The notes below the pieces were generated by a model. That model saw only the letters and a program-made list of their open reading frames with translations, had not been told where the DNA came from and searched no databases. Position numbers and translations under genes: made by a program. 51,683 nucleotides of DNA from a virus, in IMG/VR virus record IMGVR_UViG_3300015263_001423, positions 1 to 51,683 of that record. The stretch is one strand, 5' to 3'. This document shows, piece by piece, positions 1-51,683 of this stretch (position 1 is the stretch's first letter; the number at the start of each line of letters is the position of its first letter).

Positions 1-220
1 TGATGGCTTCGACTTCGTGGGGATCAATGAAATGTTGTAGCGCTTCCTTAGCGCCGGTCGCAGCCAGGTCTATTTTGATGAATGTAGCCTGCGGGTTGAT
101 GGCGTTGAGATTGCCGGTAGAGAGGTTGTCCACGACGATCACTGTTTCGCCCGTCTCTACCAACCGGTCCACGATCACGCTACCTATATAGCCGGCTCCG
201 CCGGTCACCAAAATGGTCAT
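1..220 (-). CDS. NAD-dependent sugar epimerase/dehydratase, N-terminal part (cut by window edge)
   Basis: The visible 73 residues form the first half of a Rossmann fold. They begin [14 protein letters not shown], a GxxGxxG dinucleotide-binding motif, followed by [10 protein letters not shown], as in GalE-like extended short-chain dehydrogenases. Such enzymes interconvert or dehydrate nucleotide sugars in the cytoplasm. The start is the ATG at 218-220, the first codon before the nucleotide-binding motif. The C-terminal substrate-specific part lies outside the window, so UDP-glucose 4-epimerase, a heptose epimerase or a dehydratase are all possible. Two nucleotide-sugar genes (heptose kinase and nucleotidyltransferase) lie 2 kb away on the same strand, which suggests one sugar pathway. 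It has its own promoter (366-394), with a terminator-like hairpin in between. Confidence 0.85.
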
Positions 221-235
221 AAATTTAAAACCAAA

Positions 236-273
236 AAAGCGGCCTGCCATCTCATTGGATGACAAGCCGCTTT
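236..273 (-). terminator. Rho-independent terminator or attenuator before the epimerase
   Basis: AAAGCGGC at 236-243 pairs with GCCGCTTT at 266-273. Read on the minus strand, the stem is followed by TTTTTT. It lies between a minus-strand promoter (366-394) and the epimerase ATG (220). It could therefore end transcription of the phage operon or attenuate the epimerase transcript. Confidence 0.6.
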
Positions 274-324
274 GGGCTATTCTCGTATTTATTTAGGCGG
301 GTGGGTCGGTTCACCACCCTGAGC

Positions 325-348
325 CGGATGTTCGCGCGCGAACATCCG
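325..348. repeat. Dispersed palindrome, copy 1
   Basis: A perfect 24-bp palindrome with core ATGTTCGCGCGCGAACAT and flanks extending the symmetry by CGG/CCG. It is one of seven copies in the window and lies just downstream of the minus-strand promoter at 366-394, in the likely leader of the epimerase. The gene-free stretch 221-543 otherwise holds only the promoter, the terminator-like hairpin and a short heptamer tract. Confidence 0.9.
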
Positions 349-365
349 ATCTATATTATGATAAA

Positions 366-394
366 ATCATAACAGGATTTCACATTCGAGTCAA
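366..394 (-). promoter_or_regulatory. Sigma70-type promoter
   Basis: On the minus strand TTGACT is followed after 17 bp by TATGAT. The predicted transcript would run through the palindrome (325-348) and the hairpin (236-273) into the epimerase gene. Confidence 0.55.
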
Positions 395-519
395 ATGTAG
401 CGAGTTAAAAAACGGTTTCCCGCATATTCATCCTCTGGCGAATTCACTGATCACCCCCGGCGTAGCGGTGTCAAAACCGACTACATCTAGCATTCCCGGA
501 TCAGCCGGATCAGCCACGG

Positions 520-543
520 TTGTCAATTATCAATTGTCAATTA
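520..543. repeat. Heptamer tract, TTGTCAA/TTATCAA type
   Basis: Three consecutive 7-nt units (TTGTCAA, TTATCAA, TTGTCAA). This family (type A) recurs at many gene borders in the window. Confidence 0.85.
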
Positions 544-774
544 CTAAACTTCCCCCCCGCTCCCCGGTCCCTCCCCCTCCAACAGGCGGGCGAAAATGTC
601 TTTTGGATATAGCTTCACCACCTGCAGCTCTTCCCGGCCCACGCAATTCCCATGCGCGTCAAAATAGGCGACCAGGGTCACCTTTTTGCAAGCGCCGCCC
701 CCTACGGCCGCTTGCAGCGCGTTCACTAAATGCCAGATGCTATTTTGCCGTGATGGTAATTTTGCGATGGCCAT
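544..774 (-). CDS. Small hypothetical phage protein
   Basis: A 76-residue protein without a recognised domain (VTLVAYFDAHGNCVGREELQVVKLYPKDIF). It ends the visible head-gene cluster, starting 11 bp after the gp10-like gene on the same strand, so co-transcription is likely. The C-terminus (EGEGPGSGGEV) is low complexity and the ORF ends at a heptamer tract. By position it could be a head-tail connector or tail-chaperone-sized protein, but no motif supports either. Confidence 0.55.
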   Translation of the reverse strand: MAIAKLPSRQNSIWHLVNALQAAVGGGACKKVTLVAYFDAHGNCVGREELQVVKLYPKDIFARLLEGEGPGSGGEV

Positions 775-784
775 TGATTATTGC

Positions 785-1264
785 TCACCCCAATTCGGCC
801 AGGATAGCCCGGTCAATAATGCCCGGCAGCAGGGCGTTCCATTTGTCGGCGATCAACTGGTCGAATTTCCGGGCTTTGGTCCCCGGATGTTGCACGCCCA
901 ACGAATAGACAGTGGGACCGTATTTCCCCCCGGCCTGCGAGCCAATGGTCCCGACGACCGTCTTGGCTCTGTAGTTAGCCTGGAAGACCAGGCGCGAGGC
1001 TACCCGGGGTAAAATAGGATGGGGGCGGGTGCCGTCATTGACAAATGTATACCGGTCATCAGTGATAAAAATCTCGGCCTCGGCGTCGCCTATCAGTTTG
1101 ATTTGTACCTCTGGCCGCTTATTCCAGGTCTGGGTAGTGGTGTCAAAATCAACCTTAATATCTTTTGCCCTGGCGGTGCGCACGTTTGAGAGCATGCGCC
1201 GGAAGGACGCCTCGTTAAATAGTCCGCCCGGTATCTGGATCGCCTCTATCCCAATCTTAGTCAT
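785..1264 (-). CDS. HK97 gp10-like phage morphogenesis protein
   Basis: This 159-residue protein has the pattern of the HK97-gp10 family: a central FVNDGTRPHPILP segment and a later GVQHPGTKARKF segment near residues 125-140. Members are small proteins that act at the head-tail junction or as minor tail components in siphophages. The length fits the family. The start ATG overlaps the stop region of the preceding small ORF (ATAATGACTAA), so translation is probably coupled. The assignment rests on motif recognition only. Confidence 0.75.
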   Translation of the reverse strand: MTKIGIEAIQIPGGLFNEASFRRMLSNVRTARAKDIKVDFDTTTQTWNKRPEVQIKLIGDAEAEIFITDDRYTFVNDGTRPHPILPRVASRLVFQANYRAKTVVGTIGSQAGGKYGPTVYSLGVQHPGTKARKFDQLIADKWNALLPGIIDRAILAELG

Positions 1265-1442
1265 TATCCTGTGTTCCTATCCGGGAGGGGATGCCGCCCC
1301 GGTTTCTGTGAGTATGCCAATAAGCCGCCCAGCGCTGCCGTTGGCGGCCACAGACACGCACACAAATACAGTCCCGCCGGCAAATATGCGCCGTGCCACT
1401 GACAAACTGGAGCGTGTTTCCGATTTTTGACTGTTTGCTCAT
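1257..1442 (-). CDS. Small basic Cys-rich hypothetical protein
   Basis: A 61-residue ORF between the minor head gene and the gp10-like gene, overlapping the latter's start by 8 nt, as phage genes often do. It is rich in Arg and Cys (ICRRDCICVRVCGRQRQ) and has no recognised domain. A second frame across the same DNA is also open for a while, and the upstream region is a heptamer tract without a good Shine-Dalgarno sequence. The call is therefore tentative. Confidence 0.35.
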   Translation of the reverse strand: MSKQSKIGNTLQFVSGTAHICRRDCICVRVCGRQRQRWAAYWHTHRNRGGIPSRIGTQDND

Positions 1443-1451
1443 CTTTAGTCA

Positions 1452-1481
1452 TTGACAATTGACAATTGATAATTGACAATT
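1452..1481. repeat. Heptamer tract, type A
   Basis: Four 7-nt units of TTGACAA/TTGATAA type between the minor head gene and the next small ORF. Confidence 0.85.
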
Positions 1482-1483
1482 CC

Positions 1484-2089
1484 TTATAGTAATGCGCCGC
1501 CCCGGATTCTGACCGGATACCATTGCGCGCCCCGCTCGATGCAGGTCTGGCAACTATCCCGGGCGTGGCGTTCCCAATAGGCGTCATAGTCTCCCTGTTC
1601 GGCGTCCAGGGTTTCCACTCGCCAGCCACATAGACAATTCGACAAACATTGCGTTCCCTCGGCCGGCATGGCCGGCAAGGGCAACACCCGGCCCACCTGG
1701 CGAATGATATCGCCGTGCCAATAGGCCGCCTTGATGGCGCTGCCGTACATCCGGGCCCGGGCGGCGTAACCTTCTAGCCAATCCGTCCCCCGGATGTCGG
1801 CGGCGAAATTTTCCAGGAAGGCCAGTTGGATCGCGACCAGGCGTTGGACAGTCGCGCTCAACTCGGCCAAATCGGCCCCGTCTGCGCCTACCTCGGCCGC
1901 CTCCTGGTGGAATTTATCAATGATACCCGTCATTTCCCGTTGCCACTCGTCCGGCGTCAGTAACTCCAACGAGATCAGGGTGGAAACGTTGTCAATCTGG
2001 GCAATTGCCCGCTCAATCACCGCTCGCAGATCGGCCGGCAAGGCGCTTAAATCAAGCATTTTTAACCGCCTTCTGGCGTTGGTGGTCAT
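1484..2089 (-). CDS. Phage minor head protein (head morphogenesis type)
   Basis: A 201-residue protein with an alpha-helical N-terminal half and a C-terminal block typical of phage head morphogenesis proteins: LPAMPAEGTQCLSNCLCGW near residues 140-158, then YWERHARDSCQTCIERG with a CxxC pair. The Cys pattern (CxxxCxC plus CxxC) probably binds a metal. Such proteins sit in the procapsid near the portal and help head assembly. The start at 2089 is preferred because GAGAGG lies 6 nt upstream. It overlaps the end of the HddC-like gene by 38 nt. An internal ATG at 2059 is the alternative start. Normally this gene directly follows the portal; here two sugar genes and a tRNA separate them. Confidence 0.7.
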   Translation of the reverse strand: MTTNARRRLKMLDLSALPADLRAVIERAIAQIDNVSTLISLELLTPDEWQREMTGIIDKFHQEAAEVGADGADLAELSATVQRLVAIQLAFLENFAADIRGTDWLEGYAARARMYGSAIKAAYWHGDIIRQVGRVLPLPAMPAEGTQCLSNCLCGWRVETLDAEQGDYDAYWERHARDSCQTCIERGAQWYPVRIRGGALL

Positions 2090-2750
2090 TATATCCTCTC
2101 AAATCGCTGGCGTTGGTCAAATGAAAATAATCGTCACAGGCCACTACCGATACCGTGGTCCCGTCCGCGATCATGGCGTTAATGGCCGACTGGATCTCTA
2201 ATTCCCCCCGGGCTGATTTTTCCACCCCGGCCAGATAGTCAAAGATGAAAGGGGGGAGTTTGTAGAGCATGAGACTGGTCATTGATGAGGTGGGGTAGGC
2301 GGGTTTTTCGGCGATCCCCGCAATTTTGCGCCCCTGATAACTGATAGTACTCTGGTGGCGGCCTGGCCACCGTTCCCGCTTACCGCTCAAAACAATTTGG
2401 GCCGGGCACGCCATCACCGCCCGGATGTGGTCAGCCGGGAAGAGGCTGTCACAGCCCAATAGCAAGAAGGGGCTGGCCATCCCCCCCACCTGGGCCAGGG
2501 CGTCCGCCGTCCCCAGGGGAGTTTCCTGGACGGCCGCCTGCACCCTCGCGCCGCTGGGGGCGTAAATATGAGCGGCCAATGAATAGCCGTTGGTGACGGC
2601 AATAATATCGCTGACGCCTGCCTGAAGCAGGCTGTCCACGACGCGCCAGAAGATAGGCCGCCCCGCCACCATAACCATCGCCTTGGGGCGATCATCGGTT
2701 AAGGGGGCCAGACGGCTCCCCCGGCCGGCGGCTAATATAATTGCTTGCAT
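2052..2750 (-). CDS. hddC: Sugar-1-phosphate nucleotidyltransferase, HddC-like
   Basis: A 232-residue nucleotidyltransferase beginning MQAIILAAGRGSRLAPLTDD and continuing RPKAM, the signature of sugar nucleotidyltransferases: GxGxRL binds the nucleotide and the Lys contacts the sugar phosphate. LLLGCDSLF supplies the metal-binding Asp. The length fits D-glycero-alpha-D-manno-heptose 1-phosphate guanylyltransferase better than the longer RmlA or GMP enzymes. The adjacent upstream gene is an HddA-like kinase, which supports GDP-heptose synthesis. The start has GGAGGGT 5 nt upstream. It overlaps the kinase gene by 19 nt. A general mannose- or glucose-1-phosphate nucleotidyltransferase remains possible. 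Confidence 0.75.
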   Translation of the reverse strand: MQAIILAAGRGSRLAPLTDDRPKAMVMVAGRPIFWRVVDSLLQAGVSDIIAVTNGYSLAAHIYAPSGARVQAAVQETPLGTADALAQVGGMASPFLLLGCDSLFPADHIRAVMACPAQIVLSGKRERWPGRHQSTISYQGRKIAGIAEKPAYPTSSMTSLMLYKLPPFIFDYLAGVEKSARGELEIQSAINAMIADGTTVSVVACDDYFHLTNASDLRGYNDHQRQKAVKNA

Positions 2751-3739
2751 ACGCTACCCTCCATTTCAAAGCGGAAAGGCAATTCCGGCCCATAGGGCCG
2801 CATCGCCTCAGCCACGGCCGGATAGGTTTCCCCCGGACAGTATAGGAGGAGATAGCCGCCGCCACCGGCCCCGCAGACCTTTCCCCCGGTCGCTCCGGCG
2901 GCCAGCCCGGCTTCATACATCTCATCAATCACGGGGTTCGTAATCCGGTCGGCCAATGTCCGCTTGAGCCGCCACGATTCATTGAGGAGCGGCCCCAGCT
3001 CATCAAACCGCCGCCGGATCAAGCAATCCATAGCCCGTTCCGCCAGTGCCTTCAACGTCCCCAGGGCGACCAGGTTGGCGCCGTTGCGTTGCGCCTGGCG
3101 CTGTAGTAAGCGCTGGCTATCCCGTCTGGCCCCGGCGATGGCGAATAGTTTCAGCTTGTCTTGCCAGCGCCCAACCGGGCAGCCAAAGTCGTACAGCAGT
3201 GAGCGCACCGTAATTTCGTCGCGCTCAAAGCTGATCAGATTGAGACCGCCATAGGCGACCGCGATCTGGTCCTGGCGGCCGGGCGTTTTTTGCAGGATGT
3301 CCACCTCAATTTGAGCCGCCAGCCGTTGCAGTTCAAATGACAGCCGCCCCGGTTCTGTCTGCCAGTCCTGTACTACGCCGGCGTAATGAGCCAGGGCGTG
3401 CAACGCGCCCACGGTGACGGCGCTGGATGAGGCCAGGCCGGAGCCGTGGCCGGGCACGTCGGCCAGGGTGATAATTTCGACGCCCTGGGTTACGCCCAGC
3501 AGCTTTAACGCCTCCCGGATCAGGTCGTGTTGTAGTTCGTCCGGGCTGGTGACATTTTCTGTCTGGGTATAGCTCACCCGGATGGTCCGGTCGTGGCGTT
3601 CCTTGACCATCACGTAGACATATTTGTCAATTGAGGCGCTCAGGCAGCGGCCGCCGTGATCGTTGTAGTACGAGGGGAAGTCGGTCCCGCCCCCCAGCAG
3701 GCTGACCCGCAGGGGGGTGCGTGATAAATACATCCTCAT
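2732..3739 (-). CDS. hddA: D-glycero-alpha-D-manno-heptose 7-phosphate kinase, GHMP family (HddA-like)
   Basis: A 335-residue GHMP kinase. The N-terminus (RTPLRVSLLGGGTDFPSYY) is characteristic of HddA/fucokinase-like enzymes, the ATP-binding loop is PGHGSGLASSSAV near residues 95-107, and the C-terminal motif GGKVCGAGGGGYLL closes the active site. The expected reaction is phosphorylation of heptose 7-phosphate at C1, feeding GDP-heptose synthesis with the downstream HddC-like gene. The ATG at 3739 (MRMYLSRTP) was chosen because GGAG precedes it; the longer frame runs into a heptamer tract. The gene lies between phage portal and minor head genes. Confidence 0.85.
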   Translation of the reverse strand: MRMYLSRTPLRVSLLGGGTDFPSYYNDHGGRCLSASIDKYVYVMVKERHDRTIRVSYTQTENVTSPDELQHDLIREALKLLGVTQGVEIITLADVPGHGSGLASSSAVTVGALHALAHYAGVVQDWQTEPGRLSFELQRLAAQIEVDILQKTPGRQDQIAVAYGGLNLISFERDEITVRSLLYDFGCPVGRWQDKLKLFAIAGARRDSQRLLQRQAQRNGANLVALGTLKALAERAMDCLIRRRFDELGPLLNESWRLKRTLADRITNPVIDEMYEAGLAAGATGGKVCGAGGGGYLLLYCPGETYPAVAEAMRPYGPELPFRFEMEGSVCKQLY

Positions 3740-3753
3740 CAGTTCTCCAGGTA

Positions 3754-3786
3754 AATTGTCAATTATCAATTGTCAATTATCAATTA
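3754..3786. repeat. Heptamer tract, type A
   Basis: Four or more units of TTGTCAA/TTATCAA directly upstream of the HddA-like gene. Confidence 0.85.
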
Positions 3787-3938
3787 CTAATATCCAATTA
3801 CCACAAGTTATAAAATCCTTATTCCTAAGCTCTTTCTCAATTGCCCTTCCCCCTGAGCGACCGGGCCACCAATCGGCGACCCGGCCGCCCGAAGAAAGGA
3901 GGATCGAGCGCCCCGCCCGGGCTGACAGGCGAGGCGAG

Positions 3939-4010
3939 TAGCGGGAGGCGGACTCGAACCGCCACTCTCCAGGGTATGAACCTGGCGCCTTTCCTTTTGG
4001 CTATCCCGCA
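3939..4010 (-). tRNA. tRNA with CAU anticodon (Met or Ile2)
   Basis: The minus strand folds into a complete 72-nt cloverleaf. The acceptor pairs GCGGGA with TCCCGC plus a T-T mismatch at position 1-72, followed by discriminator A. The D-stem is GCC/GGC, the anticodon stem CCAGG/CCTGG with loop TTCATAC (anticodon CAT), the variable loop is 5 nt, and the T-arm is GGCGG-TTCGAGT-CCGCC. No CCA is encoded. A purine-rich D-loop (AAAAGGAAA) is common in phage tRNAs. It lies between the portal and the HddA-like gene. Sequence alone does not separate elongator Met, initiator or lysidine-modified Ile2. Confidence 0.9.
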
Positions 4011-4043
4011 ATAAAGACCGGCTGCCCGGTCGGCCTATCCGCT

Positions 4044-5522
4044 TCAATTGGTCTCTGCCTTACGCGCTAAAAATTGGCCGATGTCGGCCAGCAAGGTTTC
4101 CATTTCAGGCGAGCGACTGCCGGTTCCCGTCGCCTCCCCCGGCGCTTCCGGGCCGGCCGCGGCCGCTTCCAGCTCATCCGGCGGCATACTTTCCGCCAGT
4201 AATTTGTCATCATCGCGAACCACATCCCCCCCGGTCTCATCATGCTCAAGGAATTCGCGGGGCAGATCGCCCTGGTCTACCGCCAGGTTGCGGGCCTGCT
4301 CCGGGGTGATCTCGCCACTCTCAATTTGGGTTTGGCGCGTTTCGGCCCGGGTCTTCTGAATCCCGGCCTCAGTTTCTTGCTCTTCGGGGCTCGGATCGGA
4401 GAAGGTGAAGAGAACGTTGGCGCTCAGGGCCAGTTCGTTCAGGGCGTGGCCGAATTGGGCCATCCAGGCCGATAAACCGCGCCCCCTTTGCTTACGCGCC
4501 AGGACCACGCTCTGATTGCCGGTCGAGCCCAATCCTTGCCGCCCGACCAGAGCCGGATTCAGGTCCTGGGGATCGAGGCCAATGGCGTTGGCGTAATTCA
4601 GGTCGGCCCGCTCGCGCTCCTGAGTGGCGTCAAACCCGTCCGGCAATTCCGCCAGGGGGATGGTTACCAGGTTCAGGGGCACGTCCCCAAGCACCGGCTG
4701 AATGGTTGCGCCCATAAAGGAACTGACCCCGCGCCGGTCGGCGTCCAGTTGGCTCCCCTGAATGGCGTCGCGGATTGATTTGCTGGTTGCGCCCCCCAAA
4801 AAATAGATTGCCTGGGGCCGCCGCCCCGAAACCTTTTCGTAGACATAGCTCTCAATGGCCGCCATTAAGGCGATTTTCTTGTAAGCGCGTTCAGCGGCCC
4901 CCATTGAAATACCCAGTTCCCCCTCGGTCGGGTCGGGCATATCAATGATGGGAATTACCTGGTGCCAACTAAGCCGCCGCACACCATCGCCGCCCTGGTA
5001 GTTGACCGGATATTGAGGGTCGCCCGTCAGCCGGCAGCGTAGCGGGTTCAGATGGTGGATGTTGATCACCTTGGAGCCGTTGGCCGGAGAGGCCCGTTCG
5101 ATCTCAATGAAGGCCCGCCCCAGGGCCAGATAGGCCCCCAGGTGCATCGACAGGAACGGGACCCAGCCAAAGATGCCCATCCCGGCCCCGGCGTTCAACA
5201 GCCAGCTTTGCGTCCATTTGATCACCATTGGCCTGTTTCCTTCCAAGGCCCAGTTGAGAGAGGCCATTTTGGCGATGGCGATCCCAATGGCGTTGGCCCA
5301 TTGGCCCTCATGGCGCGGCGCGGATAACAACAGCCGGTCCCGGCCGGTGTTGTAGCCATACAGGTCGTTATAGTCGGGCAATTCGGGGGGAAGCGCGCCG
5401 TGGCTGTAATAGGGGATGATAAATTGCACATAGCCCCCCCCGCTATCATCCTTTTTGACGCTATATTCAAGTTGTCTTTTTTGATCCAAATTGTCTTCAA
5501 CGACCAACTTTGTGTTTGGCAT
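4044..5522 (-). CDS. Phage portal protein
   Basis: A 492-residue protein directly after the terminase genes and two short genes before the head module. The mid-region (GRAFIEIERASP, NIHHLNPLRCRLTGDPQYPVNY, then MPDPTEGELGISMGAAERAY) follows the portal pattern of a wing domain followed by the stem/clip, and VGRQGLGSTGNQSVVLARKQRGR is typical of the crown side. The C-terminal 90 residues are acidic and low complexity. The portal forms the dodecameric DNA channel at one capsid vertex. The start has GAGGAG upstream. It is assigned by order (TerS-TerL-portal) and sequence style. Confidence 0.8.
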   Translation of the reverse strand: MPNTKLVVEDNLDQKRQLEYSVKKDDSGGGYVQFIIPYYSHGALPPELPDYNDLYGYNTGRDRLLLSAPRHEGQWANAIGIAIAKMASLNWALEGNRPMVIKWTQSWLLNAGAGMGIFGWVPFLSMHLGAYLALGRAFIEIERASPANGSKVINIHHLNPLRCRLTGDPQYPVNYQGGDGVRRLSWHQVIPIIDMPDPTEGELGISMGAAERAYKKIALMAAIESYVYEKVSGRRPQAIYFLGGATSKSIRDAIQGSQLDADRRGVSSFMGATIQPVLGDVPLNLVTIPLAELPDGFDATQERERADLNYANAIGLDPQDLNPALVGRQGLGSTGNQSVVLARKQRGRGLSAWMAQFGHALNELALSANVLFTFSDPSPEEQETEAGIQKTRAETRQTQIESGEITPEQARNLAVDQGDLPREFLEHDETGGDVVRDDDKLLAESMPPDELEAAAAGPEAPGEATGTGSRSPEMETLLADIGQFLARKAETN

Positions 5523-5757
5523 TTCGCTCCTCTTTTTCGGCCAGCAGATCTCTAATGAAAATGATCAGCTTGCCCAGGGCTTCTTTATTTTCGTCTGTGG
5601 CCCGTTTATGCTCTGCCGCCAGCATTTTGGCGATGATCACCAACTCAGCCGGCTTTTTCTGGCGCAGCGTGGCGACGGTGTAGGCCGGTTTGCCCGGCCG
5701 GATGGCCACCGGGCGCGGTTTCGGTTTTAATAAGCGCGGTTTGATTTTTCTTTTCAT
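5497..5757 (-). CDS. Small Lys-rich hypothetical protein
   Basis: An 86-residue, strongly basic N-terminus (MKRKIKPRLLKPKPRP) followed by a helical, charged C-terminal half with coiled-coil character. It sits between TerL and portal and overlaps the portal start by 26 nt, as late phage genes often do. No family is recognised. A DNA-binding or scaffold-like role would be speculation. Confidence 0.6.
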   Translation of the reverse strand: MKRKIKPRLLKPKPRPVAIRPGKPAYTVATLRQKKPAELVIIAKMLAAEHKRATDENKEALGKLIIFIRDLLAEKEERNAKHKVGR

Positions 5758-5760
5758 TGC

Positions 5761-7092
5761 TTAATCATAAGCCTCATAGCGCAAACACCAGGCCAAATAA
5801 CGGGCCTCATCCGGGCCGTGGTCAAATTGTTTCAGGGGGGTTTCGTTGGGGCCGTAGCTGTAGGCGCTCATCTCGGCCCGGAAATGGCGGCAGCGGGGAT
5901 GGACCCGCAATCGCCGCCAACCGTTTTTGTCTGGCGCGATCCAACTGCGTAAATTTTTGATCCCCTCGTCCACCGCATGCGTCGCTTTGCGGCTGGCAAT
6001 GCCGGCCCCCTGCAAGCGGCCCCGCAGTTGGGCGGCGCTGCTGTCAATGGCGGCGAATTCAGGCAGGGGATAGCCCAGGTCTACCACTTCATCAATTTGC
6101 GCTTCTTCCAGCATCTTGACCGCGTAATGTTCGTCGAAGCGGCAGAGTTGGCCGTCCGGCCGCAATTGGTAGAGGCCAAAGACACGCGGGTGGGCGTCGG
6201 CGGCGTAGGTGTTGGTGGTCGGGTCAATACCATTACTGAAGCGCGATCCGGCGCTATAGCCATCGTCCACCCCCCAATAAACCGGCCCCCCACCGGCTAT
6301 ATAGTCGGCCGCCTCGGTCACGTTCCCCTCCGCGTCGCCATCCAGCCAGACTTCATAGATTAGTCCCTCCGCTTTGACCCACAGCCCCACGGCCAGCCGT
6401 TGCCTATCGACGCCGGTCAGCATTGCCAGTGTGTCCAGATAGTCGGCCGGATTGTATTTGTTATCGGCCGCCCCGGAATAGTAGACGTTGGCCTCGCCGT
6501 TCAGGATCAGCCGGGTATTGATCCAGTGCAGGGGGCTGTCCGGGTTGCAGGCCAGGATGATCTGCCGCCAATCGGCCGCCCGGCCGCGCATCCTGGCCAG
6601 GACGGCGTTAAAGTCGGCCTCGGTGAATTCGGTCGCCTCTTCCATAAAGGCGATATCGACCCCCCCCCGCCGGCCAATCGAGCGTAGCCGTTGCAGATGT
6701 TTGCTATTTTCCAGGCCGATATAGGCCACAATGGAGCCGTTGCCATATTCAAAGCGCGATTTGCTGGGGAAATGCCGCGCCCCGGTTAGAAAGCTCTGGG
6801 TCTGGTCCAGGGCTACCTCGTCCTCGAAAAAGAGGCTGGTGCCACTGGTCATTGAGTCTTTGACTTTTCTGATGAGCAAAGCAAAAGCGCCCGGATATTT
6901 CAGACAATAGCCGTTGATTTTTTCCATGGCCAGATGGGATTTGCCGCCGCCGGCGCTGCCGGTCAGCAGCAGCAGCGGGCTTTTATCTCGCCAGGGGGCG
7001 ACCTGCCAGGGTAATGGCTCAAACACCTTGATCGGTTTGGGGCGCCCGCTGACGACCCCGTTAAGAATTGTCTGTGTCGTCGTCCCAATCAT
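5761..7092 (-). CDS. terL: Terminase large subunit
   Basis: A 443-residue packaging motor protein. The N-terminal ATPase has Walker A LTGSAGGGKSHLA near residue 43 and Walker B VDIAFMEEATEF near residue 155. CNPDSPLHWI is the coupling region. The C-terminal part carries Asp residues expected for the RNase H-like nuclease (GVDDGYSAGSRF, FAAIDSSAAQLRG). It cuts concatemeric DNA and drives it through the portal. The length matches PBSX/SPP1-type terminases. It overlaps the small subunit gene by 32 nt. Confidence 0.92.
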   Translation of the reverse strand: MIGTTTQTILNGVVSGRPKPIKVFEPLPWQVAPWRDKSPLLLLTGSAGGGKSHLAMEKINGYCLKYPGAFALLIRKVKDSMTSGTSLFFEDEVALDQTQSFLTGARHFPSKSRFEYGNGSIVAYIGLENSKHLQRLRSIGRRGGVDIAFMEEATEFTEADFNAVLARMRGRAADWRQIILACNPDSPLHWINTRLILNGEANVYYSGAADNKYNPADYLDTLAMLTGVDRQRLAVGLWVKAEGLIYEVWLDGDAEGNVTEAADYIAGGGPVYWGVDDGYSAGSRFSNGIDPTTNTYAADAHPRVFGLYQLRPDGQLCRFDEHYAVKMLEEAQIDEVVDLGYPLPEFAAIDSSAAQLRGRLQGAGIASRKATHAVDEGIKNLRSWIAPDKNGWRRLRVHPRCRHFRAEMSAYSYGPNETPLKQFDHGPDEARYLAWCLRYEAYD

Positions 7093-7678
7093 CCGGGTTA
7101 ACCGTCGTGTATCCTTTCACATCCATACTTCCCTGCACATTCAGATTGTCGGTGAAGAGGCCGTGATGTTTGCCTAATAACTCCAGGGCTTTTTGGGCGT
7201 CGTGGAGTTCGATGATAACCCGCCCCGCCACTTTGCCATCCTTGCCTTGCTTATAATGGGCCGTGACCTTTTTGACCAGCGGTGAATTTTCCATCCCGGC
7301 CAGATCGGCCGGCGTTAATACGTTGGCGAATTTGGCCATATCCGCCCGGGCCTGGTCCGATAGCCGGGCGAGAACTTCGCCGGGCGACATATGGCGTTCC
7401 CGGAAAGCCGCCAGGGCGATGGCGTCATCAAGCTCCTTTTGGCGGCCGATACGGGCCTGCCAGTGATGGTTATAACTCCACTTGGTTAAAGTGTTTATTT
7501 TCAAAGTGGGCGGCTTTTTTGCTAACCCCCCGCTTTCCGCCCGCTGACTGTATAGTTTACCTAATGATACCAATGACCGGCCCGGCCCCATCGTCCAATA
7601 GTCCACCAGAGCCGCGTGGGCCTTGGCGCTTTCATTGGCTATTCGATTAAGGGGCGCTTCCGGGTCAAAGTTGGTCAT
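7061..7678 (-). CDS. terS: Terminase small subunit
   Basis: A 205-residue protein immediately before TerL and overlapping it. The N-terminal half contains an HTH-like segment (LKINTLTKWSYNHHWQARIGRQKELDD) typical of small terminase subunits that recognise the packaging site. A helical middle and a strongly acidic C-terminus (NPDDWDDDTDNS) follow. It overlaps the preceding methyltransferase gene by 14 nt. Confidence 0.75.
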   Translation of the reverse strand: MTNFDPEAPLNRIANESAKAHAALVDYWTMGPGRSLVSLGKLYSQRAESGGLAKKPPTLKINTLTKWSYNHHWQARIGRQKELDDAIALAAFRERHMSPGEVLARLSDQARADMAKFANVLTPADLAGMENSPLVKKVTAHYKQGKDGKVAGRVIIELHDAQKALELLGKHHGLFTDNLNVQGSMDVKGYTTVNPDDWDDDTDNS

Positions 7679-8903
7679 TGTTCTTTAGGGGTGAGCTGAT
7701 TAGTTGCGGAGTTTCGCCGGTTAGATCGGACCAGCGCTGCAGGGTGACGGCCGCATAACCGGGGTCTATCTCGATGGCCCGGCATTGGCGGCCCAAGTTT
7801 TCACAGGCGATGAGAGTAGTGCCACTGCCGAGGAAGGGGTCATAGATAATTTCGTTGGTTTGGGTGGAGTTATTTATTAAAGAAGATATTAAATCTAAGG
7901 GCTTTGTGGTTGGGTGCAAATCACTTTGAATAGGTTTATCAAACTCCAGTGTTGATGTTTGAAAACCCCCGTAAAATTTATGTGTTCCGTCTTGTCGCCA
8001 GCCGTATAATATAGGTTCGTGTTTGTATTGGTAATCACTCCTACCAAGAACGTGATTATTTTTAACCCATATTAATTCGTGTCTTACTTTCCACCCTGCG
8101 TCGCCAATCATCATCATCATCATCATTTGGTCGCCACCTTGACAAGCAAACCAATAATATGAAGCGGTATCGTTGCTTGCCTCTAAAGCGTTCTTTGCCG
8201 CAAGATACCATAATGTTTTCATATCATCCATAGACTGATGATCGTTCTCAATGCGTTTTTGAATACGCTTGCCAAGGGCAACGCGGTTCAAAAACGCATT
8301 TTTATCGGCATAGCTTACGCCATACGGGGGATCCGTTAAAAATAGACTCGCCCTATCTCCCCCCATCACCCTCTCCACCACCGCCCTATCCGTACAATCC
8401 CCCACTATCAGCCGGTGGACGCCCAACTGCCACAATTGGCCCAACACTGTCCCCCATTCCTTTTGCAACTCAGTCGCCTTATCAATCGGTGGCGGCGTAT
8501 CCTTTGGCGGCTCCGTCTTGAGCGCCCCCACGCTCCGCAAAAAATCCTCATCAAAGCCCGGAATATCTAGCGGCGCTTCTACCCGGCGCAGCGCTTCCAC
8601 CAATTGGGCCTCATCTATCCCGGCCATATCAGGCAAGCGAATGTCGGCCAGCATAAACGAAACCGCTTTCGCCTCGTCCCAGTCCGAAACATCAATCGCC
8701 CGCAATGTCTTGACGCCCGCCTGTTGGGCGCCCTTTCGTAGCCCATGCCCGGCCAGGATGTACCCCCGCCAGACGACAATATTTTTCACCTGCTCAAAGG
8801 TAATCAAACTCTGAGCCAGGCCCTTTATCTGGCTCTCCGGGTGCGTATGCGGGTTTTCAGGATGATCTAGCAGCTCATCGACATTAACCGTTATCGCTTG
8901 CAC
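7665..8903 (-). CDS. ParB-like domain fused to DNA (N4/N6) methyltransferase
   Basis: A 412-residue protein with two domains. Residues 1-110 are a ParB/sulfiredoxin-like domain (VDELLDHPENPHTH, YILAGHGLRKGAQQAG). From about residue 150 it is a beta-class amino-methyltransferase: catalytic DPPY (FLTDPPYGVSYADKN) precedes the SAM motif DPFLGSGTTLIACENLGR near the C-terminus. Such fusions are widespread in phages and modify adenine or cytosine, often to evade restriction. A run of six Met residues (QGGDQMMMMMMIGD) is unusual. It is placed just before the terminase genes, a common phage location. Confidence 0.9.
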   Translation of the reverse strand: MQAITVNVDELLDHPENPHTHPESQIKGLAQSLITFEQVKNIVVWRGYILAGHGLRKGAQQAGVKTLRAIDVSDWDEAKAVSFMLADIRLPDMAGIDEAQLVEALRRVEAPLDIPGFDEDFLRSVGALKTEPPKDTPPPIDKATELQKEWGTVLGQLWQLGVHRLIVGDCTDRAVVERVMGGDRASLFLTDPPYGVSYADKNAFLNRVALGKRIQKRIENDHQSMDDMKTLWYLAAKNALEASNDTASYYWFACQGGDQMMMMMMIGDAGWKVRHELIWVKNNHVLGRSDYQYKHEPILYGWRQDGTHKFYGGFQTSTLEFDKPIQSDLHPTTKPLDLISSLINNSTQTNEIIYDPFLGSGTTLIACENLGRQCRAIEIDPGYAAVTLQRWSDLTGETPQLISSPLKNNDQL

Positions 8904-8918
8904 TCAACCGTCCTCGTT

Positions 8919-8964
8919 TTGACAATTGACAATTGACAATTGACAATTAACAATTGACAATTGA
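8919..8964. repeat. Heptamer tract, type A
   Basis: Six units of TTGACAA and TTAACAA between two minus-strand genes. Confidence 0.9.
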
Positions 8965-8975
8965 TCTCCAATCTC

Positions 8976-9188
8976 TCATTGATGACACCCCATCACCCCT
9001 ACCGGCGCATTAAGAATTTTGACCAACTCCTCGCCTTCGACCCGGTAAACCGCCCCGTTGACGATCCCCACCTTCACCTGACCATAGCTGGTCGATACCC
9101 AGACCTCATCGGTGATAAATAGCTTGTCCGGGATGTCACTCAGCTTTAGGTGATGTTGGCCGGTGTTGTTTTTAATCTCGATTTTCAT
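8976..9188 (-). CDS. Small hypothetical protein
   Basis: A 70-residue, beta-strand-rich protein (MKIEIKNNTGQHHLKLSDIPDKLFITDEVWVSTSYGQVKVGIVNG) with no recognised family. Both flanks are type A heptamer tracts. Coding-like composition and its position between two likely late genes support it. Confidence 0.5.
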   Translation of the reverse strand: MKIEIKNNTGQHHLKLSDIPDKLFITDEVWVSTSYGQVKVGIVNGAVYRVEGEELVKILNAPVGVMGCHQ

Positions 9189-9207
9189 CTTTCGTCATCA
9201 ACTCGGA

Positions 9208-9265
9208 TTGATAATTGATAATTAACAATTGACAATTGACAATTATTAACAATTGACAATTGACA
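9208..9265. repeat. Heptamer tract, type A
   Basis: About eight units of TTGATAA, TTAACAA and TTGACAA variants, one of the longest tracts in the window. Confidence 0.9.
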
Positions 9266-9272
9266 GATGTGG

Positions 9273-9512
9273 TCAAACATCGTCGTCCTCATCCCGCTTC
9301 TGGCCGTGCCCGTTCCCATTCCGGCCCAGCCAATTGAATAAATGCAGCGTCCACAATAACATCTTTTTCCAGACGGTCACATTGCTCCGATCCAGCCAAC
9401 CGGCAAAGTGGTCAACCCAAATGTGCAGCCGGGACATAATATGAATGTCCGCCCCCACTATCGGTTTAATAATCATCCGTTTTATCGGTCGCCATAGTTT
9501 TTTCAGCATCAC
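9273..9512 (-). CDS. Small basic hypothetical protein with a hydrophobic segment
   Basis: A 79-residue protein with a basic N-terminus (MMLKKLWRPIKRMIIKP), a Trp-rich amphipathic or membrane-interacting middle (WVDHFAGWLD, MLLWTLHLFNWLG) and an acidic tail (KRDEDDDV). It overlaps the 3' end of the next gene upstream by 47 nt. An ATG at 9476, which overlaps that gene's stop, is an alternative start. The size and character fit a phage lysis accessory protein, but no family match is recognised. Confidence 0.45.
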   Translation of the reverse strand: MMLKKLWRPIKRMIIKPIVGADIHIMSRLHIWVDHFAGWLDRSNVTVWKKMLLWTLHLFNWLGRNGNGHGQKRDEDDDV

Positions 9513-10038
9513 GCCCCCCGCTGGAGTTATTGGCCCTGATCTCCTTCAGGATAAAGGCCTGTATTTCCTTAACCTGGTGGATTACCTCTTTTAACGCCGC
9601 CATCCGCTCAATGATCATATCGAGCTTGGTGCTAACGATCTCGCGAGCAAACGTGTTGGCGTCTTTTAGCTGTGTCTGCGTCTCGGCGGTCATCATGGTT
9701 AATTGCTCCTCGGTGAAAGAGAGCGAGCTTAACTGACTCAACTGCTTCAGTTTAGTCAGGTTCATCTCCTCCATGCGGACGGCCTGATCGTGTTCCTGTT
9801 GGTCTTCCTTCAATTTGGCGTGATTTTTGAACGTGTCTTTAATGGTCTGGGGGATGATTGAAGCCAACTGAGATTGAAATAACTTGGCCAGGATGACGGC
9901 CAGTAGCGAGTACTCCGGCCAATTTTCCTGCACGCGCGTCAAAATCTCGTCGATGGTATCCTCCGCCGTTGCGTCGGGGGCGGCGCTTGCCAGGATCGCC
10001 CCCAACGCAACAAAAAAGCGCTTACAACCGGGGATCAA
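9466..10038 (-). CDS. Putative membrane-anchored coiled-coil protein (holin-like position)
   Basis: A 190-residue ORF with a signal-like N-terminus (KRFFVALGAILASAAPDATA), a second hydrophobic segment (YSLLAVILAKLFQSQLASII) and a long heptad-rich helix (QQEHDQAVRMEEMNLTKLKQLSQL onward). The only upstream start in frame is a TTG at 10038, located in the loop of a terminator-like hairpin, so the true start is uncertain. It is the first gene of the minus-strand late block and follows a strong promoter. Topology and place would fit a holin or tail/virion membrane protein. Confidence 0.5.
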   Translation of the reverse strand: MIPGCKRFFVALGAILASAAPDATAEDTIDEILTRVQENWPEYSLLAVILAKLFQSQLASIIPQTIKDTFKNHAKLKEDQQEHDQAVRMEEMNLTKLKQLSQLSSLSFTEEQLTMMTAETQTQLKDANTFAREIVSTKLDMIIERMAALKEVIHQVKEIQAFILKEIRANNSSGGRDAEKTMATDKTDDY

Positions 10039-10060
10039 TCCGGTTTTGGCAAGCGCTTTT
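10012..10060 (-). terminator. Terminator-like hairpin directly after a promoter
   Basis: AAAAGCGCTT (10014-10023) pairs with AAGCGCTTTT (10051-10060), with an inner AACCGG/CCGGTT stem. On the minus strand the stem ends in six T. The promoter at 10073-10101 would start RNA about 5-10 nt before this hairpin, giving a short RNA of about 55 nt or an attenuated late operon. Confidence 0.6.
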
Positions 10061-10072
10061 ATTATTATTTGG

Positions 10073-10101
10073 ATTATAGCACAGAAGTTCTACTAATTCA
10101 A
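10073..10101 (-). promoter_or_regulatory. Strong sigma70-type promoter for the late block
   Basis: On the minus strand TTGAAT is followed after exactly 17 bp by TATAAT, directed at the late genes. Confidence 0.7.
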
Positions 10102-10137
10102 TAGGCTGGCTGATTTATCGGATAGACCGGCTGATTT

Positions 10138-10214
10138 CGACGATAGACGATAGACGATGGACGACCATTGACAATTGTCAATTATCAATTATCAATTATC
10201 AACGTCTATCGTCC
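10138..10214. repeat. Composite heptamer tract (types B and A)
   Basis: CGATAGA/CGATGGA units (type B) run into TTGTCAA/TTATCAA units (type A) and back to type B, ending at palindrome copy 2. Confidence 0.9.
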
Positions 10215-10234
10215 AATGTTCGCGCGCGAACATT
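10215..10234. repeat. Dispersed palindrome, copy 2
   Basis: A perfect 20-bp palindrome with the ATGTTCGCGCGCGAACAT core. It ends 11 bp before the -35 of the MltR-like gene promoter, the same arrangement as copy 5 at the second MltR-like gene. Confidence 0.9.
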
Positions 10235-10245
10235 CCCCCCACTTC

Positions 10246-10274
10246 TTGACCTTTTCCCCAAACCGATTTATAAT
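10246..10274 (+). promoter_or_regulatory. Promoter of MltR-like gene 1
   Basis: TTGACC-17 bp-TATAAT, identical in both hexamers and spacing to the promoters at 42419-42447 and 24881-24909. The spacer TTTTCCCCAAACCGATT is almost the same as that of the second MltR-like gene. Confidence 0.85.
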
Positions 10275-10290
10275 GGAGGCCAACTAAAAA

Positions 10291-10357
10291 GCGTCGAGGC
10301 CTGGCAGTGTCGCAAGCACCACCAGACCTCTAACAAGCACAGTAAGGGAGACTTACC
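10291..10357 (+). promoter_or_regulatory. Shared two-hairpin leader RNA, copy 1
   Basis: P1: GAGG (296-299)/CCTC (327-330), a C-A mismatch, CTGG (301-304)/CCAG (322-325), then GTG/CAC closing the 7-nt loop TCGCAAG (310-316). Linker TAACAAGCACA. P2: GTAAG (342-346)/CTTAC (352-356) with the Shine-Dalgarno GGAGA in the loop, one base before ATG. The architecture recurs at 42337-42400 and 24799-24860, with compensating stem changes. Confidence 0.8.
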
Positions 10358-10837
10358 ATGCAAGCTGACCATAATTGTAACACCCCCCTATCATTTGACC
10401 AATTTATAAAGCAACTCATTATCAGTTGTCCCGATTCCGATTCCGAGATCGCCATCGGCGGCGCGGCGCTGCTGGATGAGCAGCTCTACCAACTCCTGGC
10501 GGCCAGCCTGCTGGGGAGCCAGACCCAGATCGACAGCCTGCTAAACCTGGCCGGCCGCCGCAAACAGTTGGCCTACTGCATCGGCCTGATCAGCCCGGCC
10601 GAATTTGAGGAGCTGGGCGCAATAGGCAAAATCCGCAATCGCTTCGCCCACGACTTCCCCCGGCCCACCTTCCAGAGTAACGCCATCCGCCACCTGGTCA
10701 GCCTGTTGGCCAACTATCACGCCGGGCTGGTGGACGGCCTCGACCGGCGCGACATTTATCTGGGCGCCGTCCGCCACATGAGCAACCGGTTGGCGGCTCG
10801 CCTGGAAAGGGTCCGTCGTATCCGGGGCGTCGGCTAA
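10358..10837 (+). CDS. MltR-like family protein 1
   Basis: A 159-residue helical protein resembling the mannitol-operon repressor MltR family: ALLDEQLYQLLAASLLGSQTQI, then RRKQLAYCIGLISPAEFEELGAIGKIRNRFAHDF. The RNRFAH motif is the family hallmark. Classic MltR modulates mannitol genes, but no mannitol genes are present here, so the function is open. It is paralogous to the gene at 41884-42336, sharing the MQA start, core motifs, promoter and leader RNA. It is transcribed alone from a strong promoter, away from the neighbouring late operon. Confidence 0.8.
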   Translation: MQADHNCNTPLSFDQFIKQLIISCPDSDSEIAIGGAALLDEQLYQLLAASLLGSQTQIDSLLNLAGRRKQLAYCIGLISPAEFEELGAIGKIRNRFAHDFPRPTFQSNAIRHLVSLLANYHAGLVDGLDRRDIYLGAVRHMSNRLAARLERVRRIRGVG

Positions 10838-10862
10838 AAAGCGGGCCGAGTCTGGATAAGGG

Positions 10863-11411
10863 CTAACGAGCGCTAACGTCGAAAATAGCATCAAACAAAT
10901 TCCCGGCTCTACGCAGAGCTCTTCGGTCAAAAATAGCCTCGCGCAGATCGGTCTGGTACAAATCAGCCCCCCCCAGCTGGGCCTCGCGCAAAATAGCCCC
11001 ACGCAGATCGGCTTTGCTTAGGTCAGCCTGATACAAATTAGCCTCGCGCAGATAGGCCTCGCGCAAATTAGCCCCACGCAGATCGGCTTTGCTTAGGTCG
11101 GCCTGATACAAATTAGCCTCGCGCAGATTGGCCCCACGCAGATCAGCGCCATGCAAGTCGGTCCTCCGCAGATCGACCCCCCGCAAGTCGGCCCCCCGCA
11201 AGTCGGCCCCACTCATCGACCACAGCGGGAGCAATCTTTTTCGAACCGCCCAGCCCAGCCACTGCCGCCACAGCGGATCAGCCAACAGCCACCCCTGAGC
11301 GGCCGCCGTCCACTCAACATCCGCTGTCGCCTCCCCCACGGCGGCGGCAAAGGCTGCCAACGCTTCCGGGCACGCGCCTACCGCTTCTAATTGTGATAAA
11401 GTGATAATCAT
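10863..11411 (-). CDS. Pentapeptide-repeat protein
   Basis: A 182-residue protein: a helical N-terminal domain (1-65), then about 18 tandem A(D/N)LXX pentapeptides (residues 68-160: GADLRGADLRGVDLRRTDLHGADL and on), which form a right-handed square beta-helix. Some such proteins mimic DNA and inhibit gyrase; others are structural. The coding DNA contains a direct duplication of a block of about 75 bp in the repeats (around 11000-11130), showing recent expansion. The start has AGGAGG 8 nt upstream. It stands alone between the MltR-like gene and the nuclease-like gene. Confidence 0.85.
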   Translation of the reverse strand: MIITLSQLEAVGACPEALAAFAAAVGEATADVEWTAAAQGWLLADPLWRQWLGWAVRKRLLPLWSMSGADLRGADLRGVDLRRTDLHGADLRGANLREANLYQADLSKADLRGANLREAYLREANLYQADLSKADLRGAILREAQLGGADLYQTDLREAIFDRRALRRAGNLFDAIFDVSAR

Positions 11412-11443
11412 TAAAATACCTCCTGTGCTTAAAAAATATCCGG

Positions 11444-11476
11444 TCGTCTATCGTCCATCGTCTATCGTCCATCGTC
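11444..11476. repeat. Heptamer tract, type B
   Basis: CGTCTAT/CGTCCAT units, five in a row, overlapping the end of the nuclease-like gene, whose C-terminus (ADDGR) they encode. Confidence 0.9.
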
Positions 11477-11962
11477 GGCCACCCCAATTATTTTTGAGGC
11501 TAATTTTTGGGCATAGGCAAAGGGGATGACAATCCCATGCGTATTGTAGCCCTTGCTCTGACTTTTGCTTGTAGCTCGTTCAGGAAACTTAGTTTTCAAT
11601 TCAGCGATCTTTTGGCGCAGATGTTCCGGTCTGAAAACTAATATCATTTTATTTAACAAGGCGGCGTACAAAATCCAATCGGCCTGGCAAGTATATACCC
11701 AGCCCGGAGTGCAGGGGCCATCAACTGAAACAGTCTCTAAAAAAATATTCCCGGTGTAATAGGTCTGTATCCCCGACTTGTACTCGACGAAATAAATATC
11801 CTCTCCTTTGCTGAATATTCTATCGCCCAGACACAACACCCTTTCTTGATATTTGGAGGTTTGAACGATATCGAATTCGTCGCCAAAAAAGTCGTCCAAA
11901 AAACGCTCGACATCTTTCCCATTTTTAAATTGGTCGCTTTGCACAAACCAATCATCGCCCAT
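11462..11962 (-). CDS. Putative PD-(D/E)XK-like nuclease family protein
   Basis: A 166-residue protein. The segment EDIYFVEYKSGIQTYYTGNIFLETVSVDG resembles the nuclease core in which Asp and the E-x-K pair (EYK) bind metal, followed by GWVYTCQADWILYAALLNKMILVF, a layout seen in phage resolvase/repair-type nucleases. The ATG at 11962 overlaps the stop of the upstream ParB/methyltransferase gene by 11 nt, so the two are coupled. The last residues come from a heptamer tract. Confidence in the fold is moderate, and the target is unknown. Confidence 0.5.
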   Translation of the reverse strand: MGDDWFVQSDQFKNGKDVERFLDDFFGDEFDIVQTSKYQERVLCLGDRIFSKGEDIYFVEYKSGIQTYYTGNIFLETVSVDGPCTPGWVYTCQADWILYAALLNKMILVFRPEHLRQKIAELKTKFPERATSKSQSKGYNTHGIVIPFAYAQKLASKIIGVADDGR

Positions 11963-13076
11963 TTTTAGCCAGTTCCCCAAACATAATCCGTTCAGGTAGC
12001 AAGCGCCAACACAACCAGAAGACCGGAAACTGGGCGCTAGAGTTCCAGCCCTTGCGAGGCATTTTGAAATCGACCCTTTTATCTAACAGCATCATTTCAA
12101 ATCCATATTGCTGCAAAAGTTGTTGGGCCGTTTTTGTGCCCAACATTTCAACAGGGACCAAAAGGGCGAACGGTTTACCTAATTGGTAACATCTCTCCAG
12201 CCATTGAAATTTGATACTGAAGGGGGGATTGGTGATCAGGCAATGCCAGTGGACAGGTTCGTACTCGAAAAAGTTCTGGCCGGTTTGAATGTCAGAGGCA
12301 ATAACTTGTTCCGATTCAAAACCGCCATCATATAGGGCCTCAACCAGACTAAGCTCGCCAGCCGCCGGTTCCCATATCGTCCAGCCCGGATCAAGGCGCG
12401 AAATAAGCGGGTCAAGCGCATAAGCAGGGGTTTGACAGCCGTCATACCCTTGAGGGGTGTATATATCAACCGGGCGGCTGGCCCGCTCATCTCGTTTGTA
12501 GTTATAGGCTCTCTCAGGCTGAGCCACTATTTTTTTTGCTTCCGGGATACTAATTTCACCAGATTTTACTTGCTCAAAAACCTGGGGGGCCTCGCGCTTG
12601 AGGCGCTTGGCGTCTGAAACGTAGCGGCCATTTGCGCCTACGGCGGCGGCGGCCTGGTCGCGGGCTTGACCCTTTTCGGTTAAGGAATTTTTTCCTTCAC
12701 CGAAGACAGGTTCGCCATCTTTTGACTTCCCTTGTAACTGTGTGGCAACCTGTCTCTCTTTCGCCTCAGCCGCAAAAAACGGCTCGAGTTCTACCGCCAG
12801 GGCCGCCTTTTGCCCGCTGGTCAAATGCCGTCTATGCAAATTAAGGGACACGACAAAGCTAACCAGACTGCCTTGCCCGTCCCAGGTTTTATATCTTGGC
12901 GCAACCCCTACTTTTTGACAGGCGTTATACCGATTCCGCCCATCAATAATCTTCCCGTTGGGATGCAGCCAAATAGGTTCCAATAAGCCATTTTCTAAAA
13001 TATCTTGACAAAAATCGTCAAATTCATCCCCTTGCAATAAAGGAAATAAATTCGCTACCTCGTGAAATTCTCTCAT
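11952..13076 (-). CDS. ParB-like domain fused to methyltransferase-like domain
   Basis: A 374-residue protein. The N-terminal ParB/Srx-like domain includes LLEPIWLHPNGKIIDGRNRYNACQKVG. A helical HTH-like middle follows (VGANGRYVSDAKRLKREAPQ). The C-terminal part (from about 215) has an SAM-methyltransferase outline: WTIWEPAAGELSLVEALYDGG and the catalytic-type ITNPPFSIKFQWLERC. Proteins of this layout in phages are probable adenine methyltransferases. The ATG at 13076 is chosen because the upstream extension (MDDGRWTMDDGE) is purely heptamer repeat. Confidence 0.75.
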   Translation of the reverse strand: MREFHEVANLFPLLQGDEFDDFCQDILENGLLEPIWLHPNGKIIDGRNRYNACQKVGVAPRYKTWDGQGSLVSFVVSLNLHRRHLTSGQKAALAVELEPFFAAEAKERQVATQLQGKSKDGEPVFGEGKNSLTEKGQARDQAAAAVGANGRYVSDAKRLKREAPQVFEQVKSGEISIPEAKKIVAQPERAYNYKRDERASRPVDIYTPQGYDGCQTPAYALDPLISRLDPGWTIWEPAAGELSLVEALYDGGFESEQVIASDIQTGQNFFEYEPVHWHCLITNPPFSIKFQWLERCYQLGKPFALLVPVEMLGTKTAQQLLQQYGFEMMLLDKRVDFKMPRKGWNSSAQFPVFWLCWRLLPERIMFGELAKNGR

Positions 13077-13087
13077 AATTACCTCGC

Positions 13088-13131
13088 CATCGTCCATCGT
13101 CCATCGTCCATCGTCCATCGTCGGCTGTCAA
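13088..13131. repeat. Heptamer tract, type B
   Basis: Five perfect CGTCCAT units (CATCGTC phase) between two minus-strand genes; an upstream extension of one ORF is made only of this repeat. Confidence 0.95.
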
Positions 13132-14120
13132 TCGTCCGTCGCCGTCCCCAGCCCCTCAACAAAAGCCCACGCCACCGCCGGCCGGATAGCGTACCGCAGC
13201 CGGCTGTGCGCCCGGCGACAAACCGCCTCGAGCTGGCCCTGGTCGATCAGCTCATAGAGGCGCCGGGTGGTCAGGCCGGTGTGGCTGGCCACCTGGGCCA
13301 CCGTAAAACAGCCGGGATGGGAGACGCTTTTCGGCCTGGTCAATGGATCACGCCGCCCCAATCGGCCCGCCCGGCGCAGCGCCCCGATCTGGGCTGTTAG
13401 CCGCTTTTGCCGGGCCTGATAGCGGGGAAACCGCTGCAGATAGTCGTTCAAGCGCCCCTCGCGCTTAACCCGCATATATTGGGCCACCGATTCGCGCTCC
13501 ACCAGCCAGATCCCCTGTTTTGAGCCCAGGCAAGTGGGCAGCTTCCAGGCCCGGATCACCCCGGTTTGCAAATAGCGACTGAAGTGCGTCTCTGACAGGC
13601 CGGTCAGGGCCATCCCCTCTTTTTTGCTGATCACCTCAGTCTGATCGAGGGCCTCCAAGATGCCCTCCTGATCGAGCAATCGCTCCCGATAATCGACCAG
13701 AAAGCGGGCCAACTCCGCCAGGCTAACATAGCGCTGTTTGCCCGCCCGGCGCGTCCGCAATAGCCCCAAATGGTAGGCCTCATCAAGGGTGTGGTGTTCG
13801 GCCAGCTCGCCCGCCAGCCGGGCCGCCTCATAAAGGCTGACCTCGCCGGCTTCCCCTTGATAGGCCCGGATGGCGAGCTGGCCGGCCCTGACATTGACCG
13901 AGGCTTTAGTCCGTAACGCCTCCGTCACCCCGGTCTCCCGTCGTAACACCCGGCTGACCCGCTCAACCACCTCAGCCAGCGGCAGCCGGCCGTACCACTG
14001 CCGCAACACCGCCTCCTGCGCCGGCGACCAGGCCCAGCGTTCCCGCGCCGCTCCCTCCGCCTCAAACTCGGCCAACAACGCAGCCAGATCAGTCGTCAGT
14101 CGTCCATCGTCCATCGTCAT
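13128..14120 (-). CDS. Multi-HTH DNA-binding protein
   Basis: A 330-residue basic protein with several helix-turn-helix-like segments: EVISKKEGMALTGLSETHFSRYLQTGVIRAW near the middle and CFTVAQVASHTGLTTRRLYELIDQGQLEAVCR near the C-terminus (MerR/excisionase-like). The N-terminal WSPAQEAVLRQWYGRLPLAEVVERVSRVL looks like a Myb/SANT-like HTH. The start ATG overlaps the stop of the ParB gene (ATGA). The first residues (MTMDDGRLTTD) are encoded by a heptamer tract. It probably acts with the adjacent ParB proteins on DNA, but its role is not known. Confidence 0.65.
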   Translation of the reverse strand: MTMDDGRLTTDLAALLAEFEAEGAARERWAWSPAQEAVLRQWYGRLPLAEVVERVSRVLRRETGVTEALRTKASVNVRAGQLAIRAYQGEAGEVSLYEAARLAGELAEHHTLDEAYHLGLLRTRRAGKQRYVSLAELARFLVDYRERLLDQEGILEALDQTEVISKKEGMALTGLSETHFSRYLQTGVIRAWKLPTCLGSKQGIWLVERESVAQYMRVKREGRLNDYLQRFPRYQARQKRLTAQIGALRRAGRLGRRDPLTRPKSVSHPGCFTVAQVASHTGLTTRRLYELIDQGQLEAVCRRAHSRLRYAIRPAVAWAFVEGLGTATDD

Positions 14121-14971
14121 TTCCGCGCCACCACCTTCCGCACAATCGCCCGATTCTCAAAAGCCGAGTTAAACGCCTCCTCAGCCAGCTCTACATCGAA
14201 CGCGGCCAGGCTATCGGCGCAGCGCTCAAACAGGTCGCCATTTTGCTGGATGACACCCACCAGCAAGGAAAGTAATTTAGTCACCACCGTCGCCTCTGGT
14301 TTCTGCGGCGGCGCTTTGGCCGTCCCATTTCGATAGTGGCCATTTTGGCCCCCCTGCGCGGCCGCTATCTTATCCACCAGCCCCTCGATAGCTTTCGTTT
14401 TCTTCCCCTGCAACCGGGGCGCCAGCTGTTCCTGTATCCCGGCCGGCAACTTTTGCAAATAGCGGGCCGCATTAATAGCCATAGCCCCACTGGCCACCTG
14501 TGTTTGAATAGCCGGCGGCCAGGTCAGAAACTCCAGCCGGGCCCGCAGTCGTTCTTTATAGATCCCCAGCCGGCGGATAACCTCCGCCTCACTCAGGCCT
14601 CGATCCAGGAGAGCCTGATAATACTTGGCCTCCTCAATCGGGTTGAGATTCTGGCGCTGGATATTTTCCACCCCCATCAGGACCAGGCGTTCCGTTTCAT
14701 CCCCTTCAATTTCGATCACCCGGCAGGGGAGCAACGGGGCCTCAGCCCCCAGGCTGGCCGCCGCCCGCCACCGGCACTCGCCCATCACAATCTCATAAGG
14801 CGTCGCCCCCCCCGGCGTCGCCCGCACCGTCAGCGCCTGCAACACCCCATTGGCCTTAATCGAGGCCGCCAACCGCTCAATCTCCGCCTGATCAATTCCC
14901 CCACTCCGCACCACCTGATTGAGGGGAGAGGGGCTTAAAGCCGAATAATGCAAATTGATTGTATCAGTCAT
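14117..14971 (-). CDS. parB: ParB/RepB/Spo0J family partition-like protein
   Basis: A 284-residue protein with canonical ParB motifs: GECRWRAAASLG (the GERRxRA box of the CTPase domain), ENIQRQNLNPIEEAKYYQALLDRG, then an HTH (GLSEAEVIRRLGIYKERLRARLEFL). ParB proteins load on parS as CTP clamps and segregate plasmids, or act as transcriptional silencers. No ParA gene is visible next to it. The ATG at 14971 (MTDTINLH) is preferred. It lies in a minus-strand run with the HTH protein (4-nt overlap). Confidence 0.85.
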   Translation of the reverse strand: MTDTINLHYSALSPSPLNQVVRSGGIDQAEIERLAASIKANGVLQALTVRATPGGATPYEIVMGECRWRAAASLGAEAPLLPCRVIEIEGDETERLVLMGVENIQRQNLNPIEEAKYYQALLDRGLSEAEVIRRLGIYKERLRARLEFLTWPPAIQTQVASGAMAINAARYLQKLPAGIQEQLAPRLQGKKTKAIEGLVDKIAAAQGGQNGHYRNGTAKAPPQKPEATVVTKLLSLLVGVIQQNGDLFERCADSLAAFDVELAEEAFNSAFENRAIVRKVVARK

Positions 14972-15004
14972 ACAGTCTAACCCTCTTATTATCAAAAGAC
15001 TTTT

Positions 15005-15289
15005 TCAATCGTCCATCGTCCATCGTCCATCGTCGTTCCCCCGGTCGGACAAACAGCCCCAGCCTACCCCCTCCGCCTGCCAGCCCAGGGTCTGCTTATT
15101 TTTTGCGGCTTCAGCCAGAGCGTCAAACTCCGGCGCTCTGGTCGCTCTGAAACCGGTGTAAGCCACCTTATAGCCACACTCCTGAGCGGCTATAGCCAAA
15201 TCGCTGATAGCCTGGCCGCGTGTCTCGGCGGCTACAATTGTTCTATCGCCCTCTCCCCAGCTGGGGATAACCACACTAAAGGCTTTCAT
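15005..15289 (-). CDS. Small hypothetical protein
   Basis: A 94-residue protein (MKAFSVVIPSWGEGDRTIVAAETRGQAISDLAIAAQECGYKVAYTGFRATRAPEFD) with an alternating beta-alpha look and no recognised family. The final residues (NDDGRWTMDD) are encoded by a type B heptamer tract, implying the repeat replaced or extended the original C-terminus. AGGAGAG lies upstream of the start. Located between ParB and the ThiF-like gene. Confidence 0.6.
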   Translation of the reverse strand: MKAFSVVIPSWGEGDRTIVAAETRGQAISDLAIAAQECGYKVAYTGFRATRAPEFDALAEAAKNKQTLGWQAEGVGWGCLSDRGNDDGRWTMDD

Positions 15290-15319
15290 TGATTACTCTC
15301 CTGGTCAAAAGGTTCTTCC

Positions 15320-15385
15320 CATCGTCCATCGTCTATCGTCCACCGTCTATCGTCCATCGTCTATCGTCAATCGTCCATCGTCGTC
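15320..15385. repeat. Heptamer tract, type B (longest)
   Basis: About nine CGTCCAT/CGTCTAT/CGTCAAT units. The tract encodes the last residues (TTMDD) of the ThiF-like protein. Confidence 0.95.
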
Positions 15386-16401
15386 CTTACCCCAAGCCCC
15401 TCAAACACCGCCAACTCCTGCCAATCACAATAGGGGCAGAAGACAATATCTTCCATCTCCCCCTCAATCACATCCCGGCCGGCAATTAGACCGGCCCGAC
15501 CGCAATCCGGACATACTCGCTCAAGGTCGGCCGGGGCCGGGGCGTCCTCTCCACCCTCCGGCCGGTAATCCTCAGCCTTGAGCCGGCCTTCGACCACCTG
15601 GCCGCCCGTAATCGCCTGGCTCTGGGCCACGCCCAGGCGCTGGTTGATCGTCGTCCGCATTATATCCAGATCGTGGCTAACCAAGAGCCGCTCCAGATAG
15701 ACATCCAGCCAGGCGGCCATCTGGTAATTGATCGTCCGCGCCTGCGTCCCCAGGGCGACCAGGTCGGCGCAACTCAAAGCGGCCTCATCCGGGACGGGTC
15801 GGACCAGCGGGGCCACCAATTGAGGCTCCTGCACGCTGGGCAGCGGCAGCCCGATGCAATCCCCCATTTTCGACAGGAGCGGGCTGGGGTTGAGGGTATT
15901 GCCGATTAGCACCTGGCCGGTCACCTCATCGTTGCCCGCGTCCAGCCACCAGAGGGGTTGGTTATGAATAATCGACTCCTCCATTTTATCCTCAATGGCC
16001 TCGCCAATCGTTCGTCTCGCCTCCGGGTTGTCCACGCAACCCACGACCAGGGTCAAGCGGCCATTGGCGCTCCAATCCGGCCGATAATCAGCCAATAAGG
16101 CCGCCTCAAACCGGCCCACTATGGGCGTAATTTGCAGCCCAAAGGCCAGATTCAGGCGGGTGGCCAGGACCTGCGCCTTGGGGCGGCCCACATCGGCCGG
16201 GCAAAAATATTGGCGGCCAATATTCTTTTCTTCCACCTGGTCGAAATCGACGAAAAGCAGCCTGATTTTTAGCTGCGGATTGCTAACCGCAAACCTGGCC
16301 AGGTTGAGGGCGACAAAACTACCGGTGCCCCCACAACCGACCAGGATGATGACGATATTGTCCGGCCGGCCGATTTGAATTTTATGACGTTTTTGGATCA
16401 T
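15367..16401 (-). CDS. PRTRC system ThiF family protein (E1-like)
   Basis: A 344-residue E1/ThiF/MoeB-like adenylating enzyme. The Rossmann nucleotide-binding loop is ILVGCGGTGSFVALNLARF (residues 20-38), followed by VDFDQVEEKNIGRQYF and DVGRPKAQVLATRL, which position ATP and the arginine finger. A C-terminal zinc ribbon has two CxxC pairs (CPDCGRAG, FCPYCDW). In E1-like proteins this activates the C-terminus of a ubiquitin-like partner; the partner here would be the protein C-like gene at 18720-19148. The start ATG overlaps the stop of the JAB gene (ATGA). Gene order matches plasmid-borne PRTRC cassettes, whose biological function is not established. Confidence 0.88.
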   Translation of the reverse strand: MIQKRHKIQIGRPDNIVIILVGCGGTGSFVALNLARFAVSNPQLKIRLLFVDFDQVEEKNIGRQYFCPADVGRPKAQVLATRLNLAFGLQITPIVGRFEAALLADYRPDWSANGRLTLVVGCVDNPEARRTIGEAIEDKMEESIIHNQPLWWLDAGNDEVTGQVLIGNTLNPSPLLSKMGDCIGLPLPSVQEPQLVAPLVRPVPDEAALSCADLVALGTQARTINYQMAAWLDVYLERLLVSHDLDIMRTTINQRLGVAQSQAITGGQVVEGRLKAEDYRPEGGEDAPAPADLERVCPDCGRAGLIAGRDVIEGEMEDIVFCPYCDWQELAVFEGLGVRTTMDD

Positions 16402-16955
16402 GCTTTCACCTCAAATAAAGCGTTTAAACTTACCCGTTGGTACGTCCCCCACACCCCCACCCGCAGGGCGATCTCCGGACGATCATAAATATGGCCGATC
16501 ACCCCGTAGAAGCGGCAACCCTGCTCATCCCGGTCATCGGTGGCGCTGAAAAAGGCCCCCATATTGTGATGGCTGTGCAGGTCCAGGATGATTGAGCGAT
16601 CATCGCCCCCCTGGTAACAGACCCGGCCCGGCGTGGCCAGTTGGCGCGGCAGACTGACCCGCCAGCGCGACCCCAGATAATGGAAGTGGTACATTTGCTC
16701 TACAACGACCCGCCGGGCGTGAGCCAGGACTTCATTAAGCCGTTCGATGGGGATTTTGGCTGTTAATAGGTGTGGCTGGTCGTCAAAATCCGGCAGACCG
16801 GCCACCCGGCAACGGACCAGTGGGGCAACCGCCCTAAAGTCAGGGGGACGCGCCCACTTGTAAAGGCCATTGCCGGCCAACACGTAGGCGTAATATTTCG
16901 GCTGCGGCAATGGTTGCCCCCGATAGATGTGATACTCAATTGGATCAGGCAACAT
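16398..16955 (-). CDS. PRTRC system protein A, JAB/JAMM metalloprotease
   Basis: A 185-residue protein with an intact JAMM signature, HSHHNMGAFFSATD, i.e. H-x-H-x7-S-x2-D near residue 137, which binds the catalytic zinc in deubiquitinase-type proteases. A preceding Glu (VVEQMYHF) may be the catalytic base. In the cassette it would process or remove the ubiquitin-like protein. The ATG at 16955 is chosen because it overlaps the upstream gene's last codons (GATGTTGCCTGA), as elsewhere in this operon. All expected active-site residues are present. Confidence 0.88.
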   Translation of the reverse strand: MLPDPIEYHIYRGQPLPQPKYYAYVLAGNGLYKWARPPDFRAVAPLVRCRVAGLPDFDDQPHLLTAKIPIERLNEVLAHARRVVVEQMYHFHYLGSRWRVSLPRQLATPGRVCYQGGDDRSIILDLHSHHNMGAFFSATDDRDEQGCRFYGVIGHIYDRPEIALRVGVWGTYQRVSLNALFEVKA

Positions 16956-17211
16956 CGTCCACCTCGCAGACAGGGCAGCGATCATAGCTGATATGGACCT
17001 CCGCCTCGCACTCCGGGCATAGCCAATAGAAATCTACCCGGTGTTTTTCGGCGGCGTCTGCCATCTCCAGTTCGAATAGCGCCCCCTGCCCCGCCTTTTG
17101 GCCAACACGGGATTTGGGCGCAAATGGTCTCAGGAAACCCCGTTGGGCGACGCCACTAAAGAGGGGCAAATCTTCCCCGTTAGGAAACATACAAGCCTGA
17201 ATATATTTCAC
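16945..17211 (-). CDS. Small zinc-ribbon protein inside the PRTRC operon
   Basis: An 88-residue protein starting at GTG 17211, which overlaps the stop of the protein B gene (GTGA). The C-terminal half holds two CxxC knuckles (CPECEAEVHISYDRCPVC), a zinc ribbon. It overlaps the JAB gene start. I do not recall this gene as part of the standard PRTRC set, so it may be a lineage-specific adaptor or simply an unrecognised member. The longer upstream frame (starting at 17298) is a shadow of protein B. Confidence 0.7.
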   Translation of the reverse strand: MKYIQACMFPNGEDLPLFSGVAQRGFLRPFAPKSRVGQKAGQGALFELEMADAAEKHRVDFYWLCPECEAEVHISYDRCPVCEVDDVA

Positions 17212-17906
17212 CCAATCACCCCCTGCAGCGTGTGCCCCGCCTCGATCAGATCGCCCAATGGGTAAACCGTCGCCCCCTTGTCCTGGAGAGTTTGCCACAT
17301 CTCCAGGACATTTTCCGGGTGAGCGGCGCTCTTTTTGTTGGCCAGATGCCGGTTGAAGCCACTCTCAAAAAACATATGCAGCGCCTCCCAAATCGTGGCT
17401 GAACTGGCGGCCGGAAACGGGGCGTTACCGCCGCAGATCAGGCCGCCCACGTCCACATTGGGCGACGGGAAGCGGTATAAAATCGTCTCGGCCCCCGGCG
17501 GCTGATCCTGAACCGCAAAAATTTTGTAATCCGTCCCCTGGCCCACAAAAACCACGCCGGGCAAGGGAATATGCCAGGTCTTTTTATGGCCGTGGACCGC
17601 CACCGGCCAGACCTGCGGCTCGACATAGATCGCCAGCCGTTCAAGCCCATCCTTGCGGCCCCAGCATAAACAGCCGGGGGGCAGCAGCCCGCTATGGGCC
17701 GTCAGGCCGTTCAGGGCCTGGGCCAGGTCGGTCGGATCAACCGCAAAAACGGCCTCCGCCTGGGCCGCCTCGCCGAACTTGGTCGCCAGGATCAGATCGT
17801 CATACAAGTCCAGGCGCATCCGCAGCCGGGCGTAATTCTCCGGGTCCAGGTCCAGGGTGGGGAAAATCAGGTTAGGGGTGGTATAGCTCGCTCTTGTCTC
17901 AGTCAT
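17208..17906 (-). CDS. PRTRC system protein B (E2-like)
   Basis: A 232-residue protein. The central block (IPLPGVVFVGQGTDYKIFAV, then YRFPSPNVDVGGLICGGNAPFP) corresponds to the region of protein B that earlier comparative work related to E2 ubiquitin-conjugating folds; the Cys in LICGGN is the candidate thioester-forming residue. It lies between the F-like and A genes, the usual order. The start ATG (17906, MTETRASY) overlaps the upstream stop (ATGACTGA). The E2 analogy comes from family knowledge; no thioester chemistry is shown by sequence. Confidence 0.8.
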   Translation of the reverse strand: MTETRASYTTPNLIFPTLDLDPENYARLRMRLDLYDDLILATKFGEAAQAEAVFAVDPTDLAQALNGLTAHSGLLPPGCLCWGRKDGLERLAIYVEPQVWPVAVHGHKKTWHIPLPGVVFVGQGTDYKIFAVQDQPPGAETILYRFPSPNVDVGGLICGGNAPFPAASSATIWEALHMFFESGFNRHLANKKSAAHPENVLEMWQTLQDKGATVYPLGDLIEAGHTLQGVIG

Positions 17907-18771
17907 CGTCGTCATCGCCTCCATCACAGCCAATGATGGCCCAGGCCATCTCAATGTAGTTGTTGGAATTTTCGTTCAGCCATTGAACCAGCAGCTCCAA
18001 CTTTTCAACCACTGGCTTGGCTTGTTGCCAATGCTGCCGCAGTAAATTCAGGTCCTGGTCCCACCTGAACTCGTGAGACCAGGATTCGAATAGATCTTGC
18101 GAGGTGTCCAGAATGATATTGCCGGTGTCCCTGGTGGCCACCCCGGCGATCTCCGGCAGCCAGCACAGTGGCTCCGGGAAGTGGCTAAAGTCTTCGCTGC
18201 GCAGGCGTTCCCGCAGCTGCTCTTTGCTGATTTCAGCCAGATTATCATATAACTCAATATCCTCCAGATAGTCAACGGTCAGCGGAATATCATCGTGCAG
18301 CAGCCCGGCCAGGATGTGCAAGCCGGGGTAATTCTCAAGGTCCCACTCGTTGAGGCCATAGCACCGGACCGGGATGCCGGTCAGATATTCAGCCAATTCA
18401 AATTCGTAATCGTCGCCATTCATATACGCTTCCCAAAGGTAGTCCAGTACACCATAGCTGCGATATGTTTTTCGCTCAGTCTCCCAATCAATGTGGAACC
18501 AATCCGCCTTTTCGACCAGACCGAAAAAATGAGATTGAATACTGATCCAATCGGTCCTATCAAAGTTGAGATTCGCCCCCTCCTCCGGGAAATGGGTCTC
18601 AATCAGTTGGATGGCTTCCGCCTTCCAACCCCACTCGCGCAGTTGGGCGGCAATCACCTCTAATCTGAGCGGCCGGAAGCGCTGCAACACCTGCAGCCGG
18701 GGCAACCGGGCCGGCCAGGCTAAAAGCCGTCCGGTGTCGTTCGCGTTGGTATAGCTCGCAGTTGCAAACAT
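17899..18771 (-). CDS. PRTRC system protein F-like
   Basis: A 290-residue acidic protein at the position where protein F is found in PRTRC cassettes (C-F-B-A-ThiF). The C-terminal pattern TRDTGNIILDTSQDLFESWSHEFRWDQDLNLLRQHWQQA resembles what I recall of that family. No enzyme motif is visible. A stretch of Asp ends it (CDGGDDDDD). It overlaps protein C by 52 nt and protein B by 8 nt; AAGGTGG precedes its ATG. The family call depends on synteny and partial recall. Confidence 0.55.
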   Translation of the reverse strand: MFATASYTNANDTGRLLAWPARLPRLQVLQRFRPLRLEVIAAQLREWGWKAEAIQLIETHFPEEGANLNFDRTDWISIQSHFFGLVEKADWFHIDWETERKTYRSYGVLDYLWEAYMNGDDYEFELAEYLTGIPVRCYGLNEWDLENYPGLHILAGLLHDDIPLTVDYLEDIELYDNLAEISKEQLRERLRSEDFSHFPEPLCWLPEIAGVATRDTGNIILDTSQDLFESWSHEFRWDQDLNLLRQHWQQAKPVVEKLELLVQWLNENSNNYIEMAWAIIGCDGGDDDDD

Positions 18772-19148
18772 CGGGTCACCACCTTTTCAGATTCTCGGCT
18801 GATCCGCTCCGCTTCCGGGATAGCCGCTTCAATATCGGCGGCCAGGCGCAATAAATTCTCTGTGCCGCTATCGGCCGCTATCGCCTGTAGCAATTCAACC
18901 GCCGCAATTTGCGCCGGCTCAAGGGTCAGCAGGGCCTCGACCACCGGGGCGCTGCCCTTCGTCCCCACTTTTTTGGCGAAAATGACCTTGCGGGGGGTAT
19001 CCCCCTGGGCCGGGATCACCGTATAGGTGGCCTGGGCCAATTCGCCAAAGTGCTGGCTGTAGTGGGCCTGAATCTCCTCGATGGTATAGGCCCCGCCCTC
19101 GTCCTTAAATAGTTCCTCGTTATTGTACTCATACACGGTCGCTGTCAT
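18720..19148 (-). CDS. PRTRC system protein C, ubiquitin-like beta-grasp protein with C-terminal extension
   Basis: The first 65 residues (MTATVYEYNNEELFKDEGGA through RKVIFAKKVGTKG) match the small PRTRC protein C, a predicted beta-grasp ubiquitin-like domain that typically ends near GTKG at about 70 residues. Here a helical extension of about 75 residues follows (SAPVVEALLTLEPAQIAAVELLQ and on). The JAB protease two genes downstream could in principle trim at the GTKG boundary. The second ATG (19148) is chosen, 8-9 nt from GGAGGT. It overlaps the ParB gene by 20 nt. Confidence 0.75.
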   Translation of the reverse strand: MTATVYEYNNEELFKDEGGAYTIEEIQAHYSQHFGELAQATYTVIPAQGDTPRKVIFAKKVGTKGSAPVVEALLTLEPAQIAAVELLQAIAADSGTENLLRLAADIEAAIPEAERISRESEKVVTRCLQLRAIPTRTTPDGF

Positions 19149-20349
19149 GGTCATTACCTCCAAAATGCTCAATAACAATCGTTTCAATCGCCTGTTGTAG
19201 CAGGCCATAGGTTGTTTGTCGCGTCACCAGTTGGCCCGCGGCTCCGGTGGTCAGCATCACCGGGCAGGCGGCCGGCGTGGTGGCGTGTTTGATGGTCAGG
19301 CTGATCTGTAGGTCCGCCGGCCGGGCCGGGGCTTGTGGTGTAGCCGGGGGTGGCGGTGGGGGTGGGGCCAATTTTGCCGGTGGAGGGGGCGGCGGGGGTG
19401 GGGCCAATTTTGCCGGTGGAGGGGGCGGCGGGGGCAACGGGGACGCCTCGTCAGGGGGCGCTACCGCTTCCCCTCCGGCGTTCAGCCATTGCGGTTCGTC
19501 AGCCGCGGTTGATGTTCGCGCGCGAACATCGGGCGGGGGGGGTGGAGGGGGAGCCGCTTCCGGTTGCCGCGCCCCGGCCGCCGCCTCGCGTTCAGCCCGC
19601 TCGCGCTTGGCCCGCTCATCCGCCTCCCAGCGCCGCAGTTTGGCCGCCTCTATTTTCCCCTTGATCTTCTCCACCAATTTACGGATTTGATCGCTGGTCA
19701 AATCGCCGCCGGCGAGCAACCTTTCCTGAATCGCCGCCGGGGTGGGGCAATCCAGGGGCGAATCCGGGCTAAAATCGGGGCTGTCAGACAGGCTGGCTAT
19801 AGCCAAATCCGCCGCCGAAATCTCCAGCGCCGGTAATAGCTCCATCCCTTGCCGCTCGCTAATCCGGCCCTGGTCAATGGCCTCAAGGACCCCTGCCGGC
19901 AATCTGAGTAAGCGTAATTTGTTGGAGATTGAGCTGCGCCCCATCTGGCGTAGCCTGGCCAGTTGCTCCTGGGTCAGCTGGCGGCTTTCCATCGTCCGCT
20001 GCAACGCCCGCGCCTGCTCGACCGGCGATAAATCGGAGCGGTCCTTATTCTCATCCCAGGCGATATCATCCATCGCCTGGTCATCCAGCGCGAGCAGGTT
20101 GACCGGGAAATACCCGTACTCCCCATCCCCCTCAGCCAGCTGGCGAAAGGCCCGCAGTCGCCGGTGGCCCTCCGCCAGTTGGATGCGGCCATTAACCCGC
20201 CGGCCGGTGGGGACGTGGATCAAGCCCTTTGTGGCCGGCAGGGTGGGCCGCATGGCCGCAATTTTATCCGCCAATTCGACAATGCCCTCATACCGCTGCC
20301 GGGGTTGGTAGGGGTTGTCATCAATTTCATCTAGCCGTATGTAGTCCAT
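19129..20349 (-). CDS. PRTRC system ParB family protein
   Basis: A 406-residue protein. The ParB-like domain has IDDNPYQPRQRYEGI, AEGHRRLRAFRQLAEG and ENKDRSDLSPVEQARALQ, followed by an HTH (LTQEQLARLRQMGRSSISNKLRLLRLP) at residues 120-150. A charged coiled coil and a proline-rich linker with three runs of 7-9 Pro then lead to a C-terminal domain of about 75 residues. Palindrome copy 3 lies inside the linker and encodes DVRARTS. It heads the PRTRC operon. The ATG at 20349 overlaps the previous stop (TAATG) with AGGAGG before it. Confidence 0.85.
   Translation of the reverse strand: MDYIRLDEIDDNPYQPRQRYEGIVELADKIAAMRPTLPATKGLIHVPTGRRVNGRIQLAEGHRRLRAFRQLAEGDGEYGYFPVNLLALDDQAMDDIAWDENKDRSDLSPVEQARALQRTMESRQLTQEQLARLRQMGRSSISNKLRLLRLPAGVLEAIDQGRISERQGMELLPALEISAADLAIASLSDSPDFSPDSPLDCPTPAAIQERLLAGGDLTSDQIRKLVEKIKGKIEAAKLRRWEADERAKRERAEREAAAGARQPEAAPPPPPPPDVRARTSTAADEPQWLNAGGEAVAPPDEASPLPPPPPPPAKLAPPPPPPPPAKLAPPPPPPPATPQAPARPADLQISLTIKHATTPAACPVMLTTGAAGQLVTRQTTYGLLQQAIETIVIEHFGGNDHDSDRV
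19511..19530. repeat. Dispersed palindrome, copy 3 (intragenic)
   Basis: A perfect 20-bp palindrome within the proline-rich linker region of the PRTRC ParB gene, kept in frame. Confidence 0.9.
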
Positions 20350-20717
20350 TATGCCTCCTGAAAAATAACTTGCTTGATTATCCGCTGGCGACGGTATCGC
20401 CCGGGCGCGTCGAAAATCAACTCGCTCCGCAAATACCCTCGCCGGCAATATGAATCCAATGTCGCTTTGCTAATGCCCGATTCGCCGGCCACGGCCTTAA
20501 CCGTAGGTGTTTCCAGCCTCTCGACCGCCGCCTCGATTTTGAGGAGGCGCTCGTATCGACGCTGATCAAAGTCCACCTGGGGCCGGGCCCCGTCGATGGG
20601 GCAAACGTCCTCCGGTCTGGCCTCCGGCATATGGACACATTCCCACAGCGGACACGCCAGACAAATATCACGGCCCTGGGGGGCCACGGTATAATAAGTT
20701 TTTTCAATATCAGCCAT
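20349..20717 (-). CDS. Small Cys-rich HTH protein
   Basis: A 122-residue protein. The N-terminal cluster CLACPLWEC plus a further Cys (EDVCPIDG) suggests metal binding. The C-terminal half is MerR/excisionase-like: TPTVKAVAGESGISKATLDSYCRRGYLRSELI, where a helix-turn-helix is followed by a wing-like basic segment. It directly precedes the PRTRC ParB gene (1-nt stop/start overlap) and is a candidate regulator or DNA-binding partner of that operon. Confidence 0.65.
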   Translation of the reverse strand: MADIEKTYYTVAPQGRDICLACPLWECVHMPEARPEDVCPIDGARPQVDFDQRRYERLLKIEAAVERLETPTVKAVAGESGISKATLDSYCRRGYLRSELIFDAPGRYRRQRIIKQVIFQEA

Positions 20718-21132
20718 AGTCCGCCCCCTTTATCCGGCCACGCTCCTCGGTCAAGCCGGTGGTTCCCAACCAGGGGTCCCACTTAAATAGGCCGTAGTGG
20801 CCAACTGCCCCGGCCACCAGATCGGCCACCCCATCACAAGCCATATTGGCCAACCGCCAGCGCGATCTGAAAGCCCGGCCCCGGCTGGCCGCTTCCGGCG
20901 GCTCATGGTAATGGCGGCCGGCAATGGCTTCGTACAGGCTCTGCGCCAGATCTCCGCCGATTGCCACCGCGCCCGGATGGCTGTCCAATAACGGCTGGCG
21001 CAGGTGGGGATGGTCAAAAGCGACCTGGACGACCCGATAGCTGGCCGGGTCGATCAGGAGGATGACGTTTTCGGTGTCTATTGTCCGGATATGGGTGGTC
21101 GGGCCGGTTGAAAATCTGGTTTGAGCCGTCAT
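20710..21132 (-). CDS. Hypothetical protein
   Basis: A 140-residue protein (TIDTENVILLIDPASYRVVQVAFDHPHLRQPLL, later FKWDPWLGTTGLTEERGR) with no recognised domain. It overlaps its neighbours on both sides by a few nucleotides (ATG at 21132 abuts the upstream stop), which supports a real gene in the minus-strand operon feeding into PRTRC. Confidence 0.6.
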   Translation of the reverse strand: MTAQTRFSTGPTTHIRTIDTENVILLIDPASYRVVQVAFDHPHLRQPLLDSHPGAVAIGGDLAQSLYEAIAGRHYHEPPEAASRGRAFRSRWRLANMACDGVADLVAGAVGHYGLFKWDPWLGTTGLTEERGRIKGADYG

Positions 21133-21530
21133 TAGAAGTCAACCTCCTCATAATTGGCCGCCCGGCGGCGCTCATCCACGATCCGGGCCACCTGCTTCTC
21201 TACCTCGGCCAGGGCCTCCAGCCGCTCGGCCTCGGCGATCAGGCGATGGACCCAGGGGCCATATTTGAAGACGCTGATGAAATGGCCGTAGTTGGTCGCC
21301 CGGTAGAGGGTATTTTCCTCAGTGGCCATATTCGAGCCGTCATCAATGCTGACCACCGCGCTATTGGTCCCCGCGCCAAAGGTGGCGCTGATATGGAGCT
21401 TTTCAAATCGGGCGTAATAGTTGATGTGGTTGCTATGGTTATAATAGCGTTCTTTGGCCACCGTTCTGACCGCCTGGTCGATGTTTAATTCTCTGGCCCG
21501 GTGGATGGCCAGTCTTTGTTGCTCGTCCAT
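21132..21530 (-). CDS. Hypothetical protein
   Basis: A 132-residue protein with a mixed central region (FEKLHISATFGAGTNSAVVSIDDGSNMATEENTLYRATNYG) and a helical C-terminus rich in Glu, Ala and Arg (EAERLEALAEVEKQVARIVDERRRAANYEE) that may form a coiled coil. The start is preceded by AAAGGGG. It is first in the run of coupled genes leading into the PRTRC operon, after an intercistronic hairpin. Confidence 0.6.
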   Translation of the reverse strand: MDEQQRLAIHRARELNIDQAVRTVAKERYYNHSNHINYYARFEKLHISATFGAGTNSAVVSIDDGSNMATEENTLYRATNYGHFISVFKYGPWVHRLIAEAERLEALAEVEKQVARIVDERRRAANYEEVDF

Positions 21531-21551
21531 TAGGTTGCCCCTTTCGATAGT

Positions 21552-21582
21552 CTCAATTTCTTTGCCCCGGCCAGAGCGCCGG
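21552..21582 (-). promoter_or_regulatory. GC-rich intercistronic hairpin
   Basis: GCCCCGG pairs with CCGGGGC around a short loop between two minus-strand genes. There is no U-run on the minus strand, so RNA stabilisation or processing is more likely than termination in that direction; the plus strand shows only a short CTCTTTA. Confidence 0.4.
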
Positions 21583-21602
21583 GGCCTCTTTATATTACTG
21601 AG

Positions 21603-22709
21603 TTAAGCGGCGACTTTGAGGCCGCCATTCATTGCCTTTTCCAGGGTCCGCCAGGCGTTAACCTGGTCTGTGTCATTGCGTAACTTCGTGGCGGTAACGT
21701 GGTCGATCTGGCCGTTCCTGATCGCCTCGCTTACGTTGGCCTGAAATAATCGTCGCGCTTCCTCGTTGCTCATGGTCTGCGCGGCGACGGCTACGACCTG
21801 GGCCTGGCTCATCGGCGACGCCGGGGGCGCTGGGGGTGTAGCCCGTCGTTGATCGTGATCCGCAAATGTCTGAGTATTGTCGGTCCACATCCGTTGTTCT
21901 TCGGAGCTGATCGGGGCCGGGCCGCTGGGCGGCTGTGGGTTCCGGGGCGGAGCCGGGTTGTTGTCCCCGCCGCCGTTGGCCAGCGATTCCCGCCAGGCGC
22001 GGGCCTCGTCCCAACCGGCGCTCAGGATATGTTGGTAGAGATAATCCGGGATAGCCAGCTCTCGCAGGATGTCTATTTGCGTCTGGGGATCAAGGTCCCC
22101 TATGGCCACATCCCAGTAGGGCGTAGGCGGAGCTATAGTGTAGGGTGTTGCGGCGTCAGGAAAAAAGACACGGCCATTACTGCCTATGACAGCATAGTAA
22201 AAATAGTGCGGGCAACGTAACCCGCTCAGTTTGTCGGCCGTGGTCAGGACCTGGCTGCGGAAATCTCGCAGCACATTCTTAAAACCCTGGGCCACCCTCG
22301 ATTTTACGCTGAGGACAACCGGCGTTAGCCGGGCCGATTGTTCGATTTCGGCGGCGTAGCAAAAATAGAGGGTGCGGCTCCGAAAGCCCTCGTCAAAAAG
22401 GGGGGTGGCTGACCATTCGGTATTGTCGCCATTTTCCCGGTAGTAGGATGTATGGCTCTGCACTATGGCCAGATTCATTACCGGTAGCAAGTAGCCAGGT
22501 TCTATTACCGTCCCGTTGCGGTGCGGAATTTCCAAAATTTCACCACTGATTAAATTTCTAAACTGGCTCAACGGCAATTCAAAGCCGCCGCTGGCCAGGA
22601 CGCCGGTCGCGCCGGTATAGCCATTGTTCCATTGGAGGGTGGGGTATTCATAGCTATTTTCAATGTGATCTTCAGGGGCTTGTCGATTCAAGAAATCATT
22701 ATTGGTCAT
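21603..22709 (-). CDS. Hypothetical protein, possible single-strand DNA-binding role
   Basis: A 368-residue protein. The first about 250 residues (YPTLQWNNGYTGATGVLASGGFELPLSQF through DYLYQHILSAGWDEARAW) look like one globular domain. A Pro-rich linker (APPRNPQPPSGPAPI) follows, and a small helical C-terminal domain (EARRLFQANVSEAIRNGQIDHVTATKLRNDTDQVNAWRTLEKAM). A globular core with a disordered linker recalls phage DNA-binding proteins, but no motif proves this. It stands between two hairpin-containing intergenic gaps. Confidence 0.6.
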   Translation of the reverse strand: MTNNDFLNRQAPEDHIENSYEYPTLQWNNGYTGATGVLASGGFELPLSQFRNLISGEILEIPHRNGTVIEPGYLLPVMNLAIVQSHTSYYRENGDNTEWSATPLFDEGFRSRTLYFCYAAEIEQSARLTPVVLSVKSRVAQGFKNVLRDFRSQVLTTADKLSGLRCPHYFYYAVIGSNGRVFFPDAATPYTIAPPTPYWDVAIGDLDPQTQIDILRELAIPDYLYQHILSAGWDEARAWRESLANGGGDNNPAPPRNPQPPSGPAPISSEEQRMWTDNTQTFADHDQRRATPPAPPASPMSQAQVVAVAAQTMSNEEARRLFQANVSEAIRNGQIDHVTATKLRNDTDQVNAWRTLEKAMNGGLKVAA

Positions 22710-22772
22710 TGTTTAATCTCCATTATTAACCGCACCCCTGGCCGCTATACCAGGGCGTAGGCGGCCATAGGG

Positions 22773-22937
22773 TTAAAAAATTGCGTTTAATTCGGTTACG
22801 CTGTCTTGCCACGAGTTCGGTAACGGTGGGGCGGTGAGCGCCGCCCGGATCTCCGCCCGGCTCATAGAGAGGAAGCGGCCCAGCAAGCCGGCTTCCCGCG
22901 AGATGATGTTGCGCCAGCGACGGAGACGACCCAACAT
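22773..22937 (-). CDS. Small basic hypothetical protein (54 aa)
   Basis: A short gene missed by length filters: MLGRLRRWRNIISREAGLLG, then a helical segment (MSRAEIRAALTAPPLPNSW). GGAGGT lies at the ideal distance before the ATG, and the ATG overlaps the stop of the upstream gene (TAATG), so translation is coupled. No family is recognised. Confidence 0.6.
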   Translation of the reverse strand: MLGRLRRWRNIISREAGLLGRFLSMSRAEIRAALTAPPLPNSWQDSVTELNAIF

Positions 22938-23347
22938 TAAACCACCTCCGCCATAAAATCGTCGGCCAGGCCCTCAGCCCCCCATTCAGCCCAATCCGTT
23001 TCTACTTCAGCGGTCTCGGCCTCGCGGCGGAAATTGGCCAAAATCTCATCATCCAGGCGACGCTTGATCTCGGCCGGGCGCAGGCCGTAAGGAAACAGAA
23101 CCTCTTCATCCTGCCAACGAGCCACCAGGCCAATCCGGCCGGGCGCTATCTGCCAGACCGGGCAATTGGGGACGCCGGGCCAGGTGTAGCTGTAGCTGCT
23201 CGTGGTCTCCTCGGTGAAGCCCAGGTCTGTCAGGGTCTGTTCGCGAAACGCGGCCCAGTCGCGGGACCGTGGTTGGCCGGTTCCCCCGTCCTTTTTATTG
23301 CCGCGCCGCCGGGGGGCGTTTGTCTTGACTTCCAAGTAATTGGTCAT
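22937..23347 (-). CDS. Hypothetical protein
   Basis: A 136-residue protein starting MTNYLEVKTNAPRRRGNKKDGG with a basic, Gly-rich N-terminus and a compact middle (SYSYTWPGVPNCPVWQIAPGRIGLVARWQDEEVLFPYGLRPAEIKRRLDDEI). The C-terminus is acidic. The ATG at 23347 is chosen because the longer frame covers an intercistronic hairpin region. The function is unknown; it is coupled to the small gene downstream. Confidence 0.6.
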   Translation of the reverse strand: MTNYLEVKTNAPRRRGNKKDGGTGQPRSRDWAAFREQTLTDLGFTEETTSSYSYTWPGVPNCPVWQIAPGRIGLVARWQDEEVLFPYGLRPAEIKRRLDDEILANFRREAETAEVETDWAEWGAEGLADDFMAEVV

Positions 23348-23369
23348 TATAATATCCTTGTCCTTTCGC

Positions 23370-23438
23370 CCCGTGTGGGGCATAAGCATAAAATGGGGGA
23401 CCTCGGAACTTTCCACGGCTACGAGGTCCCTCGTCTAT
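23370..23438 (-). promoter_or_regulatory. Intercistronic double hairpin
   Basis: Two stems lie in the 90-nt gap between two minus-strand genes: GGGACCTCG/CGAGGTCCC and the small GCCCC/GGGGC. Similar GC-rich stems occupy the gaps at 21552-21582 and near 22740-22770, as if this operon were segmented by RNA structures. Confidence 0.45.
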
Positions 23439-23909
23439 TTAGAACACCCTGGTCCAAACTGGTTCAATATCCGCGTTCGGGAAAAGACGCTTCAACAAAG
23501 AGCGCCAGGCAACGGCGTCGCTGTATGATACGTTGGCTTTCAGGGGCTGGCCGTCAATGACCAGGGTGACGCCTTCGGCGTCAAAGATTATGGGTTGGTC
23601 GTTTTTGGCTCGAATCCATTGTTGGAATGCCGGGTCCAGGGCGGGTATAATGTGGCAGGGCTGGCAATAACCATCATCAGTCAGGCCACCCTCGCAATCG
23701 GGACAAATGCCATTATTTATTTTCTCGAAACGATTGATTTTTTGACTGCGGAGTTCCTTGTACCAATTTTGTTGGCATACACAATCTAAATAACCGCAGG
23801 CGACGCAAACATAGGGGCGACCGGAGTCGGCTTCGGTCTGGTCTTCGTCGCGCTCGGCGGCCTGTTCGCGTTCAAGATAAATCCGATCTAGTTCTGCTTC
23901 TGTTAACAT
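23439..23909 (-). CDS. Zinc-finger hypothetical protein
   Basis: A 156-residue protein with an acidic helical N-terminus, then several Cys knuckles: YVCVACGYLDCVC and ICPDCEGGLTDDGYCQPCH. The C-terminal half (PIIFDAEGVTLVIDGQPLKANVSYSDAVAWRSLLKRLFP) looks like a small alpha/beta domain. It is probably nucleic-acid or protein binding. It is the second gene after the regulated promoter at 24255-24283. Confidence 0.6.
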   Translation of the reverse strand: MLTEAELDRIYLEREQAAERDEDQTEADSGRPYVCVACGYLDCVCQQNWYKELRSQKINRFEKINNGICPDCEGGLTDDGYCQPCHIIPALDPAFQQWIRAKNDQPIIFDAEGVTLVIDGQPLKANVSYSDAVAWRSLLKRLFPNADIEPVWTRVF

Positions 23910-23937
23910 TGTTTTTGCTCCTTAAACTTATTGAAAA

Positions 23938-24195
23938 TTATTGGGCGACGTAGGCTTTTAGCGCGTCCCACGCCTTAAAATGAAAATCACCCGGATCACC
24001 ACACGGCCGGTTTTTACCGCGTGTGTTCTCAGGGTGATACCACCAGCCCCAGGAATAAGGGGGTCTGGTCAAGTTGCTATTATCTGGCTGAAATTTCCAG
24101 CCAATAGAAAAAAGATGCGCTACCGTCGCATGTAGATGATCTGCGGTCGGGTTGATTGTTCTTAATTCTCTGGCTGTCATTTCTGATATGGGCAT
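23938..24195 (-). CDS. Small hypothetical protein, first gene of the operator-controlled operon
   Basis: An 85-residue protein (MPISEMTARELRTINPTADHLHATVAHLFSIGWKFQ, then WGWWYHPENTRGKNRPC) with no recognised family. AAGGAAC precedes the ATG. It follows a promoter flanked by two TTACA-N4-TGTAA operators and is probably under control of the repressor-like gene at 25635. Confidence 0.6.
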   Translation of the reverse strand: MPISEMTARELRTINPTADHLHATVAHLFSIGWKFQPDNSNLTRPPYSWGWWYHPENTRGKNRPCGDPGDFHFKAWDALKAYVAQ

Positions 24196-24236
24196 TTTTA
24201 GTTCCTTTAAGTCAATTGTTTAATTACAGTATGGTA

Positions 24237-24250
24237 TTACAACACTGTAA
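24237..24250. promoter_or_regulatory. Operator site 1 (TTACA-N4-TGTAA)
   Basis: TTACAACACTGTAA, an inverted repeat immediately downstream of the -10 of the minus-strand promoter at 24255-24283, where a bound repressor would block initiation. Confidence 0.65.
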
Positions 24251-24254
24251 GAGT

Positions 24255-24283
24255 ATTGTATCATAACTCGAAAAAAAATGCAA
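24255..24283 (-). promoter_or_regulatory. Operator-flanked promoter of the 24-20 kb operon
   Basis: On the minus strand TTGCAT-17 bp-TACAAT. The -35 is identical to that of the repressor gene promoter at 25568-25596. Confidence 0.65.
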
Positions 24284-24304
24284 TACCCAATTTTCATATT
24301 TGTA

Positions 24305-24318
24305 TTACAATTTTGTAA
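24305..24318. promoter_or_regulatory. Operator site 2 (TTACA-N4-TGTAA)
   Basis: TTACAATTTTGTAA, the same symmetry as site 1, centred 68 bp away on the other side of the promoter. Confidence 0.65.
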
Positions 24319-24333
24319 TAAGTTTGGGGAATA

Positions 24334-24361
24334 AAAAAAGCCCTGGCTAAAACCAGGGCTT
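24334..24361 (-). terminator. Rho-independent terminator of the Tat-signal gene
   Basis: On the minus strand GCCCTGG-TTTTAG-CCAGGGC is followed by TTTTTTT, a textbook terminator 60 bp after the stop of the gene at 24421-24798. Confidence 0.9.
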
Positions 24362-24420
24362 ATCCAGACCTAAAGGTTTAAAAACCGGTCAGGTTTGTTA
24401 GCTCGCTACGCCGCCGCGTA

Positions 24421-24798
24421 TTACTCGTATTTCGGCAACATCTCAAGCGGATCACGGCCGGTTATCCGGCCAAGAGCCGTTTCCCACTCTTCACTACAAA
24501 GGGTGTTGTCCATGGCCTCAACGGCCTGGACCAGGGCGCCATCCAGGTCCAGGAGAGCAATAATGTCTACCGCTCCGCTCGCGTCTCGTTTGGGGTTGGC
24601 GGCGAAATCGGTCAAGGCCGTAATGGCCTCGGCTAAACGCCCCAGACCGGGCAAGTCCACCCCGGGGGCTGCTTCTGTCTCCGGCGCAGCTTCGGGCGAC
24701 AGGAGCGCCGCCGCCAGCAGGCCAGTGGCCGCCAAAAAACGACGACGGCTTATTTTGTTGATTAAGTTGGAGAATGTTAAAATAGTTTCAGTCTTCAT
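24421..24798 (-). CDS. Tat-signal exported small protein
   Basis: A 125-residue protein with a twin-arginine-type signal: ISRRRFLAATGLLAAALLSPEAA (residues 15-38), so probable export in folded form. The mature part is helical and acidic (LGRLAEAITALTDFAANPKRDASGAVDIIALLDLDGALVQAVEAMDNTLC). No family is recognised. It is transcribed alone: its own TTGACC-17-TATAAT promoter, the shared two-hairpin leader, and a strong terminator. Sharing a leader with the two MltR-like genes suggests co-regulation. Confidence 0.75.
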   Translation of the reverse strand: MKTETILTFSNLINKISRRRFLAATGLLAAALLSPEAAPETEAAPGVDLPGLGRLAEAITALTDFAANPKRDASGAVDIIALLDLDGALVQAVEAMDNTLCSEEWETALGRITGRDPLEMLPKYE

Positions 24799-24860
24799 CA
24801 GTACCTCCCGTACTGTTGTGGATTAGAGCCGGTTTGATGGTTTCAACATCAGGCCGGCTC
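24799..24860 (-). promoter_or_regulatory. Shared two-hairpin leader RNA, copy 3
   Basis: P1: GAGCCGG/CCGGCTC (24854-24860 and 24826-24832), a CC/AA internal loop, TGATG/CATCA and the 7-nt loop TTGAAAC. P2: CAGTAC-GGGAG-GTACTG (24799-24815) with the Shine-Dalgarno in the loop, directly abutting ATG. The stems differ in sequence from copies 1 and 2, but the fold is the same. Confidence 0.75.
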
Positions 24861-24880
24861 GTTCGTTTAAAGTTGACCGC

Positions 24881-24909
24881 ATTATATACCCGAAGTCAGG
24901 ACAGGTCAA
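24881..24909 (-). promoter_or_regulatory. Promoter of the Tat-signal gene
   Basis: On the minus strand TTGACC-17 bp-TATAAT; both hexamers match the two MltR-like promoters, and the -10-to-ATG distance (82 nt) is the same. Confidence 0.8.
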
Positions 24910-24986
24910 ATTCGCGTCAGATTTTTTTACAACGCTTGCGCCGGCGCACATTGCCCTCCCCCAAACTTATGCTAAAATAAACATAA

Positions 24987-25484
24987 CCCAAAACAAAAAG
25001 GCGCCCCACCTTAGTAATAGCTGATTCTGCAACTGTGGGAATAACCCGCGAGGACGACTATTTCTTCGGCGTTCTCCACTCAAAACTCCACGAACTTTGG
25101 GCGCTTCGCCAAGGCACATCCCTCGAAGACCGCCCCCGCTACACCCCCACCACCACCTTCGAAACCTTCCCCTTCCCCTGGCCCCCCGGCCAGGAACCAG
25201 CCGGCCACCCCCACGTCCAGGCCATCGCCCAGGCCGCCCAGGAGTTGGTCGAAAAACGCGACCGCTGGCTCAACCCGGCCGGGATCAGCCAAAAGGACCT
25301 CAACAAACGCACTCTGACCAACCTCTACAACCAGCGCCCCACCTGGCTCGACCTGGCCCACCAAACCCTCGACCGGGCGGTCTTTGACGCCTACGGCTGG
25401 CCCCACGATTTGAGCGATGAGGCGATTTTGGAACGACTGCTGGCCTTGAATTTGGAGCGGGCCAAAACCCAACAAACCGGCTAA
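24987..25484 (+). pseudogene. C-terminal remnant of a type IIG/MmeI-like DNA methyltransferase
   Basis: The frame is open from 24987 and reads ADSATVGITREDDYFFGVLHSKLHELWALRQG, then PRYTPTTTFETFPFPWPPG and VFDAYGWPHDLSDEAILERLLALNLERA. These are the hallmark C-terminal segments of large class I SAM-dependent DNA methyltransferases of the MmeI type (normally 900 residues or more), covering the end of the target recognition region. The catalytic NPPY and SAM domains are absent, and an in-frame stop precedes the fragment. A GTG at 25035 could start a 149-residue product. It is best read as a decayed insertion. Confidence 0.8.
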
Positions 25485-25567
25485 CGCCGCCAGAGGCGAC
25501 CACTATCATTTCAGGAGCAATTAGTATGGCTGATTTTACCACCTGGTAATAATTTTACATCCCTGTA

Positions 25568-25596
25568 TTGCATTACTGAAAAATATATGGTATTAT
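25568..25596 (+). promoter_or_regulatory. Promoter of the repressor-like gene
   Basis: TTGCAT-17 bp-TATTAT. A looser TTACA/TGTA inverted repeat with a 5-bp centre lies at 25554-25567, just before the -35, and may be an autoregulatory operator. Confidence 0.6.
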
Positions 25597-25634
25597 ATCT
25601 ACAAATCATTATGAAGAAAGGAGGTCTATTGGAC

Positions 25635-25928
25635 ATGAGCGGACTGATGGAGCTGATAAAAGTCAGACAAGGTGATGTTTCGAATGAAAAATATGCCAAC
25701 CTGATTGGACTGACTGGCGTGTCGTTATGGCGATATCACAACGACAAAAGCGAAATCAACCTCGAGGCCATACAAAAACTTGGCGCGTTTTTTGCCAACA
25801 ACAACGACCCGGAAATGGTAGGCGCATTAGCCGCCTACGCGCTTGGGTTGCCTGTTGATAACACCGCCCTGGGCGCAATAGGCGAAACTGTTCTAAAAAC
25901 GCTCAAAAATCCAACTCCATCAGTATAA
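25635..25928 (+). CDS. Cro/CI-like HTH repressor
   Basis: A 97-residue protein. Residues 1-55 (MELIKVRQGDVSNEKYANLIGLTGVSLWRYHNDKSEINLEAIQKLGAFF) have the five-helix lambda-repressor-like fold: the recognition helix falls in GVSLWRYHNDK. The C-terminal 40 residues are helical and could mediate dimerisation; there is no peptidase domain, so it is more Cro-like than CI-like. The ATG at 25635 follows GGAGG. Its promoter shares the TTGCAT -35 with the divergently oriented, operator-flanked promoter at 24.26 kb. Confidence 0.75.
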   Translation: MSGLMELIKVRQGDVSNEKYANLIGLTGVSLWRYHNDKSEINLEAIQKLGAFFANNNDPEMVGALAAYALGLPVDNTALGAIGETVLKTLKNPTPSV

Positions 25929-26001
25929 TACAATAAAACGCCCTCTTAAAAAAAAGGACGTTTCATTGTAGATGGATCTGGCCTCTAAGCCCTGATCCTA
26001 T

Positions 26002-26032
26002 TCAATCCCGTAGCTTGCCGGCGGGGGATTGA
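26002..26032. repeat. Inverted repeat in a gene-free region
   Basis: TCAATCCC (26002-26009) pairs with GGGATTGA (26025-26032). It lies in the gene-free stretch 25929-26280, which otherwise holds only a weak A/T hairpin at its start and the tRNA-like element. It could be part of an attachment region. Confidence 0.4.
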
Positions 26033-26096
26033 GATCATCACACCAAATGGTGAATGATTGATGAAAGGAGAGTTGTAATACCTGGGGTGTTTAAAA

Positions 26097-26197
26097 TAAA
26101 AATCCCCGGTTTCGGTAGCCTCGCTGATTGATCTACTGATCCGAAGTCAGCTGCTCTTATCCATTGAGCTACGAGGGCGAACGAAACCGAGGATTTT
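26097..26197 (-). pseudogene. tRNA-Arg(UCG)-like element without T-arm, enclosed by an inverted repeat
   Basis: On the minus strand 26178-26116 reads as the 5' two-thirds of tRNA-Arg: GCCCTCG acceptor side, TA, D-arm GCTC-AATGGATAA-GAGC, and anticodon arm GCTGA-CTTCGGA-TCAGT (anticodon TCG). After it only about 11 nt separate the anticodon arm from CGAGGCTA, so the T-arm is missing and the acceptor has a mismatch. Arms AAAATCCCCGGTTTCG (26099-26114) and CGAAACCGAGGATTTT (26182-26197) pair with one mismatch, ending in a U-rich stretch on the minus strand. It lies directly downstream of the integrase gene and may be a degraded tRNA at an attachment site that also serves as terminator. Confidence 0.6.
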
Positions 26198-26280
26198 CTC
26201 GGTCATGATTAATCATTATTATAGCCATTTTTACCATATAGTCAATTCCGCACCCCCCACCCCGGGCCAAATGAATAACC

Positions 26281-27288
26281 CTACTGATTCTCACTAGTAA
26301 GCGCCCGCTGCGCCTCGTCTAATCGTTGGCCCAGCCCGCCGGCCTGATAGGCCGCCACCTGTTCCTGATTGCGAAGTTGCAAATACACTTCCGTCATTTT
26401 TATGGACCGGTGGCCTAACTGATCTTTAACTTTATGAATCGGAATATTTTGGTCCATCGCCGCCAAAGCGGATGAATGGCGAAGCGCATGGAATTTGCGA
26501 TGCGGCAGTCCACAATCGCGACAATGCCGCCGCAACATCTGGTTCAGCGCATCGCGGCCCAATGGCTTGCCGATCCCCACCCGCCCCCCATAAGAGACAA
26601 ACAGTTCGGGCGAGCCGGATCGGGGCCGGATCTGCAACCAGGCCAAAAGCGCGGCGGCTACCTCATCATCAAAGCCGACGAAACGGTCCCGTTTAGATTT
26701 TGAGGTTTCTCGCCGGATGAGGGCCTGGCGACCGGGGATATCGACATCGGTCAGCTTCAAGCAAACAATCTCATTCGCCCTGGCGCCGGTCACATAGGCA
26801 AAATAGATGATGGCGTAATCGCGTTTCACCCGTTCATCCTTCTTAAAAAGGCTTTTAGCCCGGTTAGCCAAATGACGCAGCAATAGGGCAATTTCCTGAT
26901 CAGTAAAGGCCGTCGGCGACAGGTCCGGCATCCGGGGGAACATCCCGGCCAGTTTCATCCGCCGCACCGGGTTCTCATCAACGGATAACAGGCCAACCCC
27001 TTCGCAATAGTTGAGAAAGGAGCGCAGATGCCGCCAGTAGTTGTGAACCGTGGCCTCGCTGTTGGACAGACTGACCGTTTCCAGCCAGTCCATCACCAGG
27101 TCAACCGAGGGTGGCCACGGCTCCGCCTCGGCGTACTGGGCGAATAGACGCAGGACGGAATTGTAGGCGCGGCGGGTGCTGGCCGCTTTGAATCGTTTGG
27201 CCCGGTTAAATTGGTCAATGTAGCTTAATAGGTCTGTTTCTGTTTCTTGAATCATACCAAACCAATCGACGAGAGGGGTGATTACCAT
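26281..27288 (-). CDS. int: Tyrosine recombinase/integrase
   Basis: A 335-residue protein with an N-terminal SAM-like core-binding domain (STRRAYNSVLRLFAQYAEAE through FLNYCEGVGLL) and the catalytic domain: Arg in TGARANEIVCL, Lys in SKSKRDRFVGF, HxLRH box (HALRHSSALAAM), the GH of LGHRSIKMTEVYL, and the nucleophile Tyr in the latter motif. All five catalytic positions are present. XerC/D-like in layout. It is next to the tRNA-like element, so site-specific integration is the likely role, though chromosome-dimer resolution of a plasmid prophage is possible. Confidence 0.9.
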   Translation of the reverse strand: MVITPLVDWFGMIQETETDLLSYIDQFNRAKRFKAASTRRAYNSVLRLFAQYAEAEPWPPSVDLVMDWLETVSLSNSEATVHNYWRHLRSFLNYCEGVGLLSVDENPVRRMKLAGMFPRMPDLSPTAFTDQEIALLLRHLANRAKSLFKKDERVKRDYAIIYFAYVTGARANEIVCLKLTDVDIPGRQALIRRETSKSKRDRFVGFDDEVAAALLAWLQIRPRSGSPELFVSYGGRVGIGKPLGRDALNQMLRRHCRDCGLPHRKFHALRHSSALAAMDQNIPIHKVKDQLGHRSIKMTEVYLQLRNQEQVAAYQAGGLGQRLDEAQRALTSENQ

Positions 27289-27320
27289 CTACAACCATCA
27301 TATCATAAAGAGGTGTTTTT

Positions 27321-27650
27321 GTGATTACATTCGTCAAACCAATATTGATTTATTTAATCTATGTGGCTGTGGCCATCGCTCTCTGGCATTGGTTGGTGCA
27401 ACAGCGATGGAAACCGCACGAAGACGCCAGATGGTTGCCCGCCATTTTGTTCGTGTTTCTACCGGGCTTCTACTTCGTCTGGCTGGAAATGCCGAGCCAC
27501 TGGATTATCATCGTCCAATTTTTTGGTTTTGTCGCCGCCTTTTTAACGAAAAAGGGGCTTGATTTTCAATCTGAGACCAGAATAACATCGTCACTGCGGA
27601 GGAAAATCTATGACGAACTCGGAGGATCGTCCCCGCATCCCGGATCATGA
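27321..27650 (+). CDS. Small membrane protein
   Basis: A 109-residue protein starting at GTG with GAGGTG 6 nt upstream. Three hydrophobic segments: ILIYLIYVAVAIALWHWLV, LPAILFVFLPGFYFVWLEM and WIIIVQFFGFVAAFLTKK, then a charged tail. No family is recognised. It opens the plus-strand early/replication block and overlaps the next gene by 41 nt. Confidence 0.6.
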   Translation: MITFVKPILIYLIYVAVAIALWHWLVQQRWKPHEDARWLPAILFVFLPGFYFVWLEMPSHWIIIVQFFGFVAAFLTKKGLDFQSETRITSSLRRKIYDELGGSSPHPGS

Positions 27651-27978
27651 GCTGGCCCTGCTGGAAAATAGCATGGCGTTGGTCCTGGACGCTATTCACC
27701 ACTTACAACGGGCCACTATGTCAACGACCGACCCGGAGACGTTGACCCATATTTACGGGGTGGCCCGCAGTTTAAGCAGACTAAAGAAATTATTGTTGAG
27801 CTGGAAACCGCTGCGCACCGGGAACGCCGGCCAGCCGACCCTGACAATGCCCGCCCCATTGGTCAAAGAAGAGGCCATCAAGGAACTTAATGGCTCCCTC
27901 GACTTGCTGGAACAGGCGTTTCAGGAGATAAGCGCCTTAAAAACAAAGCTAGAAGCCCAAAGGAGCCTGAACGAATGA
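27610..27978 (+). CDS. Hypothetical helical protein
   Basis: A 122-residue, mostly helical protein (ELALLENSMALVLDAIHHLQRATMS, later LNGSLDLLEQAFQEISALKTKLEAQR) with a C-terminal coiled coil. The start has GGAGG 6-8 nt upstream. The stop overlaps the next ATG (ATGA). No family is recognised. Confidence 0.6.
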   Translation: MTNSEDRPRIPDHELALLENSMALVLDAIHHLQRATMSTTDPETLTHIYGVARSLSRLKKLLLSWKPLRTGNAGQPTLTMPAPLVKEEAIKELNGSLDLLEQAFQEISALKTKLEAQRSLNE

Positions 27979-28190
27979 AAACAAAATCAATTTATCGTAC
28001 CTGGGCCAGGGCGGAGGAGGTCCGCCGAAAGACCTTGCGCGCCATACGCCGCCAGGGCCGGCGTGTCCCCATGCTGCGCATCTACCGGGCAGGGACCGGC
28101 TGGGCAATCACCAGCCGCCCGCAGCGCCAACGCCAGGCCACCCCCTATCAACGCCGCCCCTGGCGTTGGGAATGGATCAGCGCCAATTGA
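27975..28190 (+). CDS. Small Arg-rich protein
   Basis: A 71-residue, highly basic protein (RKTLRAIRRQGRRVPMLRIYRAGTGWAITSRPQRQRQ) with ATGA overlap to the preceding gene and its stop directly before the initiator gene start. It is probably nucleic-acid binding by charge; no family is recognised. Confidence 0.5.
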   Translation: MKTKSIYRTWARAEEVRRKTLRAIRRQGRRVPMLRIYRAGTGWAITSRPQRQRQATPYQRRPWRWEWISAN

Positions 28191-29216
28191 ATGAGTTACG
28201 AATTCCAAAATCGTGTCTTGTCTGTCTCCAAAACAAAACAGTCCCAACGGCTGCTAATGCTCACCCTGGCCCTGCATGCCGATAAATATGGCGTGTGTTG
28301 GCCCTCAGTCAACACCCTGGCCAAAGAACTCAACGCCGCCGTCAGAAATACCAACGCCCTCATCGCCAGGCTCAAAGACAGTGGCGAGATAATCATCATC
28401 GAGGGGGGAGGGCGCGAAATTAGCAACACCTATATTATCACCCTGGGACAATCGGAAACAGATATCGCCCGCATATTAAAAACCCACCCCCGCCTGATCG
28501 GGCGTGTAAACCCTGATGATAACATCATAGTATCCAATGACATAAACCCTGATGATAGTGACATAAACCCTGATGATAGTGACATAAACCCTGATGATAA
28601 CATCATAGTATCCGATGACATAAACCCTGATGATAGTGGCATAAACCCTGATGATAGTGGCATAAACCCTGATGATAGTGGCATAAACCCTGATGATAAC
28701 ATCAGACGAATAGATAGAATATATAGAATCAGTGAATCTAAGAAGAAGACATGTGCGCCTGCGCCTGCGATCACGTTACCCGCTTGCGATCCGGAATTGG
28801 GCCGCTGTTATAACATCTATCTCAACAACATGGGAGGCTCGCTGACCGATGTCCTGGTGCAGGATATTCGCACCGTTTATTACAGCCTCGCCCCTCCCGG
28901 CGGCGAGAAACAGTCAGACTGGTTTGAGTACGCCATCCTGGAGGCGCAATCGAACCGGAAAAATAGTTGGTCCTATGTCAAAAAGATCGTCACCGCTATT
29001 GCAAATAATGGCAGTTTAGAAAAACATAAGGAGATCCGGCAAAATGGATATTCAAACCGCGAATCAGAAACTAATGGCCTTACGCCAGGCGGACGAAATC
29101 AAGCGCAATCAACAACGAACGGCCATAGTGGGCCACCCGGCGAATCATACGCCGAGTCCTATAGCCGCGTTAACGACGAAAACATTAGCGCCTATATGCG
29201 ACGTTACTCCAACTGA
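28191..29216 (+). CDS. Replication initiator: N-terminal winged helix, repeat linker, DnaD-like C-terminus
   Basis: A 341-residue protein with the layout of phage initiators such as lambda O. Residues 1-95 are a winged helix (SQRLLMLTLALHADKYGVCWPSVNTLAKELNAAVRNTNALIARLKDSGEI). Residues 105-175 are eight INPDD repeats encoded by iteron-like DNA. Residues 195-275 are a DnaD-type domain (RCYNIYLNNMGGSLTDVLVQDIRTVYYSL, WFEYAILEAQSNRKNSWSYVKKIVTAI) that recruits the helicase-loading complex. The next gene is a DnaC-like loader, overlapping it by 173 nt. Expected role: bind the origin inside its own gene and load host helicase. Confidence 0.85.
   Translation: MSYEFQNRVLSVSKTKQSQRLLMLTLALHADKYGVCWPSVNTLAKELNAAVRNTNALIARLKDSGEIIIIEGGGREISNTYIITLGQSETDIARILKTHPRLIGRVNPDDNIIVSNDINPDDSDINPDDSDINPDDNIIVSDDINPDDSGINPDDSGINPDDSGINPDDNIRRIDRIYRISESKKKTCAPAPAITLPACDPELGRCYNIYLNNMGGSLTDVLVQDIRTVYYSLAPPGGEKQSDWFEYAILEAQSNRKNSWSYVKKIVTAIANNGSLEKHKEIRQNGYSNRESETNGLTPGGRNQAQSTTNGHSGPPGESYAESYSRVNDENISAYMRRYSN
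28507..28698. repeat. Iteron cluster, probable replication origin
   Basis: Eight identical 15-bp blocks TAAACCCTGATGATA start at 28507, 28543, 28564, 28585, 28621, 28642, 28663 and 28684. The spacing is 21 bp (two helical turns) except for two 36-bp gaps. An AT-rich stretch follows at about 28698-28745. Position in the middle of the initiator gene matches oriLambda in the O gene. Confidence 0.8.
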
Positions 29217-30012
29217 GTATGAATGGCGCTGCCCCGATTGCGGCGCCATCGTCGGCCCGGTCGAAGTGGAGGACCATAAGGGTCATATTTTCTACTATCG
29301 CCGCCAGTTTTGCCATTGTGCGGCCCAGAGCGCAAAAAAAACCGAGTATGAACGCCAGATGGCCTATCAAGACTGGCGCGATCAGGCCCGGCGCTTGGCC
29401 GATCAAGCCGGTCTCAATCAGGGGCTCTATGATAGCTTCCGCTTCACCCGCTGGAATAAGGAACGCCCTCAGTCTAACGCCGGAGAGGTCTTTGACAAGG
29501 TCAATCTGTATATCGACCAGGTCCTGAATGATCCTGAGTATCCCCGTCGCTGGCTGTATCTCTACGGCCCCAACGGCAACGGCAAAACCCACCTGGGGGT
29601 GGCCGCCCTGCGCAAAATCGCCCTCTCCAAACTGTGGCGGCCCTATATCGTGGTCTGGCCGGAATTATGCCAGGCCACTAAAGAGAGCTGGTCGAGCGAT
29701 CATGGCCCCTCTGAGGGCCAATTGTGGGGACCGGCCAAGACGGCCCCGATTTTGTTGCTTGATGACCTGGACAAGGTGACCACCTCCGAGTGGTCGATGG
29801 AGAAACTTTTGGGAACGATTCATTGCCGGGTAGTGCGCAGGTTGCCCACCATCATCACCGCTAACCGGGCTCTGGATGTACTGAAGAGGCAATGGCAAGG
29901 CTCCAAATTGCCCCATGTGCAGGATACCGGCCTGGCCATCCTCTCTCGCATCGCCAACGAATTATGGAGTATGATTCGCTTTTCCGGACCCGATCAAAGG
30001 TGGATAGACTGA
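29044..30012 (+). CDS. dnaC: DnaC/IstB-like helicase loader ATPase
   Basis: A 322-residue protein. The N-terminus has a zinc-binding type cluster (WRCPDCGAIV, RRQFCHCAAQ). The AAA+ core has Walker A LYLYGPNGNGKTHLGVAAL near residue 175 and Walker B ILLLDDLDKV near residue 235, then TIITANRAL (sensor 1). It should load the replicative helicase on the origin opened by the upstream initiator. AAGGAG precedes the ATG. The first 57 codons overlap the 3' end of the initiator gene in another frame. Confidence 0.88.
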   Translation: MDIQTANQKLMALRQADEIKRNQQRTAIVGHPANHTPSPIAALTTKTLAPICDVTPTEYEWRCPDCGAIVGPVEVEDHKGHIFYYRRQFCHCAAQSAKKTEYERQMAYQDWRDQARRLADQAGLNQGLYDSFRFTRWNKERPQSNAGEVFDKVNLYIDQVLNDPEYPRRWLYLYGPNGNGKTHLGVAALRKIALSKLWRPYIVVWPELCQATKESWSSDHGPSEGQLWGPAKTAPILLLDDLDKVTTSEWSMEKLLGTIHCRVVRRLPTIITANRALDVLKRQWQGSKLPHVQDTGLAILSRIANELWSMIRFSGPDQRWID

Positions 30013-30221
30013 TGCAAAAGGGTGTTGCAATTCGTAAATGTTCGCGCGCGAACATTGCCACGCCGCTCTATTACGCCGCGCTGAAGCTGGTCGAACTGAT
30101 TGACCAGCGCCTGGCCACCGGCACAGGCCATTATCGCGACCGCAACGGGCGGCTACTGACCGATTTGGGCGAGGTGGTGCAGGCTATTATTAGTGGCCAT
30201 CTGGAAGCGGGTGACCACTAA
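30012..30221 (+). CDS. Small hypothetical protein carrying palindrome copy 4
   Basis: A 69-residue protein (LYYAALKLVELIDQRLATGTGHYRDRNGRLLTDLGEVVQAIISGHLEAG), mostly helical. The ATG overlaps the loader's stop (TGATG) and its own stop overlaps the next start (TAATGA), so it sits in a coupled operon. The N-terminal residues KCSRANIA are encoded by the palindrome. No family is recognised. Confidence 0.6.
   Translation: MQKGVAIRKCSRANIATPLYYAALKLVELIDQRLATGTGHYRDRNGRLLTDLGEVVQAIISGHLEAGDH
30037..30056. repeat. Dispersed palindrome, copy 4 (intragenic)
   Basis: A perfect 20-bp palindrome with the ATGTTCGCGCGCGAACAT core inside the 5' part of a small gene. Confidence 0.9.
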
Positions 30222-30577
30222 TGAGCAAGCTAATTGGAATCGCCGCCGAAATGAAGCGCGAGGCCCGGGCCAATCTGGGCCAACCCGTCCGCCGCCAACT
30301 AAAAGGCGGCCTCCACCTGGTCCTGTTGCAAACCATCCGCCAGAGCCAATTGTCCCTGATTCGCGATGGCGTCACCCCCTCCCCCAAAGAAGTCGAGGTC
30401 ATCCGCCGCGATTTCGAGGTCCCGGCGGCGGCCAGGCTGGAGCGGGATCAAAAGTTAACCCAGGGGCGGTCATTTTATATCGTTCGCCTGATCTGGCCGC
30501 AAACCAATCAATTAACCCTCTTCGCGGAAGAGGACAATCGGGTCGTGATGACCTGGAAAGGACAATCAACCTTATGA
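30221..30577 (+). CDS. Hypothetical protein
   Basis: A 118-residue protein (QPVRRQLKGGLHLVLLQTIRQSQLSLIRDGVTPSPKEVEVIRRDFEVPAAARLERDQKL, then FYIVRLIWPQTNQLTLFAEED). Overlaps both neighbours by 1-4 nt. The position between the helicase loader and the exonuclease suggests a replication or recombination accessory. No family is recognised. Confidence 0.6.
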   Translation: MSKLIGIAAEMKREARANLGQPVRRQLKGGLHLVLLQTIRQSQLSLIRDGVTPSPKEVEVIRRDFEVPAAARLERDQKLTQGRSFYIVRLIWPQTNQLTLFAEEDNRVVMTWKGQSTL

Positions 30578-31299
30578 AGTATTTAGCGTTTGACCTTGAA
30601 ATTGCAGCGGAGATACCAGAAGGAGAAACCGATTGGAAGCAATACCGCCCCCTGGGGATCACCTGCGCGGCGGCCGCCGATAACGAGGGGAATTTGTGGA
30701 ACTGGTGGGCCCACGATGACTATGGGCGATTTACGCCCCGGATGACCGGCGAGCAATGCCGGCAGATGTTGGCCGATCTGGGCCGGCTGGTCGATGGCTT
30801 TGATTACACCCTGCTCACCTGGAATGGCCTGGGCTTTGACTTCGATATTTTGGCGGAGGAGAGCGGGGAGCCTGAAATATGCAAACGGATGGCCTTGGAT
30901 CACGTTGATTTAATGTTCCAGTTTTTTTGTTTCAAGGGTTACCCGCTGGGGCTGGACACCGCCGCAAAGGGGATGGGCCTGCCCGGCAAAACTGAGGGGA
31001 TGGACAGGGCTAAAGCGCCGGAGTTGTGGGCTGCCGGGGAATATCATAAAGTCCTGGCGTATGTCAGCCAGGATGTCAAAGTGACCGTCACCTTAGCCCA
31101 GGCTATTAAAGCGCGAGGCGCGTTGAACTGGATCAGCCGGTCGGGCCGCGAAAATCAGTGCCAGTTTTTGGGTTTTATACCGGTCAGAGAGTGTATTACC
31201 GTGCCCGGTCCTGACACGTCCTGGATGACCGACCCCTGGCCCCGGTCGAAATTTTACGAGTGGACGACGACGGAACAACTGTTAGTAATTGATAATTGA
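30574..31299 (+). CDS. Predicted 3'-5' exonuclease, DEDDy type
   Basis: A 241-residue RNase H-like exonuclease. Exo I: YLAFDLEIA (D and E); Exo II: LLTWNGLGFDFDIL; Exo III: YVSQDVKVT, the YxxxD form that defines DEDDy enzymes. It resembles the PolB-like proofreading exonuclease family without a polymerase domain. The ATG at 30574 overlaps the previous stop (ATGA); the longer frame upstream is a shadow. The C-terminus ends in a heptamer tract (LLVIDN). A role in repair or degradation during replication is an inference from location. Confidence 0.8.
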   Translation: MKYLAFDLEIAAEIPEGETDWKQYRPLGITCAAAADNEGNLWNWWAHDDYGRFTPRMTGEQCRQMLADLGRLVDGFDYTLLTWNGLGFDFDILAEESGEPEICKRMALDHVDLMFQFFCFKGYPLGLDTAAKGMGLPGKTEGMDRAKAPELWAAGEYHKVLAYVSQDVKVTVTLAQAIKARGALNWISRSGRENQCQFLGFIPVRECITVPGPDTSWMTDPWPRSKFYEWTTTEQLLVIDN

Positions 31300-31321
31300 T
31301 AATTGATAATTGATAATTGAC
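31286..31321. repeat. Heptamer tract, type A
   Basis: Five TAATTGA units. The first ones encode the last residues of the exonuclease and carry its stop codon. Confidence 0.9.
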
Positions 31322-31350
31322 ATTTTGGTTTAATTGAGGAGCTAACAACG

Positions 31351-32100
31351 ATGGAAATCAAAAACGTAACCGTTAAATATGGCCTGACTTACAACCTCGG
31401 CGATTATAACAATGTCCGGCCGGAGGTGGTCCTGTCGGCTGAACTGGCGGCAAATGAGGATCCGGCGGCCGCCTTGACCCTGCTGGAAGATCGAGCCCGG
31501 GCGCGGGTAGAGGCGATGGTAGATGAGGCGCTGGAACGGCTGGACGAGGCGCCATTTTTTTATGATGGCCCGCGATATACGCTTTATACGATGGACACGG
31601 ATAAATTGGCCGTCATCGCCCCGGCCGGAGATCCCGCTCTGGCAGCGTGGCATGAGAAAGTCAGGAACCGGCGCTGCGCGGTGGTCAGCGCTGCGCTTGC
31701 CAGTGATAAGTATGCCGGTTATCGCCGGTTTGATTGCTCCAGTGGCGATCTATCTCGTCTGCCGCTATTGGAGAGTTTTAAGCGAATTGTCAACGCCGAC
31801 TATGACCGCAATGCGACCACTTTCGCTTTGATAATGGCTGACGCTGACATTCCCGACGGCTGGCGTTCTTCATCCTGGCATCTATCCAACCGGCTCAGAG
31901 AAAATGTGATCATTCAAATCGCGACAGAAGCTCAGGAAAAAGGCGTGGCTTTCATTGACGCCACCGGCGGCGATTTCACCAAGCTGCCGCCGCCGGTCAG
32001 CCGGCCGCCTGAGCCGGCGAGAATAGATGAGGATGAATTCGACGATGAAGACGATGAGGATGAATTCGACGATGAAGACGATTATGAAGTCGAATTTTAA
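31351..32100 (+). CDS. Hypothetical protein with acidic tail
   Basis: A 249-residue protein. The body (MEIKNVTVKYGLTYNLGDYNNVRPEVVLSAEL) is beta-rich at the start, then helical. The last 25 residues are almost all Asp/Glu with Phe and Tyr ([23 protein letters not shown]), like the acidic tails of phage single-strand DNA-binding proteins, which recruit replication partners. Only the tail and context hint at this role. GAGGAG precedes the ATG. An internal 21-bp duplication encodes the repeated EDEFDDED. Confidence 0.6.
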   Translation: MEIKNVTVKYGLTYNLGDYNNVRPEVVLSAELAANEDPAAALTLLEDRARARVEAMVDEALERLDEAPFFYDGPRYTLYTMDTDKLAVIAPAGDPALAAWHEKVRNRRCAVVSAALASDKYAGYRRFDCSSGDLSRLPLLESFKRIVNADYDRNATTFALIMADADIPDGWRSSSWHLSNRLRENVIIQIATEAQEKGVAFIDATGGDFTKLPPPVSRPPEPARIDEDEFDDEDDEDEFDDEDDYEVEF

Positions 32101-32302
32101 TTCGTCCGGCGACAGCTCAATCAGCCGCAGCCAATCGGCCGAAACCAGGCCGGGCCAGATGGTGGATTGGCTGGCTTTATTGGCGGTGTTGTTGGCCGCC
32201 CTGGCCATTATCGTGACCAGCGTCGGCCAGGATACCGGGGACGCCAGTTGCCAACAACAGGCTATTATAAACCAGATTATTAGCGGAGAGAGCGAACGAT
32301 GA
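32084..32302 (+). CDS. Small single-span membrane protein
   Basis: A 72-residue protein with a polar Ser/Asn-rich N-terminus and one membrane helix ([22 protein letters not shown]). It overlaps the end of the preceding gene by 17 nt and the dCTP deaminase start (ATGA). An earlier in-frame ATG exists at 32027, but it would read antiphase through the acidic tail coding region. Confidence 0.5.
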
Positions 32303-32865
32303 GTATCAAGGCCGATGTTTGGATTGAGAAAATGGCCCTCGAGTACGGCATGATTGAGTCCTTTCAGGCCGACCAGGTTCGCGAGGGGGTCATTTCCTAC
32401 GGCCTCTCTTCCTATGGCTATGACATCCGTGTGGCAGACGAGTTCAAAATCTTCACCAACGTCAACACCACCGTCGTCGATCCGAAAAACTTTGATCCTC
32501 AATCGTTTGTCGAGTTTCAGGGTGAGATTTGCACCATTCCCCCTAACTCTTTTGCCCTGGCCCGCAGCGTTGAATATATACGGATGCTGCGTAATGTAAT
32601 AGGGATTACGTTGGGCAAATCGACTTATGCCCGCTGTGGGGTGATAACGAATTTTACCCCCTTAGAAGCTGGTTGGGAGGGCCACATCACCATCGAGATT
32701 AGCAATACCACCCCCCTCCCGGCCCGCATCTACGCCAACGAGGGAATCGCCCAAATCCTGTTTTTCGCCAGCGATGAAGCTTGCCGGGTTAGCTACGCCG
32801 ACCGGCGCGGCGGCCAGGGCGGCAAGTATCAGGGGCAGCGGGGTATCACGTTGCCGAGATTGTGA
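32299..32865 (+). CDS. dcd: dCTP deaminase
   Basis: A 188-residue trimeric deaminase: [86 protein letters not shown]. Conserved Arg, Gly and Glu of the active site are in the GKSTYAR and WEGHITIEI segments. It converts dCTP to dUTP, feeding dTTP synthesis. The length and motifs are standard. Together with the class II ribonucleotide reductase it enlarges the dNTP pool for replication. Confidence 0.93.
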
Positions 32866-32897
32866 CGATGGACGATGGACGACCGACGATAGACGAC
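32863..32897. repeat. Heptamer tract, type B
   Basis: CGATGGA, CGATGGA, CGACCGA, CGATAGA units directly after the dCTP deaminase stop. Confidence 0.9.
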
Positions 32898-32928
32898 GGG
32901 CACGGCGCCCAAAGGAGGAATCAAGACT

Positions 32929-33408
32929 ATGAGACTACTTGAAAAAATATCTGATATGAATTGGTTTTCAGTAAAAGACGGCGATGCCAGAGCATTTGCC
33001 CTGATGCGCAGACACTATAGTTTTAATCACTATGCAGACAATAGGCGGGAAAACCTGAATTATCGGAACCGTTTTTTATTTGTCGGCCCCGGAGAGAAGA
33101 TGATTTTAATGACTGCCGACTGCAAGGCGCTTTTTGTGTGGCGGAAATTCATTGACGCTTCCGGCCAGAATGGCATTAATTGCGCCGTATTTCGCAACGA
33201 AAGCGCGTTGCTCTCAAGTAGTTTAATACTGGAAGCTGAAGCGCTCGCCTGGCGAAGATGGCCAAACGAGCGGTTGTACACCTATGTCAATCCCGACAAG
33301 GTGAGCGATAATCCTGGATATTGTTTCAAGTGCGCCGGATGGGTATATGTGGGAAAGACAAAGTATAATCGGCTCCATATTTTGGAAAAATGCGCCGGAG
33401 GGCAATGA
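32929..33408 (+). CDS. Phage GNAT-like protein
   Basis: A 159-residue protein of a family common in phages: MRRHYSFNHYADNRREN, MILMTADCKALFVWRKF, GINCAVFRNESALLSSSLILEAEALAWRRWPNERLYTYVNPDKV and YCFKCAGWVYVGKTKYNRLHILEK. The fold is related to N-acetyltransferases, but the substrate is unknown. The leader AAAGGAGGAATCAAGAC before the ATG recurs almost exactly upstream of the gene at 34939. Confidence 0.75.
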   Translation: MRLLEKISDMNWFSVKDGDARAFALMRRHYSFNHYADNRRENLNYRNRFLFVGPGEKMILMTADCKALFVWRKFIDASGQNGINCAVFRNESALLSSSLILEAEALAWRRWPNERLYTYVNPDKVSDNPGYCFKCAGWVYVGKTKYNRLHILEKCAGGQ

Positions 33409-33736
33409 GGCTCTTGAATAAGGAAATGGAGCCTCATAAATTTGATGCCATTTTGGGCGGGGCCGCCCCAACGACAGGGGACCAACGGCATAGGCCAGCC
33501 ATCCGCAGGGCATAAGCTGCGGACGTAACACCGCCCGATTAGATGATATAGCCCGGAAGCCATAGCCCATAGGGTTGATATACCGGGACAGGTAGGCCAA
33601 TAAATCATATATGGCGGAATGGTCTACCCGCAAGCTGAGTGTGCGTGTTGACAGTAGGATACTGGAACCGGCTGGCCCGGCCGTCTCAGTAGGGCCCAGA
33701 AATATCCACCATTCATTACGTTGAAAGGAAGGTAGA
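33405..33736 (+). ncRNA. Gene-free stretch with multiple hairpins, candidate structured RNA
   Basis: There is no convincing ORF on the plus strand, apart from a 29-codon start (MEPHKFDAILGGAAPTTGD) that looks like a decayed gene end. Several stems are visible: TGAGGCTC/GAGCCTCA (33406-33436), the palindrome GGGCGGGGCCGCCC near 33456, CCGCAG/CTGCGG (33503-33522), CCCGG/CCGGG (33552-33587) and GC-rich pairs near 33668-33682. It lies between two plus-strand genes. The RNA class is not recognised. Confidence 0.35.
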
Positions 33737-33737
33737 T

Positions 33738-34301
33738 TTGAATCAATTAACAAGCATCACTGATCAACCGGCTCGCTGTACTTGCGGCTGGCAGGGGACG
33801 GTATGGGATTGCGAGGCCAATGAAGCCGAGGATAGCGATGGGGAACTACTTTGCCCAAATTGTTTGGCGGAAGTAGCCGTTTATGCGTCGCCAACTTTTA
33901 ATGAGATTGTGGCCCTGTTGGACCGCTGTGGTTTACCGGTGACGATTCGTTACGATCCTGAGCGGGCGGCGAATCGGTTTACCGTAATTGGCCCGGCTGA
34001 GGTGGGGCGACTGTGCGATACGGATGAGCCGCTGGTAGTTTTGCGCGGGTGGTTAGTCGAAAGACTGATGATCTGTGATGGTTGCCAACATTTACGAAAA
34101 AGCCTTCATCGTTCTGGCAGGAATCCGGTTTATCAATCTCATTGTGAACATCCTCAGATTATCCAGGATCACGATGTTATTTGTAGAGGCAGGATGAATA
34201 TGGTCAAAAGGCCGGGCCGATATATTATCAGAAGCGCGTCAATTCAAATCAATAGGCCCAATTGGTGTCCAATATTAAATAATAAAGAGCTAGAGGCATA
34301 A
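33738..34301 (+). CDS. Cys-rich (zinc-finger-like) hypothetical protein
   Basis: A 187-residue protein. The N-terminal zinc ribbon is CTCGWQGTVWDCE with LLCPNCLAEV; a second cluster CDGCQHLRKSLHRSGRNPVYQSHCEHPQII is near residues 112-140. Between them is a small alpha/beta segment. The start codon TTG at 33738 has AAAGGAAGG upstream; no better start is near. The function is unknown. Confidence 0.6.
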   Translation: MNQLTSITDQPARCTCGWQGTVWDCEANEAEDSDGELLCPNCLAEVAVYASPTFNEIVALLDRCGLPVTIRYDPERAANRFTVIGPAEVGRLCDTDEPLVVLRGWLVERLMICDGCQHLRKSLHRSGRNPVYQSHCEHPQIIQDHDVICRGRMNMVKRPGRYIIRSASIQINRPNWCPILNNKELEA

Positions 34302-34303
34302 TC

Positions 34304-34891
34304 ATGGCATTTGATCCGCAAAGTTGGAATAAACAATTCTTGGCCAGCCCCGGCTACAATGACGCCCAAAATTATGGGGCGCAGATTAAGACCACGCCCG
34401 GCGCAACGTGGCGGGTGATCGGGGTGCATCATCTGAGCGGGGCGGAGAATATGGGCAATCACCATATTTATTGCGATGTCCTGGCCGCAGGGGGAGAACG
34501 GGTTAACCTGGCCCGTTTGAGGTTATTGCAAGGCCAACAAGCCCCGGTGTACGCCGTAATTGACAAGCCGGCCAATGAGCCGGGGACCAACTTCCCCCTC
34601 TGGGGCGAGACGCCGGCAACGGTGATGGTGGCCGGCGCGACCAGCGATTCGGTCAGCGGTCTGCGGATCAACCATGCGGACGAGGAGATCGGCAATACAA
34701 TCGGCCATCATTCGTTTTATGTGGTTTGGCAAGCCGCCGCCGGGGTGGTTGAGCCGGAGCCTGAGCCGGAGCCGCCCGCTGAAACTGTTAGCGTCTTGAC
34801 CTTGCGGGTAAAACGCGAGGATTTGCTAAAGATTAGCCCCGATGCGGCCGGGTTTATCGAGTTGGTTTTTGATGTGCAGGGGCCGAAATGA
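34304..34891 (+). CDS. Hypothetical beta-rich protein, possibly carbohydrate or virion related
   Basis: A 195-residue protein. Residues 25-140 form a beta-sandwich-like block (WRVIGVHHLSGAENMGNHHIYCDVLAAGGERV, NFPLWGETPATVMVAGATSDSVSGLRINHADEEIGNTIGHHSFYVVWQ). A Pro-Glu linker (VEPEPEPEPPAE) joins a short C-terminal domain. The style resembles accessory domains of glycan-acting proteins, but no catalytic motif is present. It overlaps the next frame by 4 nt. Confidence 0.55.
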   Translation: MAFDPQSWNKQFLASPGYNDAQNYGAQIKTTPGATWRVIGVHHLSGAENMGNHHIYCDVLAAGGERVNLARLRLLQGQQAPVYAVIDKPANEPGTNFPLWGETPATVMVAGATSDSVSGLRINHADEEIGNTIGHHSFYVVWQAAAGVVEPEPEPEPPAETVSVLTLRVKREDLLKISPDAAGFIELVFDVQGPK

Positions 34892-34938
34892 ACTATTACT
34901 ACGCCTGGAAGAATAACGAGAAAGGAGGAATCAAGACG

Positions 34939-35223
34939 ATGAGCAAAGAAAAGCCGATTTGGCGAGACGGGGAACCTGAAAACTTAGCAGCGGCAGCGAA
35001 TGATGCGTTGGAGTGGCTTAGATTATTTCAGAATTATTTAAGCCAACATATCACTTCTGAAAAATCGGAGTGGGATCAAGCCAAAATAACGCTTGGCGGA
35101 GCTATAAGGAACTTATTGGCTTATCTCCCATCCGGCGAACCGCTGTATTTGGAAACTCACACAAAAACCGGGGTGGTTTTTGAGGTGGTAATATCATCGC
35201 AGAAAAAGATAGCGACGAAATGA
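34939..35223 (+). CDS. Small hypothetical protein
   Basis: A 94-residue protein (MSKEKPIWRDGEPENLAAAANDALEWLRLFQNYLSQHI, then LPSGEPLYLETHTKTGVVFEVVISSQ). The ATG at 34939 is preferred over the in-frame ATG at 34888, because AAAGGAGGAATCAAGAC immediately precedes it, the same leader as the GNAT-like gene. No family is recognised. Confidence 0.6.
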   Translation: MSKEKPIWRDGEPENLAAAANDALEWLRLFQNYLSQHITSEKSEWDQAKITLGGAIRNLLAYLPSGEPLYLETHTKTGVVFEVVISSQKKIATK

Positions 35224-35303
35224 ACTATTACTACCGCCAGTGTCGAGTTATCGCTCACGGCGCAACTACGACGCGCAGCCGTTGAAGGATGAAAGGTGCG
35301 ATA

Positions 35304-35513
35304 ATGGCTAGATTGACAATCATGGCAAGCGAGAAACAAGCGATTGAGATTGGAGGGCTGGTTGACGAGTTAGGAGTTGGATTTTATCGTGACGTTAAAG
35401 CAAAGTCAGGAGTCGGTAGAATGAAACCTTTCTCTCATCTAACCAGGTTAGAGGCTGATACAGTTATCGAGATGTTGAAGACTGAATTAAATAAGCAGTC
35501 TTCATCTCATTAA
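35304..35513 (+). CDS. Small hypothetical protein
   Basis: A 69-residue protein (MARLTIMASEKQAIEIGGLVDELGVGFYRDVKAKSGVGRMKPFSHLTRLEADTVIEMLKTEL) with alpha/beta character, just before the ribonucleotide reductase. AAAGG precedes the start. No family is recognised. Confidence 0.55.
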   Translation: MARLTIMASEKQAIEIGGLVDELGVGFYRDVKAKSGVGRMKPFSHLTRLEADTVIEMLKTELNKQSSSH

Positions 35514-35532
35514 ACTAAACGAGGTAAATATA

Positions 35533-37992
35533 GTGAATAGCGAATTAAATGAAGTAAAGACCGAGCAAGGATTCACCCCGGTCGAATGGACTGAATCGGC
35601 GTTAAGAATTCTAAGAGAGCGCTACCTGCAATCGGGCGAAAGCCCGGAGGATATGCTTAGGCGCGTGGCCGGAGCCATAGCTGAGGGGGACCGGGATGTA
35701 ATAAGAGCAAAGTGGGAGGATCGTATTAAACATCATGAAAAGGCCGATAACCCTAGCGTTAAGACCGATATCGAAGCGATGGTTGAATCCGAAATAAGTA
35801 AGATCGCCAAAGAATTTTACGACCTGATGGCCAGCCATAAATTTATGCCAAATTCGCCCACCCTGATGAACGCCGGGCTGGATAATGATCTGCAATACTC
35901 GGCCTGTTATGTTTTGCCGGTTGAAGATAGCATTGAGGGTATCTTTGATGCGATTAAGCACGCCGCGCTGATTCACAAAACCGGCGGCGGGACGGGCTTC
36001 GCCTTTAGTCGTTTGCGCCCCAATGGAAACCGGGTCAATACCAGCGGCGGGGTGGCCAGCGGCCCGGTGAGCTTTATGAGGGTCTTTGATGGGGCCACTG
36101 AAGCCATTAAACAAGGCGGCCGCCGCCGGGGGGCCAATATGGGCATCCTCCGGGTTGATCACCCCGACATAGAAGAATTTATCAGCTGTAAACTCGACGG
36201 CGGGATCACGAATTTTAATATCTCGGTGGCCGTCACTGAAGCCTTTATGGACGCATTGTTAAACCATAGCAACGACAGCGTGGTTGGTAGCAACTATAAT
36301 TTAATCGCCCAACCAGGCTGGCCCAAGTCAAACGGAGATGGAGTTTACGAGGGGGGCGAGGTCATTGGCCAGAAAAACGCTCGGCAGATTTGGGACATGA
36401 TCGTAGACGCAGCCTGGCATACTGGGGACCCAGGGTTAATTTTCCTGGATCGGATAAATCATAGCGGCGCTAACCCCGTTCCCGATTTATACAACATAGA
36501 GACGTGTAACCCGTGCGGTGAACAAAATTTATATCCAAATGACGCTTGCAACCTCGGTTCTATAAACCTGTCCAAATTCATCGTAAATGGCGATTTCGAT
36601 TGGGAAGAACTTTCAGACGCCGTAAAAACTGCGGTCCATTTCCTGGATAACGTAATCACCGTAAATCCATATCCTCTGCCTGAGATAGACAAAATGGTCA
36701 AATCAGTCAGGCGAATTGGTCTGGGCGTAATGGGTTGGGCGGACGTTCTATTTGAGTTGGGAATTCCGTATAACAGCGAACGCGCGCTTGGTCTGGCGGC
36801 TACGGTCAGCACACACATTAATGCGGTGGCCACCGTAGCGTCTAAAGGCTTGTCGAAAGAAAGAGGCGTTTTCCCGTTGTGGGACAAAAGCATTTATAAA
36901 TATGGTCCAGAATTAAGAAACGGAACTTTGACCACCATCGCCCCCACCGGCTCAATTAGCATCATCGCGGGTTGCAGCAGCGGCATTGAGCCAATTTTTG
37001 CCCTGGCCTATCAACACAAAGTTAAGCAGCCCGATGGCGAGCGGGTGTTAACCTTTGTCAATCCAATATTTGAACGAGTGGCCAGGGAAAAGGGCTTTTG
37101 GCGTGATGATTTGAAAGAAAAAATCCTTGAAACCGGGTCTTGTCAGGGGGCGCCGGAAGTCCCTGAAGATGTTCGAAATGTATTTGTGACCGCTCATGAG
37201 ATCAGCCCGGATTGGCACGTTCGTATGCAAGCGGCCTTCCAGAAACATACCGATAATGGGGTTAGCAAGACGATCAATCTACCTAATAGCGCCACCCGCC
37301 AGGATATTGAAGACGCTTACCTGTTGGCCTATCAAACCGGGTGTTTGGGGATTACGGTTTTTCGGGACGGCTGCAAAAGCGAACAAGTGCTAAATGTGGG
37401 GGTCAAAAAAGAGACAACGCCGGCCAAAGCAAATGGAGACTTGACCGGCGGGGCCTCAACCATCAGTAAAACCCCTAAAGTGCGACCGGTGAAATTGCAT
37501 GGCGCCACCTACCGCAAGAAGACACCGGTCGGCACAGCCTATATTACCGTCAACGCCAATGGCGATGGTGATCAAGACCCCTTTGAGGTCTTCATCAATG
37601 TGGGCAAGGCCGGCTCCGATGTGGCCGCCGACGCTGAGGGCCTGGGCCGCTTGATTAGTCTCATTTTACGCCTGCCCGGCCCTCTAAGCGCTACCGAGCG
37701 AGCCAAAGATATTGTCAGCCAACTACGCGGCATTGGGTCCGGCCGGGCGCAGGGCTTTGGCCCGAATCGGGTGATGAGCCTGGCGGACGGCGTGGCCCAG
37801 GCCCTGGCCGAGCGTCTGGGGATTCAGCTGACGGTCAGTTTGCCCGGCTTGCCCGATGTGGGTGAGAGCGCGCCGGGCGAGCAGCCTCTGGGCCGGCCGG
37901 CCGGCGACCTGTGCCCGGAATGTGGCCAGGCGGCTTTTGTGCTTGAGGAGGGGTGTCAGAAATGTTATGGTTGTGGGTTTAGTGAATGTTGA
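35533..37992 (+). CDS. nrdJ: Ribonucleotide reductase, adenosylcobalamin-dependent (class II)
   Basis: An 819-residue class II reductase. Substrate-site Cys in PTLMNAGLDNDLQYSACYVLP, the NxCxE radical-site motif in IETCNPCGEQNLYPNDACNLGSIN, a phosphate loop APTGSISIIAGCSSGIEP, and a C-terminal redox/zinc tail (CPECGQAAFVLEEGCQKCYGCGFSEC). It makes dNTPs from NTPs with B12, so needs host cobalamin but not oxygen. The start is GTG with GAGG upstream. The length is normal and no intein is seen. An additional segment (residues 650-770) is the usual NrdJ C-terminal dimer region. Confidence 0.95.
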   Translation: MNSELNEVKTEQGFTPVEWTESALRILRERYLQSGESPEDMLRRVAGAIAEGDRDVIRAKWEDRIKHHEKADNPSVKTDIEAMVESEISKIAKEFYDLMASHKFMPNSPTLMNAGLDNDLQYSACYVLPVEDSIEGIFDAIKHAALIHKTGGGTGFAFSRLRPNGNRVNTSGGVASGPVSFMRVFDGATEAIKQGGRRRGANMGILRVDHPDIEEFISCKLDGGITNFNISVAVTEAFMDALLNHSNDSVVGSNYNLIAQPGWPKSNGDGVYEGGEVIGQKNARQIWDMIVDAAWHTGDPGLIFLDRINHSGANPVPDLYNIETCNPCGEQNLYPNDACNLGSINLSKFIVNGDFDWEELSDAVKTAVHFLDNVITVNPYPLPEIDKMVKSVRRIGLGVMGWADVLFELGIPYNSERALGLAATVSTHINAVATVASKGLSKERGVFPLWDKSIYKYGPELRNGTLTTIAPTGSISIIAGCSSGIEPIFALAYQHKVKQPDGERVLTFVNPIFERVAREKGFWRDDLKEKILETGSCQGAPEVPEDVRNVFVTAHEISPDWHVRMQAAFQKHTDNGVSKTINLPNSATRQDIEDAYLLAYQTGCLGITVFRDGCKSEQVLNVGVKKETTPAKANGDLTGGASTISKTPKVRPVKLHGATYRKKTPVGTAYITVNANGDGDQDPFEVFINVGKAGSDVAADAEGLGRLISLILRLPGPLSATERAKDIVSQLRGIGSGRAQGFGPNRVMSLADGVAQALAERLGIQLTVSLPGLPDVGESAPGEQPLGRPAGDLCPECGQAAFVLEEGCQKCYGCGFSEC

Positions 37993-37993
37993 A

Positions 37994-38476
37994 ATGAAAA
38001 TGATATTTATTAAACCGGACTTAGAAGCGATTACCTTGTGGGAGCCGTGGGCCACTCTGGTGGCCTATGGATACAAACAATATGAAACGCGATCCTGGCA
38101 GACACAGCATCGAGGGCCATTGCTGATTCACGCCGCCAGGCGGCCGCCCATGGCAGCGGATTTATCGCCCGCTCCTATTCGCCAGGCATTGGATGAAATT
38201 GGTATCAAGGCTGAAACTGATTTCCATTTAGGTTGCGGGATAGCCATTGTGCAACTAACGGGAGTTTATCGAACTGAAGCGATAGTAGATAGATTGACTG
38301 ACCAGGATTTAGCTTTTGGTGATTTTGCACTTGATCGTTACACCTGGGTCTTAATCGCTCCCCAACGCTTAAAAGAACCATTGCCATTGCGTGACCAAGA
38401 GGGAATATGGTCAGTAAGCGATGATGTAGCAAGGCGACTGCGGGCTTTTGAATTAGCAGGTGTTAAAAGTATATGA
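37994..38476 (+). CDS. ASCH domain protein
   Basis: A 160-residue protein whose N-terminus, AITLWEPWATLVAYGYKQYETRSWQTQHRGPLLIHAARRP, is the ASCH signature (beta-barrel related to PUA, RNA or modified-nucleoside binding). A later segment IAIVQLTGVYRTEAIVD completes the barrel. Some ASCH proteins hydrolyse N4-acetylcytidine or act on RNA; the role in phages is unsettled. It starts one base after the NrdJ stop. Confidence 0.85.
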   Translation: MKMIFIKPDLEAITLWEPWATLVAYGYKQYETRSWQTQHRGPLLIHAARRPPMAADLSPAPIRQALDEIGIKAETDFHLGCGIAIVQLTGVYRTEAIVDRLTDQDLAFGDFALDRYTWVLIAPQRLKEPLPLRDQEGIWSVSDDVARRLRAFELAGVKSI

Positions 38477-38521
38477 AGATCATAGTCAGAAGCAGAGCGG
38501 GCGGCTATTCTGGCCCGCTGC

Positions 38522-38635
38522 GTGGTTAAACGGCGGGGTGGCTTTGGCTTATTTCGTAGTTTCAATGTGCCCCCTAAAGGGCAACGGGATCGCAGAAAAT
38601 TTATTCAGCAATCACAGGAGGATACAGGCGCGTGA
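38522..38635 (+). CDS. Possible small basic protein before the sigma gene
   Basis: A frame from GTG 38522 reads VVKRRGGFGLFRSFNVPPKG, then basic and polar residues. Its stop overlaps the sigma factor start (GTGA). The frame is open back to 38496, but contains no ATG, and no Shine-Dalgarno precedes the GTG, so it could also be a remnant. Listed because the overlap resembles real coupled phage genes. Confidence 0.3.
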   Translation: MVKRRGGFGLFRSFNVPPKGQRDRRKFIQQSQEDTGA

Positions 38636-39588
38636 GTTTTGAGATCAGGCGGAGATCGAAGCCGGTGGGCGTTTTCTCGGACAACGGGACGTTGGGGCTG
38701 GATGTTTATTTGAGGCACATTGGCGGCCACGGTTATTTGAGCCGGGCCGGGGAATTGGCGCTATTTAACCAACTGGATGAGGCTTATCCGGAGCGGCTGG
38801 CCGCTAAACCGGGGGCCAGTTTCCCGGTCAACTGCCGGCCGATTGTCGCTGAAATCTCCGGCTATTATTACAAATTGGTGGTGGCGGTGGCCAACGGCTA
38901 CAAAGGGGGCCACACCCTCCCTTTCGCCGATCTCATCCAGGCCGGCAATGAGGGCCTGCTGCGGGCGATCTGGCGCTTTGATCAATCTCGCGGCCATCGC
39001 TTTTCCACCTACGCCACCTATTGGATCAGGCAGGCTGTTCTCCGGGCCATCCCGGAGCAGGGTCGCGCCATCCGGCTGCCGGTTTACCAATATAGCCGCT
39101 GGGTGCAGATCTGCCAATTGATAGATAATGGGGATCGGGATCAGGAGCCGGATTGGGCGGAAATCGCCCGGAAAGTCAGCACCGCCGAGGCCCCGGTTAC
39201 ACCGGGGGGGGCGGTCCAGACCTTCCACCTGGGGCTGCGGTCGTTGACAGTCTCGCTGGATGAGCAATGGTACCCGGAGGAGGAGGAGACCGATAAATAC
39301 GCGACAATTGCCGCCGAAACGCCGGGCGCGGAAGCGCTGATGGAAAAGATGGACGCCGCCGAAGTCATTAACCGGGCTTTAGATAAGCTGCCGGCCCGGC
39401 TGGCCAAAATCATCAGCCTCCGCTTTGGCCTGTCCGGGGACGCCCCGCTGATCCTGGAAGATATTGCCAAAAAGTTTGGTCTGACCCGGGAGCGGGTCCG
39501 CCAACTGGAAAAGGAGGCGCTGGTGATGCTGCGCCAAAATGGCGACCTGGCCTGTTTGGTCGCGAAAAGTGAGACTGAAGATGGCTGA
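38632..39588 (+). CDS. Sigma-70 family RNA polymerase sigma factor
   Basis: A 318-residue protein with a region 1.2-like start (DVYLRHIGGHGYLSRAGELALFNQL), region 2 (FADLIQAGNEGLLRAIWRFDQSRGHRFSTYATYWIRQAVLRAI; -10 recognition and melting aromatic residues), and region 4 (LPARLAKIISLRFGLSGDAPLILEDIAKKFGLTRERVRQLEKEAL; -35 recognition HTH). It has full primary-sigma-like architecture without region 1.1. It could redirect host polymerase to phage promoters, for example the repeated TTGACC-17-TATAAT ones. GTG start with GGAGG upstream. Confidence 0.92.
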   Translation: MSFEIRRRSKPVGVFSDNGTLGLDVYLRHIGGHGYLSRAGELALFNQLDEAYPERLAAKPGASFPVNCRPIVAEISGYYYKLVVAVANGYKGGHTLPFADLIQAGNEGLLRAIWRFDQSRGHRFSTYATYWIRQAVLRAIPEQGRAIRLPVYQYSRWVQICQLIDNGDRDQEPDWAEIARKVSTAEAPVTPGGAVQTFHLGLRSLTVSLDEQWYPEEEETDKYATIAAETPGAEALMEKMDAAEVINRALDKLPARLAKIISLRFGLSGDAPLILEDIAKKFGLTRERVRQLEKEALVMLRQNGDLACLVAKSETEDG

Positions 39589-39606
39589 CGAAATCGGTTT
39601 CAATCG

Positions 39607-39643
39607 GTTTCAATCTCTCATTCGAGATAATCGGCCTTTGAAC
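39607..39643. CRISPR. Solitary CRISPR repeat, identical to the array repeat
   Basis: One complete 37-nt unit (starts GTTTCAATC, ends CGGCCTTTGAAC), identical at all 37 positions to the nine repeats at 41228-41848 and in the same orientation, but 1.6 kb away with no neighbour repeat. It overlaps the 3' end of a small minus-strand ORF. Confidence 0.9.
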
Positions 39644-39786
39644 GCGGCGTAGGCCGGGGCCGGCGCTCGCAAGGGAATGACGCCCGGCCGCTCGGCCGCG
39701 CCAGGCGCTAACCCCAACCAGACCAGGAGGCCCAACAAGCCCAGCAGCCCCCATTTGATATATGACAAAATATGGCTATAATTCAT
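39610..39786 (-). CDS. Small membrane protein ending in a CRISPR repeat
   Basis: A 58-residue protein: MNYSHILSYIKWGLLGLLGL then LVWLGLAPGAAERPG, one membrane helix and a Pro/Ala-rich tail. GAGAGGAG lies about 11 nt before the ATG. The last residues (FKGRLSRMRD) and the stop codon are encoded within the solitary CRISPR repeat, so the repeat probably arrived at the end of, or truncated, this gene. Too short for common ORF cutoffs. Confidence 0.5.
   Translation of the reverse strand: MNYSHILSYIKWGLLGLLGLLVWLGLAPGAAERPGVIPLRAPAPAYAAFKGRLSRMRD
39755..39782 (+). promoter_or_regulatory. Promoter of a small transcript
   Basis: TTGATA-16 bp-TATAAT; the transcript would reach the terminator at 39840-39873, about 85 nt downstream. 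Confidence 0.6.
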
Positions 39787-39828
39787 CTTAGTCTTTACTC
39801 CTCTCTTTATACGTCAGGAGTTTGGATA

Positions 39829-39882
39829 ATGAGTGAAGCCCCCCGCCTATCAGTAAAGCGGGGGACTTTTTTTATGATCTGA
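39829..39882 (+). CDS. 17-codon ORF overlapping a terminator
   Basis: ATG with CAGGAG 9 nt upstream encodes MSEAPRLSVKRGTFFMI. The ORF runs through the terminator hairpin, the arrangement of a leader peptide, but no downstream plus-strand gene exists. It may be a tiny toxin-like or regulatory peptide, or chance. Confidence 0.3.
   Translation: MSEAPRLSVKRGTFFMI
39840..39873 (+). terminator. Rho-independent terminator
   Basis: CCCCCGC (39840-39846) pairs with GCGGGGG (39858-39864), then ACTTTTTTT. It ends the small transcript from 39.78 kb and separates the plus-strand block from the minus-strand toxin-antitoxin genes. Confidence 0.9.
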
Positions 39883-39896
39883 TTGGTAACCCCCTA

Positions 39897-40181
39897 TTAA
39901 GGATTTCTGTATATATCGTGATGCCCAATTTTTCTGAAAACAAAGGTAATTTCGCCAGTTTCGTCGTCTTCTTCCCGGTGAAATGTAAAGACATACCCAA
40001 GTGTTATATGGCCTTCCCAGATATCAGAATGTCCCTTCATTGGCTTAATCCGTAATGAGGGATGATAAGGATGGAAAGGCTGTTCTTTGAATAACTTAAA
40101 GCTTTTTTTTGCTTGGTCTCGAATGTCAGTCGGCAATTGCTCAAAACACTTGCGAAAATGCCGGGTTACACGATATTTCAT
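39897..40181 (-). CDS. RelE/ParE-superfamily toxin
   Basis: A 94-residue protein: MKYRVTRHFRKCFEQLPTDIRDQAKKSFKLFKEQPFHPYHPSLRIKPMKGHSDIWEGHITLGYVFTF, the compact alpha-beta fold of mRNA-cleaving RelE-type toxins (helices with basic residues, then a sheet with LGYVFTFHRE and IGHHDIY at the C-terminus). The ATG at 40181 is chosen; the longer frame is a shadow of the upstream antitoxin gene. It lies directly downstream of a small gene with an AbrB-type antitoxin tail. Confidence 0.8.
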   Translation of the reverse strand: MKYRVTRHFRKCFEQLPTDIRDQAKKSFKLFKEQPFHPYHPSLRIKPMKGHSDIWEGHITLGYVFTFHREEDDETGEITFVFRKIGHHDIYRNP

Positions 40182-40191
40182 TATTGATAGG

Positions 40192-40515
40192 TTATAATGT
40201 CTCCAGGAAACCATCGAGCGAGTCAAAATCTTCGTACTGTCCGGTTTGTAAGTCGCGTTCAACTTCGCGTTCCCCGGCTTGCCATTCCGGTGTCCAGAAC
40301 CAGGCCTGGGTTTGATCGGTTTCAACCGTTATCAAGCTGGAGGATGTATATATATTGGCGATCAATTGGCCGGTCATTACATTATTTCGCACATCAAATA
40401 TATAAAAACAGGCCGGCGGTTGTCCCCATTCTTCTTCGCCAGGATGACTATGAATAAAAATAGCGGCTGATCCTTCTTCACTTGAAGCCAGCGTTTTGGT
40501 GTTACTTTCAATCAT
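40192..40515 (-). CDS. Antitoxin-like protein
   Basis: A 107-residue protein. The C-terminus (WTPEWQAGEREVERDLQTGQYEDFDSLDGFLETL) is the helix that type II antitoxins of this style use to wrap the toxin. The N-terminal part (AAIFIHSHPGEEEWGQPPACFYIFDVRNN) lacks a clear DNA-binding motif and looks more like a folded sensor-type domain. Starts in an 8-nt overlap with the upstream gene; the toxin follows 10 nt after its stop. Confidence 0.65.
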   Translation of the reverse strand: MIESNTKTLASSEEGSAAIFIHSHPGEEEWGQPPACFYIFDVRNNVMTGQLIANIYTSSSLITVETDQTQAWFWTPEWQAGEREVERDLQTGQYEDFDSLDGFLETL

Positions 40516-41191
40516 GGTTGTTCCCCTGTATAAATGTTTTGACTTGATTTTCAATAAACCTGTCAACCTCGGTGATCCGGTCTGTTGGCTTAAATTCCCC
40601 TGTTTGTACCCACTTAAAAATAGCCTCGATAAAGAATTGTTTTGTATTCCCTAGATATGACTCTATTTTGATCTCTATTTGCGGCGAACCATCATCAGTG
40701 TGGGGCATAACAAATCTAAGCCCCCCCCCCAGAATTGGCCTGCCAAATATGGATAATGACGCTTCAGGCTGTCTTAAGCGAGTGACCCATAATTCTTGAA
40801 ATGCATGGTCACCTGAAGCTTGATAAAGATAACGAATAGATGCGTCACAAGATAAAATCTGACGCGATCCTGTCCAGGTAGACCGGAAAGCTTGAATAAC
40901 CATATCGACGATTCTGGAAAATTCATCCGGTATATAGGTCGGATTAGGGTTAGCGATTATGAGTAACTGGCCGATAGGAGCATCAATATTGGCCCCAATT
41001 TTTATTTGAAGCGGCGGCGTCTTTTTGAGAATCAGTATCCCATTATCAGCTGTTAGCTCACCTCTATCATAATCAACGCCAGCGTTCAATATCGCTTGTT
41101 GAAAGGCGATCAATCGTTGTTTATTTATTTCAGGTGGGGGGGATAAAACATAATTAATTCCTAAATGTAACAAAACCCCTTCATCATGCAT
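40508..41191 (-). CDS. Hypothetical third component of the toxin-antitoxin operon (TIGR04255-like style)
   Basis: A 227-residue protein: LLHLGINYVLSPPPEINKQRLIAFQQAILNAGVDYDRGEL, ANPNPTYIPDEFSRIVDMVIQAFRSTW, SYLGNTKQFFIEAIFKWVQTGEFKPTDRITEVDRFIENQVKTF. The pattern recalls a sporadically distributed alpha/beta family often next to toxin-antitoxin pairs, but I could not confirm this. It overlaps the antitoxin gene by 8 nt, so it is coupled. Its start is 36 bp from the first CRISPR repeat. Confidence 0.5.
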   Translation of the reverse strand: MHDEGVLLHLGINYVLSPPPEINKQRLIAFQQAILNAGVDYDRGELTADNGILILKKTPPLQIKIGANIDAPIGQLLIIANPNPTYIPDEFSRIVDMVIQAFRSTWTGSRQILSCDASIRYLYQASGDHAFQELWVTRLRQPEASLSIFGRPILGGGLRFVMPHTDDGSPQIEIKIESYLGNTKQFFIEAIFKWVQTGEFKPTDRITEVDRFIENQVKTFIQGNNHD

Positions 41192-41227
41192 TCCTTAAAC
41201 CCCTTTCTGTAAAAGTTTTGAAGATGA

Positions 41228-41848
41228 GTTTCAATCTCTCATTCGAGATAATCGGCCTTTGAACCTGACGCAAAAAGCGGCGCAAAAAATGGCGCAGATT
41301 GAGTTTCAATCTCTCATTCGAGATAATCGGCCTTTGAACAGCATCTAACCACATCTAGCAATAGGCAAAAAAGAGGTTTCAATCTCTCATTCGAGATAAT
41401 CGGCCTTTGAACATAAAAATAGTATACCATAAATTTGCCGAGTGTGCAGTTTCAATCTCTCATTCGAGATAATCGGCCTTTGAACTGATGTTAAGATTGT
41501 GGGGACGGTGGCCAGCTTGTTGTTTCAATCTCTCATTCGAGATAATCGGCCTTTGAACCAGATAATGGCCAAGGTTGCCAAGTATTACGGTGTGTTTCAA
41601 TCTCTCATTCGAGATAATCGGCCTTTGAACAGGACAAATGAGCGGAATTGTAGAGGTTGTAAACGGGTTTCAATCTCTCATTCGAGATAATCGGCCTTTG
41701 AACAGTGACGATCCACTAGCAGGCGCAACTTTTTAAGGAGTTTCAATCTCTCATTCGAGATAATCGGCCTTTGAACGCGGGCGCAATTGGATGAGGCCAT
41801 CAATGAGGCGGGTTTCAATCTCTCATTCGAGATAATCGGCCTTTGAAC
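41228..41848 (-). CRISPR. CRISPR array: 9 identical 37-nt repeats, 8 spacers, no cas genes
   Basis: Repeats start at 41228, 41303, 41376, 41449, 41522, 41594, 41667, 41740 and 41812. Spacers are 38, 36, 36, 36, 35, 36, 36 and 35 nt. Read on the minus strand each repeat begins GTTCAAAGG and ends ATTGAAAC, the 8-nt 5' handle typical of type I/III crRNAs, so transcription from the right is inferred. All nine repeats are identical. No cas gene occurs in the window. The MltR-like gene 2 ends 36 bp to the right, pointing into the array. No spacer visibly matches the rest of the window. Confidence 0.97.
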
Positions 41849-41851
41849 AGC

Positions 41852-41877
41852 GGTCGTCCATCGTCTATCGTCGCCGG
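41852..41877. repeat. Heptamer tract, type B
   Basis: CGTCCAT/CGTCTAT units occupying the 36-bp gap between the last repeat and the stop of MltR-like gene 2, where a CRISPR leader would be expected. Confidence 0.85.
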
Positions 41878-41883
41878 TCGTCG

Positions 41884-42336
41884 TCAGTTCCGCAGGCGCT
41901 TAATCCGGTCCATCTTGCGGGTCATGAGGCCGCTCAAGCGATAAATGGCCTTAACCACGATAGCCTGACGGCTGAGGCCGAGCAGCAGGCCGTCGTGATA
42001 GCTGGAAAGGTCGCCGATGTGGGAGGCGATGGCCGGGCTGTGGAAGCCGGGCCGGGGGTAGTCGTGGGCGAAGCGGTTGCGGATGTGGTTAATGATCGTC
42101 AGGTCGTCAAAGTCGGCCTGGTCTATCAGGCCGGTGCAGAGGGCCAGCCGGCGGCGGGTGACCGCCCGTTCCAGGAGGGCCGTTTTCTGGGTTTTGCTGC
42201 CCAGGAGGGCCACGTCCAGGAGTCGGTAGAGGACCTGGTCCAGGTGGGCCGCGCCGCGAATGGCGATCTCGGAATCGATGACGGTCTTGATTTGGGGATT
42301 GGTTTGGGGCTGTGCTAAAATAGATACAGCTTGCAT
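41884..42336 (-). CDS. MltR-like family protein 2
   Basis: A 150-residue paralogue of the gene at 10358-10837: VIDSEIAIRGAAHLDQVLYRLLDVALLGSKTQKTALLE, RRRLALCTGLIDQADFDDLTIINHIRNRFAHDYPRPGF, with the RNRFAHD hallmark. The ATG at 42336 (MQAVSIL) is chosen over an upstream in-frame start because it aligns with the paralogue's MQADHN start and follows the conserved Shine-Dalgarno hairpin. Its transcript would run straight into the CRISPR array in the orientation that gives canonical crRNA handles. Confidence 0.8.
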   Translation of the reverse strand: MQAVSILAQPQTNPQIKTVIDSEIAIRGAAHLDQVLYRLLDVALLGSKTQKTALLERAVTRRRLALCTGLIDQADFDDLTIINHIRNRFAHDYPRPGFHSPAIASHIGDLSSYHDGLLLGLSRQAIVVKAIYRLSGLMTRKMDRIKRLRN

Positions 42337-42400
42337 GGTAAGTTCACTCCTTACTGTGCTTGTTAGAGTTCCGTCGGTGGTATCAACACCGGCGGAATTC
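42337..42400 (-). promoter_or_regulatory. Shared two-hairpin leader RNA, copy 2
   Basis: P1: TTCCG/CGGAA (42393-42397 and 42369-42373), a C-A mismatch, CGGTG/CACCG and the 7-nt loop TTGATAC. The linker CTAACAAGCACA is identical to that of copy 1. P2: GTAAG-GAGTGAA-CTTAC (42338-42354) with the Shine-Dalgarno in the loop, one base before ATG. Confidence 0.8.
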
Positions 42401-42418
42401 GTCATTTAATTGACCTTC

Positions 42419-42447
42419 ATTATAAATCTGTTTGGGGAAAAGGTCAA
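42419..42447 (-). promoter_or_regulatory. Promoter of MltR-like gene 2
   Basis: On the minus strand TTGACC-17 bp-TATAAT; the spacer differs from MltR promoter 1 at one position. Palindrome copy 5 lies 12 bp upstream of the -35. Confidence 0.85.
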
Positions 42448-42459
42448 AAAGCGGGGGGG

Positions 42460-42477
42460 ATGTTCGCACGCGAACAT
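42460..42477. repeat. Dispersed palindrome, copy 5
   Basis: ATGTTCGCACGCGAACAT: arms intact, central base pair asymmetric. Same distance to the promoter as copy 2. Confidence 0.85.
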
Positions 42478-42550
42478 TCGACGATAGACGTTGATAATTG
42501 ACAATTGACAATTGACAATTGACAATGGTCGTCCATCGTCCATCGTCGTC
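42477..42550. repeat. Composite heptamer tract (types B and A)
   Basis: CGATAGA, then TTGATAA/TTGACAA units, then CGTCCAT units, continuous for over 70 bp beside the palindrome, mirroring the arrangement at 10138-10214. Confidence 0.9.
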
Positions 42551-42568
42551 TAATTGATTTCATGCGCG

Positions 42569-42597
42569 TTGACAGGCGGGCATAATATATGTATCAT
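42569..42597 (+). promoter_or_regulatory. Promoter of a probably leaderless gene
   Basis: TTGACA-17 bp-TATCAT. The ATG of the next gene is at 42605, about 8 bp from the -10, so the mRNA would have almost no 5' untranslated region. Confidence 0.6.
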
Positions 42598-42604
42598 ATG
42601 TAAT

Positions 42605-42775
42605 ATGACGACAGAACGCGAACCGGAAAAAATGAAACCGTATCCTGTAAATTTTCCGCCCAGCCTATGGCTGGCTGCCCGCCGTAAAGCGGGGGTGCGT
42701 TCGCTGGCCGGGATTATCCGGCGGCTGATAATAATGTGGTTAAGGGAGGAGGTTGTTCTGATGGATGATGAATAG
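42605..42775 (+). CDS. Small ribbon-helix-helix-like protein
   Basis: A 56-residue protein: MKPYPVNFPPSLWLAARRKAGVRSLAGIIRRLIIMWLREE. A short strand (PYPVNFP) followed by two helices is the ribbon-helix-helix pattern of small repressors. It follows its promoter with virtually no leader. Possible autoregulator of this locus. An upstream in-frame ATG at 42554 lies before the promoter and is not used. Confidence 0.6.
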   Translation: MTTEREPEKMKPYPVNFPPSLWLAARRKAGVRSLAGIIRRLIIMWLREEVVLMDDE

Positions 42776-42819
42776 ATAATAGATAATTGTCAATTGTCAA
42801 TTATCAATTGTCAATTATA
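42772..42819. repeat. Heptamer tract, type A
   Basis: AATAGAT units turning into TTGTCAA/TTATCAA units after the small RHH gene. Confidence 0.85.
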
Positions 42820-42825
42820 AACAGA

Positions 42826-42852
42826 GGGCCATCCGGGTGCAACCGGTGGCCC
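42826..42852 (+). promoter_or_regulatory. Strong hairpin upstream of the solitary I-E repeat
   Basis: GGGCCA (42826-42831) pairs with TGGCCC (42847-42852), with inner CCGG/CCGG and loop GTGCAA. No U-run follows. It may belong to the leader of the gene at 42994. Confidence 0.5.
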
Positions 42853-42955
42853 CGCTTACATACTATATCAGGGGCACAGCATGCAAGGTACTTTTTATTT
42901 TACCAACGATAAAAAAAATAGACAAATGCCGCCGCCCCCTTTCAATTTTTTGTTA

Positions 42956-42984
42956 GTTTTCCCCACAGGCGTGGGGGTGAACCG
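42956..42984 (+). CRISPR. Solitary type I-E-like CRISPR repeat
   Basis: A 29-nt unit that begins GTTTTCCCCAC and ends GTGGGGGTGAACCG. This is the length, the CCCCAC/GTGGGG stem and the GAACCG end of type I-E repeats. No second copy and no cas gene occur in the window. GGAGGAG and the ATG of the next gene follow within 10 nt. Confidence 0.75.
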
Positions 42985-42993
42985 GGAGGAGCT

Positions 42994-43746
42994 ATGGCAA
43001 AGCGTAGGGTTAAGTGCCCGCAGTGCGGGTATAGACACATCATCAACATTCCCAGTCGGAAAGCGATGACGGTGGGCGTGCGAGCCAAACGGATCACGGC
43101 CAACCAGTTTGAATACACCCTAAACGGTCCCGCCGAAATCTCGGATGACGCCAGATTTAGCACGGTGGCTGACGACCTGGTCCTGTCCGGCGCGTTTGGC
43201 GGCGCGTTGGGAGCCGTGGCGGGGGGCGCGGTGGCTGTCTTCGCGCCGGAGTACGCCCTGCACGGGGCCGGCGTGGGCATGAGCGCCGGGGTAGCCCTGG
43301 CCTGGGGCTGGTTGTGCGCGGAACATAACCAACGGCTGAAACGGGTGTTGCCCTGGTTCGTTGAGCAGCGGCAAAACTGGAAACGGCCCGAGCTGGGGGA
43401 CGATGGCGAGATCAGGCTGACGGTAGATCATCTCCATCGGGACAGCTACAGCGAGCAAGGCCGCTCCATCGCCCTCCTGGGGACCCTACCGGTCGATGTG
43501 GAGCGCTTCCGGGCCTGGGCGCAAGGGGCCATCCGGGGCGATAGCCTGGCCATCAAACACTGGACGGGAGCCGAACGGCCTTTCAGCCGGGATGAGTATG
43601 ATCGCCTGCTGCTCAAAATGAGGGCGGCCAATATAGTGACCAATCTGCCGGGGAAGGGCAATACCCTGACCAATCCCGGCAAGCACGCTCTGAAACGTAT
43701 CCTGGCCGAGACCCCCTCCCCTACCCCGGCTGAGGAGCGTGCGTGA
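42994..43746 (+). CDS. Zinc-knuckle protein with glycine-zipper membrane segment
   Basis: A 250-residue protein. The N-terminal CPQCGYRHI is half a zinc ribbon. Residues 65-115 (GAFGGALGAVAGGAVAVFAPEYALHGAGVGMSAGVALAWGWL) form Gly-rich membrane hairpins. A soluble C-terminal half follows with a helical domain (SRDEYDRLLLKMRAANIVTNLPGKGNTLTNPGKHALKRILAE) that looks like a winged helix. GGAGG precedes the ATG, within 10 nt of the solitary I-E repeat. Membrane-linked DNA binding is a guess from this layout. Confidence 0.6.
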   Translation: MAKRRVKCPQCGYRHIINIPSRKAMTVGVRAKRITANQFEYTLNGPAEISDDARFSTVADDLVLSGAFGGALGAVAGGAVAVFAPEYALHGAGVGMSAGVALAWGWLCAEHNQRLKRVLPWFVEQRQNWKRPELGDDGEIRLTVDHLHRDSYSEQGRSIALLGTLPVDVERFRAWAQGAIRGDSLAIKHWTGAERPFSRDEYDRLLLKMRAANIVTNLPGKGNTLTNPGKHALKRILAETPSPTPAEERA

Positions 43747-43952
43747 TGCCAAAAAGCCCGGAAAATGCACGCACGCACGTGCCCGCCCGCTCCAGATGGG
43801 GCTATAGCGTCTCCTATTGGCCCAGCAAAAGCGAATTCAGGATTGTTAACTATGGCCAGGGGGAGCTGATCAAGTCGTTGCTGTTTTGGTGGCGTTTGCG
43901 CCGCCATCCCTCATTTAAGAATGTACGATGGTCGTTAATCACTGATTGGTAA
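43746..43952 (+). CDS. Small hypothetical protein
   Basis: A 68-residue protein (SRWGYSVSYWPSKSEFRIVNYGQGELIKSLLFWWRLRRHP) with a Trp/Arg-rich middle. Its ATG overlaps the stop of the preceding gene (TGATG), so it is translationally coupled. No family is recognised. Confidence 0.5.
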   Translation: MPKSPENARTHVPARSRWGYSVSYWPSKSEFRIVNYGQGELIKSLLFWWRLRRHPSFKNVRWSLITDW

Positions 43953-43958
43953 GGTGCT

Positions 43959-44774
43959 ATGACAAAACCAGACAATAAACAGAAACCTTTCATCATCCGC
44001 TATAGAGAATTTTGGACCAATGTCCAGGCGATGATCTTCTACCCCTTCCAGAATATCGGCCCTTTCATTGTGGCCGCTATGCCGGCGCTCTTCACCGGCC
44101 ATAGCGTCTACACCTGGTACGCGGAAACCAGCGCCGCCTGGCTGGCCATGCTCATTAGCTGCGTGGTGGCTATTGCCATGGAGGCGATCAATATCAACGT
44201 GGTCCATACATCCCTCGATCTTTTTGAGCAAAAACAAAATGGCAAGGGTTGGCTGATGGCCCTTTTCTCCCTCATTGTAATGGCCCTGGTTTCGACCGTT
44301 ATCGGCTTCAGTGAAGGGGACCTATCCCCCTTGATCAAGGGGTTGGCCGTCTCCAGCCCCTGGCTCACCGGCATTGTCTACCTGGCGGTCGGGATGGCGC
44401 AGGGCATCCACCAGGAGAAACAGCAAGCCGATTTGGACAGAAACGAGCGGCGTCAATCCGAGGCGGAACAACGTGAGTTCGAGCGACAATTGAAGCTAAA
44501 AGAGATAGACAAAAATCACGAATTACGATTAGCCAAAATTGAAGCGGCTAAAAGTGTTCAATCGAGTGTCAAGCCAACTGTTCAATCGAGTGTCAAGGGG
44601 TTGACACCTGAAGATGTCAAAAACGCTGTTTCCCAATCGGAAAAGCCGGTTAACATTACACAATTGGCTAAAGATTTACAAGTAAGCCGGACAACACTTT
44701 ACACTAAACTGAACGGTCTGGTAGATAGTGGGGAAATGATTAAAAATGGGAACGGTTACGAGGTAATCAAATAA
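43959..44774 (+). CDS. Membrane-anchored coiled-coil protein with C-terminal winged-helix domain
   Basis: A 271-residue protein. Four hydrophobic helices in residues 28-150 (IGPFIVAAMPALFTGHSVYTWYA, WLAMLISCVVAIAMEA, WLMALFSLIVMALVSTVIGF, PWLTGIVYLAVGMAQG), a charged coiled coil (RNERRQSEAEQREFERQLKLKEIDKNHELRLAKIEAAK), then a winged-helix/HTH (NITQLAKDLQVSRTTLYTKLNGLVDSGEMIKNGNGYEVIK). A DNA-binding domain attached to the membrane could tether phage DNA or act as a sensor regulator; this is inference. SVQSSVKPTVQSSVK is a short internal repeat. Confidence 0.65.
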   Translation: MTKPDNKQKPFIIRYREFWTNVQAMIFYPFQNIGPFIVAAMPALFTGHSVYTWYAETSAAWLAMLISCVVAIAMEAININVVHTSLDLFEQKQNGKGWLMALFSLIVMALVSTVIGFSEGDLSPLIKGLAVSSPWLTGIVYLAVGMAQGIHQEKQQADLDRNERRQSEAEQREFERQLKLKEIDKNHELRLAKIEAAKSVQSSVKPTVQSSVKGLTPEDVKNAVSQSEKPVNITQLAKDLQVSRTTLYTKLNGLVDSGEMIKNGNGYEVIK

Positions 44775-44788
44775 TTTATGAAGACCGC

Positions 44789-44923
44789 TTGGTCAAACGC
44801 TGTTTATGGTGCAATGGTTTAGGTTATGATACCTACCTGGGCCACACTTGCGATATGTGTAACGGCAAAGGTGGAAAATGGGAACGGGTGAGGGTACTAG
44901 TAGGTGAGGAAGTAATAGAATGA
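44789..44923 (+). CDS. Small CxxC zinc-finger protein (DnaJ-like knuckles)
   Basis: A 44-residue ORF from TTG 44789: two knuckles, CLWCNGLGYDTYLGHTCDMCNGKG, with the CxxCxGxG form of DnaJ zinc fingers. Its stop overlaps the ATG of the lipoprotein gene (ATGA). No good Shine-Dalgarno is seen, and the frame is open upstream, so the start is uncertain. Its ending and Cys pattern support a real gene. Confidence 0.4.
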   Translation: MVKRCLWCNGLGYDTYLGHTCDMCNGKGGKWERVRVLVGEEVIE

Positions 44924-45411
44924 GAAAAATAATGCTCTTGGCATTAACTTTAATTATCTTGACAGGCTGCAATAGTAGCGTCAAAAACGCTAAAGCCGAA
45001 GCCATACGTCACCAGACTGACCGCGCAGACGATTGGCACATTGCCAGATTAGAGGAATCCGAGGCTTTAATGCCAGTCAGAATTATGGTCAAGGAAGTGC
45101 TTTGGTATACCGGTATGGTTAGCGGTATCCTTCTCCTTTTAGGTAGCGGCCTGGCCGGTGGCTGGTGGATGGTAGGCACATCAGTCAACAGGGTGAAATT
45201 TCACCGGGTCAGTCTGGATGTCCAGACAAGGCAGTATCCACTGTTGGTTTATGGCAACGGCCGGCGGGTCTTCAACCCGAATACCGGCGAACGGCTATTG
45301 TTGGCCGAAAACAGTGAAGCGTCTTTGACCCGGATCGAGGCCAGTACAAAGGTACAACTGGCGGGGATGCTACCGGATCGGATGATAATAGATGATCCTC
45401 ATCATCACTAA
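44920..45411 (+). CDS. Lipoprotein with membrane helix
   Basis: A 163-residue protein. The N-terminal lipobox LALTLIILTGCNSS predicts lipid attachment at Cys18. A membrane helix (VLWYTGMVSGILLLLGSGLAGGWWMVG) lies at residues 62-88, followed by a soluble beta-rich tail. A lipoprotein plus a helix recalls phage spanins or superinfection-exclusion proteins, but nothing specific is proven. The reading frame stays open for 38 more codons beyond the TAA at 45409-45411 (PHQAQPVIERQIIMVVGPGQSRG and on). Confidence 0.65.
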   Translation: MRKIMLLALTLIILTGCNSSVKNAKAEAIRHQTDRADDWHIARLEESEALMPVRIMVKEVLWYTGMVSGILLLLGSGLAGGWWMVGTSVNRVKFHRVSLDVQTRQYPLLVYGNGRRVFNPNTGERLLLAENSEASLTRIEASTKVQLAGMLPDRMIIDDPHHH

Positions 45412-45509
45412 CCCCACCAGGCGCAGCCGGTCATCGAGCGGCAGATTATCATGGTGGTGGGGCCGGGTCAGTCGCGGGGGGAGATGTGGCGGCAGTTAAG
45501 CGCGAGCTA

Positions 45510-45585
45510 TGACGATAGACGACGGTAGACGATAGACGATAGACGGCCGGTGACCGTTTAGCTATCGTCCATCGTCCATCGTCGA
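45510..45585. repeat. Heptamer tracts, type B, before palindrome copy 6
   Basis: CGATAGA/CGACGGT units at 45510-45545 and inverted CGTCCAT units at 45562-45585, flanking a short unique segment. Confidence 0.9.
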
Positions 45586-45603
45586 ATGTTCGCGTGCGAA
45601 CAC
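45586..45603. repeat. Dispersed palindrome, copy 6
   Basis: ATGTTCGCGTGCGAACAC; arms conserved with one outer mismatch, centre GCGTGC. Confidence 0.8.
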
Positions 45604-45614
45604 TTACCTTAGAT

Positions 45615-45824
45615 CTACTCTTCGCCGGTGGCGTAACCCAGTATCTGACCTATCGGCCGCCCGGTGACAATCTCCAGCAAAGTGTCAGTGTCATCCGGAC
45701 CAACCTCATCAAATCGCCTCGCCAAATGCGATACAACCTGAAATACGGCTTCCTGGACGGCCAGGGCCTCGGCCGGGTCTATCTGGTCGGCCGGAGTGTT
45801 ACCAGCACTCGGGCGGCCTGCCAA
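45615..45824 (-). CDS. Small hypothetical protein
   Basis: A 69-residue ORF (TTG start with AAGG upstream): PAEALAVQEAVFQVVSHLARRFDEVGPDDTDTLLEIVTGRPIGQILGYATGEE. The composition looks more protein-like than the opposite-strand frame. It lies downstream of the toxin gene at 45876 on the same strand and could be a third partner or independent. No family is recognised. Confidence 0.4.
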   Translation of the reverse strand: MAGRPSAGNTPADQIDPAEALAVQEAVFQVVSHLARRFDEVGPDDTDTLLEIVTGRPIGQILGYATGEE

Positions 45825-45875
45825 TCAAATCCTTACCAGGTGGACGCGGATGAGGGGAGTTTTATGGTTAGTGAG

Positions 45876-46283
45876 TCAAGGTTGTGAGGTAGGGTCTTGA
45901 GGACCTTGGATGATCATTTGTTCACCGCTCTCTGCTTCGGCCAGAGCGCGAAGCAACCGTTCCTGGAAACGCCGGCTATCTTCCTGGTCTACATCCGACT
46001 TTTTGAACATTTTTATATAAAACGCCTTGTAGGAACATTGCCAATGGCTACCAACATAATAAACCCGGTGACGGCCAATTCTGATTTTGCGAACATTTTC
46101 CAAACCTGGCGGCATCCGCTTCAGCTTTTTATCGGAGGCGTCTAACGACCCCCTCCGCTCAGAGTTGGCCTCGTCGGCAAAACCAAAGAGCCTTTTTTCG
46201 ATCATTGTCTTATCTCTGCTATTGGCGCGTTGAAGCTGGTCCAGTTGTTTATCGACCGTCTTATTTATCGAGATCGAGCACAC
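45876..46283 (-). CDS. RelE/ParE-superfamily toxin
   Basis: A 135-residue protein. The core (KLKRMPPGLENVRKIRIGRHRVYYVGSHWQCSYKAFYIKMFKKSDVD) is typical of ParE/RelE toxins: R-K-I-R-x-G-R-H-R-V-Y-Y then a hydrophobic strand. GTG start (46283) overlaps the upstream antitoxin-like gene by 23 nt; ATG at 46205 (MIEKRLFGF) is an alternative. It forms a triad with the two upstream genes. Confidence 0.75.
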   Translation of the reverse strand: MCSISINKTVDKQLDQLQRANSRDKTMIEKRLFGFADEANSERRGSLDASDKKLKRMPPGLENVRKIRIGRHRVYYVGSHWQCSYKAFYIKMFKKSDVDQEDSRRFQERLLRALAEAESGEQMIIQGPQDPTSQP

Positions 46284-46767
46284 GATACGTCTCCTGATCT
46301 TTAAAGGCTTTTTCTAATTGGATCAGTAAGGTATCATCCCGGATCAGGCGCTCATCTTCTAACGCATCAAGATCGATCCCCCGGATATTGAATTGAGCCA
46401 TCTTCCGCAAGAAAGAAATGGCGCTATTGATCTGGGCGAAGGATAGATTAGGGAATTCTCCCTGTAATTCGTCATAATCTATAAGGCCGTCCAGGGCCTC
46501 CACAAATTCGTAGAGGGAGACTGATTGCCCGTCGTTCCCGACCAATACCGGGAGAAATCCAAGGTCTGGGTTCAGGTGAATATAGCCGCCGGTGGCTTTA
46601 TTCCACGCCTCAAAAGAACTAAGGACGCTTGTACGGGTAGTTAGTTTCAGGCTGTCCCTTAGAAACCGCTCAATCAGGTAATTTGTTTGGCCGGAGGGGC
46701 CACTATCCTGAACAATAAAAACAAGTCTGTTCTCAGCCTCGGTTGTTTTGACAATAGGATCATTCAT
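46261..46767 (-). CDS. Antitoxin-like protein
   Basis: A 168-residue protein. The C-terminal half (GLIDYDELQGEFPNLSFAQINSAISFLRKMAQFN) resembles the DUF433/VapB-style helix bundle, where FPxLS is typical; the N-terminal part is unique (LVFIVQDSGPSGQTNYLIERFLRDS, LNPDLGFLPVLVG). It overlaps the DUF3467 gene by 8 nt and the toxin by 23 nt. Antitoxin role is inferred from position next to the RelE-like gene. Confidence 0.55.
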   Translation of the reverse strand: MNDPIVKTTEAENRLVFIVQDSGPSGQTNYLIERFLRDSLKLTTRTSVLSSFEAWNKATGGYIHLNPDLGFLPVLVGNDGQSVSLYEFVEALDGLIDYDELQGEFPNLSFAQINSAISFLRKMAQFNIRGIDLDALEDERLIRDDTLLIQLEKAFKDQETYRVLDLDK

Positions 46768-47089
46768 CAGCTGTTTGTCCTTCCAAAGCTTTACGCGCTT
46801 CAGGCGTTAATCGATTTTCCGGATTAGCCTCAATCTCTCCAAATAGTTGCTCATAGGCATTGAGGCTATTTGTTAAAGCATCGGCAACACGTTTGGCATG
46901 GGGGACGCTCAGATAAATTTTCGCCACGCCAACCGCCCCATCAGATTCTACATTCTTCTTTAAGCCAAAGTGCAAGACAATTTCTTCGGCGGTCACTTTT
47001 ATTTCCATCAGGTCCGAGTAACACACCTTTTGATCAGGCGCATCAAGGATTTTTTCTTTCCTTTTCGCCACTTTGTCATCATCGGCCAT
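46760..47089 (-). CDS. DUF3467 family protein
   Basis: A 109-residue protein matching the DUF3467 pattern: YSDLMEIKVTAEEIVLHFGLKKN, then VAKIYLSVPHAKRVADALTNSLNAYEQLFGEI. Family members are small beta-rich proteins of unknown function, often in toxin-antitoxin or phage contexts. TTGGAGGACC precedes the ATG at 47089. First gene of the triad. Confidence 0.8.
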   Translation of the reverse strand: MADDDKVAKRKEKILDAPDQKVCYSDLMEIKVTAEEIVLHFGLKKNVESDGAVGVAKIYLSVPHAKRVADALTNSLNAYEQLFGEIEANPENRLTPEARKALEGQTADE

Positions 47090-47130
47090 TATGGTCCTCC
47101 AAACTGGACTGTATTTTGTTCTGTTTATAA

Positions 47131-47159
47131 CTATACTATAGCCGATCATTATCTGGCAA
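47131..47159 (-). promoter_or_regulatory. Promoter of the second toxin-antitoxin triad
   Basis: On the minus strand TTGCCA-18 bp-TATAGT. Palindrome copy 7 lies 20 bp upstream of the -35. Confidence 0.45.
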
Positions 47160-47179
47160 AAACGATAAATCTTTCGTCG

Positions 47180-47199
47180 AATGTTCGCACGCGAACATT
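47180..47199. repeat. Dispersed palindrome, copy 7
   Basis: AATGTTCGCACGCGAACATT; arms of 9 bp intact, asymmetric centre as in copy 5. Flanked by a type B heptamer tract (47198-47220). Confidence 0.85.
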
Positions 47200-47299
47200 G
47201 ACGATGGACGATTGACGACCGCTGTCTTTTAGTTGTGGCTGGTTTGGTGTCGGGTGGCTCTTTGGCAGTTTGGACGATGGACGATGGACGACCGCCGGT

Positions 47300-48949
47300 T
47301 TATATCTCCAACCGCCCTTGTGTTGGCCCTGCTCTTTCTTCTCTTTGGGCTTGTTTGAAGGTTCCATAGGCGGGCGGCATTTGTACACTTGCCCCCCCTA
47401 ACAACGCCTCAATGGTAAGTATCTGAATTTTAGGGTATTTTTGGCCCCAGGCTACAGCCTCATAAAAACCGGCTGACACCGCCTCCTGGATCATCGGCTG
47501 CGTTGGTTCTTCCAGGGTGATAAAAACGCCGATAGCCGCCTTTTCCCGTTCAACCGTCCCAACCAGATCACGAATATCCCGGCTTGACACCTTGCCGCTC
47601 TTGACTTGCGCTAAAACCCGCTTAGGTTTGCCTTTTGCCGTATCAATAAAGGTGATAACCCCATCGATCCCTTTATCCGCTCCTTTTTTGCCCTTTTTAC
47701 TGCCCTGGGTCGCTTTGCCCGGTCTGGCCCTAACTAACGACAAGGCCCACCATTCAAACTGAAAGCGGTCTTGTTCTGCCAGAAAACGAGCAGAGCCTAT
47801 TGTTTCAGGCTCGCCCTTGACTTCAAACGTTGTGTCCGGAAAGGCTTCTTGTAGACGATATTTTTGCAAGGCAATAGATAAATGGGTGATGTCAATACCT
47901 ATCCACTTTCGGCCTAGTTTTTCAGCGGCTACTATCGCAGTACCACAACCGCAAAATGGATCAAGGACTACATCACCAGGGTTGCTACTGGCTGAAATGA
48001 TACGTTCTAGTAAAGGTAAAGGTTTTTGTGTAGGATAACCCAGACGTTCAGCATCAGAACTTTGCAAAGGATTTATATCAGCCCAAATGTTTGTAATAAT
48101 TGTTCCTTTTTGTTCGTTCAAAAAACGTTTAAGCGCAGGACGTTTACTAAAATCATAGGAACCATCTTTGTGACGTGGATAATAAATGCGCCCTTCATCG
48201 TGTAACTTTTGCATGGTTTCAGGTTTATAACGCCAACCTTTAGCAGGATACGGAAAGCCTAGCCATTCGTACATCATATTGGGTCTAGGATTTGGACTTG
48301 TCATATTATCCAAACGATATAAACCGCGTCCATTATTATCATCAAATCGGTAATTTTTTTGGATATATTCCAAATCATATGGTCCATATTGAACAATAAA
48401 CAGGTTTTTTTTGGAACGTTTATAAAAAAGAATTATGTCAGCAATATCAGCAAATTTCGTCTTTGCGTCACTATGGGCTGACTGTCGTTTCCAAATAATT
48501 TCATTGCCAAAGTTCTCAGCCCCAAAAATAGTATCAAGGATGACCTTCAAATAATGGCTTGCTGTTGGGTCACAATGCAGATATAAGCTACCAGTAGGGT
48601 TCAATACCCGATGAAGTTCAACCAATCGACTAGCCATCATAACCAAATAAGCCATCATTTGGTTAGCGCCAATAAAATCACGCATGGCCCCAATCATCTT
48701 ACTTATATGATCTGGTGATTCTGTTATCAATTCGTGATAGGTTTCCTCAGCGGCCGCGTTCCAGTGCCAAGTATCATCAAAAGCCGTTATCTGCGCCTGG
48801 CTATCTTGCCCACTTTCATCTTTGAATAAGACATTATAGCTGCGCTTTGAGTTAAAGGGGGGGTCAAGATAGACTAAATCAATACTTTCATCTGCTATGT
48901 AATCACGTAGAATTTGAAGGTTATCGCCATAATAAAGGGTATTTTTCAT
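47300..48949 (-). CDS. DNA methyltransferase fused to Mrr-like nuclease domain
   Basis: A 549-residue protein. The beta-class methyltransferase part has LVYLDPPFNSKRSYN (catalytic DPPF) near residue 30 and the SAM motif VLDPFCGCGTAIVAAEKLGRKWIGIDI near 325. From about residue 420 a restriction-endonuclease-like domain follows: KGIDGVITFIDTAKGKPKRVLAQVKSGKVSSRDIRDLVGTVEREKAAIGVFIT, with D and QxK as in Mrr-like PD-(D/E)XK enzymes. This suggests a single-chain restriction-modification enzyme. The ATG at 48949 (MKNTLYYGDN) is chosen; longer frames run through heptamers and noncoding DNA. Confidence 0.85.
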   Translation of the reverse strand: MKNTLYYGDNLQILRDYIADESIDLVYLDPPFNSKRSYNVLFKDESGQDSQAQITAFDDTWHWNAAAEETYHELITESPDHISKMIGAMRDFIGANQMMAYLVMMASRLVELHRVLNPTGSLYLHCDPTASHYLKVILDTIFGAENFGNEIIWKRQSAHSDAKTKFADIADIILFYKRSKKNLFIVQYGPYDLEYIQKNYRFDDNNGRGLYRLDNMTSPNPRPNMMYEWLGFPYPAKGWRYKPETMQKLHDEGRIYYPRHKDGSYDFSKRPALKRFLNEQKGTIITNIWADINPLQSSDAERLGYPTQKPLPLLERIISASSNPGDVVLDPFCGCGTAIVAAEKLGRKWIGIDITHLSIALQKYRLQEAFPDTTFEVKGEPETIGSARFLAEQDRFQFEWWALSLVRARPGKATQGSKKGKKGADKGIDGVITFIDTAKGKPKRVLAQVKSGKVSSRDIRDLVGTVEREKAAIGVFITLEEPTQPMIQEAVSAGFYEAVAWGQKYPKIQILTIEALLGGASVQMPPAYGTFKQAQREERAGPTQGRLEI

Positions 48950-49065
48950 TGGTTGACCACCTGACCAGGCCAGGCTATAACAAATGGCAAGTGAACGGTT
49001 CACCATCATGCCCGTGGAGAATACCCTGATTTTATCCGAGTTTGGGATGACAGGCAAAAAAGACG

Positions 49066-49093
49066 GTCGTCCATCGTCCATCGCCCATCGTCG
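49066..49093. repeat. Heptamer tract, type B
   Basis: Three to four CGTCCAT/CGCCCAT units in the 376-bp gap 48950-49325, which also contains two promoters and the structured RNA. Confidence 0.85.
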
Positions 49094-49141
49094 GTTACTT
49101 GTTTTCAGGCCAAAAGGGTATATAATTGATTTAGCGACATT

Positions 49142-49170
49142 TTGGCTTGATAGTCTGATCAAGATATAAT
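49142..49170 (+). promoter_or_regulatory. Promoter of the 70-nt structured RNA
   Basis: TTGGCT-17 bp-TATAAT. A second candidate lies just upstream (TTGTTT-16 bp-TATAAT ending at 49136). Either would transcribe the folded RNA and possibly the STAND gene. Confidence 0.55.
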
Positions 49171-49173
49171 AGT

Positions 49174-49245
49174 AAAAGAAGCTCCAACCTCTGACAGGCT
49201 ATCTGTCCAAAGTGTCGCAACTTGAGAGGTCTGGGGCTTCTTTTT
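49174..49245 (+). ncRNA. Compact three-way-junction RNA with terminator-like end
   Basis: 5' and 3' ends pair: AAAAGAAGC (49174-49182) with GCTTCTTTT (49236-49244), continued by CC/GG and ACCTC/GAGGT. Inside are two hairpins, GACAG-GCTAT-CTGTC (49193-49207) and AAGT-GTCGCA-ACTT (49210-49223). A T-run closes it. With the promoter ending at 49170, transcription would begin almost at the first paired base. It could be a stand-alone sRNA or an attenuator of the STAND gene 80 nt downstream. Confidence 0.6.
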
Positions 49246-49325
49246 GGTGCTTCAGGATTTTCCGTGGGAACCACTATATCGCCATACAAGAAAAGTAAGC
49301 CAACTTTCAAAGATAGGTTCGCAAG

Positions 49326-51377
49326 ATGACTGAAAGCCGCCAACCTGGTAGGAATTTTAGGGATGAATTACTTAAGATTTTGTCAGGGATGACCGCTTTG
49401 GATGACCCTGACAACCGATATCGGCTATTGGACAAGTTGCCACTAGAGGCAGTAGCAACCATACGACGCAATTCTGCTAAGGGGACCGACCTATACAATA
49501 TCGTTCAGGCTGCCGAAGGATGGGGACAATTGACCTCTGGAGAGTGGGCCTTGGTCGTTATCGCCCAAAACGCCCTATCTCTAGTTAAAGGAACCCACCC
49601 CGGTCGTCAGCTAGAGGCTCTTTTAGCTGAAAGGGTTATTCATCAGGCCAAGCCAGGCCGGCAGATCCCCCTTGATCTGCCAGCGCGAGAGGAGAATTTT
49701 ATAGACCGTAAGGACGAACTGGTATCTCTACTCACCGAATTACAACCAGGACGAGTAGTCACTTTGACTGGGCCGGGGGGCATGGGCAAGACTGCCCTGG
49801 CCGCGGAAGCCGTTGGCCAACTGGTGGTTGATCATAAGCCCCCTGAGCGTTTCCCGGATGGCATCTTCTTTCATAGCTTTTACAACCAACCCCAAGCCGG
49901 TTTAGCCCTGGAAAGTCTGGCCCTGGCCTTTGGCGAGGAAGCCAGGCCAACGGCCCAGGTAGCGGCACAACGGGCGTTGAGCGGCCGGCAGGCCTTATTG
50001 GTGTTGGATGGCGCTGAAGATGCGGATGACTTGGCGGCCGTGTTAGCGGTGCGCGGGGGGTGTGGGGTTTTAATAACCAGCCGTAATCGGGGCGATGCGC
50101 CGGCCGTGTTGCAAGACCTGGCGCCCCTCAAACAGCAAGACGCCCTGGACTTATTACAACGCTGGGCTGAAGCGCAGCTTGATGACCAGGCGGCGGCCAT
50201 TGCCATCTGCGAACTGGTGGGGAGGCTGCCGCTGGCGGTGCGTCTGGTAGGGCGGTATCTGCGTGAGACCGGGGAGACGGCCAGCGAGTATCTAGCCTGG
50301 TTACAAGAAACCCCGTTAGAGGCCCTGAACCAGGGGCGGCGACGCGAAGAAAGTATACCTGTCTTACTTGAGCGCAGTCTAAAGCAGGTCAGTGAGGCGG
50401 CGCGGCAAGTGTTGGCGGTGGCCGGCCGGCTGGCGCTGGCCCCGCTGCAACAAGAGGTGATGGGGGCCGCTTTGGCAGCCGAAGCGCGTGAGGTGAGACA
50501 GTGGTTAGGAGAATTGGTGCGCTATGGCTTGCTGAGCCGGGACAAAGGGCGTTATGCCATCAGTCACGCCCTCATTCACACCTACGCCAGTGAGCGGCTC
50601 AATGTGGCGGAGGAGATGGTCGAGCGGTTGGTGGCTTTCTATGTCGCTTTGGCTGAACACTTTAGCCAGCAAGGATTGGCAGGCTACCAGGCGCTTGATG
50701 GGGAGCGGCCTCACCTGCTGCGCTTGATTGCAGGCTGCGCGAAAGGAGATGATTGGCTGGGGGTTCGCAAGCTGGTCTGGGCCATTGATGGTTATTTGTC
50801 AATTCAGGGTCACGCCAGCGAACGACAAACTGCCCTAGCGACAGGGCTAACAGCCGCCCAACAACTGGGCGACCGCCAAGATGAAGGGGCATTTTTAGGC
50901 AGCCTGGGGACCGCCTACTACGACCAGGGGGAGCTGGACAAAGCCATCGCCCATTCTCAGCAAGCCCTGGTCATCCACCGCGAGATTGGCTACCGCCAGG
51001 GGGAGGCTGCTGTTTTAGGCTACCTGGGAACCGCCTACAGCATCCAGGGGGAGCTGGCCAAAGGCATCGACCATTATCAGCAAGCCCTGGTCATCCACCG
51101 CGAGATTGGCTACCGCCAGGGGGAGGCTTATAATTTAGGCATCCTGGGTCTCGCCTACCGCGCCCAGGGGGAGAGGGCCAAAGCCAGAGAATACTTAGCC
51201 CAGGCGCTCACTATTTTTGAGGCGATCAAATCGCCCCAGGCAGACGCAATTCGTGAACAGTTGACTATGCTGACTATGTTAGGCCGCCTCCATATACTCT
51301 TAGCAATGTGTCAGGCCATCTACGAGAAAGGATTGATGAGGCAGCTTTTGCCGCTTTTCAAAAGGCTTATTCACTAA
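49326..51377 (+). CDS. STAND NTPase: N-terminal effector-associated domain, NB-ARC, TPR repeats
   Basis: A 683-residue signal-transduction ATPase. Residues 1-105 are a helical domain (FRDELLKILSGMTALDDPDNRYRLLDKLPLEAVATIRRN) resembling effector-associated adaptor domains. NB-ARC: Walker A VTLTGPGGMGKTALA near 155, Walker B ALLVLDGAEDADD near 222, GVLITSR, and GRLPLAVRLVG; then a winged helix (VRYGLLSRDKGRYAISHAL) and at least three TPR units of 40 residues, two nearly identical at DNA level. Such proteins are often antiphage sensors. The last about 30 residues (LGRLHILLAMCQAIYEKG) look out of frame, so a frameshift near 51290 is possible. Confidence 0.85.
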   Translation: MTESRQPGRNFRDELLKILSGMTALDDPDNRYRLLDKLPLEAVATIRRNSAKGTDLYNIVQAAEGWGQLTSGEWALVVIAQNALSLVKGTHPGRQLEALLAERVIHQAKPGRQIPLDLPAREENFIDRKDELVSLLTELQPGRVVTLTGPGGMGKTALAAEAVGQLVVDHKPPERFPDGIFFHSFYNQPQAGLALESLALAFGEEARPTAQVAAQRALSGRQALLVLDGAEDADDLAAVLAVRGGCGVLITSRNRGDAPAVLQDLAPLKQQDALDLLQRWAEAQLDDQAAAIAICELVGRLPLAVRLVGRYLRETGETASEYLAWLQETPLEALNQGRRREESIPVLLERSLKQVSEAARQVLAVAGRLALAPLQQEVMGAALAAEAREVRQWLGELVRYGLLSRDKGRYAISHALIHTYASERLNVAEEMVERLVAFYVALAEHFSQQGLAGYQALDGERPHLLRLIAGCAKGDDWLGVRKLVWAIDGYLSIQGHASERQTALATGLTAAQQLGDRQDEGAFLGSLGTAYYDQGELDKAIAHSQQALVIHREIGYRQGEAAVLGYLGTAYSIQGELAKGIDHYQQALVIHREIGYRQGEAYNLGILGLAYRAQGERAKAREYLAQALTIFEAIKSPQADAIREQLTMLTMLGRLHILLAMCQAIYEKGLMRQLLPLFKRLIH

Positions 51378-51664
51378 AGACAATGCGTGAGGCAGCAACT
51401 CAGTTTCCGGCAATGACTGAGGAGACGTTTCGGGACGCTGTAAAGGCGTTCATAGATGAGCAAGTGCCAAAGAACTATATATTTTCGTTTAAGCAACGAT
51501 TGATGTGGTTAGGTCAACTTCTTGATGAGTGGCCAGATGAACCAGTCTCAGGATCGTTAAAAAAGGAAACTTCCGCTGTGAGATCTATAATCAAGCCAAA
51601 ATCGCTTAAAGAGCGGAAGAAGATTAAAGCGCAAAGGAAGTGGTGGCAGTTTTGGAAGAAATGA
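51308..51664 (+). CDS. Small helical protein overlapping the STAND gene 3' end
   Basis: A 118-residue frame: EAAFAAFQKAYSLKTMREAATQFPAMTEETFRDAVKAFIDEQVPKNYIFSFKQRLMWL, with a basic tail (KERKKIKAQRKWWQFWKK). It overlaps the STAND gene by 70 nt in another frame. It reads more protein-like than the overlapping STAND tail, so it may be the true C-terminus after a frameshift or a separate partner gene. Confidence 0.5.
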   Translation: MSGHLRERIDEAAFAAFQKAYSLKTMREAATQFPAMTEETFRDAVKAFIDEQVPKNYIFSFKQRLMWLGQLLDEWPDEPVSGSLKKETSAVRSIIKPKSLKERKKIKAQRKWWQFWKK

Positions 51665-51683
51665 GGTTGATTTTTAGCTTTGG

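Follow-up and report, generated by a model that had tools for sequence, protein, structure and literature searches.

CopA and RNAI are antisense RNAs of plasmid copy control, and in type I toxin-antitoxin systems (e.g., hok/sok and par/Fst) an antisense RNA is located at the 5' end of a toxin gene, the toxin usually being a short hydrophobic peptide. RNAII of plasmid pMV158 is a further small antisense RNA that blocks translation of the initiator gene, and its pairing is driven by a 5' tail rather than by loop-loop kissing, as set out in the sections of the study cited here (PMC4485353). A different type of control has been described in a Clostridioides difficile prophage, where an AbiF-family protein is placed under a structured two-motif RNA, RCd22, through direct RNA-protein contact, according to the cited part of that work (PMC12373285). 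In the cited passages of a HEPN survey, both AbiF and MtlR are classed as HEPN, the Rx4-6H motif is kept in 60%, and inactive HEPN members are suggested to bind RNA (PMC3710099).

The present analysis concerns the 51,683-nucleotide IMG/VR virus record IMGVR_UViG_3300015263_001423 (the window), in which three genes are preceded by similar two-hairpin leaders. In the reading that we consider probable, judged from sequence, these elements encode cis-encoded antisense RNAs of about 80 nt that cover the start codon and Shine-Dalgarno (SD) sequence and would repress translation. Like pMV158 RNAII as portrayed in the cited sections (PMC4485353), they would be small cis-encoded antisense RNAs with a hairpin and a U-rich 3' end lying over the target gene, repression here being predicted. 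Unlike that RNA as portrayed there, they have two hairpins and no long 5' tail; unlike plasmid copy control, several copies occur in one phage and the targets are not replication genes. As in type I toxin-antitoxin systems, a mobile element would carry a possibly harmful gene whose 5' end is overlapped by an antisense RNA, but the phage products are 125-159 aa rather than short hydrophobic peptides, so that the arrangement may be said to work like such a system without being a member of the class.

The AbiF-RCd22 pair, as far as the cited part describes it, combines a phage HEPN-type gene with a structured two-part RNA, as is predicted here, whereas the RNA of this phage would run antisense across gene starts, among them those of genes without a HEPN match. 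Weak MtlR matches and an RNxxxH motif recall the MtlR branch of HEPN as outlined in the cited passages (PMC3710099), but the matches fall below Pfam and NCBIfam cut-offs and the genes are phage-borne. No description of a HEPN gene under cis-encoded antisense control was found in the literature searched. If the antisense reading holds, what looked like a new leader or riboswitch becomes an antisense system that can be tested, carried by an uncultured phage, and HEPN-like proteins join the possible targets of antisense control.

Five copies of a two-hairpin element in one phage

The window and the 86,114-base record IMGVR_UViG_3300022562_001969 represent the same phage (3001 bases at 100% identity, with gene 1 also at 100%), and the match coordinates suggest that the map is circular and measures about 85,970 bases, that record carrying a repeat of about 144 bases at its ends. 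Two stretches of this ~86-kb phage that lie outside the window are referred to as L023 and L024. The original prediction had assigned TTGACC-17-TATAAT promoters, leaders and start codons to three genes, all of which were located at the positions given; they are numbered here as copies 1 to 3 after the genes that they precede:

10246 to 10275, plus strand: sense promoter of gene 1, TTGACC-17-TATAATG, with GGCCAA at 10278-10283 after the promoter
10358 to 10837, plus strand: gene 1, 159 aa, MtlR-like (below cut-off), with RNRFAH (R93, H98)
42418 to 42447, minus strand: sense promoter of gene 2, TTGACC-17-TATAATG
41884 to 42336, minus strand: gene 2, 150 aa, 48% identical to its paralogue gene 1, with RNRFAH
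24880 to 24909, minus strand: sense promoter of gene 3, TTGACC-17-TATAATG
24421 to 24798, minus strand: gene 3, 125 aa, twin-arginine signal-like N-terminus, the remainder without assignment

The pattern TTGACC-N13..20-TATAATG is found three times in the window, compared with a mean of 0.02 in shuffled sequence. The leaders fold as had been described: a 14+7+14-nt hairpin comes first, a CTAA linker follows, and a second hairpin carries the SD in its loop. Rfam covariance models gave no match to the copies, with E values of up to 5 considered for the window and of up to 1 for L023/L024, and a riboswitch or other known leader was rejected as a reading.

Searches for homologues, which had been proposed as a check, yielded a fourth and a fifth copy in the same phage and none outside it in the viral and genome sequences covered. 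Copy 4 (L023 1939-1830, minus strand) precedes gene 4, a 130-aa paralogue of gene 3 with 66% identity; copy 5 (L023 2005-2084, plus strand) also lies outside the window. As a held-out check of homology, a sense model built from copies 1 and 2 retrieved copies 3 and 4 at E values of 1.6e-6 and 2.5e-7. A 143-nt duplicate with 91% identity is present upstream at leaders 1 and 2, which are read as recent duplicates, leader 3 being more distant; the three window leaders are thus not independent cases.

Strand signature and predicted antisense RNAs

Sense stems were aligned for four copies (20 pairs, 80 cells) and evaluated by five measures against 500 column shuffles. The covariation that had been noted is borne out, with 67 of the 80 cells paired and 10 of the 20 pairs changed on both sides. 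None of the 500 shuffles attained four of the measures and two attained the remaining one, further pair types, while slid registers came nowhere near the true register. Because the pairing beats the shuffles, a structure is maintained; with one phage and five copies, partly recent duplicates, the stem cells are not independent.

All 13 unpaired stem cells of the sense strand are C·A or A·C, and G·U occurs in none of the 80 cells. A C·A mismatch on one strand corresponds to G·U on the opposite strand. Under the most lenient assumption, in which each mismatch is one random transition from a Watson-Crick pair and half are expected to be G·U, the probability of 13 out of 13 is about 1e-4, a figure limited by the non-independence of cells in related copies. 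The true RNA strand is probably the antisense one rather than the sense leader. The same inspection could serve as a cheap general check of leader-RNA claims, in that a set of mismatches made up of C·A alone points to the opposite strand as the RNA.

On the antisense strand, 94% of 116 cells in the four-copy alignment are paired (56/56 in hairpin II), 15 of 29 pairs are changed on both sides, and none of 500 shuffles scored as high on any of the five measures. Hairpin I expands from 5-6 pairs on the sense strand to as many as 15 positions (53/60 cells paired), thereby incorporating the start codon and first codons. Fold z-scores for copies 1-4 are -4.0, -6.0, -6.6 and -6.7 for the antisense strand versus -2.5, -2.6, -2.4 and -4.7 for the sense strand, and copy 5 scores -5.8 versus -3.2 for its complement. 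At each of the five loci the antisense strand folds with an energy 10.8-17.9 kcal/mol below that of the sense strand; at a single locus such a difference is not extreme, and among 3000 random phage stretches strand differences in either direction were at least 10.8 kcal/mol in 290 and at least 14.1 in 105.

The following elements are predicted for the window copies:

10284 to 10367, minus strand: predicted antisense RNA 1; hairpin I at 10366-10332, loop UCUCC, the SD complement
10330-10296, minus strand: hairpin II of predicted antisense RNA 1, 14 bp with a 7-nt loop; tail GACGCTTTTT
10374 to 10401, minus strand: predicted antisense promoter 1, within the coding region, TGGTCA-16-TACAAT with TG extension
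42327 to 42412, plus strand: predicted antisense RNA 2; hairpin I at 42328-42364, hairpin II at 42366-42400
42316 to 42321, plus strand: antisense -10 of copy 2, TAAAAT with TG extension (TGCTAAAAT), -35 weak
24789 to 24872, plus strand: predicted antisense RNA 3; hairpin I at 24790-24824 (loop CUCCC), hairpin II at 24826-24860, tail GTTCGTTTAA
24778 to 24783, plus strand: antisense -10 of copy 3, TAAAAT with TG extension (TGTTAAAAT), TTGTTG at spacing 17

Geometrically, the predicted antisense element spans both the leader and the AUG at each of the four gene loci. At every one of the five loci a hexamer with 5/6 matches to a -10 box stops 6-7 nt short of hairpin I, and at four it is TG-extended; across the phage, such hexamers occupy 1082 of 171688 positions (0.63%), or 82 (0.05%) with TG. 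The antisense -35 boxes are weak, and a stricter promoter scan called one of the five (copy 1) and none for copies 2-5. A terminator scan of the antisense strand called hairpin II terminator-like in copies 1, 3 and 4 but not in copies 2 and 5. The tail of predicted antisense RNA 2 (GTCATTTAATT) is a poor terminator tail, and the 10-nt hairpin loop of copy 5 lies beyond the scan's loop limit of 8. The antisense tails of copies 3 and 4 contain short T runs. Given a -10 before hairpin I and a terminator-like hairpin II, the predicted RNA extends from the foot of hairpin I to just past hairpin II.

An antisense promoter at this position would also account for some nucleotide similarity that, in otherwise unrelated genes, continues into the initial ~45 nt of coding sequence. 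This similarity is clearest between genes 2 and 4 (20/27), the other pairs being weaker and modest (15-18 of 26-34). A comparison of the start of gene 1 with the other genes at different reading-frame offsets, meant to tell nucleotide from protein conservation, gave a best offset that varied by pair and is not relied on here.

These observations bear directly on the earlier proposal of a sense-strand operator, in which a two-hairpin mRNA leader bound by a protein or ligand controls ribosome access. Sense hairpins do exist, with the SD in a loop beside the AUG, covariation holds on the sense strand too, and the sense fold of copy 3 is strong by itself (z -4.7, as given above). We nevertheless consider such an operator unlikely: its stem failures are C·A with no G·U, its fold is the weaker one at every locus, its loops show by eye no clear common ligand-type motif, and it would leave unexplained both the -10 boxes within coding regions and the terminator-like hairpins of copies 1, 3 and 4. 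What is supported in the proposal is a conserved two-hairpin RNA and translational control; what is not supported is the mRNA leader as the structured regulator, in view of the C·A-only failures, the stronger antisense fold and the antisense -10. CsrA-type regulation, which involves a GGA in a hairpin loop, was likewise rejected, as the loops of the first sense hairpin (P1) are without GGA and the strand signature would be left unexplained.

The fifth copy was detected by a covariance model of the four antisense strands, which had been built without it, at E=3.4e-5. The sense model of the same four copies gave E=2.3 and a two-sequence sense model (copies 1 and 2) E=0.069, a comparison that is not wholly fair because the four-copy sense model is without the outer part of hairpin I. 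Copy 5 has two tight hairpins, one of them of 13 bp by eye, an anti-SD loop and the tail TGTTTTTTT, whose T7 is by eye the best T tail of the set. A sense promoter was looked for by pattern and promoter scan and not found, and its complement opens a doubtful 62-aa ORF overlapping copy 4; copy 5 may thus be either a relic or a free-standing RNA. Unbroken complementarity to the copy 2 mRNA extends over at most 12 nt, by eye CACAGUAAGGAG, a stretch that includes the SD.

Predicted target genes and proposed mode of control

Genes 1 and 2 score 13.4 and 17.1 bits against MtlR PF05068, i.e., below the cut-off of 25.2, and match NCBIfam PRK11001 far below its cut-off. To the one Tat-signal gene of the window a second, gene 4, is added outside it; the Tat-like signals of genes 3 and 4 lie above the NCBIfam cut-off but below that of Pfam, and no HEPN domain was found in these two genes with Pfam. 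Both MtlR-like paralogues carry the HEPN Rx4-6H motif as R93-N-R-F-A-H98 (gene 1 numbering), with RNEFAH in a Klebsiella phage relative. The predicted structure of the MtlR-like protein is all-helical, with a pLDDT of 42 that is too low for a fold search, and no relative of solved structure was found by sequence. PADLOC made no defence-system call.

The module would consist of a sense gene with a near-consensus promoter and a cis-encoded antisense RNA of ~80 nt, the promoter of the latter lying within the first ~45 nt of the coding region. From the observed sequence, structure and spacing, antisense transcription is expected to begin at the foot of hairpin I. The anti-start codon lies in the 5' arm of this hairpin, and the loop is the SD complement. 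The transcript would run through hairpin II and stop just past it, near the 5' end of the sense mRNA. It would then pair with the whole leader, perhaps beginning from exposed complementary loops, whereby ribosome binding may be blocked or the mRNA marked for decay. The presumed targets, namely the two MtlR-like proteins that bear the HEPN ribonuclease motif and the two proteins with Tat signals, are plausibly products of genes whose expression a temperate phage has to keep low.

A variant of the antisense reading, whose probability overlaps with it, is that the antisense RNA acts as a protein-binding antitoxin and inhibits the HEPN protein directly, in the manner of RCd22 and AbiF. The RNA is compact and almost fully paired, HEPN-like proteins are encoded by two of the target genes, and a phage AbiF is neutralised by a two-motif RNA according to the cited part of that work (PMC12373285). 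This variant is regarded as a minority possibility, since the same type of RNA overlaps two Tat-signal genes without a Pfam HEPN domain, direct protein contact would not require the RNA to cover the AUG and SD of each of the four genes, and the stem sequences are not conserved as expected of a protein site.

Predicted pairing specificity

The copies have diverged unevenly. Copies 1 and 2 are identical at 70/76 bases of the promoter region and at 34/39 of the linker and hairpin I but at only 21/35 of hairpin II; for copies 3 and 4 the pattern is reversed, with 32/35 identical in hairpin II but 22/37 in linker and hairpin I. Duplex energies are -159 to -179 for own pairs versus -43 to -120 for cross pairs. 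Paralogous hairpins and loops have diverged while stems were kept, so that, by pairing energies, each RNA best matches its own gene.

This pattern fits orthogonal antisense pairs, a purpose that the sequences suggest, the alternative being drift with the structure kept. The YUNR loop motif is often carried by antisense pairs, and by eye it can be recognised in the P1 loops of copies 2-4 on the sense strand (UUGA, UUGA and CUGA) and, for copy 1, in an antisense loop (CUUG). With several copies that differ in their stems, a single genome would permit a direct test of how antisense pairs turn mutually blind. It is further conceivable, though we consider it rather doubtful, that orthogonal RNA switches, duplicated and re-coded in the manner of plasmid incompatibility RNAs, form a multi-copy antisense-controlled HEPN effector system and silence HEPN-type ribonucleases and exported proteins during lysogeny, in which case the fifth RNA could act in trans.

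The divergence also bears on a simpler explanation, namely that plain 5'-UTR hairpins stabilise the mRNA or tune translation, with homology arising only from duplication of a promoter-leader cassette. A 5' hairpin near the start of an mRNA is commonly protective, and the upstream bases shared by copies 1 and 2 are what a duplicated cassette would give. This explanation appears very improbable, as it does not account for the compensated divergence of hairpin II in copies 1 and 2 beside a nearly unchanged linker and hairpin I, for the strand signature, or for a fifth copy without a detected sense promoter. The preferred reading remains that of antisense RNAs acting on translation.

Searches for relatives and other features of the phage

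Among the matches listed in a protein-guided IMG/VR search for relatives, the same phage alone appeared. In 33 other terminase-related phage records, many of them fragments, the RNA was not found (best E 0.57) and neither were homologues of either protein pair, a positive control being present in one of the two protein searches. When the promoter pattern was searched in GTDB genomes (genome_contigs), 15 stretches were folded and by eye none had the two hairpins; several resemble copies of one coding stretch in Bacteroidota. The promoter inverted repeat TTGACC...GGTCAA was rejected as a marker of relatives, its nine viral stretches comprising three from the same phage and six unrelated by eye. 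A sequence in another viral contig (L088) that comes close to the SD hairpin was rejected too, as it scores 6.2 bits and lies within unrelated sequence. Scanning with a loose structural descriptor missed copy 1, brought up no additional copy that convinced by eye and gave many chance hits (244 in five shuffled replicates). These negatives cover IMG/VR patterns and proteins, the 33 terminase-related records and one genome_contigs promoter pattern, and distant relatives are possible.

Several additional features were recorded along the phage. Ten exact 37-nt repeats form a CRISPR-like array at window 39607-41848 (plus strand), nine of them spaced by 72-75 nt and the tenth standing apart at 39607. 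A second such array, at L023 2597-2965, has six copies of a different repeat of ~32-33 nt at 60-67-nt spacing. A third CRISPR-like repeat of 29 nt, which we take to resemble type I-E CRISPR repeats, occurs singly or paired with 0-2 mismatches at L023 1295, 3143 and 3197 (plus strand) and at window 42956 (minus strand), with a further copy carrying six mismatches at window 48996. As a guess, the three repeat types may represent mini-arrays or solitary-repeat anti-CRISPR RNAs.

Palindromes like GATGTTCGCGCGCGAACATC occur in seven copies (window 327, 10215, 19511, 30037, 42459, 45585 and 47180), two of which immediately precede the -35 boxes belonging to sense promoters 1 and 2, and are possibly candidate operators of a phage regulator. 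Tandem heptamers of the CCATCGT/CTATCGT and TTGACAA/TTGATAA types are found on both strands (window 11433, 13086, 15318, 42491, 45520 and others; L023 2084-2300). Two integrase-like genes were observed, one in the window (26281-27288, minus strand; a tyrosine recombinase by profile) and one in L023 (209-1150, minus strand; by the look of its translation only). Within a replication-initiator-like gene, direct repeats at window 28507-28704 (TAAACCCTGATGATA units, spacings 21 and 36 nt) are a possible candidate replication origin. A tRNA-like gene at window 26116-26245 (minus strand) has its own TTGACT-16-TATAAT promoter and flanks that, by eye, could pair, followed by a T run. Finally, three 120-nt direct repeats lie at window 50868-51227 in a 683-aa ORF, the second and third being 83% and 60% identical to the first.
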